Part shown: piece by piece, positions 1-30,362 of the stretch | Layout of the letters: each line of letters starts with the position of its first letter | How positions within the stretch are numbered: position 1 is the stretch's first letter | Source: a virus | Virus record (IMG/VR): IMGVR_UViG_3300010430_000339 | Coordinates: 1 to 30,362 of that record | Strand: one strand, 5' to 3' | DNA: 30,362 bases | Translations under genes and position numbers: made by a program | The notes under the pieces: model-generated | Databases searched by the model: none | Told to the model about the DNA's origin: nothing | Seen by the model: only the letters and a program-made list of their open reading frames with translations

Positions 1-735
1 ATTATCTTCTCTGATTTTATCTCTTATTTCTGCTTCCTTTCTTGCTTGATCCTCCGCCTTCTCATAATCAAAAGGTCTTTTCTTAAGAGCATATGGAGCA
101 GAACTTTTAGTTGTCCACAAAAGTTCATACTTCTTCCAGTGCTCGATGAACTTAATCCATTCCTCATCACACCAACTTGGAGTCCATCCACCCGATCTAC
201 ATATGAATACAAACTCAAATCTGTCTGGAAGATCTGGAATTTCATAATGCATAGTACAGGGAAACTTTGGTTTCTCTTCTATTTTCTCTTTTCTCCAAGG
301 TGGATAGATCACATGATATTCACTTAGGCGACCATCTTCGTGTAGGTAGTGTGCCCAATTATCACAATTTAATTTCTCCATGCCATAACCGGCATCGTGA
401 TGTTGGTCGAAATTCCATATTTCAAAACTTGGTCTATCAAGAGGGTCTGAGAAAAAGAAGTCAAGAGTTGTTACAATGTCTTTGTGACTCTCGGTAATTG
501 TTAAATTTATATACGGTTCTCTAGGAGACACTTTCTCCCAAAAACCGCACAGACGAGTTTTGTCTGGTTTGACTGTATCTTTAGCCAACTCTCCAGTTTT
601 CAGGTGTTGATTACCGTATCTGATATACCAGAGATACTCTAAGAACATCATACTCTCTTCTTTTTGACTCCAGTCATACCAGAACATATCAGGAAAAAAG
701 TAGTCCCAATCAACTGACAGAATTCTTAGTTGCAT
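1..735 (-). CDS. Unknown phage protein with ureohydrolase-like motifs, partial (C-terminus beyond window edge)
   Basis: The frame is open from ATG at 735 to base 1 without a stop (245 codons), so the C-terminus is missing. The protein starts MQLRILSVDWDYFFPD and holds NFDQHHDAGYG near residues 127-137. Asp/His clusters of the DxHxD type after an N-terminal VDWDYF strand recall the arginase/UPF0489 fold, where they bind metal; this is an inference from motif shape only. Further on are Trp-rich segments and a charged helix (EKAEDQARKEAEIRDKI). AAAGGAG lies 10 bases upstream of the ATG. The start overlaps the end of the upstream membrane-protein gene by 26 bases, so it belongs to the same minus-strand operon. 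No enzymatic role can be assigned with confidence. Confidence 0.75.
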   Translation of the reverse strand, partial: MQLRILSVDWDYFFPDMFWYDWSQKEESMMFLEYLWYIRYGNQHLKTGELAKDTVKPDKTRLCGFWEKVSPREPYINLTITESHKDIVTTLDFFFSDPLDRPSFEIWNFDQHHDAGYGMEKLNCDNWAHYLHEDGRLSEYHVIYPPWRKEKIEEKPKFPCTMHYEIPDLPDRFEFVFICRSGGWTPSWCDEEWIKFIEHWKKYELLWTTKSSAPYALKKRPFDYEKAEDQARKEAEIRDKIREDN

Positions 736-925
736 GCTCAACAAACTCCTTTATCGCTAATTTAAAGGTTATATAAGAGTTGACAGCTATCGCTAAACCA
801 AATGTCAATGGAAACCATACTCTTAGAGTTCTTCCCCCAGCAATAAAAAACGCTATACACAGGAGAAAAAACATTAGAGGAATTAGTACTGATGCTAGTA
901 AAAAGCAACGAAGTTTTTCACTCAT
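710..925 (-). CDS. Small two-helix membrane protein
   Basis: This 71-aa protein starts MSEKLRCF and has two hydrophobic stretches, roughly residues 5-28 (LLASVLIPLMFFLLCIAFFI) and 36-52, joined by a short GGRTLR turn, with a soluble C-terminus (AIKEFVEHATKNSVS). It is probably an inner-membrane protein. I chose the ATG at 925 because GGAGGGAG sits 8 bases upstream; a longer reading frame from 949 has no such site. It overlaps the gene before it by 8 bases and the gene after it by 26, typical of coupled translation. No family recognised; a small holin-like or envelope role is possible but unsupported. Confidence 0.7.
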   Translation of the reverse strand: MSEKLRCFLLASVLIPLMFFLLCIAFFIAGGRTLRVWFPLTFGLAIAVNSYITFKLAIKEFVEHATKNSVS

Positions 926-1334
926 CTCGTTCTCCCTCCAAATCAACAATCATATAAGGCATACGCCCCGGAAGTTCATTCCACTTTTCTCTTGGATTGG
1001 CAAACTTAACCTTACCTAGTGCCATGCCCAAAACAAAGAGTGCCTCCATTGTTCGTTGTAAACCAGTCCACTGTTCACCTTCATTTGTATCGCTAGCCTT
1101 TAAGAAGGACCAACCTCCTCCTAAATCTTTCATAAACATATCTGGAAGCTGCTCAAGAAAACTAACAATCTCTGGTTTGTGACTATCAACTCTCCCCCTA
1201 TGAAGGCCATAACTATTCACAACACCTTCAATTACAATCATGTCGTCAGGATTCTTGGGCTTCCCATCTTCGAGTTCTTCATGGCCGAATAGGCACTCTC
1301 TGATGATAAAATTTACTCGTTCATCACTAATCAT
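918..1334 (-). CDS. Conserved phage/bacterial protein of unknown function
   Basis: This 138-aa soluble protein starts MISDERVNFIIREC. The frame runs further upstream, but the ATG at 1334 has GGAGGAG 7 bases before it. The C-terminal half contains GGGWSFLKAS, EQWTGLQRTMEALFVLGMAL and WNELPGRMPYMIVDL. I recall a recurring small-protein pattern in phages and Clostridia with a GG(M/W)SFL...W(T/S)G...ME.L.VLG...LP(G/R)xMPY layout, but no function has been attached to it. It overlaps both neighbours by 8 bases and is clearly part of the operon. Confidence 0.75.
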   Translation of the reverse strand: MISDERVNFIIRECLFGHEELEDGKPKNPDDMIVIEGVVNSYGLHRGRVDSHKPEIVSFLEQLPDMFMKDLGGGWSFLKASDTNEGEQWTGLQRTMEALFVLGMALGKVKFANPREKWNELPGRMPYMIVDLEGERDE

Positions 1335-1539
1335 CTTTCTTCTCCTCCTTAAATCTTGGATCATTGATGAGTTGTCTTGTAGCAATATCCATAAAGTCCA
1401 CCGTATCACACTCAGGACACTGGGGGAGTTTTTCATCTGGGTCTACGCCCCATATGTTCATATTATCGGGGAGAACCGTATTACTTTCTCTTGGATCATA
1501 TTCACATTTACACTGATAACACTCAGTTAGATTTGACAT
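1327..1539 (-). CDS. Small zinc-ribbon-like protein
   Basis: This is a 70-aa protein with two Cys clusters, ECYQCKCEY near residues 6-14 and LPQCPECDTVDF near 39-50. They resemble the two knuckles of a zinc ribbon. The C-terminus is charged (DPRFKEEKKDD). GGAGG is 9 bases upstream of the ATG at 1539; an in-frame ATG two codons earlier (1545) is only 3 bases from the same site, so 1539 is preferred. It overlaps the neighbour genes on both sides. Possible roles are nucleic-acid or protein binding; nothing more specific can be said. Confidence 0.65.
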   Translation of the reverse strand: MSNLTECYQCKCEYDPRESNTVLPDNMNIWGVDPDEKLPQCPECDTVDFMDIATRQLINDPRFKEEKKDD

Positions 1540-1813
1540 TTTCATCCGCCTCCATCCTTATAAAAGTCCAAGTAATCTTTGCATCATCCTCTGATTTTTT
1601 ATCAAGTACCTCTCTGCATGCTCTAAGCATTATTTCAAGTTCTGAACTATGTCTTTTATTCAAGAAGGTCTCAGGACAGAGATCACATTTAAACGAGTCG
1701 AATCCTTCAAAAATTTGATCATGACCCCTATAACTAAATTCTAAAGGATCAAAAGTTATTATCAACTTTCCCTTACCGCACGCAGGACATACAATTCCGT
1801 GTTTGTATTCCAT
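1523..1813 (-). CDS. YgiT/MqsA-type zinc-finger-like protein
   Basis: This 96-aa protein has CPACGKGKL at residues 9-17 and KCDLCPETF near 42-50, with a YRGHDQIFEGF strand pair between. That layout (CxxCG, a -strand hairpin with an aromatic-Gly core, then CxxC-E) resembles the N-terminal zinc-binding domain of the MqsA/YgiT family. MqsA binds toxin or DNA through other parts. The C-terminal half is a helix (SSELEIMLRACREVLDKKSED), and no Cro-type HTH is visible. GAGGT precedes the ATG at 1813. It follows the tagged protein at 1818-2153 with a 4-base gap, repeating the tag-gene/zinc-gene pairing seen at 6317-7019. No toxin partner is evident. Confidence 0.65.
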   Translation of the reverse strand: MEYKHGIVCPACGKGKLIITFDPLEFSYRGHDQIFEGFDSFKCDLCPETFLNKRHSSELEIMLRACREVLDKKSEDDAKITWTFIRMEADENVKSN

Positions 1814-1817
1814 AATT

Positions 1818-2153
1818 TTACCTCAAGGATTCATGGAACCAGATGTGAAATTTAGGACCGTCGTGCCCCTTTCTAAGACAGTAATCAAAAACTTCACCTG
1901 CAGCATCATAGTTTTCATCTCCGAAAATGAGATTGTGACTTCCCTTACTGAGAGGGAATCCGTATCCTCTATTCAGAGAATCAATTATCTGCTGTTGTGA
2001 GTATCTAAAGTCGTAACTAATCATCTGGCCACGCAAGTCTGTGCCCATATATAAATGTTTCACAAATTCATCTGCGGTCAAAATATCAACGCGAACATCA
2101 ATCATGTAAGACGTCGATGAACTATTAGTCACGAAATCCGCTTTCAGTTTCAT
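1818..2153 (-). CDS. DFVTNSSS-tagged protein 1
   Basis: This 111-aa protein starts MKLKADFVTNSSSTSY, the fifth copy (in transcription order) of the N-terminal peptide also found at 5528-5953, 5965-6333, 6615-7019 and 6988-7404. After the tag comes a hydrophobic strand (MIDVRVDI), a helical middle and a C-terminal part containing EVFDYCLRKG and a final strand KFHIWFHES. EVFDYxLR also occurs in tagged protein 2 (5528-5953), so the bodies are probably remote homologues. The start lies inside the end of the upstream membrane-protein gene (29-base overlap) and lacks a strong ribosome site, suggesting translational coupling. Function unknown. Confidence 0.75.
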   Translation of the reverse strand: MKLKADFVTNSSSTSYMIDVRVDILTADEFVKHLYMGTDLRGQMISYDFRYSQQQIIDSLNRGYGFPLSKGSHNLIFGDENYDAAGEVFDYCLRKGHDGPKFHIWFHESLR

Positions 2154-2520
2154 TTATTTCCATTACCCCCAAGTCCATGAGAAACACCAGTGCCTTTCTG
2201 AACCTGAGACAGATCCAGAGGGCAACAACATTAGCCATTACATCGCCAAACATTGCAGAAAAAACTGCTAACATTGAAATCAAAGTAACTGTTGTGATTG
2301 TGAGATTAACGTGTGTTGATTCGTAAGGTGGTCGAAATACTATAAGTGCTATTGTAAGATAGAAAAACCAAATCATAAAGTATGCAAATCGACCGTTGAG
2401 TACTATCGGATAAAGAAAAAGTACACTGATGCTAAGTAGGTATAATGGCGTATTTTTTACAAAAGATTTTGCTATATCTAGATGATCTATTTCGTCCCAC
2501 CAATATTTTTTAAGATACAC
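2125..2520 (-). CDS. Multi-pass membrane protein, unknown
   Basis: This 131-aa protein starts at GTG 2520 (MYLKKYWWDEIDHLDIAKSF). GGAGG lies 7 bases upstream, whereas the longer open frame runs back through the terminator-like hairpin and even the OmpA gene's end, so it is not the real start. Hydrophobic segments at about residues 25-43, 48-64, 70-88 and 90-103 predict three or four membrane helices. The C-terminus (RKALVFLMDLGVMEINETESGFRD) overlaps the start of tagged protein 1 by 29 bases. No family recognised. Confidence 0.65.
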   Translation of the reverse strand: MYLKKYWWDEIDHLDIAKSFVKNTPLYLLSISVLFLYPIVLNGRFAYFMIWFFYLTIALIVFRPPYESTHVNLTITTVTLISMLAVFSAMFGDVMANVVALWICLRFRKALVFLMDLGVMEINETESGFRD

Positions 2521-2538
2521 TACATCACCTCCCTTTAG

Positions 2539-2625
2539 AAAAAAAATTGTGCCCGAAGCGAAATAACCAGTTTTCCTTCCTCTTTTGGAGGCTGGGGTCT
2601 GACTGGTCAAATCAACTCCGGGCAC
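2539..2625 (-). terminator. Structured terminator or small RNA downstream of the OmpA-like gene
   Basis: On the minus strand a 10-bp stem (GTGCCCGGAG with CTTCGGGCAC, 2616-2625 with 2549-2558, one G-U pair) encloses an 8-bp stem (TGACCAGT with ACTGGTTA, one G-U pair). Inside that is a short CCTC/GAGG hairpin. The outer stem is followed after AA by eight Ts (2546-2539). It lies 26 bases after the OmpA-like stop codon, so intrinsic termination is the simplest role. The 77-base body is much larger than an ordinary terminator and could be a separate RNA. Confidence 0.7.
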
Positions 2626-2650
2626 ACTGTCAACTACCTCCTGGTAGTCT

Positions 2651-3367
2651 TTACTCGTACACAATTATTTCAACTCGACGATTTTTCTGTCGATTGAAGG
2701 GGTTGTCTCTTCCATCCACTCTATTGGGGACGCTGGGAAAGAGTTTTCCCTGAGCCTTAATTGAGTGAATTTGGGAATCATTTACACCCTTCTCAGTGAG
2801 ATACCTTACGGCCGAATCGGCACGCCTCTTTGAGAGACTGTTGTTATACTCGTCTGAACCAATCGAGTCAGTATTACCAAGAATAACAACTTTGGTATCG
2901 GGATTGAGTATCATATCCTCAGCCACTTTATCCAGAACCTCAGCCGCATCTGGTCTGATGTTGGACTTGTCAAAGTCAAATAATGCATTGTCCCAACTAA
3001 GCACGATAGGTGCTGCTTCTTCAACAACAACTACCTCCTCCAAACACTCACAGGCTTCTTGTGCCTTGGCAAGAGCTTGCTTAAGCATGTCAAATGCCTC
3101 TGCACTACGACATTCTGTCCACGCGTTATAAGCATCACCCTTTAACTTCTGCGCCGCGTTATAGAGGTCAGGACAATTCCTCAAACCATTCTCCTCACAC
3201 TCTTTCAGTTTTTCCTCAACCTCAACCAGAGCGTTCGTGAAACCCTGGTTTTCCATTTCCGTTGAGTAAACCTGAAGTGGTTGTTCCGGGGCCTTTGCCT
3301 GCTGCGCACACGCCACTGGTAGAACCAGTACAATTGCCAGTAAAATCAATGATAATTTCCTCACCAT
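2651..3367 (-). CDS. Exported OmpA/Pal-type peptidoglycan-binding protein
   Basis: This 238-aa protein has an N-terminal signal sequence (MVRKLSLILLAIVLVLPVAC, residues 1-20). Cleavage could follow ACA at residue 21 (signal peptidase I), or C20 could be a lipobox Cys with an imperfect -3 residue. A helical linker with Cys at about 57, 65, 86, 106 and 108 follows. Residues 120-238 form an OmpA C-terminal domain: FDFDKSNIRPDA, GNTDSIGSDEYNNSLSKRRA, YLTEKGV and NRRVEI. This family binds peptidoglycan non-covalently in the periplasm or outer membrane. AAAGGAGG precedes the ATG by 9 bases. Its presence among phage genes is unusual; envelope modification, superinfection exclusion or a lysis role are possible inferences. 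Confidence 0.85.
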   Translation of the reverse strand: MVRKLSLILLAIVLVLPVACAQQAKAPEQPLQVYSTEMENQGFTNALVEVEEKLKECEENGLRNCPDLYNAAQKLKGDAYNAWTECRSAEAFDMLKQALAKAQEACECLEEVVVVEEAAPIVLSWDNALFDFDKSNIRPDAAEVLDKVAEDMILNPDTKVVILGNTDSIGSDEYNNSLSKRRADSAVRYLTEKGVNDSQIHSIKAQGKLFPSVPNRVDGRDNPFNRQKNRRVEIIVYE

Positions 3368-3387
3368 GTCTTAATTCCTCCTTTCAA

Positions 3388-4536
3388 TTACTTGTTTTCA
3401 CCCAACAAGAATCTGAACTTTACCTCTCCTGTTACGTTAAGATTTAGGTCAACCCTTCTGCCTACAGCGTTGAGAATTTCAGCGAGTGTATCAGCCGCTC
3501 CCTTAGCTACTTTCTCAACACCCTCCCTAACCTCTTCTTCCAATTTTTTCAGAGATTCATCAATTTCATCCACTTCATCAGTTTTCACTTCTTCAGGTTC
3601 GACCTCAAGTGGTGCCTCTACAATTGGTTCTACTTTCTTATCGAATTTCGGACCACGTTTGTAGAACTCTTTAACAAATTCTTCAGAATTCTCGAAGCGG
3701 ACGAATTTCATATTAACTCTGCGTCTGTACTTCTTTTGTTTTCCGACTCCGATGTTTTCGATGATCATTAGATCGTGCATCCGGGTATCAATTCTTGAAA
3801 CTAAACCTGATGATGAGTGAAGAGTGATACCAAGAGCCTCGGCTACATCTGAGGACTCAACCCAACCCTCATCACCTCCTGCAATACTCTTTGCATAGAT
3901 GAACCTTAAAGCTCTCTGCATTGCATCTCTTGTTTTGGTTGATTTCGGTTCAATTGGTTTCGGTTCAGTTGGTTTCGGTCTTACTTTAACTCTCCTCTTT
4001 CTTTTCTTGCCACTACGACGATAGTACTCTTCAACGAATTCCCTTGCACTACTGAATGGACAGTCGTCTTTCATTTGTCTCAAGATCTTCTTGTTGTCTA
4101 GCTTCAGCTCGATAAACTCGTGCATCTTCTTGCTGATAATAGTCAATAGTCCGGATGTTGAACTCCTAGGAATATCCAGATGCTTGGCGACGTCTTCAGT
4201 GCCTATCCATTTTCCAGTCTTATGGGTTTCGTCAAAGAGGAAAGCTAAAGCTCTCATTGTTCTTTCTGATCTTTTATTTTCAGCCATTTGTATTTTCCTC
4301 TTGAATGTGTAATCGTTAACTTCCTCTCGGCTTAAAAGTCTAACTGCACTTCGTTTTCCCCTCCTTCCTGTTCCTTTTATGTATTTAGGTTTTACACGCT
4401 TCTTGCACTTGCCCATAATTCGCAAATCTTCTTCCACTGATTCTACTACTTCATTGGAAATTACGGGCAGGTTGATTGGATCAAGTGGCATACCCTCATA
4501 ACTAATGCCTTCTAAATTTGGAATCTTTTTTTTCAT
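3388..4536 (-). CDS. Duplicated winged-helix DNA-binding protein (candidate regulator)
   Basis: This 382-aa protein carries two copies of one unit. Copy 1 is at about residues 90-177: RTMRALAFLF, then WIGTEDVAKHLDIPRSSTSG with helix-turn-helix character, then AREFVEEYYRR. Copy 2 is at about 204-297: DAMQRALRFIY, WVESSDVAEALGITLHSSSG, SEEFVKEFYKR. A Lys/Pro linker (PKPTEPKPIEPKST) joins them. The N-terminus is basic and the C-terminus has an acidic helix followed by a strand-rich tail (VDLNLNVTGEVKFRFLLGENK). Two wings in one chain would let a monomer bind a direct or inverted repeat. GAGGAG is 7 bases before ATG 4536. A structured leader (4574-4705) precedes it, so its expression may be controlled at RNA level. 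It is likely a phage transcription factor. Confidence 0.75.
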   Translation of the reverse strand: MKKKIPNLEGISYEGMPLDPINLPVISNEVVESVEEDLRIMGKCKKRVKPKYIKGTGRRGKRSAVRLLSREEVNDYTFKRKIQMAENKRSERTMRALAFLFDETHKTGKWIGTEDVAKHLDIPRSSTSGLLTIISKKMHEFIELKLDNKKILRQMKDDCPFSSAREFVEEYYRRSGKKRKRRVKVRPKPTEPKPIEPKSTKTRDAMQRALRFIYAKSIAGGDEGWVESSDVAEALGITLHSSSGLVSRIDTRMHDLMIIENIGVGKQKKYRRRVNMKFVRFENSEEFVKEFYKRGPKFDKKVEPIVEAPLEVEPEEVKTDEVDEIDESLKKLEEEVREGVEKVAKGAADTLAEILNAVGRRVDLNLNVTGEVKFRFLLGENK

Positions 4537-4573
4537 CCCTGCTCTCCTCTAGTAGGGGGGGAAGAAAAGAGGT

Positions 4574-4705
4574 TACAATCCTTGTTTTTGACCACAAAGG
4601 TGTGGACCTCCGGCCACAGCTATCCTCCATTCATGCACGTTTTAAGACTGATCTGCAAAAGTTTTCCGGTACGACCAGATTCAAGTCTTTCCCCACAGGA
4701 TTGTA
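4574..4705 (-). promoter_or_regulatory. Structured 5' leader of the winged-helix gene
   Basis: The non-coding stretch 4537-4776 upstream of the winged-helix gene folds well on paper. A 9-bp closing stem pairs AGGATTGTA (4697-4705) with TACAATCCT (4574-4582). Inside are AAGACT/AGTCTT (4644-4649 with 4684-4689) stacked on ATCTG/CAGAT (4651-4655 with 4676-4680), and a CCACA-AAGG-TGTGG hairpin (4592-4605). I do not recognise a named riboswitch. It could be an autoregulatory site, an attenuator or an independent RNA. A short T-rich stretch (TCTTTTCTT on the minus strand) follows the closing stem, too weak to call a terminator. Confidence 0.45.
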
Positions 4706-4776
4706 GGCGGGACAGAGGAGCTTCGTACCAACCACCTAAGGTGAGAGGTAAAGGGTGGCAGCTGGGGAATAAACTG

Positions 4777-5571
4777 TTAGTCGAGGAATGTTACGCCAGC
4801 ATTCCAACGTCCTTCAAATTCTCGATTCATTATAACGAGGTGCCAACCTCGGAGTTTAACAGTTTTGTGATCTGGATGACTGACTGTACCTCTTGCATAA
4901 ACGCTATTCACTCTGACCATCTCTTGCATAATCTTACTACCATCTTTATTTAAACGACCTGTTTCAACGAGAGCTGTACTTGAACCTGTTGTCCTTATAA
5001 TCTCTGAGACCATATGGGGTGTACCGCCCATTCGACCACGAACCATCCTAACTAAAGGTTCGTTTGTGTGAATGAAATAATTTTGCCTATCAAAATCTGG
5101 TTGAGGAATAAAGTACCATTCTCCCTGTCTTATAACTTTTGCACCCCTCCTTTCCGCTTCTCTGACAGGATTTCTTTTTAAGCTCTCAATAGCTTGCTCA
5201 ACGGTCGTTATTTGAGCATCGCTTGGTAGACTTGCGATAAAGTATTCCCTCTCATCATGACCACAGAGGAGACGATCAAAAATACCTGGTTCATTCTCGA
5301 CTCCAAGTACAACATGACGTGTCTCAGGTCGATGTGAGAGAATCCTTATACGCTCATGGTTATCAATAAAGAGGATAAACTTTTCAATCTTCTTTCGTGG
5401 ATTGCGAATAATGTCAAAAGCGAAATCTGGATCTGGATCACCGCCTCTAATACTTCTTATCCTTCTGTTCCAGGCATTCTCAGCCTCACCTCTGTCATTA
5501 TGAATATCAATTTCGAGGTTGCACCTTTCAAAGTGTTTCTCCAACACTTTCTTCCAGTGGTCGTACCGCAT
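4777..5571 (-). CDS. Conserved phage protein of unknown function
   Basis: This 264-aa protein starts at ATG 5571 (MRYDHWKKVLEKHFE), chosen because AAAGGA lies 6 bases upstream; the frame is open further back. Features are LLCGHDEREYFIASLP in the middle, RQGEWYFIP near residue 170, and a C-terminal part with VYARGTVSHPDHKTVKL and GWHLVIMNREFEGRW. I recall phage proteins of unknown function sharing RQGEW(F/Y)F(I/V)P and a HPDHxT...W motif. The His/Asp pattern might bind metal, but this is a guess. It overlaps tagged protein 2 by 44 bases and is the last gene before the structured leader. Confidence 0.75.
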   Translation of the reverse strand: MRYDHWKKVLEKHFERCNLEIDIHNDRGEAENAWNRRIRSIRGGDPDPDFAFDIIRNPRKKIEKFILFIDNHERIRILSHRPETRHVVLGVENEPGIFDRLLCGHDEREYFIASLPSDAQITTVEQAIESLKRNPVREAERRGAKVIRQGEWYFIPQPDFDRQNYFIHTNEPLVRMVRGRMGGTPHMVSEIIRTTGSSTALVETGRLNKDGSKIMQEMVRVNSVYARGTVSHPDHKTVKLRGWHLVIMNREFEGRWNAGVTFLD

Positions 5572-5953
5572 CTGAAATCCTTTCCATTTGGTTTTCGCTA
5601 AATTTGGCCAGTCTTTCTCTGATCTTATCAACGTGTGCTTCAATATTTACGATTACATATGGAGCACCAGCAGGAGTATCGACTTTCTGTATGATTACTT
5701 TTAACTCACCAAGAACTCTTAGAGTATAGTCGAATACTTCTGGACAGTCATCATACATATCTGAACTTATACTCCCATCCATTATAAGTGTATTAAATGA
5801 GTCGATAACATCATCTATGTGAACTCTTGAAGTATCGAGAATATTAGCATGTTCACGTATACTGAGGTAATTTTCAATCTTAAAATCATTTGGTAGAACA
5901 ACTATAAAATTAACGGACGAACTATTCGTCACAAAATCAGATTTGATTTTCAA
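5528..5953 (-). CDS. DFVTNSSS-tagged protein 2
   Basis: With a TTG start at 5953 this is a 141-aa protein beginning MKIKSDFVTNSSSVNF. GGAGG lies 5 bases before that TTG. The in-frame GTG at 5965 overlaps the ribosome site itself and would add four residues absent from the family, so TTG is preferred. After the tag, the body reads IVVLPNDFKIENYL, a helical middle, PEVFDYTLRVLGEL and a strand YVIVNIEAHVDKIRERL. It resembles tagged protein 5 (IMFPPEFNIQDHL and NIIVNIGMSKVLDKV), so these two are true paralogues. Function unknown. Confidence 0.75.
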   Translation of the reverse strand: MKIKSDFVTNSSSVNFIVVLPNDFKIENYLSIREHANILDTSRVHIDDVIDSFNTLIMDGSISSDMYDDCPEVFDYTLRVLGELKVIIQKVDTPAGAPYVIVNIEAHVDKIRERLAKFSENQMERISDAVRPLEESVGETL

Positions 5954-5964
5954 CTTTTCCTCCA

Positions 5965-6333
5965 CTATTGTGTGGATATTGATTCAAATTTAACATTCTT
6001 GAGTTTCATTAAAAAGAAATCTGACATGTCTGGGCTAACATTAATATGTTCCATAACTATGTGCTTCATATAATATGGAACATTATCATAGTCATTGAGC
6101 ATTGAAGTAGAGTCTTCCAACCTGAAGTTTCTATCATTGAGCATTATAATCGTAGGTTGAAAGAACCTCATATGCTTAAAATCGTTTCGGTAACTGTAAA
6201 CCCTCATCAGATTCTCCATGTACGCCCCAAAGAGATCAAAGAAACTATCGAGGGTAAAATCCTCTGTCATCTCCAGATACAGATAGAAATTTGCAGAGCT
6301 ACTATTGGTTACAAAATCAGCTTTTATTTTCAT
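5965..6333 (-). CDS. DFVTNSSS-tagged protein 3
   Basis: This 122-aa protein starts MKIKADFVTNSSSANF from an ATG. The tag is followed by a strand YLYLEM and an aromatic-rich body (FTLDSFFDLFGAY, FKHMRFFQPTIIML, DNVPYYMKHIVMEHI). The body is not obviously alike to the other tagged proteins except in having a hydrophobic strand right after the tag. The ribosome site is weak (GTAAGAG). The start overlaps the end of the zinc-ribbon gene by 17 bases: the upstream gene's terminal ENKS-stop is read from the same bases that encode MKIKAD. Function unknown. Confidence 0.75.
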   Translation of the reverse strand: MKIKADFVTNSSSANFYLYLEMTEDFTLDSFFDLFGAYMENLMRVYSYRNDFKHMRFFQPTIIMLNDRNFRLEDSTSMLNDYDNVPYYMKHIVMEHINVSPDMSDFFLMKLKNVKFESISTQ

Positions 6334-6634
6334 AATCTCTTACCCATACGCTATTGCGGCCCTCCTCATCCCAAACTCTCGTAAATATGTGATTACAATT
6401 AAAACATTTGACACAACTTGATAAACTTAAGTATAATATTCCCTTGACAGCTTTTTGTCCACAGTCAGGACACAGTCTCAAATCTGTTATTAGGTAAGTA
6501 AGTTTATCGTGCCCCATTACAAGTTTATCACATGGACTAGAACAGTTGGCATAAATTAGGCACTTGGGACATGGAAAACCTTCAGGTAATATCAATTCAA
6601 GTGGAAGAGGTATCTTACAGGTGAGGGAACTCAT
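6317..6634 (-). CDS. Small Cys-rich, zinc-binding-like protein
   Basis: This 105-aa protein starts MSSLTCKIPLPLELILPEGF at ATG 6634, with AAGGAG 7 bases upstream; a longer frame from 6694 has no such site. Cys pairs are CPKC, CSSPC, CPDC and CVKCFNC, enough for two zinc sites. GHDKLTYLITDLRLCPDCG and FNCNHIF form ribbon-like hairpins. It lies between tagged proteins 4 and 3 and overlaps both (20 and 17 bases). The arrangement parallels the zinc gene after tagged protein 1. Likely a protein- or nucleic-acid-binding accessory protein; function unknown. Confidence 0.7.
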   Translation of the reverse strand: MSSLTCKIPLPLELILPEGFPCPKCLIYANCSSPCDKLVMGHDKLTYLITDLRLCPDCGQKAVKGILYLSLSSCVKCFNCNHIFTRVWDEEGRNSVWVRDYENKS

Positions 6635-7019
6635 GTCCACACTCCTTGTAGTAGCTATCATCATTGTAACTATGATGTGGAAACATTTTGTCATCCATAT
6701 CAGAAACGGATTCGTCCCTTAGTACCCACACCACCCACTTATGTTTTGTTTCTTTAACATAGTGGAGAACGTGTGAGTACAGTTGTGATTGATAATCTTC
6801 TTCCACAACCCGATCTTTAGTATGCACAATGGCATCTATGTAGGCATGTATTGCTGCCCTAATGTGATCTGTGCTGTCCCACTCTCTACCATAGGACTCC
6901 AGATATGCCTGGGCCTCCTCCTTTGTGTATATGGTATCTGGATCTTTGTAATATTTCTTCCAGTTGATGATAAAAGCAGTTGAACTGCTATTTGTCACGA
7001 AGTCTTGTTTTATCTTCAA
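6615..7019 (-). CDS. DFVTNSSS-tagged protein 4
   Basis: With a TTG start at 7019 this is 134 aa, beginning MKIKQDFVTNSSSTAF. GGAGG lies 5 bases upstream. The frame can be read from another TTG at 7031, but that one overlaps the ribosome site. After the tag comes the strand IINWKKYY, helices (EEAQAYLESYG, DHIRAAIHAYIDAIV, YSHVLHYVKE), a strand HKWVVWVL and a His/Tyr-rich tail (MFPHHSYNDDSYYKECGHEF). The His/Cys tail could bind metal. It overlaps tagged protein 5 by 32 bases. The body does not look closely related to the other copies. Function unknown. Confidence 0.75.
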   Translation of the reverse strand: MKIKQDFVTNSSSTAFIINWKKYYKDPDTIYTKEEAQAYLESYGREWDSTDHIRAAIHAYIDAIVHTKDRVVEEDYQSQLYSHVLHYVKETKHKWVVWVLRDESVSDMDDKMFPHHSYNDDSYYKECGHEFPHL

Positions 7020-7404
7020 TGAGTCCTCCAATCTCCTTTACTTTATCAAGGACTTTAGACATTCCGATATTTACTATAATATTGTTACCTTCGTGGGGTA
7101 TATCATACTCTGCTACTGTAAACTTAAGGTCTGTACAAATATCTAACACAACCCACATATAAATTCGACCCTCTTTCCACAAGTGTTCAACTATACATCC
7201 CTTCTGAAGAAGTACTTCAAAGAAATGTGTTATTTTTTTTACATCTAACTCAAGGTCTTGACCTATTGTGTAATGCTCGAATCTATTAAAAATTCCTCCC
7301 TTTTCCAGCATTGACAGATGGTCTTGTATATTAAATTCTGGTGGGAACATAATAACATAACAGGCAGAAGAACTGTTAGTCACAAAGTCAGCTTTTATTT
7401 TCAC
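6988..7404 (-). CDS. DFVTNSSS-tagged protein 5
   Basis: With a GTG start at 7404 this is 138 aa, beginning MKIKADFVTNSSSACY. GGAGGAG lies immediately upstream with 5 bases of spacing. The frame extends to an ATG at 7428, but that would put eight unrelated residues before the tag. The body starts VIMFPPEFNIQDHLSML, has a helical middle, a strand MWVVLDICTDL and ends NIIVNIGMSKVLDKVKEIGGL; this matches tagged protein 2. It is the first tagged gene after the radical SAM and GNAT genes and overlaps the GNAT gene by 17 bases, sharing the same ENKS-stop overlap as tagged protein 3. Function unknown. Confidence 0.75.
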   Translation of the reverse strand: MKIKADFVTNSSSACYVIMFPPEFNIQDHLSMLEKGGIFNRFEHYTIGQDLELDVKKITHFFEVLLQKGCIVEHLWKEGRIYMWVVLDICTDLKFTVAEYDIPHEGNNIIVNIGMSKVLDKVKEIGGLIEDKTRLRDK

Positions 7405-7774
7405 TTCGCTCCTCCGGAAATCTAACAACTACGTGCTCTGTCACTTCAAAGAATCCGTATTTCCCAAACCACTCTTTCAACTCCTCTAAATTCATTCGGC
7501 CATAGGGATTTATTGAGTTGATAATTGCGACTCCTCTCTCATCACAAATTTCAACCAATCGTTTCATCATGACTGTACCATGACCCTTTCCTTCTTTTAC
7601 TGCTTTTATTCTGTGAAAAAAGAATAAAGGGTATGGACACTCCACATCATGTCCTAATAGAAACTCTTTGTGCTTCTCCATGCCAACTACTGAAAGTTCG
7701 CAGATTCCCCTATTGTTAGTGGATATGCAGATAACTTCATCATTAATTATTTCATGAGCTATCTCTGGTTTCAT
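7388..7774 (-). CDS. GNAT-family N-acetyltransferase
   Basis: This 128-aa protein has the GNAT acetyl-CoA-binding segment KEGKGHGTVMMKRLVEIC at about residues 60-77 (Q/RxxGxG/A type). The preceding strand is PLFFFHRIKAV, and the usual C-terminal part follows (GVAIINSINPYG, EWFGKYGFFEVTEHVVVRF). The family transfers an acetyl group to an amine on a small molecule, peptide or protein; the substrate is not evident. Start ATG 7774 has AAGAGGAG 6 bases upstream. It sits between the radical SAM gene and the first tagged gene and overlaps the latter, so acetylation of a tagged protein is a possibility, not a demonstrated one. Confidence 0.8.
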   Translation of the reverse strand: MKPEIAHEIINDEVICISTNNRGICELSVVGMEKHKEFLLGHDVECPYPLFFFHRIKAVKEGKGHGTVMMKRLVEICDERGVAIINSINPYGRMNLEELKEWFGKYGFFEVTEHVVVRFPEERSENKS

Positions 7775-7786
7775 GCTTGACTCCTC

Positions 7787-8788
7787 TTAAAAATCGTATG
7801 GACACCTTTCTTTGTTCTCCTCCAACATTTGTCTGGTTTCCACAAATGCATGACTTAATTTCCATGCATCCTCAATTGACATATCTTTGAGGGATATTCC
7901 ATACTTATCCTTGTCTGCAAATGAGCATGGCATCAACATCATGTCTGGACTTATGTAACATGACATACGAGCAGCCTCACAAGTATCAAGAAACATCTCC
8001 TCCATCTTAGTTAGAGTTGTGGTTTGTGTAATTCGATTGACTAGGCAAGAGTCCATGCCGATTTTGAAGTTTGTGTTATTCTCCAATCTCAGACTAATGA
8101 ACTCTTTCAAATCTTCATTTGTCAATGCCCAGTCTATTAGTTTTTTGCCCCTCCCTTGAGGTTTGAACAATAAGAAAATGACAGCATTTAGTCTGTCTAA
8201 ATTAATCTTTCTATCCCAAACATCCTCACCTTTGAGGATATTTACTGCTTTACCTAGAGATTCTTTAGACAAAAGGAAGTGTAGATTTGTCTTTATATCA
8301 GAATCCATGAGTCTTTGTAAAGCGCCAAATGTGAAATCCTGACCGTAATCTGATACTGCGACAGCCCCACACATCTTTGATATCTCGATGTGTTCGCTTG
8401 TCAGATCTAACCCTGAGGTTGTGTAATTGGGGACAACGACATTTTCCCGAGCATAACCAACAATCTCTCCAAAGTTTTCATGCAGGTTTGGGTCCCCCCT
8501 TCCACCTAGAGCTACCTGATTTGTATAGGTTTTAGATTCATCCATTATCTTCCTGAAGTCCTCAAGTTTCATGTTTGGTTGCTCTTCCCCACCTTGATAG
8601 CAAAACTTACACTTGTTTGGACAATGACCCATAATCCCAATGTCAATTAGATTTGGATAGTCCAGCATGAAAGGATCAGGAAAACCATGTTTTCCAAAGA
8701 TGATCTCTTTACCATTTGCTACATTAAAAATAATTACATACCTACCCGTCTCAACAATTTTCTTCATTCCAACCATTCGTGCAACCAT
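7787..8788 (-). CDS. Radical SAM enzyme with SPASM/twitch-like C-terminal cysteines
   Basis: This 333-aa protein has the radical SAM cluster motif CPNKCKFC at about residues 56-63 (CxxxCxxC), preceded by the strand LIDIGIMGH. A GGRGDPN segment near 95-101 fills the place of the GGEP motif. The C-terminal third has further cysteines (near 247, 269, 276, 287 and 328, including TCEAARMSCYI, MLMPCSF and a final ERCPYDF), and AWKLSHAF resembles SPASM/twitch domains, which hold auxiliary iron-sulfur clusters. Many such enzymes modify peptides or proteins. AGGAGG precedes ATG 8788. It lies upstream of GNAT and four tagged genes in one operon. The substrate is unknown; the tagged proteins are the obvious candidates by position only. 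Confidence 0.85.
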   Translation of the reverse strand: MVARMVGMKKIVETGRYVIIFNVANGKEIIFGKHGFPDPFMLDYPNLIDIGIMGHCPNKCKFCYQGGEEQPNMKLEDFRKIMDESKTYTNQVALGGRGDPNLHENFGEIVGYARENVVVPNYTTSGLDLTSEHIEISKMCGAVAVSDYGQDFTFGALQRLMDSDIKTNLHFLLSKESLGKAVNILKGEDVWDRKINLDRLNAVIFLLFKPQGRGKKLIDWALTNEDLKEFISLRLENNTNFKIGMDSCLVNRITQTTTLTKMEEMFLDTCEAARMSCYISPDMMLMPCSFADKDKYGISLKDMSIEDAWKLSHAFVETRQMLEENKERCPYDF

Positions 8789-8796
8789 CTTCCCTC

Positions 8797-8994
8797 CTAA
8801 TAAAATATATCTGTGGTCAATATCAGCAAAATAAATCCCGATGCTAAAACAAAAATGATACCAACTAAGTAGGCCGCTTTTTCAAGAGTCTTCTTGTAAG
8901 CCCTAATTACTAAATAGAGGCCAAACCAAAATCCACAGATTGATATTAGGAAGAGGATACATCTAGTAATAAGCCAAAGATCAACGTCATACAT
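8797..8994 (-). CDS. Small two-helix membrane protein
   Basis: This 65-aa protein has two hydrophobic helices, about residues 7-30 (LITRCILFLISICGFWFGLY) and 41-62 (AYLVGIIFVLASGFILLIL), linked by a basic loop (RAYKKTLEK). It is likely an inner-membrane protein. AGGGGGGA lies just before ATG 8994. The gap to the radical SAM gene is 8 bases, so it is in the same operon. No family recognised. Confidence 0.7.
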   Translation of the reverse strand: MYDVDLWLITRCILFLISICGFWFGLYLVIRAYKKTLEKAAYLVGIIFVLASGFILLILTTDIFY

Positions 8995-9004
8995 GATTCC
9001 CCCC

Positions 9005-9223
9005 CTAGTGTGTCGATTCTCCTTCCTCCTTGGTTTTCCATCTTACCTTGGCCCCCAATTCCTCGAGAAACATAACACTTGTAATAATTTGTTTTTTTGC
9101 TACAACTCTTAATTCCTCCGTATCTGCTAGGTTTTTGTCAATCATTATTTGACATAATTTTTCAACTGCATTGTGTGGGACGTCTGGAAAAATATCTTCG
9201 TCAATATTATTAATTTTAGTCAT
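9005..9223 (-). CDS. Small acidic/helical protein, first gene of the accessory operon
   Basis: This 72-aa protein (MTKINNIDEDIFPDVPHNAV...) is predominantly helical: AVEKLCQIMIDKNLA, EELRVVAKKQIITSVMFLEELG, ending in a charged tail. TAGGAG lies 6 bases before ATG 9223. It is the promoter-proximal gene of the minus-strand block and begins about 40 bases downstream of the structured RNA candidate at 9260-9364, whose U-run could act as an attenuator for it. No family recognised. Confidence 0.65.
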   Translation of the reverse strand: MTKINNIDEDIFPDVPHNAVEKLCQIMIDKNLADTEELRVVAKKQIITSVMFLEELGAKVRWKTKEEGESTH

Positions 9224-9259
9224 TTAGTTCTCCTATTCAGTTTTTTGTTCCAAAATTCT

Positions 9260-9364
9260 AAAAAAATTCCCGGCTCTTGACAAGGAGGTTAACTGAGGTT
9301 CGTACCGTCTACAGTACATTCCTCATTTGTTTTTGAGATAGGGCCAATCTCAAAGAGCCGGGAA
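9260..9364 (-). ncRNA. Candidate structured RNA with terminator-like end (sRNA or attenuator)
   Basis: On the minus strand a perfect 12-bp stem (9353-9364 with 9267-9278; TTCCCGGCTCTT and its complement) closes a three-way-junction-like fold. One arm is TTTGAGAT/ATCTCAAA with a 7-base loop (9332-9354). The other is TGAGG/CCTCA with an inner GTAC/GTAC helix (9294-9325). A 15-base single-stranded joiner contains CCTCCTT, the complement of a Shine-Dalgarno sequence. The outer stem is followed by seven Ts. No minus-strand gene lies upstream, so it is a free RNA or a leader that ends transcription early before the 72-aa gene. It matches no family I know. Confidence 0.6.
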
Positions 9365-9406
9365 ACTTATGAACAATTAAAAACTACAACCATATCACTT
9401 TAAAAT

Positions 9407-9418
9407 TAATATATATAG
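9407..9418 (+). promoter_or_regulatory. Candidate late promoter, TAATATATATAG
   Basis: The 12-mer TAATATATATAG lies about 90 bases before the first gene of the plus-strand tail operon. The same 12-mer occurs in the same orientation relative to the terminase operon (minus strand, 25038-25049). The shape is like an AT-rich phage late promoter (compare T4 TATAAATA), but the sequence is low in complexity and no -35 box was identified. Confidence 0.35.
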
Positions 9419-9508
9419 TTATTCAACTTATTAATGAATCTGACCATCCCATTTATTACATAGCAAAGAACAAATAATAAATGCCAACTATCCATGGAGA
9501 TAGCGCGA

Positions 9509-10213
9509 ATGATGTTAAGAAGAGTTATCGAGCAACTAACCGCTGGTGGCCCAAGAGCAGGGGTCGGCAGTACAGATGCTTGTACTTGTGAAAACAAGAC
9601 GTGCGAGTTATTTGGGAAGCCAGTTTCCCGACAAGAAAATATATCATGTCCAGTGATGAAGTGTACCTCTTGTGGTCTCTCACTGGTAAGTATTGAGGAT
9701 GTTGGAAGTAGATATGAGCAAAGGATTTTAAATAAAATAATATCCAAAGTTAAAGAGTATGAATCTATTTTTCCTATGGACTGGCCGTATGAGAAGAAAA
9801 AGAGGAAAGTCCTTCGTGTCCCTTATCCGAATGAGCAGGCTGGTATGAAAAAGAAGAATATTTTAGTTGACCTCGACAGAACACTTCACCAGTACTCTAA
9901 GGGTTGGTCAGATGGAACAGTATACGATCCGCCCATAGCAGGGGCACGAGAAGCAATGAATGAGTTAAAAGAAAGGGGATACGAGATTGTAATCTTTTCG
10001 GCAAGGACAGGAAAGTCTAGGCCCGAATGGAAGAAACAAGAGCGAATGGTGAAAGAGTGGCTTATCAAATATGATATTCCATTCGATATGATAACTAGTG
10101 AGAAGTTACCGGCTGAATTTTATATTGATGATAGAGCAGTCAGATTTGAAGGCAACTGGGCTGCGACTTTACAGGTGATAAAACATTTAGAATCAATAAT
10201 ACAGATTGACTAA
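9509..10213 (+). CDS. Zinc-ribbon plus HAD-type phosphatase-like protein
   Basis: This 234-aa protein starts at ATG 9509 (GGAGAT 7 bases upstream); the in-frame ATG at 9494 has no ribosome site. Residues about 25-55 hold six Cys (CTC, C, C, C, C: DACTCENKTCELF and SCPVMKCTSCG), a likely zinc site. From about residue 118 comes a HAD domain: ILVDLDRTLHQYSKGW with the DxD nucleophile/acid pair, IVIFSARTG as motif II, and KLPAEFYIDDRAVRF with the acidic motif IV. Phage HAD proteins of this kind are usually phosphatases acting on nucleotides or nucleic-acid ends; the substrate here is unknown. It opens the tail operon, 12 bases before the tail-tube gene. A separate internal start before the HAD part has only a weak site, so one fused protein is likely. 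Confidence 0.75.
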   Translation: MMLRRVIEQLTAGGPRAGVGSTDACTCENKTCELFGKPVSRQENISCPVMKCTSCGLSLVSIEDVGSRYEQRILNKIISKVKEYESIFPMDWPYEKKKRKVLRVPYPNEQAGMKKKNILVDLDRTLHQYSKGWSDGTVYDPPIAGAREAMNELKERGYEIVIFSARTGKSRPEWKKQERMVKEWLIKYDIPFDMITSEKLPAEFYIDDRAVRFEGNWAATLQVIKHLESIIQID

Positions 10214-10225
10214 GGAGGAATTTCA

Positions 10226-10951
10226 ATGAAATATTCGTTTGCAGAGTTAGGTCAAAATATACTCACCAGACGATTTGGCGGGACGACAGTTGGTGTTGCT
10301 GATCCATACGTCACCGGATATCATTTCGTCTGGTTTGACAAACTCCCGGCCGGTCTACCAGAGTATACTAAAGAGATGAATAGTGGATTGGAGAACCTGA
10401 ATGATATTAGGTATGTACTGGCAGCCTCATGTCTATCAGTTACTCCTCCGGGTGGGACTTTGGCAAAGGTGGAGTTCACCGGTCTAGGTGGAGTCAAGTG
10501 GGCAGTTCCTGGTAACATTGACTATGGAAACACAGTTTCAATTAAGTTTCTTGAGTTCAACAAGACTCCAATCTTAGATATTTTTCACGGTTGGACAAAG
10601 TTAATTCGTGACTACAGAACTGGTGTTACCGCCCTAGTAGATGGAGAAGAGGGTGCTGGCTATACCAAGGCCACTTACGGTTCTTTGATCTATTACTGGA
10701 CTACAGCTCCAGATGCAAAAACAGTTGAATACTTTGCATGCTTTGATGGTTGTTTTCCAGCAAAAGATCCACAAGATCTTTACACCAGTGATGTTGAAAC
10801 TGTTGGAAAACTTGAAGTTGAAATCGAGTTTAACGTTGACTACCAATGGCACGAACCATGGGTAAAGGATAAGATTGTAAATACTTTTGTCCCAACCATT
10901 GAGTCAAGTATATCAACAGTTCAAGGATATGGCGAAAAGGAATCCGGATAA
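10226..10951 (+). CDS. Tail tube protein (gp19-like), probable
   Basis: This 241-aa protein is rich in beta segments: YVTGYHFVWFDKLP, GLGGVKWAVPGNIDYGNTVSIKFLEF, PILDIFHGWTKLIRDYRTGV, SLIYYWTTAPDAKTVEYFACFDGCFP, VETVGKLEVEIEFNVDYQWH. The pattern (a loop, G-rich WxVPxxxD strand, a helix with W and a final strand pair) is that of T4 gp19-type tail tube proteins, which stack as hexamers inside the sheath. AAGGAGG precedes ATG 10226. It leads a run of tail and baseplate genes, supporting the call. No sheath gene is in the window. Confidence 0.6.
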   Translation: MKYSFAELGQNILTRRFGGTTVGVADPYVTGYHFVWFDKLPAGLPEYTKEMNSGLENLNDIRYVLAASCLSVTPPGGTLAKVEFTGLGGVKWAVPGNIDYGNTVSIKFLEFNKTPILDIFHGWTKLIRDYRTGVTALVDGEEGAGYTKATYGSLIYYWTTAPDAKTVEYFACFDGCFPAKDPQDLYTSDVETVGKLEVEIEFNVDYQWHEPWVKDKIVNTFVPTIESSISTVQGYGEKESG

Positions 10952-10969
10952 TAAGTTAGGAGGATAATT

Positions 10970-12187
10970 ATGTTCACCGAAGTAACAAATGTTCAGAATT
11001 CTATTCTTTTCCTTGGTACTGCAAGGGAAACTCTTTCAAATTTGATTGAGCAGACCGAGCTAGAGGGAAAAGAAAGTCTGATGAACCATATTATGAATGA
11101 GGCTTCAGACTTTGAGATTCTCCATGCTATTGTGTATGAAGAATTTCCCTCACCAAATGCTGAGCACGATGTTTTCGATGAAATGATTCTTATGAGTGAG
11201 TTTAAGAATTCAATTCTCGAGAACTATTTACAAGTTTGTGATATGGTAAACGAGGATGTTCTAACTGAGGTTCTACATACCGTAGATACAATTACCCCTT
11301 ACGGTCTCTCGACTGCTCTTCCAATAATTGAACACACGACCAAGACACAGTTTTCATTTGATGAGGCGAAATTTTGGACGAGACTCGAAGGACACTATAA
11401 CTCAGTTCTAGCTGAGCAGGGTGGAGAAGATCCACTCACTGCGGTTAAAGAGATAGACCCTGCTAAGATTAAGAAAGCTATTGCTGCTGTCAGTGCACAA
11501 ATTGCTACATCAAAAGCTAATCTTAAGAAAGCTGGAGAAGATATATTTAAAAGGAAAGAGGCTATAAAAGCTGTTGTAGCAAAGAAAGCTGGTGCTGCAG
11601 ATCCAGCACAGGTAGCAAAAACGCGAGCAGCCCTAGTGAAGGCTAATCAGACAAATCGTAGTCTTATAGCGACGAATAAAGATCTGATTGCCAAACAAAG
11701 TAGCCTCAAACATAGTCTAAGTCTAGCATACCAGAAAGGTAGAAAAGGAGTTGCTACAGGTGCTGCTGCTGCTGGTGCAAAGACTGTGGCTGCCTTGCAA
11801 GCAGTTGGGGCGAAAACCGGTGCTACTGCTGTGGCTACAAAGGTTGCTGCTGCTGGTGGTTATACATTAACACCTGCTGCCGCTGCTGCTGGTGGTGGTG
11901 CTGCTGTTATAATTGGTGGTGCTGCTCTTGCTACTTTATTGGCTTATGCTTCAGTTAAGACTTATAAGAGACTCTTTGGCAAATGGGCAAAGGCGTGTGC
12001 CGGGAAGTCTGGAAAAGAAAAGACTGCCTGTATGAAGGAAGCTAGATCCAAAGCAATACAGGCACAAGTTGCTGATCTACAATCATCGTTGAAAGCTTGT
12101 GCTGATTCGAAAGATCCAAAGAAGTGTTCCAAGGCTGTTGCTGGAAAACTTGGAAAGTTAAAGGGGAAATTCGCAAAACTCAGATAG
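10970..12187 (+). CDS. Ala-rich structural or assembly protein with hydrophobic segment
   Basis: This 405-aa protein has an acidic N-terminal half (residues 1-150, helical). From about 155 to 260 it has Ala/Lys-rich helices (KKAIAAVSAQIATSKANL, KTRAALVKANQ). A low-complexity Ala/Gly region at about 262-320 ends in a hydrophobic helix (AAVIIGGAALATLLAYASV), and a basic C-terminus holds four spaced Cys (CAGKSGKEKTAC, CADSKDPKKC). The GCT/GGT runs at about 11758-11935 encode the low-complexity part. AGGAGG lies before ATG 10970. Position between the tail-tube and gp26-like genes suggests a virion or tail-assembly protein; the membrane-active helix could serve at infection, which is an inference. 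Confidence 0.6.
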   Translation: MFTEVTNVQNSILFLGTARETLSNLIEQTELEGKESLMNHIMNEASDFEILHAIVYEEFPSPNAEHDVFDEMILMSEFKNSILENYLQVCDMVNEDVLTEVLHTVDTITPYGLSTALPIIEHTTKTQFSFDEAKFWTRLEGHYNSVLAEQGGEDPLTAVKEIDPAKIKKAIAAVSAQIATSKANLKKAGEDIFKRKEAIKAVVAKKAGAADPAQVAKTRAALVKANQTNRSLIATNKDLIAKQSSLKHSLSLAYQKGRKGVATGAAAAGAKTVAALQAVGAKTGATAVATKVAAAGGYTLTPAAAAAGGGAAVIIGGAALATLLAYASVKTYKRLFGKWAKACAGKSGKEKTACMKEARSKAIQAQVADLQSSLKACADSKDPKKCSKAVAGKLGKLKGKFAKLR

Positions 12188-12216
12188 TCTATAGAGATTA
12201 AGAAAGGAGATCAAAG

Positions 12217-12999
12217 ATGCCGTTTAAGGGTTTTGGTGTGTCGTATCCTGAATACGAGGTTATCACACCTCAGACGAAAATGTCATTTCATGTGAGATCG
12301 CTGAATGTCTCGGAAGAAGAACGACTTAAAGGAAGTCTGGTCACACCACAAAAAGTTACAGAACATTTAAATAGATGTCTTTTTGATTCAGTTGTCAAGA
12401 AGCCCGAAGCAGTTACTAATTTCAAGTCATTTCTGGCAAATGTGACATTGAAAGATAGAGATGCAATTTTATATGGTCTCTATCACATTACCTATGAAGA
12501 AATAAGAAATTACGATGTTAGATGTCTTGCTTGTAGAAAGATGTTTCCAGTTACGGTTAAGGCTTCTAGTACATTTAGTATTAATATGTACCCGGGTAAT
12601 GACATATTGACAAAAAGAGTTAAAGTTCCACTTCCGATAACTACAGGCGTCTCAGCAATTATCAAACAACCAACACTGAAAGACGAAGAAAGATTAATGA
12701 AGGAACTTTCTGGAATTAGCCTTGACGTAATTACTGAAATGCTAATTCTTGACCAGTTTGAACAGGACGTTCCAGAGGCCAAAGAACCTAAAGTCTACAG
12801 TGAACCACAGGATATGAGAGATGCATATTTATCTCTTCCAGCAAAAGATAAAAGAGCTATCCATGATAGTTATCTGGAGGAGTTTGGCAAATATGGTCTT
12901 GATTTGAAAATGAGAACTAACTGTACATTCTGTGGTCAAGATGAAATTGTTGACGTCGATTTAGTTGACAGCTTTTTTCGGATGGTATTCGGAGCATGA
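12217..12999 (+). CDS. T4 gp26-like baseplate hub assembly / tail chaperone-like protein
   Basis: This 260-aa protein has a Cys pair near residues 103-106 (CLAC) and another near 236-239 (CTFC), flanking a helical core (DERLMKELSGISLDVITEMLILDQF). This matches the layout of the T4-type baseplate protein family (gp26), whose members help assemble the hub. AAAGGAG precedes ATG 12217. The C-terminus (VDLVDSFFRMVFGA) ends six codons after a run TTT TTT CGG, where a +1 shift would continue into the next frame. Location between the tail-tube and gp25 genes fits a tail-assembly role. Confidence 0.55.
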   Translation: MPFKGFGVSYPEYEVITPQTKMSFHVRSLNVSEEERLKGSLVTPQKVTEHLNRCLFDSVVKKPEAVTNFKSFLANVTLKDRDAILYGLYHITYEEIRNYDVRCLACRKMFPVTVKASSTFSINMYPGNDILTKRVKVPLPITTGVSAIIKQPTLKDEERLMKELSGISLDVITEMLILDQFEQDVPEAKEPKVYSEPQDMRDAYLSLPAKDKRAIHDSYLEEFGKYGLDLKMRTNCTFCGQDEIVDVDLVDSFFRMVFGA

Positions 13000-13186
13000 T
13001 CAAATCGCAAATTATCGTAAAACTCTAGCTGAGAACATCTACGCTTGTATGGAAATGAGTGGAATGTCATACTCCGAAGTCGCTGCCATGCCCGTAAAGA
13101 AACTTTTTGACTACCTCAAATGGAAGTCAGACCTTGAGGAAGAGAAAAGAAAGTTGATGAAAGAGGAGGTCAAAAGACTAAAGTAG
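12980..13186 (+). CDS. Probable frameshift extension of the gp26-like protein
   Basis: The +1 frame holds 68 residues from GWYSEHDQ to EEVKRLK. It has no ATG with a ribosome site near its beginning, yet clearly coding-like composition (NYRKTLAENIYACMEMSG, YSEVAAMPVKKLFDYLKW, then a charged helix). The frame overlaps the end of the gp26-like gene, and a +1 slip on TTT at 12976-12978 (to TTC, with CGG as the hungry codon) would fuse them into about 322 residues. Tail chaperones often carry such a C-terminal extension made by frameshifting. The alternative is a separate protein starting at TTG 12965 or ATG 13049, both without a good ribosome site. Confidence 0.55.
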   Translation, partial: GWYSEHDQIANYRKTLAENIYACMEMSGMSYSEVAAMPVKKLFDYLKWKSDLEEEKRKLMKEEVKRLK

Positions 13187-13196
13187 AGGAAAATAG

Positions 13197-13631
13197 ATGT
13201 CCACATTAATGGAAAAGTTTCAAAAGTCTGTAATTGGTTCGAGCGGAACGATAGCGGATTATACAGCTAAGATTGCTCCATTTGGAGATTTCTACCGCGT
13301 TGAGGACCTACAGACTATCCTAACATCTTGGAACAACATACTACTCACTCCAACTCGAACATATACATATGACCCCGAGTTCGGTAGTGATTTATACAAA
13401 TATGTATTTGACCCACAGGATGATGATACACAGGAAGAGATCAGAGACGAGATTATATATAAACTAAGACGTTACGATGATAGAGCAGAAATCGTCAGTT
13501 TAGATGTTGAATATTTGACAGGTGCAAAAGGTTTTACAGTTAGCATTGTTGTTGACTATCAAGGAGAAAGAGGTGGAGTATCATTTGAAATTGATGAGTC
13601 TTTATACTTCAACATTACTGGGATTGAATAA
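13197..13631 (+). CDS. Baseplate wedge protein, gp25/GPW family
   Basis: This 144-aa protein carries the gp25-family layout: DLQTILTSWNNILLTPTRTY near residues 37-56, EFGSDLYKYVFDP at 61-73, and two strands after a helix (EEIRDEIIYKLRRYDDRAEIVSLDVEY), ending in FEIDESLYF. gp25 forms part of the wedge that surrounds the hub and helps trigger sheath contraction in T4-type and related contractile machines. It begins at ATG 13197 after AGAGGAAAA and its stop overlaps the next start (TAATG). This is one of the safest calls in the operon and implies a contractile tail. Confidence 0.85.
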   Translation: MSTLMEKFQKSVIGSSGTIADYTAKIAPFGDFYRVEDLQTILTSWNNILLTPTRTYTYDPEFGSDLYKYVFDPQDDDTQEEIRDEIIYKLRRYDDRAEIVSLDVEYLTGAKGFTVSIVVDYQGERGGVSFEIDESLYFNITGIE

Positions 13632-14155
13632 TGAGACTATATTATCATGTTTACAAGAATTACAAGGGATTATTTAGAAAGAAACATAAGGGTAATACCC
13701 AAATGTTTACTATCCCCCACATCCCTTCCAATCAATATTTCACTCATGGAGTTATAATTGGAAGGATGAACGCACCGGGTGAGGAGTATGATGATTCTCT
13801 TACTTTCATGACTATAACGATGGCCGAAATGTCAAAGATGAAGCAGTTTGTTGATGGACTAGAAATGGAGTTAGGAAAGAATTATGAGCTAGTTCAAGTT
13901 ACTCCAGTTAAGGTAACTGATTTAGATGACCTGAATTATCAAGTGAAGGTTCTAAAGAAGGGGGAACACATTAAATCAGATCTTGACATTTTCTATGCTG
14001 ACCATGCAACTAAGAAGCTAGGGAGAAAAATATTTCTGATTAAGGGTATTATTGATCTCTATACCGATAAGGTCAAAAATACTCAGATGGCCATGGTCGC
14101 AATGAAAAAGATGGCTTTCCTTAGACAACCAAAAGTTGGAATGCCGAGGGTATAA
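13631..14155 (+). CDS. Tail/baseplate-region protein, unknown
   Basis: This 174-aa protein is translationally coupled to gp25 (TAATG overlap) and to the next gene (TAATG again). It has a basic N-terminus (YYHVYKNYKGLFRKKHKG), a helical middle (MAEMSKMKQFVDGLEMELGKNYELV), strands (VTPVKVTDLDDLNYQVKVLKK) and a basic C-terminal helix (NTQMAMVAMKKMAFLRQPKVGM). No family recognised. Its position between gp25 and the gp6/J gene suggests a wedge or hub component. Confidence 0.6.
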   Translation: MRLYYHVYKNYKGLFRKKHKGNTQMFTIPHIPSNQYFTHGVIIGRMNAPGEEYDDSLTFMTITMAEMSKMKQFVDGLEMELGKNYELVQVTPVKVTDLDDLNYQVKVLKKGEHIKSDLDIFYADHATKKLGRKIFLIKGIIDLYTDKVKNTQMAMVAMKKMAFLRQPKVGMPRV

Positions 14156-14838
14156 TGACAGACTACTTACAAAACTATGAAAGATTATACGAGTATATTC
14201 ACGAGTATCAAAAACTCGTCTATGATGTTTATAGTAAACATGCTCCCAGATTTCTTGTAACTTACTATAATATAAATAGAGAGTCTACAATTTGGGAAGA
14301 TGATTATGTCTTCGGTGGATCTTACGAAAGAATTGGTGACTTAACTGGAATGAGGTGGGACAAATATCTTCTTCTTCCAATATACTGGACTGATGAAGTA
14401 GCGACTGCATTTTCAGGTGAAGATATAGGTTATATAAAGGAAGGAGAAACAAATATTACATTTCCGAATACCTACAACATCACACCCTATCCTGGTGATC
14501 TGATTAAACTTGAACAAGAATATCTAAGGCCAGTCAATGATATCTATCCGCTTTTCATAGTCACAAACGCTGAAATATCAGCAAACACAGATAGGAGATA
14601 TTGGAAACTAAAAATTGAAGTTAGGGAAAGTGAGACAACTGCGAATGCCGATGAGCAAGTCACTAGAATTCTTGCATTCTTTGAATACACGAAGAAGATC
14701 TATGATATTTCTGATGCTGCCTTTCTTACAAAAATGCTTACCAAAAACAAAATACTTAGAGAAAGATTAAAAAGTCTCTTCGACGAAAACAGTGGTTTCT
14801 ACTTCGTCGGAGATGGAGCAAATCCAGGAGACTGCTAA
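14155..14838 (+). CDS. Tail/baseplate-region protein, unknown
   Basis: This 227-aa protein has a Tyr-rich helical N-terminus (LYEYIHEYQKLVYDVYSKHA), a beta-rich middle (YVFGGSYERIGDLTGMRWD, NITFPNTYNITPYPGDLIKL, YPLFIVTNAEISANTDRRYWKLKIEV) and a helical C-terminus ending EENSGFYFV-like residues (FDENSGFYFVGDG). A short strand region that meets a Pro-Gly-Asp turn and polar spacing is typical of tail-associated structural proteins, but I recognise no named family. It is coupled to its upstream neighbour by TAATG and precedes the gp6/J gene by 15 bases. Confidence 0.6.
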   Translation: MTDYLQNYERLYEYIHEYQKLVYDVYSKHAPRFLVTYYNINRESTIWEDDYVFGGSYERIGDLTGMRWDKYLLLPIYWTDEVATAFSGEDIGYIKEGETNITFPNTYNITPYPGDLIKLEQEYLRPVNDIYPLFIVTNAEISANTDRRYWKLKIEVRESETTANADEQVTRILAFFEYTKKIYDISDAAFLTKMLTKNKILRERLKSLFDENSGFYFVGDGANPGDC

Positions 14839-14853
14839 GGGGATAAATTAAAT

Positions 14854-17454
14854 ATGGCTAATGATACAATTTCTTCTACAGGTGCTTCAGAAACTACAAT
14901 TTCTAGTCAGGTATATCTGTCAAGAGATAATACAAGAGAGCAGATTGCAGAACACTTGAAGACATACTTAGAATTAGAAAATGTTGATCTGACCAAATCA
15001 TCCTTCCTTTCTTTTATTGTGAATATAATATCTACCCTAACTGGAAATCTGATGTTTTACCAGATTTCCGCATACAGGGAGTTCTTTTTAACCACTGCCC
15101 AATTAGATGAGTCCATTTTTAACCTCTCAGCATTTCTGGGTTACAATACTAAAGAAGCTATTTTTTCCACAGTCAATATTCTAATGACAATGCCTTTTGG
15201 TTTTCCAGATGCTAATACTACATTTACAATTCCAGAAAACTTTATATTCAAAGCACAAAATATAGAATTCCTTACCTACTATAGAACCGACATTACAGTA
15301 TTAAATAATCAAGCTGTTGGAGTGAAAATAACAGAGGGAACTAATATTTACAACCTTCCAGTTGATGTTGATACAACTGCTAATTTCAACTTTAGTTTCG
15401 TCCTTCCACTCAGACAGTACAAAGAAACCGTTCAAGAATTTCAGGTTGATGAAGATCTGAAAACTTATCAGTTTTCCACAATTGATGTACCTATTGAAGG
15501 AAAAGTTGCTGATCAGGTTGTAGAAGTCAGAGACCCAGGAAGTGCTGGTTTCGACTTATGGACCGAGTTTGAAAGTTTGTATTTAATGAGTGCGACAGAT
15601 AAGGGGTACGTTTCAAGGAGAACTGGATTCGGAAGACGGCTGTATTTTGGTAACGGTTTGATGGGAGTACAACCTATACCTGGTTCTACTGTAAAAGTTT
15701 CTGTACTAGAAACCGAAGGTGCAGACGGAAATGTCATAGCTGGTTCAATAAGGTCAGGAGAGAGAATTTATAACGTAACTACCGCTGGTGTACAACAGAT
15801 AGTTAGTTATGCTGTCACAAATCCAGTCCCAGCAACAGGAGGAGAAGACGAAGAAGATGTTGAAGATATCAGAAGTAATGCAATTGCCAACATATCATCT
15901 CTTGGACGACTTGTAACTTATGATGACTATACCCACACTGATGTTGTACTAACAAGCACAGACGAGGATCTTGTTTCTCCAATCGCACCAAATTCAATAG
16001 CAATTCTAAAAAGATCAGACATCAAAGTCAATGAAATAATGTTATTTACTACCCTTCTATATGGTACCGAAAATGGTACAACTGAAGATGATACACTAAC
16101 GGTAGTTGATCAACTAGTTCCAATGAGAAATGCTTGGTTTTCAGTTGACTCCACTTCTCCAATAACCTCTGTCTATATAGAGAGAGGGACTGTCATACCA
16201 ATTGATGGAGTAAACTACTATACTCTATTCGATATATCCACTGACAATATTTATAATAAAGCTGCTTACTATCACTATATTATGGACCAAATTTCTCAAA
16301 ATCCACTTCTTGTAACTGGTTACGGAGTCGAGTACAATTTGGTTGCAACAACTTTATCTGTTCAAAGGTCTGGTAGCCAAGCAATATTCAGACTCCTATA
16401 CTCTACAACTGAACTAGATTATGCTACAACAACCTGCGAAATGAAGATCCTTCAGGACGCTTCAACATATGCAATGGTAAACGATTCAGTCAATAAATAC
16501 TATGAAGTTATCATTGATCCATATACTGATCTACCAGAGGATCTTTTAACAATACAATTTACTCTAAGTACAGTAACTGAGACCTTTGCAAGATATGAAA
16601 ACGAGTTGGTCTTTAGACAATCCTTAGATAGCTTTATGGTATCTAACCTAACAGCAAATGATGCTACTTCACCTACTGAAATTACAATCTATGATGTTCC
16701 AGTTATTCAAGCTGAATATTATGATGGAATCAACCAGGCAAATTTTGAATTAGTAGTCCTACAAAATATGTTAGCTTCAATGGACTTTGTAGACTATAGG
16801 ATGCTGACAGATTTCACCAACCTTAAATTCGCTAACTCAACTGGAACCATGAGTGGTATGCAACGGAATGAAGTCTCTAGGTTTCCAGTAATTGATATTG
16901 GACTAACGACTGTGCCCGTTGCGCCATCATTAGGTGATAGATATATTGTCAGTGGATTTGAAGGTGGGGCATGGGAAGGACACAAGGATGATATAGCTGA
17001 ATGCTCAGATGCTACATCAGTAACTTGGATTTTCACAGAACCTATTACAGATGATATAGTTTATGTAACAAATAAGGGCGTGAAATACATTTACACAGGT
17101 GTTGGTGGTTGGGTTGTTCCAATATATGAAATTCCACTACAGTTAGAAATGGAGGTACACAAGGATCCTCTTTATCCAGACTCAGCAACAAAGTTATCAA
17201 ATGATATTAAGGCAGCGTTAATTGCGGCATTCACCGAAAGATTCGGGGTTAATGCGACAATCTACCGATCTGAAATTATAGATATAGTTCAAGAAATTAA
17301 TGGAGTAAATCACGTTGCTCTTCTCAAACCTGAATCAAATATCTTCTTTGTGTTTGATCCATATAAAGACTTTACACAACAAGAACTACTTGAGTATGGG
17401 CCAGAGTATATATTCTTTACTGACGATGATATTTCAATTGCCATATATGGTTAG
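14854..17454 (+). CDS. Baseplate wedge protein, gp6/J-like
   Basis: This 866-aa protein is a large baseplate wedge subunit of the gp6/J family. The signature is at about residues 255-300: GFGRRLYFGNGLMGVQPIPGS, followed by TVKVSVLETEGADGNVIAGSI, then SSLGRLVTYDDYTHTD near 345. The C-terminus (LEMEVHKDPLYPDSATKL...IKAALIAAFTERFGVNATIYRSEI) matches the end domain of J-type proteins. gp6 forms the ring joining the baseplate wedges in contractile tails. At 866 residues it is longer than T4 gp6 (660), with an extra middle region (about 420-680) of strands. AAGGGGAT precedes ATG 14854. Confidence 0.8.
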   Translation: MANDTISSTGASETTISSQVYLSRDNTREQIAEHLKTYLELENVDLTKSSFLSFIVNIISTLTGNLMFYQISAYREFFLTTAQLDESIFNLSAFLGYNTKEAIFSTVNILMTMPFGFPDANTTFTIPENFIFKAQNIEFLTYYRTDITVLNNQAVGVKITEGTNIYNLPVDVDTTANFNFSFVLPLRQYKETVQEFQVDEDLKTYQFSTIDVPIEGKVADQVVEVRDPGSAGFDLWTEFESLYLMSATDKGYVSRRTGFGRRLYFGNGLMGVQPIPGSTVKVSVLETEGADGNVIAGSIRSGERIYNVTTAGVQQIVSYAVTNPVPATGGEDEEDVEDIRSNAIANISSLGRLVTYDDYTHTDVVLTSTDEDLVSPIAPNSIAILKRSDIKVNEIMLFTTLLYGTENGTTEDDTLTVVDQLVPMRNAWFSVDSTSPITSVYIERGTVIPIDGVNYYTLFDISTDNIYNKAAYYHYIMDQISQNPLLVTGYGVEYNLVATTLSVQRSGSQAIFRLLYSTTELDYATTTCEMKILQDASTYAMVNDSVNKYYEVIIDPYTDLPEDLLTIQFTLSTVTETFARYENELVFRQSLDSFMVSNLTANDATSPTEITIYDVPVIQAEYYDGINQANFELVVLQNMLASMDFVDYRMLTDFTNLKFANSTGTMSGMQRNEVSRFPVIDIGLTTVPVAPSLGDRYIVSGFEGGAWEGHKDDIAECSDATSVTWIFTEPITDDIVYVTNKGVKYIYTGVGGWVVPIYEIPLQLEMEVHKDPLYPDSATKLSNDIKAALIAAFTERFGVNATIYRSEIIDIVQEINGVNHVALLKPESNIFFVFDPYKDFTQQELLEYGPEYIFFTDDDISIAIYG

Positions 17455-17459
17455 GAGAT

Positions 17460-18572
17460 ATGCAAACACTATACCAAAAGTCAAAAATTAATCTTCCAAG
17501 ACTTAAAAGGTACATGCTGCGTACCGTCGGTGATGAGCTGAGTAGGTTAGTTGAACCTTGTCACTATCCCGCAGTTAAGAAACATTTCTATGAAATACTT
17601 GCTGCAGTTGGATTGAAAGAGAAGGATATTAAAGACTTCAGAAATAGATTCTACGTTGGGATAGGCCCAAAAGCTGGACTATTAGTCAGAGAGATTCAAA
17701 CGAACTTACTTATATTCAGTATGTATGCTGCCTTAAAGAAAAGAGACAGAGTATTGTTTCAGACAATATTAACTTATATGGGGATTAGATATTACTCAAA
17801 CTTAATGCACAGACAAATCCCGTATTGTAATCCCGACCTCTTTAAGTATGCCCTTGAGCATCTAACAAAGACTCATCTCTTCGCTCGTGAGAAAACTATT
17901 CCTAGCACCATTATGTTTCTTTCAAAAGAGATGGCCAAGAAACACACACCATTTATTCAGGAAGCAGATCCTGACAAAATAGCTGACTTTATATTAGCCT
18001 ATCGACACAGATTGTCCCAAAGTATAAAAAGTTTTGCATCACTATACTATCATGCTGCAAAGACAGGAGTTGCAATAAAGAAACCCTATGAACCCGAAGA
18101 AGGTATGGAAGATCCTGCTGAATTGCAGAAGATGGAAAAAGCTGGAAGAGTGATTGATCAAATTGTTAAAAAGATAACAGTTTACAAAACTGTAGATAAG
18201 AAAGCAGTTAATGAAGCTAAGAAACTAACAAAAGTGAGTGCCGTACTGGCCCAGCAAATTGCGAATACAGTGATTGATTTGAAATACGCAGATGATATTA
18301 AGATGATATTACAACTCTATCTTAAGAACGTGACAAGTGTGAAACAGATTTGCGGTAGGGATTATTACAATTACGTAAAGAAGTTAATGGCTGTGAAAAG
18401 ACTTGGGAATCGTGTGAGTTTCAAACAGGTGGTTGGCGACACTTTAATGAAGATAGCCGTTGACTTAAACTATGTTGATAGGTATGACAGATTCACTACT
18501 CAAACTAAATTTGTTATCAATCTATATCTCGCCTATTATATCACGATGGTCCTAAGAAATTCCGTCTGTTAG
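17460..18572 (+). CDS. Helical structural-region protein, unknown
   Basis: This 370-aa protein is almost all alpha-helical and basic: VKKHFYEILAAVGLKEKDIKDFRNRFYVG, LLIFSMYAALKKRDRVLFQTILTYMGIRYYS, KIADFILAYRHRLSQSIKSF, AVNEAKKLTKVSAVLAQQIANTV, ending NLYLAYYITMVLRNSVC. It is coupled to the gp6/J gene (AGGAG just before ATG 17460, 5-base gap). It ends the plus-strand operon and overlaps by 4 bases with the convergent gene at 18569. No family recognised; likely a baseplate or virion protein. Confidence 0.6.
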   Translation: MQTLYQKSKINLPRLKRYMLRTVGDELSRLVEPCHYPAVKKHFYEILAAVGLKEKDIKDFRNRFYVGIGPKAGLLVREIQTNLLIFSMYAALKKRDRVLFQTILTYMGIRYYSNLMHRQIPYCNPDLFKYALEHLTKTHLFAREKTIPSTIMFLSKEMAKKHTPFIQEADPDKIADFILAYRHRLSQSIKSFASLYYHAAKTGVAIKKPYEPEEGMEDPAELQKMEKAGRVIDQIVKKITVYKTVDKKAVNEAKKLTKVSAVLAQQIANTVIDLKYADDIKMILQLYLKNVTSVKQICGRDYYNYVKKLMAVKRLGNRVSFKQVVGDTLMKIAVDLNYVDRYDRFTTQTKFVINLYLAYYITMVLRNSVC

Positions 18573-19762
18573 AGACCAAGAAAACCCCTCGCCCTATCTA
18601 CTAAATCATCAAAAGTATCTTCAACTTGTTCCGGAACCCTTGGTGTAGGTGTAGTAGTTTGCACTGTCCTAGTAGTAGCTCGTTGTACTGAAGCTGTCGT
18701 TGGCGGTTGAACTGGAGTAGGTATACGACCAGATATTGGACTATCATACACCTCCGCTGTGGATCCTTCTTCAGCCAGAACTTTAGCATATTGTTGTAAT
18801 GTAGGTCTTCCTCCCTCAATTCCTTTCGTCTTACCTACAACCATACTATTGTACAGACTTCCAATATCTAACCTTACATCTACAATACCCATTCTCTGAT
18901 TATAAGCAATTGATTGCTGATCCCCGCCTTTTATAACTGCCGTACTTCCTATGAATGATGGAGATAGTTCAAATAGTCCAGGACATTTAATAGACTGTAA
19001 GAAGGGCCAAGTGTAAGTCTGACCATCCGATGTCTGAGGAGTCGCAAGAAGTAAGAGAGCAATTATTGGACCTATAATATATTTCTTAGTGGAATAATCA
19101 TTGCCCGGTGCAGGATTATAGAGTCGTATTGTTAATTGGTATGATGGACTAAAACCACTATTCTTCCATACTTGAGGAAAGTCAACCCTTGCACCAGCTA
19201 ACATTCGGTTAATAAGTCCTACGGCATTAGCACCTCCAGCACCCAAACCTGTACCTGAACCAAGTTTGGCTAGTGCTGCCTCAGTTGATCTAGCACCTTC
19301 GCCAGCAGCAGTTCCAACTTTCTTAAGAAGTGCCCCAGCACCCCCAGGTAGTGCTGTTCCAATTTTCGCTAAAACATCACCTGCTCCTCTGACTGCTCCA
19401 GTTGCTGTACGAGCACCTAATACTTGAGCTAATTCGCCTGCACCCTGACTAGCAATATCAGTAATCTTATTTATAAAACTTTCCCCATACTCATTTGAAA
19501 AAGTATCTGTCGGAAAGTTATCAGCTAAGAATGCTACTTTAATAGGGGTGTTACGAAGTTTAAAACCGTGAGCATTTAACAATTCATTATACTGAGGCCA
19601 CGCTTTCTCAGTCTTATAAAGAGACAAACCCAAGGAAAACACCGGAACCTGAGGAGTTATGGTAGCAACGGGCATTGTATTCTCAATCATATTGTTGCTA
19701 ACAAAAGTATCAGGCGGAAGACCCCAAATAGGATCTAGTGTAACTATACCTTTTTCTCCCAT
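18569..19762 (-). CDS. Virion/tail structural protein, unknown
   Basis: This 397-aa protein has an N-terminal beta region, an Ala/Gly-rich helical middle (about residues 105-185, e.g. AGDVLAKIGTALPGGAGALLKK), and a beta-rich C-terminal domain (SPSYQLTIRLYNPAPG, YIIGPIIALLLLATPQTSDG, YTWPFLQSIKCPGLFELSPSF, MGIVDVRLDIGSLYNSM). A Pro/Thr-rich tail follows (PTPVQPPTTASVQRATTRTV). The beta domain recalls tail-terminus or baseplate proteins such as gp48/gp54, which cap the tube, but this is a weak resemblance. AAGGAGG precedes ATG 19762. It follows the tape-measure-like gene by 11 bases and meets the plus operon tail to tail. Confidence 0.55.
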   Translation of the reverse strand: MGEKGIVTLDPIWGLPPDTFVSNNMIENTMPVATITPQVPVFSLGLSLYKTEKAWPQYNELLNAHGFKLRNTPIKVAFLADNFPTDTFSNEYGESFINKITDIASQGAGELAQVLGARTATGAVRGAGDVLAKIGTALPGGAGALLKKVGTAAGEGARSTEAALAKLGSGTGLGAGGANAVGLINRMLAGARVDFPQVWKNSGFSPSYQLTIRLYNPAPGNDYSTKKYIIGPIIALLLLATPQTSDGQTYTWPFLQSIKCPGLFELSPSFIGSTAVIKGGDQQSIAYNQRMGIVDVRLDIGSLYNSMVVGKTKGIEGGRPTLQQYAKVLAEEGSTAEVYDSPISGRIPTPVQPPTTASVQRATTRTVQTTTPTPRVPEQVEDTFDDLVDRARGFLGL

Positions 19763-19773
19763 CTATATCCTCC

Positions 19774-22434
19774 TTACGTACCATCTGTAATTACTTTATC
19801 TGCAATGGCATCATGTTCCCCCATTTGCTGCTGGCCACCACCGCCTGTGGCAATATTCTGCTGATTGCTATTAACCATAGTGTTGACAGATGATACTACG
19901 GCAGTAGTTTGTTGTTCAGCACCTTCTTTTATTTCTTTAAGAGTTTTCTTGCCCATCTCAACGATAGGTTCGGTTTGCATAATGAAGTCCATTGCAGCAC
20001 CACGAGCGAGTGCTACTTTGTCTGTAGTAACTCCTCTAGCTTTCTCCATAGCAACTTGACCAGCTCTAACTGCTTTGTCTAATGCATCTTTGCTCCTAAC
20101 AGTTCCGGCTAGAGCCTCAAGACCAACAGGCTTATACTGCGACTTGAGAAAACCCAAGAAACGCTTTTCCCTTTCAGCACCATACTTTGCTGGATCACCA
20201 AATGGTATTTTCTTTCCAGCCACTTTACCAAATTCAATTCTAGCCTTTGAAACTTGATCAAAACCATATGGAATATAGTCACCAATATGTTGTTCCATGT
20301 ATGCTTGCTGAGCAGCCTGTATGGCCATGTATCCTTCGCTTCCACCCACACCACCAACATAATATCTCTGTCTCAACTCTTCTGCTGTTCCACCAAGGCT
20401 TGTAGCGATTCGGGCTCCATGTACTGCTTCGACTCTACCTCTACCACGACCACCAGCCGCTTCTTTTCTAGCCCTCATACCCTTTTCAACTTCTTGCCAA
20501 TCTTCTGAAATTTTCTTCTGTAATTCTTTTGATCGTCTTTCCATAAATGGATCAACTATATATTTATTTATCAAACTTCCAACAGCAAGTCCACCCGCCC
20601 CTGCAAGTAGGGGACCTAAAACTGCTGCGCTAAGTAGTGGCCTTAGTAGAGCAGGCAGTGTTCTTGTTAGTAGAGGAAGTACTGTACCTGCAAGAAACTT
20701 TGCTGCTATGCCTCCAATATTACCAATAAAACTCCTAACAAAACCGAAGGCCATCATAATCCATCTTAATGCGCTTCTACCAAAACCTCTGATTCTTCGG
20801 GAAGTCTTTTGAGATGCATCTTTTATATCCTCAGTTTTGCCGAGCATCTTCTTATACCAAGGTCTCTGATCTTCTATCATCTCAAATTGATCTTGTTGTA
20901 TCTCTAAACCCATTTCTCTCCACTGTGCCCACTTATCTAATCTATTGTAGAGATGATCAACAATATACTCTATCTTTTGCATAGTAGTCAACGGAAGTGC
21001 CTTGGTTTCTTCTTTTTTCTCAAACAATTTTTTAAATGGGGACATTAAAAGCTCTGTAAAGCCTCGCTTCTTAGTCCAAAATTCCTTAGTCTCTTCACTA
21101 AGTATTGCACTTCTCTTAGTTGCCCATTCAATAGGAGCAGCAATAGCTCTTATTGACTTACCTGCTATTGACCACTGCCTTTTTTGAATTTCTTCAATTT
21201 GTTTATAATCTTTGCCGGTTATTATACCTGCCATATCTTGTAATGCTTCAGATGATGCTTTAGCGTGAGCAATCAATCTATCAGACTGATACATTACTCC
21301 AGTATAGGTTGTTCCAGCAATACTAACTAAATTTTCAAATGGATTTTTTCCAGTTTTTGGAAGATCGGCCTCATATCCGCCCCTTTTTTTGAATAAAATA
21401 GTACCGGGTAGTGCGAGCGCTTTACCGATCACGCCTGCACTCCAGAGGAAGTTTCTTATAAGAGGATTCTCATAAAGCATAGTTGATAAGGCAATTCTAA
21501 ATCTATTACCAATACCAATAAGACCGAAGACCATTCTTCTCTGAAGTCTTATCATCTGCTGTTGCCAAGGTAATTGATATTCTTCAAACGTATCGGTATA
21601 AGCACTTAGGAATGATTTTATCAATCCCCTTCTCTCTTGTGGACCACGTCGAAGAGTGTATGCCTCAATGCTGTGTTGACGTTTCGACATAGTGGCTAGA
21701 AGACGATTAAACATTTTTACTGGTTTACCAACAGCTTCGACTGCCTTTTCGCTTGGCGCTTTTAACTCATCTATCTTTTTCAACAGGAGATCAATTGGCA
21801 TTACAACTTCTGCCTTATGTACTTCCGCTAACCCTCCCTTGCCAATTACACCACCTGCTTGGAGTTTAGGTACTGCTCCAGCTTCTGCTCTTTTCCCTTT
21901 ATCAAATAGACCCTTAACTCTGTCCATACCTGTGGTGAAAAGTCCTTTGAACTTCCCACCAACCGAAGAGATGGCATCACTAAATGTAGTCTTAATTCTA
22001 TCTGCAGCAGATTTGAAGACGTCAGTCTCCATGAATTTGGATGCGAAATATCCAAATATTGGGGAGGCCCTTGCAAGACCCATTGCCATTATGTTTTCTT
22101 TCTTAAAACTTATATCTTCACTTATCGCTTTTCCATACTGTCCAATGGCATCTTTTGTTGCTAGGGCAGTTCCAACGGTGATCTTCCTGGTCCCCATTGC
22201 AACTTCCTTAATGACAGCACTTAAACTCCGAAGGACAGAACTGGTTGCCTTAGATACTTGTTCAATTCCTTCTTGTGTTCCTATATCCTTTATCTCATCA
22301 ATTCTTTCTTCAATGCCTGCTTGCATTTTTGCAGCAGCGGCGTTAACTCCACCGATATTTTTTAACCTCTCTTCATACTCTTGCTCGGCGGTTTTCTTTA
22401 ATTCCTCAGTGGAATCAAATTCATCATCCGGCAT
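19774..22434 (-). CDS. Tape-measure-like protein
   Basis: This 886-aa protein has a long helical N-terminus, then the motif GGVIGKGGLAEVHKAEVVMP at about residues 194-213, a hallmark of tape-measure proteins (usually near the C-terminus; here in the first quarter). A hydrophobic stretch (IGNIGGIAAKFLAGTVLPLL ... LLRPLLSAAVLGPLLAGAG) at about 575-625 could insert into the membrane during DNA ejection. The rest is charged helix with a Gln/Gly-rich end. Tape measures set tail length and have long helices and membrane-active stretches. AAAGGAG precedes ATG 22434. An alternative is another internal virion protein; the call rests on motif and neighbours. Confidence 0.55.
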   Translation of the reverse strand: MPDDEFDSTEELKKTAEQEYEERLKNIGGVNAAAAKMQAGIEERIDEIKDIGTQEGIEQVSKATSSVLRSLSAVIKEVAMGTRKITVGTALATKDAIGQYGKAISEDISFKKENIMAMGLARASPIFGYFASKFMETDVFKSAADRIKTTFSDAISSVGGKFKGLFTTGMDRVKGLFDKGKRAEAGAVPKLQAGGVIGKGGLAEVHKAEVVMPIDLLLKKIDELKAPSEKAVEAVGKPVKMFNRLLATMSKRQHSIEAYTLRRGPQERRGLIKSFLSAYTDTFEEYQLPWQQQMIRLQRRMVFGLIGIGNRFRIALSTMLYENPLIRNFLWSAGVIGKALALPGTILFKKRGGYEADLPKTGKNPFENLVSIAGTTYTGVMYQSDRLIAHAKASSEALQDMAGIITGKDYKQIEEIQKRQWSIAGKSIRAIAAPIEWATKRSAILSEETKEFWTKKRGFTELLMSPFKKLFEKKEETKALPLTTMQKIEYIVDHLYNRLDKWAQWREMGLEIQQDQFEMIEDQRPWYKKMLGKTEDIKDASQKTSRRIRGFGRSALRWIMMAFGFVRSFIGNIGGIAAKFLAGTVLPLLTRTLPALLRPLLSAAVLGPLLAGAGGLAVGSLINKYIVDPFMERRSKELQKKISEDWQEVEKGMRARKEAAGGRGRGRVEAVHGARIATSLGGTAEELRQRYYVGGVGGSEGYMAIQAAQQAYMEQHIGDYIPYGFDQVSKARIEFGKVAGKKIPFGDPAKYGAEREKRFLGFLKSQYKPVGLEALAGTVRSKDALDKAVRAGQVAMEKARGVTTDKVALARGAAMDFIMQTEPIVEMGKKTLKEIKEGAEQQTTAVVSSVNTMVNSNQQNIATGGGGQQQMGEHDAIADKVITDGT

Positions 22435-22445
22435 TTAGATCTCCT

Positions 22446-23330
22446 TTATTTGAACATTTTATATATACTTGACCTTATCTTTATCTCACTAGATACAGAT
22501 ATAACTTCAGAAACTACAAATAACTCTTGAATTGGTATAGTGTCACTTACCCCTCCAAATGTAGCTTGATACGCCTTTTGAATGGGGTTGAGAATGTGTA
22601 TGTATTTACTCCTCGCTCGCAAGAACATAGGAACACTTTTTGAGTAAAGTTTCATAATAGCAATGTAATCCATCAACCTCTTATCAAATTCCTTGCCTTT
22701 TAGACCAGAGTATTTTCTTAAATGCTTATCTAAGTAATTATAATAACGCTTGAGAACAGAATTAGATAATCCTACCCCAGCAACTTTCTTCTCGACGGAT
22801 GCGATAAATCTTACAATGTTTTCCATTTCTTTAACTGGTTTTCCACCGAACTGAAAAATTTCATTGAAGTATGCATAGTAAAACTTCTTCAAGTCATTCT
22901 TAAAAGCGGAGTAAAATTTGCTCGGATTTTTGTGTGCAAACATATGCATACATTCGTGAATAGTGATTTCAGCTAAGACCTTATTAGAAGCAAAACCCCA
23001 TTTGTTTATATGATTATCAACTAAAATGATAACCTTATTAGAATTAGGATCATAAAAACCAGCTATATGTCTTATTGCCCCCTTCTCATTAATTACAAAT
23101 TTTCTAATTTTTCTTACCCCTTTTGTCATCCAACAAGGGATAATTACTTTTTCATCAATAAGTTTTCTTATGTCCTCTGCAACAGGTTTAGTCATTGCAA
23201 CTTTTGATATTGACTTTACAAACATATAATTTAGAGTCTTCGATCCATACAGAGGCTCACCATCTATACGTGCTACAACTTTAGGCGCAACTGGAAGTGC
23301 AAAGAATTCCTGTTGAATAACATCGCTCAT
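22446..23330 (-). CDS. Predicted HExxH zinc metallopeptidase-like protein
   Basis: This 294-aa protein has HECMH at residues 125-129 in a helix (EITIHECMHMFAHKNPS) preceded by a strand (KVIILVDNHI), the arrangement of zincin catalytic sites. A further Glu in YYAYFNEIFQ (about residue 157) is a candidate third ligand, as in gluzincins. The remainder is helical and basic. Between the terminase and tape-measure genes, a peptidase could process virion proteins or be carried into the cell. No prohead protease family was recognised. TAGGAG precedes ATG 23330 by 8 bases, and the terminase stop is 10 bases upstream. Confidence 0.6.
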   Translation of the reverse strand: MSDVIQQEFFALPVAPKVVARIDGEPLYGSKTLNYMFVKSISKVAMTKPVAEDIRKLIDEKVIIPCWMTKGVRKIRKFVINEKGAIRHIAGFYDPNSNKVIILVDNHINKWGFASNKVLAEITIHECMHMFAHKNPSKFYSAFKNDLKKFYYAYFNEIFQFGGKPVKEMENIVRFIASVEKKVAGVGLSNSVLKRYYNYLDKHLRKYSGLKGKEFDKRLMDYIAIMKLYSKSVPMFLRARSKYIHILNPIQKAYQATFGGVSDTIPIQELFVVSEVISVSSEIKIRSSIYKMFK

Positions 23331-23340
23331 ACTTTTGCTC

Positions 23341-24969
23341 CTAACTCATGTACGTTTCTACTGTATTAACAAATGGATCATCAAGTTCTCCTTCAATAAG
23401 TCTTCTTCGTACATCATCTATAATTTTCTGATTCCCAAACGGAACAACAGTATCCCTATAGTTGAGGTCCATTATAGCTTCTATAGAACTTTCCTGTACT
23501 CCCGGTAGACCAATCATCATTGGTGGATCATATTTACGAACATAATATGCACACGCAGCAGCAAGTGATAAGTCATCATTACAACCACTATCGGCCTCGA
23601 CTCTGCCACTTGGTTTACTTATCAATCCAATTAACTCAAGGATCAATCTTTTTGATTTGATACACTCAGGAAATTCACTTACATAAGAATAAAGAGAATC
23701 AATCATTAGTGGCCTTGTCCTTGAGTTTGTATTCAAACCAGGCACAATTTGGTCTTTCCCCTTTTTCTCCTTGTACATCATCATTGAAAGATCAGTATTA
23801 TTAATTGTTTCAGCAACCTGATTTCCATATGAATTATTTTCAATAACTATACAACCAGGATATTGAATACCGGCTATTTTAACAACTTCTGTAAAGTCAG
23901 TTACTGAACATTTTCCTTGAAATTCCCAAACCTGTTCAAGAGTTTCGTAGTCGAACACTTCAATAGCTGATTTATCACTGCCAAACTCAGGAGCAGTATC
24001 AACCCCTGCAATATAAAATCTTCCAGGAATTGGGTCTGAAAACTTCCATATCTCTCCATTATATAACTTCATAACGTTAATTGGTTCAATCTTTATGTCC
24101 TGTAGATGCTCAATTATATCAGCATCAAAGAATGAACCTGTCGACGCAATGAACTTAAGTTCCAGCTCCTGTTGAATTTTTCTTTTATCGTGGCCCCAAA
24201 GTTCACACTGAGTTTTATACCAATCTGGATCCTTGGCCAACTGTGGTATATCTCCCCAGTGAATCTGTACTGGTTTAAAAATATCATCTCTGCTGATCGC
24301 TCTTTGATACCGTTCATAAAACCACTTACCAACTCCTTGAGTCTTATTTGGAGTAGAAAGTATTACTGTACCAAAGGGGACTTTCTTCTCCCTCGCATTC
24401 TTCTGATTTGTTGATAACGCCGGAACCATACCGGTCCACGCATCGTCGATAAATTTAATAAATGCTGCTTCATCAATAACGAGGAAAGTGACGGATTTAC
24501 CACGTAAAGTCTTCTCAGGAGCATTCGGGGCAACCGGCGAGGCGAAACATTTACAGCCATTGCTTAATATAAATGTCCTTTCTGTTCTCTTAGTAAACTT
24601 AGGAGCCATCCATTTGGGCAACTTATCAATCATACTCATAATGTGACGAGCAAAATCAGTTGCCTCGGGTGCATCTTTTGAGATGATTCCAATGACTACG
24701 TTCTTATAAAACGTTACTAGCCAACAGATCAATGCTTGAATTATAGTTGAGATTCCTATTTGTCTGGATTTTAGAACGAAAATAAAATGTTTTCGGAGAA
24801 TCTCCATTATCAGATTTTCTTGTGCACCGTAGGGAATTAGAGGTACGTCTCCCCCAGGCAATTCAATCTTTACATACTTTCGGCAAAAATAGAGAAAAGA
24901 CTGTTTGCACTTCAGATATTCGGAGACATACTTCTCAGCATGATCTTCGAGTTTCTGTGCATTTATCAT
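23341..24969 (-). CDS. Terminase large subunit (gp17-like)
   Basis: This 542-aa protein has an ATPase with Walker A-type LKSRQIGIST at about residues 66-75, Walker B FLVIDEAAF at 162-170, and the coupling motif TVILSTPNKT at 201-210. The nuclease part has AGVDTAPEFGSDKSA near 321-335, IVIENNSYG near 375-382 and GCNDDLSLAAACAYYV near the C-terminus, giving the three acidic metal sites of the RNase H-like fold. The enzyme cuts concatemeric DNA and pumps it into the prohead at the portal. AAGGAG lies 8 bases before ATG 24969. It starts the minus-strand structural operon just downstream of the candidate promoter at 25038-25049; no small subunit or portal gene is in the window. Confidence 0.93.
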   Translation of the reverse strand: MINAQKLEDHAEKYVSEYLKCKQSFLYFCRKYVKIELPGGDVPLIPYGAQENLIMEILRKHFIFVLKSRQIGISTIIQALICWLVTFYKNVVIGIISKDAPEATDFARHIMSMIDKLPKWMAPKFTKRTERTFILSNGCKCFASPVAPNAPEKTLRGKSVTFLVIDEAAFIKFIDDAWTGMVPALSTNQKNAREKKVPFGTVILSTPNKTQGVGKWFYERYQRAISRDDIFKPVQIHWGDIPQLAKDPDWYKTQCELWGHDKRKIQQELELKFIASTGSFFDADIIEHLQDIKIEPINVMKLYNGEIWKFSDPIPGRFYIAGVDTAPEFGSDKSAIEVFDYETLEQVWEFQGKCSVTDFTEVVKIAGIQYPGCIVIENNSYGNQVAETINNTDLSMMMYKEKKGKDQIVPGLNTNSRTRPLMIDSLYSYVSEFPECIKSKRLILELIGLISKPSGRVEADSGCNDDLSLAAACAYYVRKYDPPMMIGLPGVQESSIEAIMDLNYRDTVVPFGNQKIIDDVRRRLIEGELDDPFVNTVETYMS

Positions 24970-25037
24970 TCATTCTCCTTAACGTAGTCGCATCTTACCT
25001 TTTTTATTTGTTCTCACTTTTGGGATGAGAAAACTTG

Positions 25038-25049
25038 CTATATATATTA
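25038..25049 (-). promoter_or_regulatory. Candidate late promoter, TAATATATATAG
   Basis: Reverse complement of the 12-mer at 9407-9418, located about 70 bases upstream of the terminase start and pointing toward it. A hairpin (25011-25031) lies 6 bases downstream. The recurrence upstream of both structural operons supports a shared promoter, though AT-rich repeats can arise by chance. Confidence 0.35.
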
Positions 25050-25099
25050 CTTACTAGTAGAGGATTGTTGTGTTTTTTTAGTTGAGGAAATTAAATTTA

Positions 25100-25141
25100 T
25101 TTCCCTTCGTTGAATCAAGGCCCTCTCTCGACAAAGGGAAA
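25100..25141 (+). other. Stem-loop in the leader of the plus-strand small genes
   Basis: An 8-bp stem TTTCCCTT/AAGGGAAA closes a second 5-bp helix (GTTGA with TCGAC, one G-U pair) around a 14-base loop. It lies just upstream of the AAGGAGG at 25149. There is no T-run after it on either strand, so it is not a terminator; it may affect stability or translation of the leader. Confidence 0.4.
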
Positions 25142-25255
25142 AAGAAAAAAGGAGGTGGTGTATGTAGGAGCAGAGAGGTCATTTTTTATTAGAGGATGTT
25201 ACCTGAAAGGGGGTTTTGAAAAAAACCTGTACCAAGAAGAGAGAGGTAAAGAATA

Positions 25256-25528
25256 TTGGATAACTTGGCAAGCAAACTGGGGTCTGCCTTTGACAGAGAA
25301 GTTATTAGTAGTGGGAAGAATGCACATAACCCTGTACTGAAACTCGAACACTTCATTTACGAGGAATCAGTACCCTGCCCTGTTTGTGACAAAGGTATTA
25401 TAGTGATGCCGCCGAGTCTGGAAAAACACACTCTTCCCCTTGAGGGACTATACTGCATGCTGTGTGACCAAAGGTATGAGGTCGCTAGTGTCAACCACAT
25501 TCGAAAAAGGAGAAAGTGGAAATGTTGA
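25256..25528 (+). CDS. Small zinc-ribbon-like protein
   Basis: This 90-aa protein reads from TTG 25256, with AGAGAGGT 8 bases upstream; a second TTG three codons later is possible. It has CPVCDKGII near residues 40-48 and CMLCDQRYEV near 67-76, two CxxC pairs with strands between, as in a zinc ribbon, and a basic C-terminus (HIRKRRKWKC). It resembles in size and layout the zinc-binding proteins of the minus-strand accessory block (1523-1813, 6317-6634), with no tagged neighbour here. Its stop overlaps the start of the next small ORF. Confidence 0.6.
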   Translation: MDNLASKLGSAFDREVISSGKNAHNPVLKLEHFIYEESVPCPVCDKGIIVMPPSLEKHTLPLEGLYCMLCDQRYEVASVNHIRKRRKWKC

Positions 25529-25683
25529 GTACATCATTGAAAGGAGAACTCAGCAGTATAGGCAAACACAGCGAGAAATCGCTCGATACAGACTCAGACA
25601 AAGTTAATAGAAAGGTGGTGGTAAAAGATTTGTCTTTTGATTTAGATTTATGTTTACGAGAGGATCTTACTTTTTGTAAATAA
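25522..25683 (+). CDS. Small hypothetical ORF
   Basis: A 53-aa frame starts at ATG 25522 (MLSTSLKGELSSIGKHSEKS), overlapping the stop of the zinc-ribbon gene, with AAGGAG 9 bases upstream. It is polar and charged, with a hydrophobic/acidic C-terminal stretch (VVVKDLSFDLDLCLREDL). It ends 20 bases before the terminator at 25704. The ribosome site and coupling support it, but composition is weak evidence at this length. Confidence 0.4.
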   Translation: MLSTSLKGELSSIGKHSEKSLDTDSDKVNRKVVVKDLSFDLDLCLREDLTFCK

Positions 25684-25703
25684 AAGTTAATGTTTCCCAT
25701 TTG

Positions 25704-25741
25704 GGTGTAGAGGCTGTAGGCCTCTTAACACCATTCTTTTT
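25704..25741 (+). terminator. Rho-independent terminator of the small plus-strand genes
   Basis: GGTGT-AGAGGC-TGTAG-GCCTCT-TA-ACACC makes an 11-bp interrupted stem with a 5-base loop, followed by ATTCTTTTT. It lies after the stop at 25683 and before the convergent gene ending at 25746. Confidence 0.75.
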
Positions 25742-25745
25742 GGAT

Positions 25746-26990
25746 TTATAAAGTCGGATTAGTTCTCATTAATCTAACAGTTGCTACGGCCTGCCATTCA
25801 CCATCTCTAACAAAAACCAAATCAGAAGAACTAATTATATACTTTCCGCTTACATTAATATTTTCCGACACTCTGACGTTTAAGTTTGCGGGCTGACCGA
25901 CATTCGTTAGATTTAGAATACGAAGGTTTCTCTCTAAAGAAAATTTAAGAGTAGAGAGATTCCTAATTAGTGGAGTAGTTCTCGCAATCGCAAATGTATC
26001 ATCAGCGTCATAACCAGTGTGATCTATATGATACTTGGTCCTATCTACTACAGGATTGTGAAATATCTGAACGCCTCTTTTAGACATTAAACCGTAATCC
26101 TTACACACTTCTTCCAAATCCAAATTGATAGTACTATACAGATTATCTCTAGGTTTTACAATGAAGTTTACACGTTTAGATTCATAGATGAATCTAGTAT
26201 TAGCACTGTAATCAGTTCGCATAAGTTCGTAAGTATAGAAGTTTTTTCCGTCGTTACACTTCTCAATTGTGTCACTATTATCATCTCCAGAAACAAGTTG
26301 GTATATTGTAAAGGCAGTAGCTTTATTCATTCTCCTAGTTAAATTGTATATGTGTAACTTATCTCCACTAAAATTCCAACCCATTGATCCTCTATAAAAT
26401 CCAAATATATTATCTAAATATGTAATAGCTTTATTCAAAGATATCGGGGGAATAATTACTTGATCAAGTTGTTCGGTATTTAAATCCTCTTGATCAATCT
26501 CCAGAGTCGCATATGATTCTTCAACTAAATCTCGTATTATCTCTTCTATTGTTGATGCATAGTAAACCTTATTCACAAGAGTTGATAGTGAAAACAACTC
26601 TTTCTCTGGAACAGTTAGTATACTAATGTTGGTCCTATCTGGTTGATCACTTTTTCTATCAGAGCCGGCAAGGCTTCGCTGCATGGGGAGGGTAAAACCA
26701 GACTTAAAATGTACAAGAGTATAGTCAATCTGCTCTTTTGCTACCTGGGCTTGTGTTTCACCAATATAACGTACACTCAACTTAATTGGATCTTGTCCAT
26801 AAATGTAATCTAAAATTATATCCCTCGGATCAATAAACAAATCAAGGATTATTGTTTGAAATGGTCGATTTAAAGAGTTGACAATACGAACTCTGGACAA
26901 GTCCATAGAGTAATCTTTGTCCCTTATCCTCATCTGAATATCATAACTTCTTGAAGGAACAAATGGTCTTTTGCCCGGTTTATCTGGCAT
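25746..26990 (-). CDS. Baseplate hub-like / tail protein (gp27/gpD-type), probable
   Basis: This 414-aa protein opens with a beta-rich domain (YDIQMRIRDKDYSMDLSRVRIV, FQTIILDLFIDPRDIILDY, DPIKLSVRYIGE). A helical segment STIEEIIRDLVEESYATLEI follows near residues 145-164, then SLNKAITYLDNIFGFYRGSMGW...GDKLHIYN (about 185-218). This order, a beta domain then EEIIRDLV...L..ITYLD.I...G, is characteristic of phage late-control/hub proteins that form the trimeric hub and carry the spike. The C-terminus is a strand repeat ending in an Arg/Thr tail. GGAGAT precedes ATG 26990. It is separated from the baseplate operon by inversion. A hub role is likely but not proven. Confidence 0.55.
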   Translation of the reverse strand: MPDKPGKRPFVPSRSYDIQMRIRDKDYSMDLSRVRIVNSLNRPFQTIILDLFIDPRDIILDYIYGQDPIKLSVRYIGETQAQVAKEQIDYTLVHFKSGFTLPMQRSLAGSDRKSDQPDRTNISILTVPEKELFSLSTLVNKVYYASTIEEIIRDLVEESYATLEIDQEDLNTEQLDQVIIPPISLNKAITYLDNIFGFYRGSMGWNFSGDKLHIYNLTRRMNKATAFTIYQLVSGDDNSDTIEKCNDGKNFYTYELMRTDYSANTRFIYESKRVNFIVKPRDNLYSTINLDLEEVCKDYGLMSKRGVQIFHNPVVDRTKYHIDHTGYDADDTFAIARTTPLIRNLSTLKFSLERNLRILNLTNVGQPANLNVRVSENINVSGKYIISSSDLVFVRDGEWQAVATVRLMRTNPTL

Positions 26991-27033
26991 ACTCGATCTC
27001 CATGATATTTTTTAAATTTGTTCCGGTAGAAAG

Positions 27034-27067
27034 ACAAAAAAATAGACCTAACGTAAACCAGGCCCAT
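27034..27067 (-). terminator. Rho-independent terminator after the DUF932-like gene
   Basis: On the minus strand an 8-bp stem (ATGGGCCT with AGGTCTAT, two G-U pairs) with a 10-base loop is followed by six to seven Ts. It lies 18 bases after the stop at 27085 and before the hub-like gene. Confidence 0.6.
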
Positions 27068-27084
27068 TTTTTTTGGATTTGTAA

Positions 27085-27981
27085 CTATGCTGCTCGCCTG
27101 GCTGCTTCTAATGTGGCAACTGCGTTGAACATCTGTGAAGGAATAGTTAAAACGCTTTCAGCCACATCCTCCATCAATATCCTTGCATTTAGATTCTTCT
27201 CAATGGAGCTGAACCTACAGATGGAATGAAACAGATTCCAGGAAGTGATATTGTTTGCACCAATCTCTTCTAGGTACATGGAAAGGGAATTCCTGCGTCT
27301 CTTACCAACTGAGTTTTCAATTACGTCGAGGACAGCAAGCATATTTTCCTCAGAGACACTTTGGCTAAAGTTCTCCTCAATGAGGCTAACAATGTTCTGA
27401 GAAAAAATATCAATATATGCTCCAACAGCAGTTGTCATTCTTGACCTAGCATGTTGATAGTGTACTTGCCTCATCTGGCCAAATCTTTGGAATCCGAAAC
27501 CGACACGTGGGTTACGCTCATCCTCACTGATAGAAATACCAAATGTGATTCGAACAGCCCTTGAACCATTGTAGCTATTCGTAACGATAATGTTTGGATA
27601 TATGTCTCCAACTTGTGGATAATTTGTGACATTCTGAATCAACATCTCATTGAGCATCATCGTATAGAATTCATTCATATATGTGTGCTCAGTAAAGATT
27701 GGTGATCCCACTTCAGAAATTGATTCTCTAATTGGACTGAGGACAGCATCATTTCCAACAAATTGATACCCATCTGAAACATATCCAACGTATGCCCATT
27801 GCGCTGCTTCTTCATTCTCGCGTGGGGTTCTGCGAGTAAAAACTCCTAGCAACGGCACACGGAGATCGGTATTTGTCTTGAGCTCTTGATACATCACTGA
27901 ACTGTGACGATCAATGTATTGGTATACTCCCTCGCTGTGAACAGTTAACCCCATGTCTAACGCTCGGTCCCTAAATGCCAT
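27085..27981 (-). CDS. DUF932-like protein
   Basis: This 298-aa protein starts MAFRDRALDMGL at ATG 27981, with AAGGAGG 4 bases upstream; the frame is open further back to 28011 through the ribosome site. WAYVGYVSDGYQFVGNDAVL (about residues 66-85) and GDIYPNIIVTNSYNGSRAVR (about 125-144) match the DUF932 layout (a strand pair with S.xYxxxxN, then N-S-(H/Y)-(D/N)-G-S). The C-terminal half is helical. DUF932 is widespread in phages and plasmids without established function. The gene is flanked by a perfect hairpin upstream (28002-28032) and a terminator downstream, so it may be highly expressed on its own. Confidence 0.55.
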   Translation of the reverse strand: MAFRDRALDMGLTVHSEGVYQYIDRHSSVMYQELKTNTDLRVPLLGVFTRRTPRENEEAAQWAYVGYVSDGYQFVGNDAVLSPIRESISEVGSPIFTEHTYMNEFYTMMLNEMLIQNVTNYPQVGDIYPNIIVTNSYNGSRAVRITFGISISEDERNPRVGFGFQRFGQMRQVHYQHARSRMTTAVGAYIDIFSQNIVSLIEENFSQSVSEENMLAVLDVIENSVGKRRRNSLSMYLEEIGANNITSWNLFHSICRFSSIEKNLNARILMEDVAESVLTIPSQMFNAVATLEAARRAA

Positions 27982-28001
27982 TCTACCTCCTTTTTGTTGA
28001 G

Positions 28002-28032
28002 AGTAGACCATCCTAATATAGGATGGTCTACT
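28002..28032. other. Perfect 14-bp hairpin with 3-base loop
   Basis: AGTAGACCATCCTA-ATA-TAGGATGGTCTACT is a perfect inverted repeat between the stop at 28044 and the DUF932-like start. In the plus direction it is followed by TTGTCCTCTTTTT, making it terminator-like. In the direction of the surrounding genes it is followed by CTCAACAAAAAGG, with no T-run. It could be a processing or stabilising hairpin in the leader, or a terminator for antisense transcripts. Confidence 0.6.
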
Positions 28033-28043
28033 TTGTCCTCTTT

Positions 28044-28808
28044 TTAAACTGCAATATACATCTGGTCTAAATCGTGAAGTCGTCTTAACAAATCACTACA
28101 GGGCTTCAAGTGATTATTTACATAAATCTGATATGCAATCTTAGCAGCAGGAATAATGATCTCCTTAGCTCCAGTACTATATTTTTGTATCTCCTCACTA
28201 TATACCCTTTTTAATTCTGCCCAGAAAAAGTCTGAGAAGGTGTTAAAACTTGATCCCATATACTTGTACCAGTTATTTCTAATATTCTTTTCTTCCCACA
28301 CTTTCAGAACATGAGACATTTTGGTTTGAAAATCTCTAAGTGGTAGAACAGCTATTGGTGGATAGGTTGCATAAGTTTCTAATAGTTTTTCAATTTTATT
28401 CTCCACTTGTAGTGTCAATATAATTGTATCTTCCTTAATTTGGTCAGATTTGTCACTAAATGAAAGTGTGAAAGGATCTTCTACAAATTTTGTATATGCC
28501 TCTTCATAATTGTCAAAGTATCTAGTACCATTAATAACACATCTTCTTAACTCATCTGCTTTTTGCCACAAGATGTGTTTAGTCGTTTCTGTTGCTCGAC
28601 TACCTTTCCATGATCCCCAGAAATAGTTCACATGCCCCCACGGAATTCCTTTATATATAGCATTCTCAAAGTCAATAATATCCTCCTCTTGAACCTGTCG
28701 AAATACGGTTTGAGTTAATTTTCTATCACTTATTGTAATATGTTTCACCTCTACTGTCGCAGTTCTTACTTGTACATTTCGTAAATCCACTACATTTCTT
28801 TGATTCAT
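28044..28808 (-). CDS. Conserved phage protein of unknown function
   Basis: This 254-aa protein starts MNQRNVVDLRNVQVRTATVE (ATG 28808, AAAGGATAAAAAT upstream), preferred over an earlier in-frame start at 28832. TVEVKHITISDRKLTQTVFR then GIPWGHVNYFWGSWKG and HILWQKADELRRCVI are motifs I recall from a recurring family of uncharacterised phage proteins (VFRQ...PWGxVNYFW...W.K.DELRR). The C-terminal half is helical (DFQTKMSHVLKVWEEK, EEIQKYSTGAKEIIIPAAK). The product is probably cytoplasmic. Function unknown. Confidence 0.7.
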   Translation of the reverse strand: MNQRNVVDLRNVQVRTATVEVKHITISDRKLTQTVFRQVQEEDIIDFENAIYKGIPWGHVNYFWGSWKGSRATETTKHILWQKADELRRCVINGTRYFDNYEEAYTKFVEDPFTLSFSDKSDQIKEDTIILTLQVENKIEKLLETYATYPPIAVLPLRDFQTKMSHVLKVWEEKNIRNNWYKYMGSSFNTFSDFFWAELKRVYSEEIQKYSTGAKEIIIPAAKIAYQIYVNNHLKPCSDLLRRLHDLDQMYIAV

Positions 28809-28864
28809 ATTTTTATCCTTTCTAACGCACAACTTCTAATGTTTATTAACTGTAATCTGGTTTA

Positions 28865-29605
28865 CTATTTTCCAAGAGTTTTTAGTTGTAAGGCCTGCTT
28901 CAGATATTCGATGTTATAATTGTAAGTATTAACATTATTGGCGTGATGATCCTTTACGATAGTATACACTTTAACTATCTTATCCGTAGCTTCATTTTCG
29001 AATCTGTCTATCTCTCCCTTGTTATGCACGTAAACATCGGTCTGTCTAATATCTCCCACAACATACTCATTATTATCTAGTTTAAGATTTGTAATGGAAG
29101 GCACTTCTATTCTCTTAGATCGAAGATCATTAGGAATAGTAACTCCATCTGGAGCATAGTCCTTTATTGTCTGCCACGCTCCATTAGGAGCAGCATGTAA
29201 CATATGATCCCTTCCCCCACTTCTCTTAAATAACCTATACTTGAAGGGATCATCTATTAGATTATCACATATATTGTTTATCTTATTAGTAGTCTTCTTC
29301 AATATACAAGTATAAACCCAATTAGTATGATCTATCCACATTATTCTCAATGTAGCGGGTTTATCAATTTTTGCTTTTACGGGAGAGGAATAGTAATTAA
29401 TTCTAATGAGGGCCTTCCCCTTGATAAACTCAAAGTCCTTTAGGGAAACAGGATTAGGACTGTGGATATCAAAGAGATCATCCTCATCAAACTGTTCAAA
29501 AATCATGGCCGTTAAGTACCTATTACCCCATCTCAATCTACCGGGTCCGCTAATATCAAGAGTTACCTCTCCATCCGGTCCTCTAACAATTAGATCACCT
29601 GACAC
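28865..29605 (-). CDS. Hypothetical protein, beta-rich
   Basis: This 246-aa protein starts at GTG 29605 (MSGDLIVRGPDGEVTLDISG), with GGAGG 8 bases upstream; an upstream in-frame GTG lies inside the ribosome site. It is beta-rich at the N-terminus (RVPGRLRWG-like turns, KALIRINYYSSPVKAKI, ATLRIMWIDHTNWVYTCIL), with polar loops and a helical end (NYNIEYLKQALQLKTLGK). No family recognised. It is separated from its upstream neighbour by 14 bases. Confidence 0.6.
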   Translation of the reverse strand: MSGDLIVRGPDGEVTLDISGPGRLRWGNRYLTAMIFEQFDEDDLFDIHSPNPVSLKDFEFIKGKALIRINYYSSPVKAKIDKPATLRIMWIDHTNWVYTCILKKTTNKINNICDNLIDDPFKYRLFKRSGGRDHMLHAAPNGAWQTIKDYAPDGVTIPNDLRSKRIEVPSITNLKLDNNEYVVGDIRQTDVYVHNKGEIDRFENEATDKIVKVYTIVKDHHANNVNTYNYNIEYLKQALQLKTLGK

Positions 29606-29619
29606 TATTATCACCTCCC

Positions 29620-30120
29620 TTATTTTACTTCCTGGCCTAAAACTGCAATTAGAAATAAGTTTTTTCTAAACCAATCAGTTCTAACACTCAAAGCCTCACG
29701 AAGCAAATTGGAAATATTAATTAATGAAGTTGCAAAAGATACTACAGTATCTTTTTCAACATTTTTCCAGTCCTTCTTATTATCAATAACATCTTTACTC
29801 TCAGAAAGTAATTTAATGCTAGTGTGCCATAAGGTCTCATTTCTAATTAATCTCATGTTCTTCATAGACATGGTAGCATCATTGGGGTTGTCTAATAAAT
29901 ACACAATAGTAACTATGAGATTTGCATTACTAGTATTGGGGTAATGATCAAAATTTAACCAATTGATTACGGTTTGCTCAGTTACAGAAAAAATAGCTGC
30001 CAAACCAAATGTACTTATACCATATTTACTCATTAATCTATTCAAACCCCCATACCACCCCTTAGGAATATTTTTTTGTCTTCGGAAATTATAAAAATGC
30101 TCCTCATCGAAAGAATCCAT
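29620..30120 (-). CDS. HTH-containing protein
   Basis: This 166-aa protein starts MDSFDEEHFYNFRRQK at ATG 30120, with GGAG 7 bases upstream; the frame extends upstream over the previous gene's stop, which makes that unlikely. RLMSKYGISTFGLAAIFSVT and EQTVINWLNFDHYPNTSN (about residues 28-65) form a lambda-repressor-like helix-turn-helix: FGLAAIFSVTEQTVINWL has the A-x3-V-T-x2-T-V-x2-W spacing. The rest is helical. It could be a DNA-binding regulator or a replication/packaging protein with an HTH. It overlaps nothing and starts 10 bases after the partial gene. Confidence 0.65.
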   Translation of the reverse strand: MDSFDEEHFYNFRRQKNIPKGWYGGLNRLMSKYGISTFGLAAIFSVTEQTVINWLNFDHYPNTSNANLIVTIVYLLDNPNDATMSMKNMRLIRNETLWHTSIKLLSESKDVIDNKKDWKNVEKDTVVSFATSLINISNLLREALSVRTDWFRKNLFLIAVLGQEVK

Positions 30121-30130
30121 CACTTTACTC

Positions 30131-30362
30131 CTATGCCTCAACCCTTCTGGCAAAGAATCTCATGTAAATATCCCGCCCATCAAACCAGAACTTGGGCATC
30201 ACATCCTCAACTTTAAACCTCTTCTCCTTCTCAAAATAGTACATGGCCCTGTCTGGAGTCCAAACACTGGCATGAGAATCCGGGGGTTCATTTAGGAGTT
30301 CAGTTGTCAATATTATATCGTGTGCATCCCAACCTTCTTTTCCTACTCTCTCTCCTAGAAGC
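30131..30362 (-). CDS. Partial gene at right edge, C-terminus only
   Basis: About 76 residues of an open frame run off the right edge and end at TAG 30131-30133: LLGERVGKEGWDAHDIILTT, SHASVWTPDRAMYYFEKEKR, FKVEDVMPKFWFDGRDIYMR, FFARRVEA. It shares the compact spacing of its neighbours (the next start is 10 bases on). The fragment is too short to name; the aromatic-rich WFDGRDIYMRFF is the only distinctive part. Confidence 0.6.
   Translation of the reverse strand, partial: LLGERVGKEGWDAHDIILTTELLNEPPDSHASVWTPDRAMYYFEKEKRFKVEDVMPKFWFDGRDIYMRFFARRVEA

Follow-up and report, generated by a model that had tools for sequence, protein, structure and literature searches.

An N-terminal peptide shared by otherwise different phage and bacterial proteins is coupled to one radical-SAM enzyme family

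Most of what is known about radical-SAM peptide maturases comes from small natural products. The streptide maturase SuiB (KxxxW system; PDB 5v1q, 5v1s and 5v1t) and the sactisynthase SkfB (PDB 6efn) act on leader/core precursors, and their substrates are short RiPP precursors. In phage T4, the capsid-targeting sequence is a short N-terminal peptide that is common to otherwise different internal proteins, and it is confined to phage heads. Peptides with an FxSxx motif are encoded together with radical-SAM/SPASM enzymes in VMAP-ternary NTPase conflict systems, the motif being located in the C-terminal peptide (PMC7159879).

Here, we describe a viral window of 30,362 nucleotides (the whole of the stretch analysed; IMG/VR record IMGVR_UViG_3300010430_000339), in which genes for five proteins sharing an N-terminal DFVTNSSS tag neighbour a radical-SAM gene. 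SuiB and SkfB are the best profile and fold matches of the encoded enzyme; common features are a radical-SAM core with an Fe-S C-terminal region, putative in the window enzyme, and a gene beside that of the substrate, the tagged proteins being the predicted substrates here. As in RiPP pairs, the enzyme is co-encoded with proteins that share a conserved N-terminal sequence, putatively for recognition. In contrast to short precursors with a variable released core, this conserved element stands N-terminally on folded proteins of ∼80 to ∼670 aa (median 138 aa), some with LRR or BRCT domains, and it has no conserved Cys or Trp. The FxSxx systems resemble this arrangement, as they too pair a short-motif protein with a radical-SAM/SPASM enzyme, in that case within an NTPase-based conflict system, but DFVTNSSS is N-terminal and is also present in phages and outside NTPase operons. 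The T4 capsid-targeting sequence differs from the tag in sequence and is not known to have a radical-SAM partner. In PHROGs, the tag-containing phrog_7397 and the radical-SAM phrog_7293 are both unannotated, with no link recorded between them, and a literature search with most subscription journals outside its coverage returned no description of the peptide string or of the enzyme/phage combination. These are most likely the parts of an apparently undescribed protein-modification system, common to phages and to putative bacterial anti-phage immune operons.

Five tagged genes and a neighbouring radical-SAM gene

The original prediction reported five N-terminal copies of a shared peptide, and all five genes are present where it placed them, on the minus strand. 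The sequence [M/L/V]K[IL]KxDFVTNSSSxx[FY] begins at the start codon of every copy, and the bodies differ. Copy 1 (1818–2153; tag 2100–2153) starts with ATG and has its own body family of 12; copy 2 (5528–5953; tag 5900–5953) starts with TTG, and copy 3 (5965–6333; tag 6280–6333) with ATG; copy 4 (6615–7019; tag 6966–7019) starts with TTG and has its own body family of six; and copy 5 (6988–7404; tag 7351–7404) starts with GTG. A Shine-Dalgarno-like GGAGG is found a few bases 5′ of exactly the tag start codon in copies 2, 4 and 5. The likeness noted between the bodies of copies 2 and 5 is real, as they form one HMM family at 28% identity, with copies 1, 3 and 4 belonging to other families. The string EVFDYxLR does occur in copies 1 and 2 as proposed, yet these two copies are not one HMM family. 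Searches of the five proteins against Pfam, NCBIfam and PHROGs gave no match other than weak ones to phrog_7397, mainly on the tag. In the AF2 model of copy 3, residues 1–10 (pLDDT <50) precede a folded alpha/beta domain, with residues ∼12–18 predicted as the start of its first beta-strand; Foldseek returned only generic ferredoxin-like alpha/beta matches for this copy, none below E 1e-3.

The radical-SAM gene at 7787–8788 (minus strand), a neighbour of the tagged genes, was absent from the original prediction. It encodes a member of the tag-associated family, and is the predicted tag-modifying enzyme. Membership of the radical-SAM superfamily is evident from a three-Cys cluster motif (CX3CX2C) and the core fold (Pfam Radical_SAM 2.1e-7, above cutoff), and SPASM-like cysteines are located towards the C-terminus. 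The AF2 model (pLDDT 86, pTM 0.87) has its best PDB fold matches in SuiB (2e-13) and SkfB (1e-10), with only 12–16% identity in the structural alignment, and the sequence-profile matches are to the same two enzymes (E 2e-12 and 4e-10, respectively). Relatives of the enzyme, namely SuiB, SkfB, PqqE and anSME, modify peptides or proteins. Bacterial members of the family match SPASM (PF13186, TIGR04085); in the window enzyme and other phage enzymes the C-terminus is truncated and most SPASM cysteines are missing. CX7CX6C and other cysteine spacings are used by relatives of the window enzyme. No NCBIfam equivalog fits, the best score of the window enzyme being 45.7 bits where the cutoff is 500, and other members of the enzyme alignment match the same equivalogs only at modest E-values. 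All 15 sampled enzymes match phrog_7293. Between the radical-SAM gene and the tagged genes there is an ORF of 128 aa (7388–7774, minus strand), which is acetyltransferase-like by eye only and has no match in Pfam or NCBIfam.

Spread, conservation and modularity of the tag

N-termini with this peptide of ∼16 residues, which the original prediction mentioned for other proteins, are widespread: they occur in archaea and many bacterial phyla as well as in phages. The matches listed include at least 464 non-identical tagged proteins in at least 101 body clusters, and the consensus across carriers is MK[I/V][K/R]xDFVTNSSSxS[FY][IV]. This occurrence is far beyond chance; a reversed control of the DNA pattern produced 0–1 matches in hundreds of genomes, while matches to the real pattern are abundant in both IMG/VR and GTDB genomes. 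A tblastn search of phage records with copy 2 or the bare tag found no match, and phrog_7397 is matched by 33 of 113 sampled tagged proteins, those of the window mainly through their N-termini. Conservation ends sharply at residue 18. What tagged proteins share is confined to these 18 residues, and no conserved residue or motif was found beyond them across the at least 101 body clusters.

The serines of the tag were assessed with a pattern permitting Ser, Thr, Cys, Arg, Trp or stop at residues 11–13. Among the 369 distinct matches listed, residues 11 and 12 are Ser in every case and residue 13 in 364, with AGY and TCN codons used about equally; codon choice at Ser11 and Ser12 varies freely, yet neither Thr nor Cys ever takes their place. 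The five window copies have exactly the mixed AGY and TCN serine codons that were first described. Mixed codons and diverse bodies bear out the earlier view that selection has long acted on the peptide, as opposed to a recent duplication. The near-equal use of AGY and TCN serine codons rejects a nucleotide-level signal (an RNA or DNA element), and recent duplication is rejected by a third-position identity of only 0.28–0.56 when the tag regions of the window copies are compared.

The tag is also modular. Body clusters include LRR (BspA-type), BRCT, ferredoxin-like and other domains, and the body family of copies 2 and 5 occurs both tagged and untagged, with a different N-terminus in the untagged form. 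The original prediction allowed that the tag could simply be the first strand of a domain shared by all bodies. This fails on the unrelated bodies and the untagged family, which lead us to reject one shared fold, and only a small part of it holds, in that residues ∼12–18 start strand 1. It is hardly credible that all bodies share one ancient fold whose conserved first strand is the tag, with something else as the target of the radical-SAM enzyme: the predicted strand and the remote homology of some body clusters (a body-only profile match of 95.6% links bacterial cluster 1 to phage cluster 9) speak for such an origin, but residues 1–10 are conserved yet predicted to be disordered, in addition to the BRCT and LRR bodies and the family with a different N-terminus.

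Coupling of tag and enzyme

Shared neighbours, proposed with the original prediction as a check, were found in the form of one radical-SAM family that recurs beside tagged genes. Among untagged families it alone recurs with the tag, being present in at least 144 loci fetched by the tag pattern, and neighbour clustering places no other untagged family near its frequency. At bacterial loci the median distance between the radical-SAM gene and the nearest tagged gene is a few bp, and the two are on the same strand in 74 of 76.

The coupling holds in both directions. Starting from the tag, the enzyme is present in 43 of the 47 large phage records or genomes, namely in 25 of 27 viral records >100 kb and in 18 of 20 genomes with no enzyme gene at the tag locus itself. 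Two tag-bearing viral records >100 kb and two MAGs have no detectable enzyme. The converse test was a search of IMG/VR for the enzyme, blind to the tag. Tags are present in 57 of the 78 new viral loci so obtained, and all 141 tags of the scan are on the strand of the enzyme gene. The 21 radical-SAM-bearing viral records with no tag on the contig are 5–41 kb in size and probably fragments; inspection of five of them (L255, L279, L280, L297 and L303) revealed no other tag in common. In L303, a homologue of the copy 2/5 body occurs without the tag.

In the enzyme-first comparison of bacteria, tags are found in 12 of 13 non-seed genomes with the enzyme versus 0 of 534 without it. Within the phylum of genome G001, nine of 299 genomes have the enzyme and all nine are tagged (eight by pattern, one with a TTG start), versus none of the 290 others (Fisher 7e-16 without the seed). 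Within the family of genome G010, the figures are five of six with the enzyme and 0 of 244 without. The one untagged genome in this family has a frame-broken enzyme. A census of Bacteroidota is uninformative, with either part found in the seed genome only and the one other pattern match being spurious (in-frame stop).

Enzyme and tag also co-vary (Mantel r 0.20, 0 of 5000 permutations). CX7CX6C enzymes pair with Arg4 in 52 of 55 cases and CX3CX2C enzymes mostly with Lys4, a pairing that is confounded by shared ancestry, and the RB43/D479 enzyme type goes with the tag form GFVSNSSSSSF. RB43, a cultured phage reached via the enzyme only, carries the system, with CCK74014.1 as its enzyme and CCK73964.1 and CCK73969.1 among its tagged proteins; the enzyme homologue of phage Lw1 is AGJ71568.1.

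Predicted role of the tag

Of the functions suggested originally, a recognition tag or modification site is strongly favoured by this near-obligate coupling, because tag-bearing genomes almost always carry one radical-SAM family. We consider it probable that the portable tag is the binding site and most likely substrate of a dedicated radical-SAM/SPASM-type maturase encoded with the tagged genes. Gene coupling alone does not tell a substrate from a functional partner, and operonic coupling is equally expected of a partner protein. Tagged proteins acting as chemically unaltered cofactors or regulators, with a tail that plugs or activates the enzyme, are nevertheless distinctly improbable, given several tagged proteins with unrelated bodies per enzyme and the peptide-modifying activity of the enzyme's relatives.

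For binding, modification, the residue altered and the consequence, we propose the following. The flexible tail (residues 1–10) would enter the enzyme, and a 5′-deoxyadenosyl radical would take a hydrogen from VTNSSS, the invariant segment; the outcome would be a cleavage, a crosslink within the peptide or an oxidised serine. The modified N-terminus may then alter folding, anchoring or partner binding of the attached protein. The tag would serve as a maturation handle, and the body would have the specific job, as a phage accessory protein, a component of a STAND-NTPase defence operon or a partner in an ABC-transporter operon. Alternatively, the tag could merely dock the enzyme as a leader, with the modified residues elsewhere in each body. 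The coupling and the fold matches to SuiB and SkfB are consistent with such a role; it is unlikely, since nothing is conserved after position 18, the bodies are large folded domains, and the invariant serines suggest chemistry within the tag itself.

The contexts of the tag also bear on its role. It is found in ABC-transporter operons and in archaea, and its chromosomal and plasmid operons resemble defence or transport operons and not phage structural regions. A packaging signal, as first suggested, is disfavoured because of these operons. A wider proposal is that the tag, in the manner of the T4 capsid-targeting sequence, gathers proteins into a virion or complex as a signal for targeting, packaging or assembly, and that the enzyme simply belongs to the same pathway. 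This would suit a short N-terminal tag in several copies per phage genome, but is very unlikely in view of the same tag in plasmid and chromosomal STAND-NTPase operons, in ABC-transporter operons and in archaea, and of its tie to the radical-SAM enzyme instead of capsid genes.

If the tag is indeed a modification site, proteins of ∼100 body families in phages, bacteria and archaea would share one general N-terminal mark for modification, with a partial link to immune NTPases. A testable partner would be assigned to hundreds of hypothetical proteins, among them two PHROG families of unknown function. RB43 and Lw1, both coliphages in culture, open the system to a direct test in laboratory E. coli. 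The system may also offer a new enzymatic handle for folded proteins.

A more speculative extension, which we regard as rather doubtful, is that the tag is a cross-domain modification code in phage-host conflict. In short STAND-NTPase immune operons of the host, a small protein acting as sensor or effector would be marked by the enzyme at its tag, and the phages' own enzyme and tagged proteins, some of which have remotely homologous bodies, would mimic, titrate or disarm the immune component.

STAND NTPases belong to the operon in bacterial contexts only, not in the window, and their role in defence is putative. An Avs-like STAND NTPase is part of the operon at at least 19 of 87 bacterial radical-SAM loci. 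These NTPases match Avs2 models of the Avs (AVAST) systems and have variable N-terminal domains (trypsin, PNP_UDP, DUF4062, TIR-like or SMEK). Compared with the Avs models (∼1400–1600 aa), most of those sampled are shorter at about 830–1050 aa, with one of 1343 aa, and their operons add genes for tagged proteins and the radical-SAM enzyme. A tag operon on an Agrobacterium plasmid contains a SMEK-NACHT NTPase, and similar operons are present, by annotation, on Rhizobium and Rhodobacter plasmids.

The tag and the proteins that carry it

Five minus-strand genes in the window (copies 1 to 5: 1818-2153, 5528-5953, 5965-6333, 6615-7019 and 6988-7404) bear at their N-terminus the tag, a peptide of about 16 residues (MKxKxDFVTNSSSxx[FY]). 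They start with ATG, TTG, ATG, TTG and GTG, respectively, and a Shine-Dalgarno-like GGAGG lies immediately upstream of copies 2, 4 and 5. The 30.4 kb record also contains tailed-phage structural genes, as read off its ORF list. As originally noted, copies 2 and 5 are related in their bodies (the remainder of each protein) and belong to one family; copies 1, 3 and 4 each have a separate body family of their own.

A DNA pattern encoding MKxxx[DN]FVTNSSS, run on IMG/VR and GTDB genomes, established that the tag is widespread in both, in agreement with the earlier remark that other uncharacterised proteins start likewise. The matches listed include Firmicutes, Bacteroidota, Deltaproteobacteria, Coriobacteria, Thermoplasmatales, Lokiarchaeota and methanogens. 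At residues 11-13 the pattern admitted T, C, R, W and stop as well as S, whereas F7, V8, T9 and N10 were fixed. Among 369 distinct matches, residues 11 and 12 are serine in all 369 and residue 13 in 364, with AGY and TCN codons in approximately equal use. The serine codons of the five window tags are as originally listed, and this retention of serine across both codon classes upholds the proposal that selection acts on the tag as a peptide. Since the pattern fixed residues 7-10, the set to assess them by is the one gathered starting from the radical-SAM enzyme, in which T9, N10, S11 and S12 each occur in 62/62, residue 7 is F in 58 and Y in four, and D6 is found in 53/62; this is a weaker test, because a relaxed tag expression was still used to gather the set.

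Information content of the aligned proteins collapses beyond residue 18, and the 464 non-identical tagged proteins make up 101 body clusters, including BRCT and BspA-type LRR domains; most bodies have no Pfam match. This diversity speaks against the alternative that the tag is simply the first strand of one domain common to the bodies. The family of copies 2 and 5 comprises 44 tagged versus 24 untagged ORFs (19 non-redundant), the latter with unrelated N-termini and all in enzyme-carrying loci. The tag is a separable module. Loci with untagged homologues of this body family that have a different N-terminal extension, and a radical-SAM gene, include L303, L009, L316 and L042.

In the AlphaFold2 model of copy 3, residues 1-10 have pLDDT <50 and strand 1 begins at residue 12, from which the tag is predicted to be a floppy tail plus the opening residues of a strand. 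At L156, L320, L321, L329, L337 and L216 a signal-peptide-like, Ala-rich hydrophobic stretch follows the tag, with a lipobox-like ILASC at L216. This suggests that the tag may act prior to export in L320, L216 and their relatives.

A radical-SAM enzyme as constant partner

Whether tag loci share neighbours had been raised as a check, and they do: clustering of all neighbouring ORFs picked out a single untagged family, present at 144 loci, whose members are radical-SAM proteins (window 7787-8788, minus strand). In bacterial loci the enzyme mostly lies 0-37 bp from the nearest tagged gene, on the same strand in 74/76. An enzyme-first search blind to the tag found tags in 57 of 78 new viral loci, and all 141 tags in the enzyme-first scan lie on the enzyme's strand. 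Conversely, starting from tags, the enzyme is present in 25/27 viral records >100 kb, and of 20 genomes lacking it at the tag locus, 18 have it elsewhere.

Two censuses were made around seed genomes. In the G001 phylum (299 genomes) nine carry the enzyme, and the eight pattern-positive genomes are all among these; the ninth (L327) has a TTG-start tag adjoining the enzyme, a start that the pattern did not admit. Minus the seed, the tag occurs in 8/8 genomes with the enzyme versus 0/290 without by that pattern (Fisher 7e-16). In the G010 family (250 genomes) six carry the enzyme and four of these are pattern-positive; G821 carries three tags of a variant form, MK[IV]CLDYVTNSSSSSF, and in G742 the enzyme is frame-broken and no tag was seen nearby. 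The other 244 genomes gave 0/244 for the standard form of the tag, as distinct from the G821 variant.

The window enzyme matches Pfam Radical_SAM and comes nowhere near any NCBIfam equivalog cutoff; a bacterial family member matches SPASM. A PDB profile search returned SuiB (2e-12) and SkfB (4e-10), followed by PqqE and the anaerobic sulfatase-maturating enzyme; the predicted structure (pLDDT 86) is closest in fold to SuiB (2e-13), then SkfB. All four of these enzymes modify peptides or proteins. The cluster motif has two main spacings, CX3CX2C and CX7CX6C, which track tag residue 4 (Lys4 or Arg4), and the RB43-type enzyme accompanies GFVSNSSSSSF tags. Such pairings are consistent with enzyme-substrate co-evolution, with common descent as a confounder. 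In viral records G888, G901, G902 and G880 the radical-SAM match contains, or ends on, TAG/TAA codons, suggesting stop-codon recoding, stop overlap or disrupted copies.

Proposed action on the tag

Since residues 1-18 are the sole common part of the tagged proteins and the radical-SAM enzyme is their sole constant partner, the simplest account has the enzyme acting on the tag. We infer binding, modification, site of change and consequence alike: a peptide-maturase-type enzyme would bind the flexible tail and would alter one residue in VTNSSS. The strictness of serine at 11 and 12, never Thr or Cys, suggests chemistry at or next to serine, for example an oxidation like that of sulfatase maturation, or a crosslink to residue 7 or 16, where an aromatic is conserved.

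In text searches conducted largely outside subscription journals, both the peptide and its pairing with the enzyme were undescribed. The nearest concept comes from VMAP NTPase systems, in which radical-SAM/SPASM enzymes accompany FxSxx peptides; these differ from the tag in motif and in terminus (PMC7159879). We rate a radical-SAM maturase with a co-encoded substrate as the known part, and an N-terminal tag carried by many unrelated folded proteins as the new one.

Genomic contexts

The body family varies with context, whereas the tag is constant throughout. Phages have as many as six tags inside 8 kb among the matches listed. About 170 cultured-phage records contain the enzyme, mostly Pseudotevenvirus (RB43, Lw1, Miller, GAP161, KP27), with two tagged proteins each in RB43 and Miller and five in Vibrio phage D479.

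Of 87 bacterial loci with the enzyme, at least 19 have, alongside it and the tagged gene, an Avs2-like STAND NTPase whose N-terminal domains vary; the tagged protein is usually of body cluster 1 (15/17). On an Agrobacterium plasmid a SMEK-NACHT NTPase, tagged protein and enzyme are consecutive, and Rhizobium and Rhodobacter plasmids have a similar arrangement. Such immune-type loci are candidates for an undescribed defence operon. Loci with an Avs2-like NTPase beside a tagged protein include L129, L132, L146, L168, L197, L199, L215, L229 and L340, usually with a radical-SAM gene; these NTPases, mostly shorter than Avs2 models, have trypsin plus metallo-beta-lactamase, PNP_UDP, DUF4062, TIR-like or SMEK N-terminal domains.

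Nine operons with ABC-transporter genes (L125, L155, L184, L206, L211, L212, L216, L235, L238) combine a radical-SAM gene with a tagged protein, mostly of body cluster 3, and some include a permease and solute-binding lipoprotein. The remaining contexts include LRR and BRCT bodies.

In the window, an MqsA/YgiT-type zinc-finger protein (1523-1813, minus strand; PF15731 5.6e-7, barely over cutoff) adjoins copy 1. The gene at 2651-3367 (minus strand) has, by eye, a lipoprotein-like signal and an OmpA-like C-terminal region, unusual for a phage genome. A PNKP-like HAD phosphatase region lies in 9494-10213 (plus strand; PF25109 7.8e-5, under its cutoff), and genes resembling it recur close to tag loci of other viral contigs.

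What the first reader, a model, noticed from the sequence alone, without database searches (positions are those of the whole stretch)
5528..8788. Radical SAM/SPASM-like enzyme and GNAT acetyltransferase lead an operon of tagged proteins
The minus-strand order is radical SAM (CPNKCKFC plus C-terminal Cys), GNAT, then four tagged genes and a zinc-ribbon gene, with overlaps of 12-44 bases. Radical SAM enzymes of this class commonly modify peptides bearing a conserved recognition segment, and a GNAT in such loci often acetylates. The shared tag would be a natural recognition segment. The link is by gene order only; the enzymes may act on something else, and the fifth tagged gene lies elsewhere.
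Basis: partly seen in the sequence, partly recalled or inferred. Interest (0 to 1): 0.75.

Follow-up and report, generated by a model that had tools for sequence, protein, structure and literature searches.

The report
Phage radical-SAM enzyme with N-terminally tagged proteins
A family of radical-SAM enzymes in large phages, and in a likely bacterial immunity operon, travels almost always with sets of otherwise unrelated proteins that begin with the same 16-residue Ser-rich tag, which points to an undescribed system that chemically marks many proteins at a shared N-terminal tag.

Summary
The radical-SAM gene and the tagged genes are really there, and the link between them holds far beyond gene order. 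I picked 50 viral contigs only by the tag's DNA: 39 carry this radical-SAM family at >=179 bits; in 46 random viral contigs none does. Read the other way, 41 of 49 new loci picked only by the enzyme hold a tag within 10 kb, 168 of 168 tags on the enzyme's strand; 80 control loci hold none. In T4-type phages both are present (Lw1, KP27, GAP161) or both absent (T4 and six others). In cellular genomes the tagged gene lies beside the enzyme, often in an operon with an Avs2-like STAND/NACHT NTPase. Tagged bodies fall into >=60 families, nearly all without Pfam/NCBIfam matches. The GNAT-like gene is confined to the window's close relatives and is not a core part. Best explanation: a dedicated SPASM/twitch-type maturase recognises the N-terminal tag K-x-[R/K]-x-[G/D]-F-V-[S/T]-N-S-S-S and modifies it, or a site next to it, on many proteins. 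Association is shown; chemistry, site and purpose are inferred. I found no description in open-access papers or curated family libraries.

The parts
7787..8788 (-). Radical-SAM enzyme, 333 aa; CX3CX2C at C56/C60/C63 and four conserved C-terminal Cys (C248, C270, C288, C329) as expected for one auxiliary Fe-S cluster
   Evidence: Pfam PF04055 over cut-off; phrog_7293 4e-30; Cys conserved in >=92% of 97 homologues
6988..7404 (-). Tagged protein 1 (VKIKADFVTNSSSACY, GTG start), 138 aa
   Evidence: tag register; body homologous to 5528-5953
6615..7019 (-). Tagged protein 2 (TTG start, KIKQDFVTNSSSTAF), 134 aa, own body family
5965..6333 (-). Tagged protein 3 (MKIKADFVTNSSSANF), 122 aa, own body family
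5528..5953 (-). Tagged protein 4 (TTG start, KIKSDFVTNSSSVNF), 141 aa; body family also found with the tag in a distant viral contig (L116) and without it in L009 and L015
1818..2153 (-). Tagged protein 5 (MKLKADFVTNSSSTSY), 111 aa, away from the main cluster; related tagged proteins in L086, L118, L123
7388..7774 (-). GNAT-like ORF between the enzyme and tagged protein 1; only in the window's close relatives, probably not a core part
6317..6694 (-). Zn-ribbon ORF inside the cluster (probable start 6634); untagged; same place in L006

Best explanation
The locus is a protein-modification module: one dedicated radical-SAM enzyme of the SPASM/twitch type and several client proteins that share nothing but an N-terminal tag (consensus M-K-[IVT]-[R/K]-x-[G/D]-F-V-[S/T]-N-S-S-[S/T]-x-x-[F/Y], starting at the initiator Met). 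The tag is the recognition element and most likely also carries the modified residue(s), in the N-S-S-S block, because it is the only thing the clients have in common. SHOWN: tag and enzyme are two parts of one genetic system in phages and in cells. INFERRED: the enzyme binds the tag; it modifies the tag or the residues next to it; the modification changes how the clients act. In cells the module often sits with Avs2-like STAND/NACHT NTPases, so there it probably serves phage defence. Large phages carry the enzyme plus up to 11 tagged proteins, for counter-defence or host takeover.
For: Tag-first: 39 of 50 viral contigs have the enzyme at >=179 bits against 0 of 46 controls (Fisher p = 4e-17). 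Enzyme-first: 41 of 49 new loci have tags, 168/168 on the same strand; 0 of 80 control loci (p = 6e-26). Clustering: 36 of 39 contigs have a tag within about 10 kb of the enzyme (6.4 expected), 169 tags on the same strand and 2 opposite, up to 11 per locus. T4-type phages: both or neither in 10 of 10. Cells: 35 of 41 genomes picked by the tag have the enzyme; in Lachnospiraceae 6 of 299 genomes have it and 6 of their 7 loci have adjacent tagged genes, four in a row in L542. Natural fusion of a variant tag (IRYGFATNSSSSHS) to the enzyme in Salmonella phage Arash. Tag residue +2 follows the enzyme clade: S in 173/174 tags of one clade, T in 35/35 of the window's clade. Bodies fall into >=60 clusters while F, N, S, S stay essentially invariant. 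Nearest PDB matches are SkfB and SuiB, both peptide maturases.
Against: No chemistry or complex has been shown. About half of the 27 loci closest to the window (L008, L009, L012, L014, L018-L024, L027) have the enzyme without a tag in the stretch held; they are fragments, and in L009 the next gene is an untagged relative of the tagged body. 11 of 50 tag contigs lack the enzyme; 5 of those have another radical SAM, 6 none found. No RRE or PqqD domain showed up in the 92 tagged proteins scanned. The SPASM score of the window enzyme is below the Pfam cut-off. The S/T covariation may only reflect shared inheritance within loci.
Confidence: 0.66

Rival explanations
1. The tag only docks the enzyme (or is a structural adaptor that the enzyme binds), and the chemistry happens elsewhere: on a residue in each client's body or on a third molecule.
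For: The conserved residues include basic ones (K at -5, R/K at -3) and an aromatic one that look like a docking motif; many maturases separate leader and modified site (general knowledge). The tag is followed by a hydrophobic strand-like stretch.
Against: Bodies are unrelated (>=60 clusters), so no common modified site exists outside the tag and the residues beside it; the strictest conservation is in F-V-[S/T]-N-S-S itself.
Confidence: 0.18
2. The tag is a targeting or packaging signal for virion, phage nucleus or membrane, and the enzyme is a neighbour without direct action on it.
For: Short N-terminal tags on unrelated proteins are typical of targeting signals (general knowledge).
Against: The link is reciprocal, on the same strand, and holds in cellular genomes without virion or phage nucleus; one phage has tag and enzyme fused.
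Confidence: 0.07
3. The enzyme acts on a nucleotide, cofactor or heme (viperin-, MoaA- or NirJ-like) and the tagged proteins are its regulators or carriers.
For: Weak matches to viperin models (pVip 3.5e-6) and to NirJ2 (6e-12).
Against: All such scores are far below the curated cut-offs (NirJ2 45.7 of 500 bits, viperin 17.8 of 180); nearest PDB chains are SkfB and SuiB; MftC and WgkB models score best for a cellular member; no pathway genes recur nearby.
Confidence: 0.07
4. Phage copies are decoys or inhibitors of the cellular STAND operon: tagged phage proteins mimic the operon's own tagged subunit. (A purpose that can hold together with the main explanation.)
For: The largest body family mixes 24 cellular and 21 viral members; cellular loci carry Avs2-like NTPases; the window's enzyme is sister to a cellular, largely STAND-linked clade (99/93).
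Against: Phages also keep the enzyme and many tagged bodies not seen in cells; no counter-defence was tested.
Confidence: 0.3

Closest known systems
Radical-SAM SPASM/twitch RiPP maturases (SkfB, SuiB, MftC, WgkB)
   Same: Radical-SAM core plus C-terminal Cys for an auxiliary cluster; encoded beside small partner proteins that share a conserved segment
   Different: Partners are proteins of about 134 aa (median) with unrelated bodies, not precursor peptides with a core; up to 11 clients per enzyme; tag at the very N-terminus; no fused RRE-sized N-terminal domain; encoded mainly by phages
vWA-MoxR/FtsH ternary conflict systems with a radical-SAM effector (PMC7159879)
   Same: Prior proposal that a radical-SAM enzyme in an NTPase conflict system modifies a separately encoded peptide effector
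   Different: Other NTPase type; no shared N-terminal tag in the passage read; no phage-encoded counterpart mentioned there
AVAST (Avs1/Avs2) STAND NTPase defence
   Same: The NTPase of the cellular operon matches Avs2 models (1e-29 to 1e-48 for L389 and L403), and L369 has Avs1a-like MBL and protease-NTPase genes, the pairing described in PMC12799240
   Different: No PADLOC or NCBIfam model was found that joins Avs with a radical SAM and a tagged subunit; the window has no STAND gene
Prokaryotic viperins (pVip)
   Same: Radical-SAM enzymes linked to antiviral defence
   Different: Scores far below the viperin cut-off; auxiliary-cluster Cys present; tagged protein partners

Membership tests
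Radical SAM superfamily | CX3CX2C cluster motif and fold match | tested here: met
   PF04055 31.7 bits over cut-off 29.5; three Cys in >=96% of 97 homologues
SPASM/twitch subgroup | C-terminal Cys set for auxiliary Fe-S cluster(s) | tested here: inconclusive
RiPP maturase with precursor peptide | short leader-core precursor peptide encoded nearby | tested here: not met
   partners are full proteins, median 134 aa, range 42-717
RiPP maturase with precursor peptide | RRE (PqqD-like) recognition domain | tested here: inconclusive
   none in the window cluster by Pfam or in 92 tagged proteins; other neighbours and divergent RREs not excluded
RiPP maturase with precursor peptide | radical chemistry on the partner | not testable with these tools
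   needs biochemistry and mass spectrometry
Prokaryotic viperin | score over the curated cut-off | tested here: not met
   17.8 bits of 180; pVip 24.7 bits
AVAST (Avs) defence system | STAND NTPase gene in the system | tested here: not met
   no candidate among the window's ORFs; present only in cellular loci
GNAT acetyltransferase (7388-7774) | match to a curated GNAT model | tested here: not met
   no Pfam or NCBIfam match; GNAT-like motif A and the WFGKYGFFEV end by eye only

The most novel reading that the evidence does not exclude
A general N-terminal protein-marking system: one radical-SAM enzyme puts the same radical-derived mark on many unrelated proteins through a 16-residue tag. Bacteria and archaea use it as a switch of an NLR-like (STAND) immune sensor; large phages have pirated enzyme and tag to field arrays of marked decoys or inhibitors.
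Probability: 0.3. Interest if true: 0.95.

Novelty: new variant of a known kind. Interest (0 to 1): 0.86.

Why it matters
It turns an unexplained run of small phage hypothetical genes (phrog_7397 and phrog_7293, both of unknown function) into one testable system that occurs in cultured T4-type phages of E. coli and Klebsiella, in many large uncultured phages, and in a cellular operon with STAND immune NTPases. It would be a protein-level marking system with one enzyme and many clients, a possible new phage-host conflict mechanism, and a candidate short, genetically encoded tag for site-specific radical chemistry on proteins.

Tried and rejected
tblastn with the bare 20-aa tag found nothing (probably filtered or too short) and with tagged protein 4 nothing. 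A 19-row enzyme alignment was too diverse for pattern search, so a 5-row one was used. One pattern for T4-type phages was mis-specified and repeated correctly. GNAT as a conserved partner: rejected. QueE or other nucleoside enzyme: rejected as the best filing. Literature: no paper holds FVSNSSS, SNSSSSSF or similar strings, and the one FVTNSSS hit is an unrelated hemp-seed paper; none found that joins radical SAM, STAND and a shared tag. Only open-access PMC text was searchable.
Full report
WHAT IS IN THE WINDOW. The 30-kb record is a piece of a tailed-phage genome: T4-type terminase (23341-24969), T4 baseplate protein (12217-12999). On the minus strand lie a radical-SAM gene (7787-8788), a GNAT-like ORF (7388-7774), four tagged genes and a Zn-ribbon ORF; a fifth tagged gene is at 1818-2153. 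The enzyme matches Pfam Radical_SAM above cut-off and phrog_7293 (4e-30, unknown function); the GNAT-like and tagged ORFs match no Pfam family above cut-off. True starts follow from the tag: in 276 of 280 tags a start codon lies exactly six codons before the Phe, which gives 7404 (GTG), 7019 (TTG), 6333 (ATG), 5953 (TTG) and 2153 (ATG).

THE TAG IS REAL AND WIDESPREAD. In cellular species genomes it hit 42 stretches, in Bacillota, Spirochaetota, Verrucomicrobiota, Bacteroidota, Myxococcota, Promethearchaeota and others. Over 251 non-identical tags the pattern is M-K-[IVT]-[R/K]-x-[G/D]-F-V-[S/T]-N-S-S-[S/T]-x-x-[F/Y]; F, N, S, S are all but invariant, and Ser codons mix AGY and TCN at every Ser position. 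Caveat: some positions were constrained by the search pattern or by the counting expression. After removing the tag, 250 bodies form at least 68 clusters; a second set of 273 forms 62. 92 representatives gave no Pfam match except one leucine-rich-repeat protein and almost none in NCBIfam; 47 matched phrog_7397, of unknown function.

TAG AND ENZYME BELONG TOGETHER. Tag-first: of the 50 large viral contigs chosen from the pattern hits, 39 hold the enzyme family at 179 bits or more. Of 46 contigs chosen by an unrelated 15-mer, none does; one has a generic 26-bit radical-SAM match. The control contigs are shorter on average, a weakness, but the rate in named phages is also low (172 of 50,697 records with the window protein as query). 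In the 39 contigs, 36 have a tag within about 10 kb (6.4 expected for one tag placed at random), 169 tags on the enzyme's strand and 2 on the other, 152 downstream and 19 upstream, up to 11 per locus. Enzyme-first: 80 loci found with the enzyme only; of the 49 not seen in the tag-first scan, 41 have tags, all 168 on the same strand; 80 control loci (687 kb) have none. Fisher p is 4e-17 and 6e-26; related contigs make these figures optimistic, so the phylogenetic evidence matters more.

PHYLOGENETIC CHECKS. In T4-type phages, Lw1 and GAP161 (Pseudotevenvirus) and KP27 (Slopekvirus) have the enzyme and two tags each; T4, RB69, RB49, JS98, KVP40, Aeh1 and 44RR have neither. Vibrio phage D479 has the enzyme and five tagged genes within 12 kb of it. 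A tree of 89 enzymes has one clade of 46 (phages plus a few cellular contigs), the window's viral clade, and cellular clades; the window's clade is sister to nine Bacillota/Mycoplasmatota enzymes (99/93), six of them in STAND operons. Tags occur in all these clades. Tag residue +2 is S in 173 of 174 tags of the 46-row clade and T in 35 of 35 of the window's clade and 8 of 8 of its sister; position -3 is K in the window's clade and R nearly everywhere else. Salmonella phage Arash has a natural fusion: a variant tag (IRYGFATNSSSSHS) at the start of a protein whose C-terminal part is the enzyme.

CELLULAR FORM. Of 41 genomes picked by the tag, 35 have the enzyme at E <= 1e-20, mostly with the tagged gene directly beside it. 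About 15 loci share the order STAND/NACHT NTPase - about 130-aa untagged protein - about 135-aa tagged protein - radical SAM, or parts of it (recurrent neighbour families in 14 and 13 loci). The NTPase matches Avs2 models (L389 4.8e-29, L403 8.7e-48), and L369 has an Avs1a-like MBL (NCBIfam 9e-68, below its cut-off) next to a trypsin-like/NACHT protein, the nuclease-protease pairing shown to act in AVAST (PMC12799240). The untagged small protein is weakly similar to the tagged one by profile comparison (probability 80%). In Lachnospiraceae, 6 of 299 genomes have the enzyme, and 6 of their 7 loci have adjacent tagged genes; in L542 four tagged genes follow in a row, of the D-type seen in the window. 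The NTPase and neighbourhood suggest phage defence; no defence was tested.

WHAT THE ENZYME IS. 97 homologues keep the three cluster Cys and four C-terminal Cys (window C248, C270, C288, C329), as expected for one auxiliary cluster of twitch/SPASM type. Profile search of the PDB gives SkfB (1.5e-10) and SuiB (6e-6), both peptide maturases. For a cellular member the best NCBIfam models are the mycofactocin maturase and WgkB, all far below cut-off. It is a new family in the maturase neighbourhood.

MECHANISM. Shown: enzyme and tag are co-oriented and co-retained as one system. Inferred, in falling order of confidence: the enzyme recognises the tag; the modification lies in or beside the tag, since the bodies share nothing else; the modified tag changes interactions of the client; in cells this feeds a STAND sensor; phages use enzyme and tag for counter-defence or takeover. 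The mixed cellular and viral membership of the largest body family (24 and 21 members) fits the last point but does not prove it.

AGAINST. Fragments without tags among the closest viral relatives, tag contigs without the enzyme (6 of 11 with no radical SAM found), and no direct evidence of chemistry. The GNAT is present in the window's close relatives, including L006, and no homologue was found in the other loci, so it is an accessory at most.

NOVELTY. No PADLOC, NCBIfam or Pfam model names the tag or this enzyme family, and full-text searches found no paper with the tag string in this sense. The nearest idea in print is a radical-SAM effector thought to modify a separately encoded peptide in another NTPase conflict system (PMC7159879). 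Subscription papers could not be searched. Verdict: works like a radical-SAM maturase, is not a RiPP system by the tests made, and is a new variant of radical-SAM protein maturation with unusual reach.

Noticed in passing
L032:7530-8960 (Salmonella phage Arash): Natural fusion of a variant tag (IRYGFATNSSSSHS) with the enzyme; annotated as methyltransferase. Possibly a second tag dialect.
   Followed up: partly
L542:8918-11141 (Lachnospiraceae genome): Four genes in a row after the radical SAM begin with D-type tags (one degenerate, MKIRSDYVTNLSSSSF), close to the window's tag form.
   Followed up: partly
L369:3877-7997 (Acetatifactor muris): MBL and trypsin-like/NACHT genes directly upstream of the small, tagged and radical-SAM genes: an Avs1-like nuclease-protease pair joined to the tag system.
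   Followed up: partly
L372:5265-7418 and L386:2640-3911: Unusually large tagged proteins: 717 aa in Fusibacter, and a 423-aa leucine-rich-repeat protein in a Lokiarchaeota contig.
   Followed up: no
L011:3192-3260: The tag sequence follows the radical SAM but is cut by stops after NSSSTL: decayed tagged gene or sequencing error.
   Followed up: no
window 2651-3367 (-): OmpA/Pal-like domain protein with a signal/lipoprotein-like start in a phage (Pfam OmpA 3e-18).
   Followed up: no
window 1523-1813 (-): Small Zn-ribbon protein with a marginal match to MqsA antitoxin (30.2 bits, cut-off 30).
   Followed up: no
L009:10980-11585 and L015:11397-12071: Homologues of the window's tagged bodies that lack the tag and begin with a different N-terminal extension, downstream of the radical SAM (directly after it in L009): possible untagged partners of tagged subunits.
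   Followed up: partly
Microcystis phages (MaMV-DC, LMM01), Prevotella Lak phages, Thermus phages phiYS40/TMA: Other phage radical-SAM proteins related to the Arash enzyme; tag status not checked.
   Followed up: no
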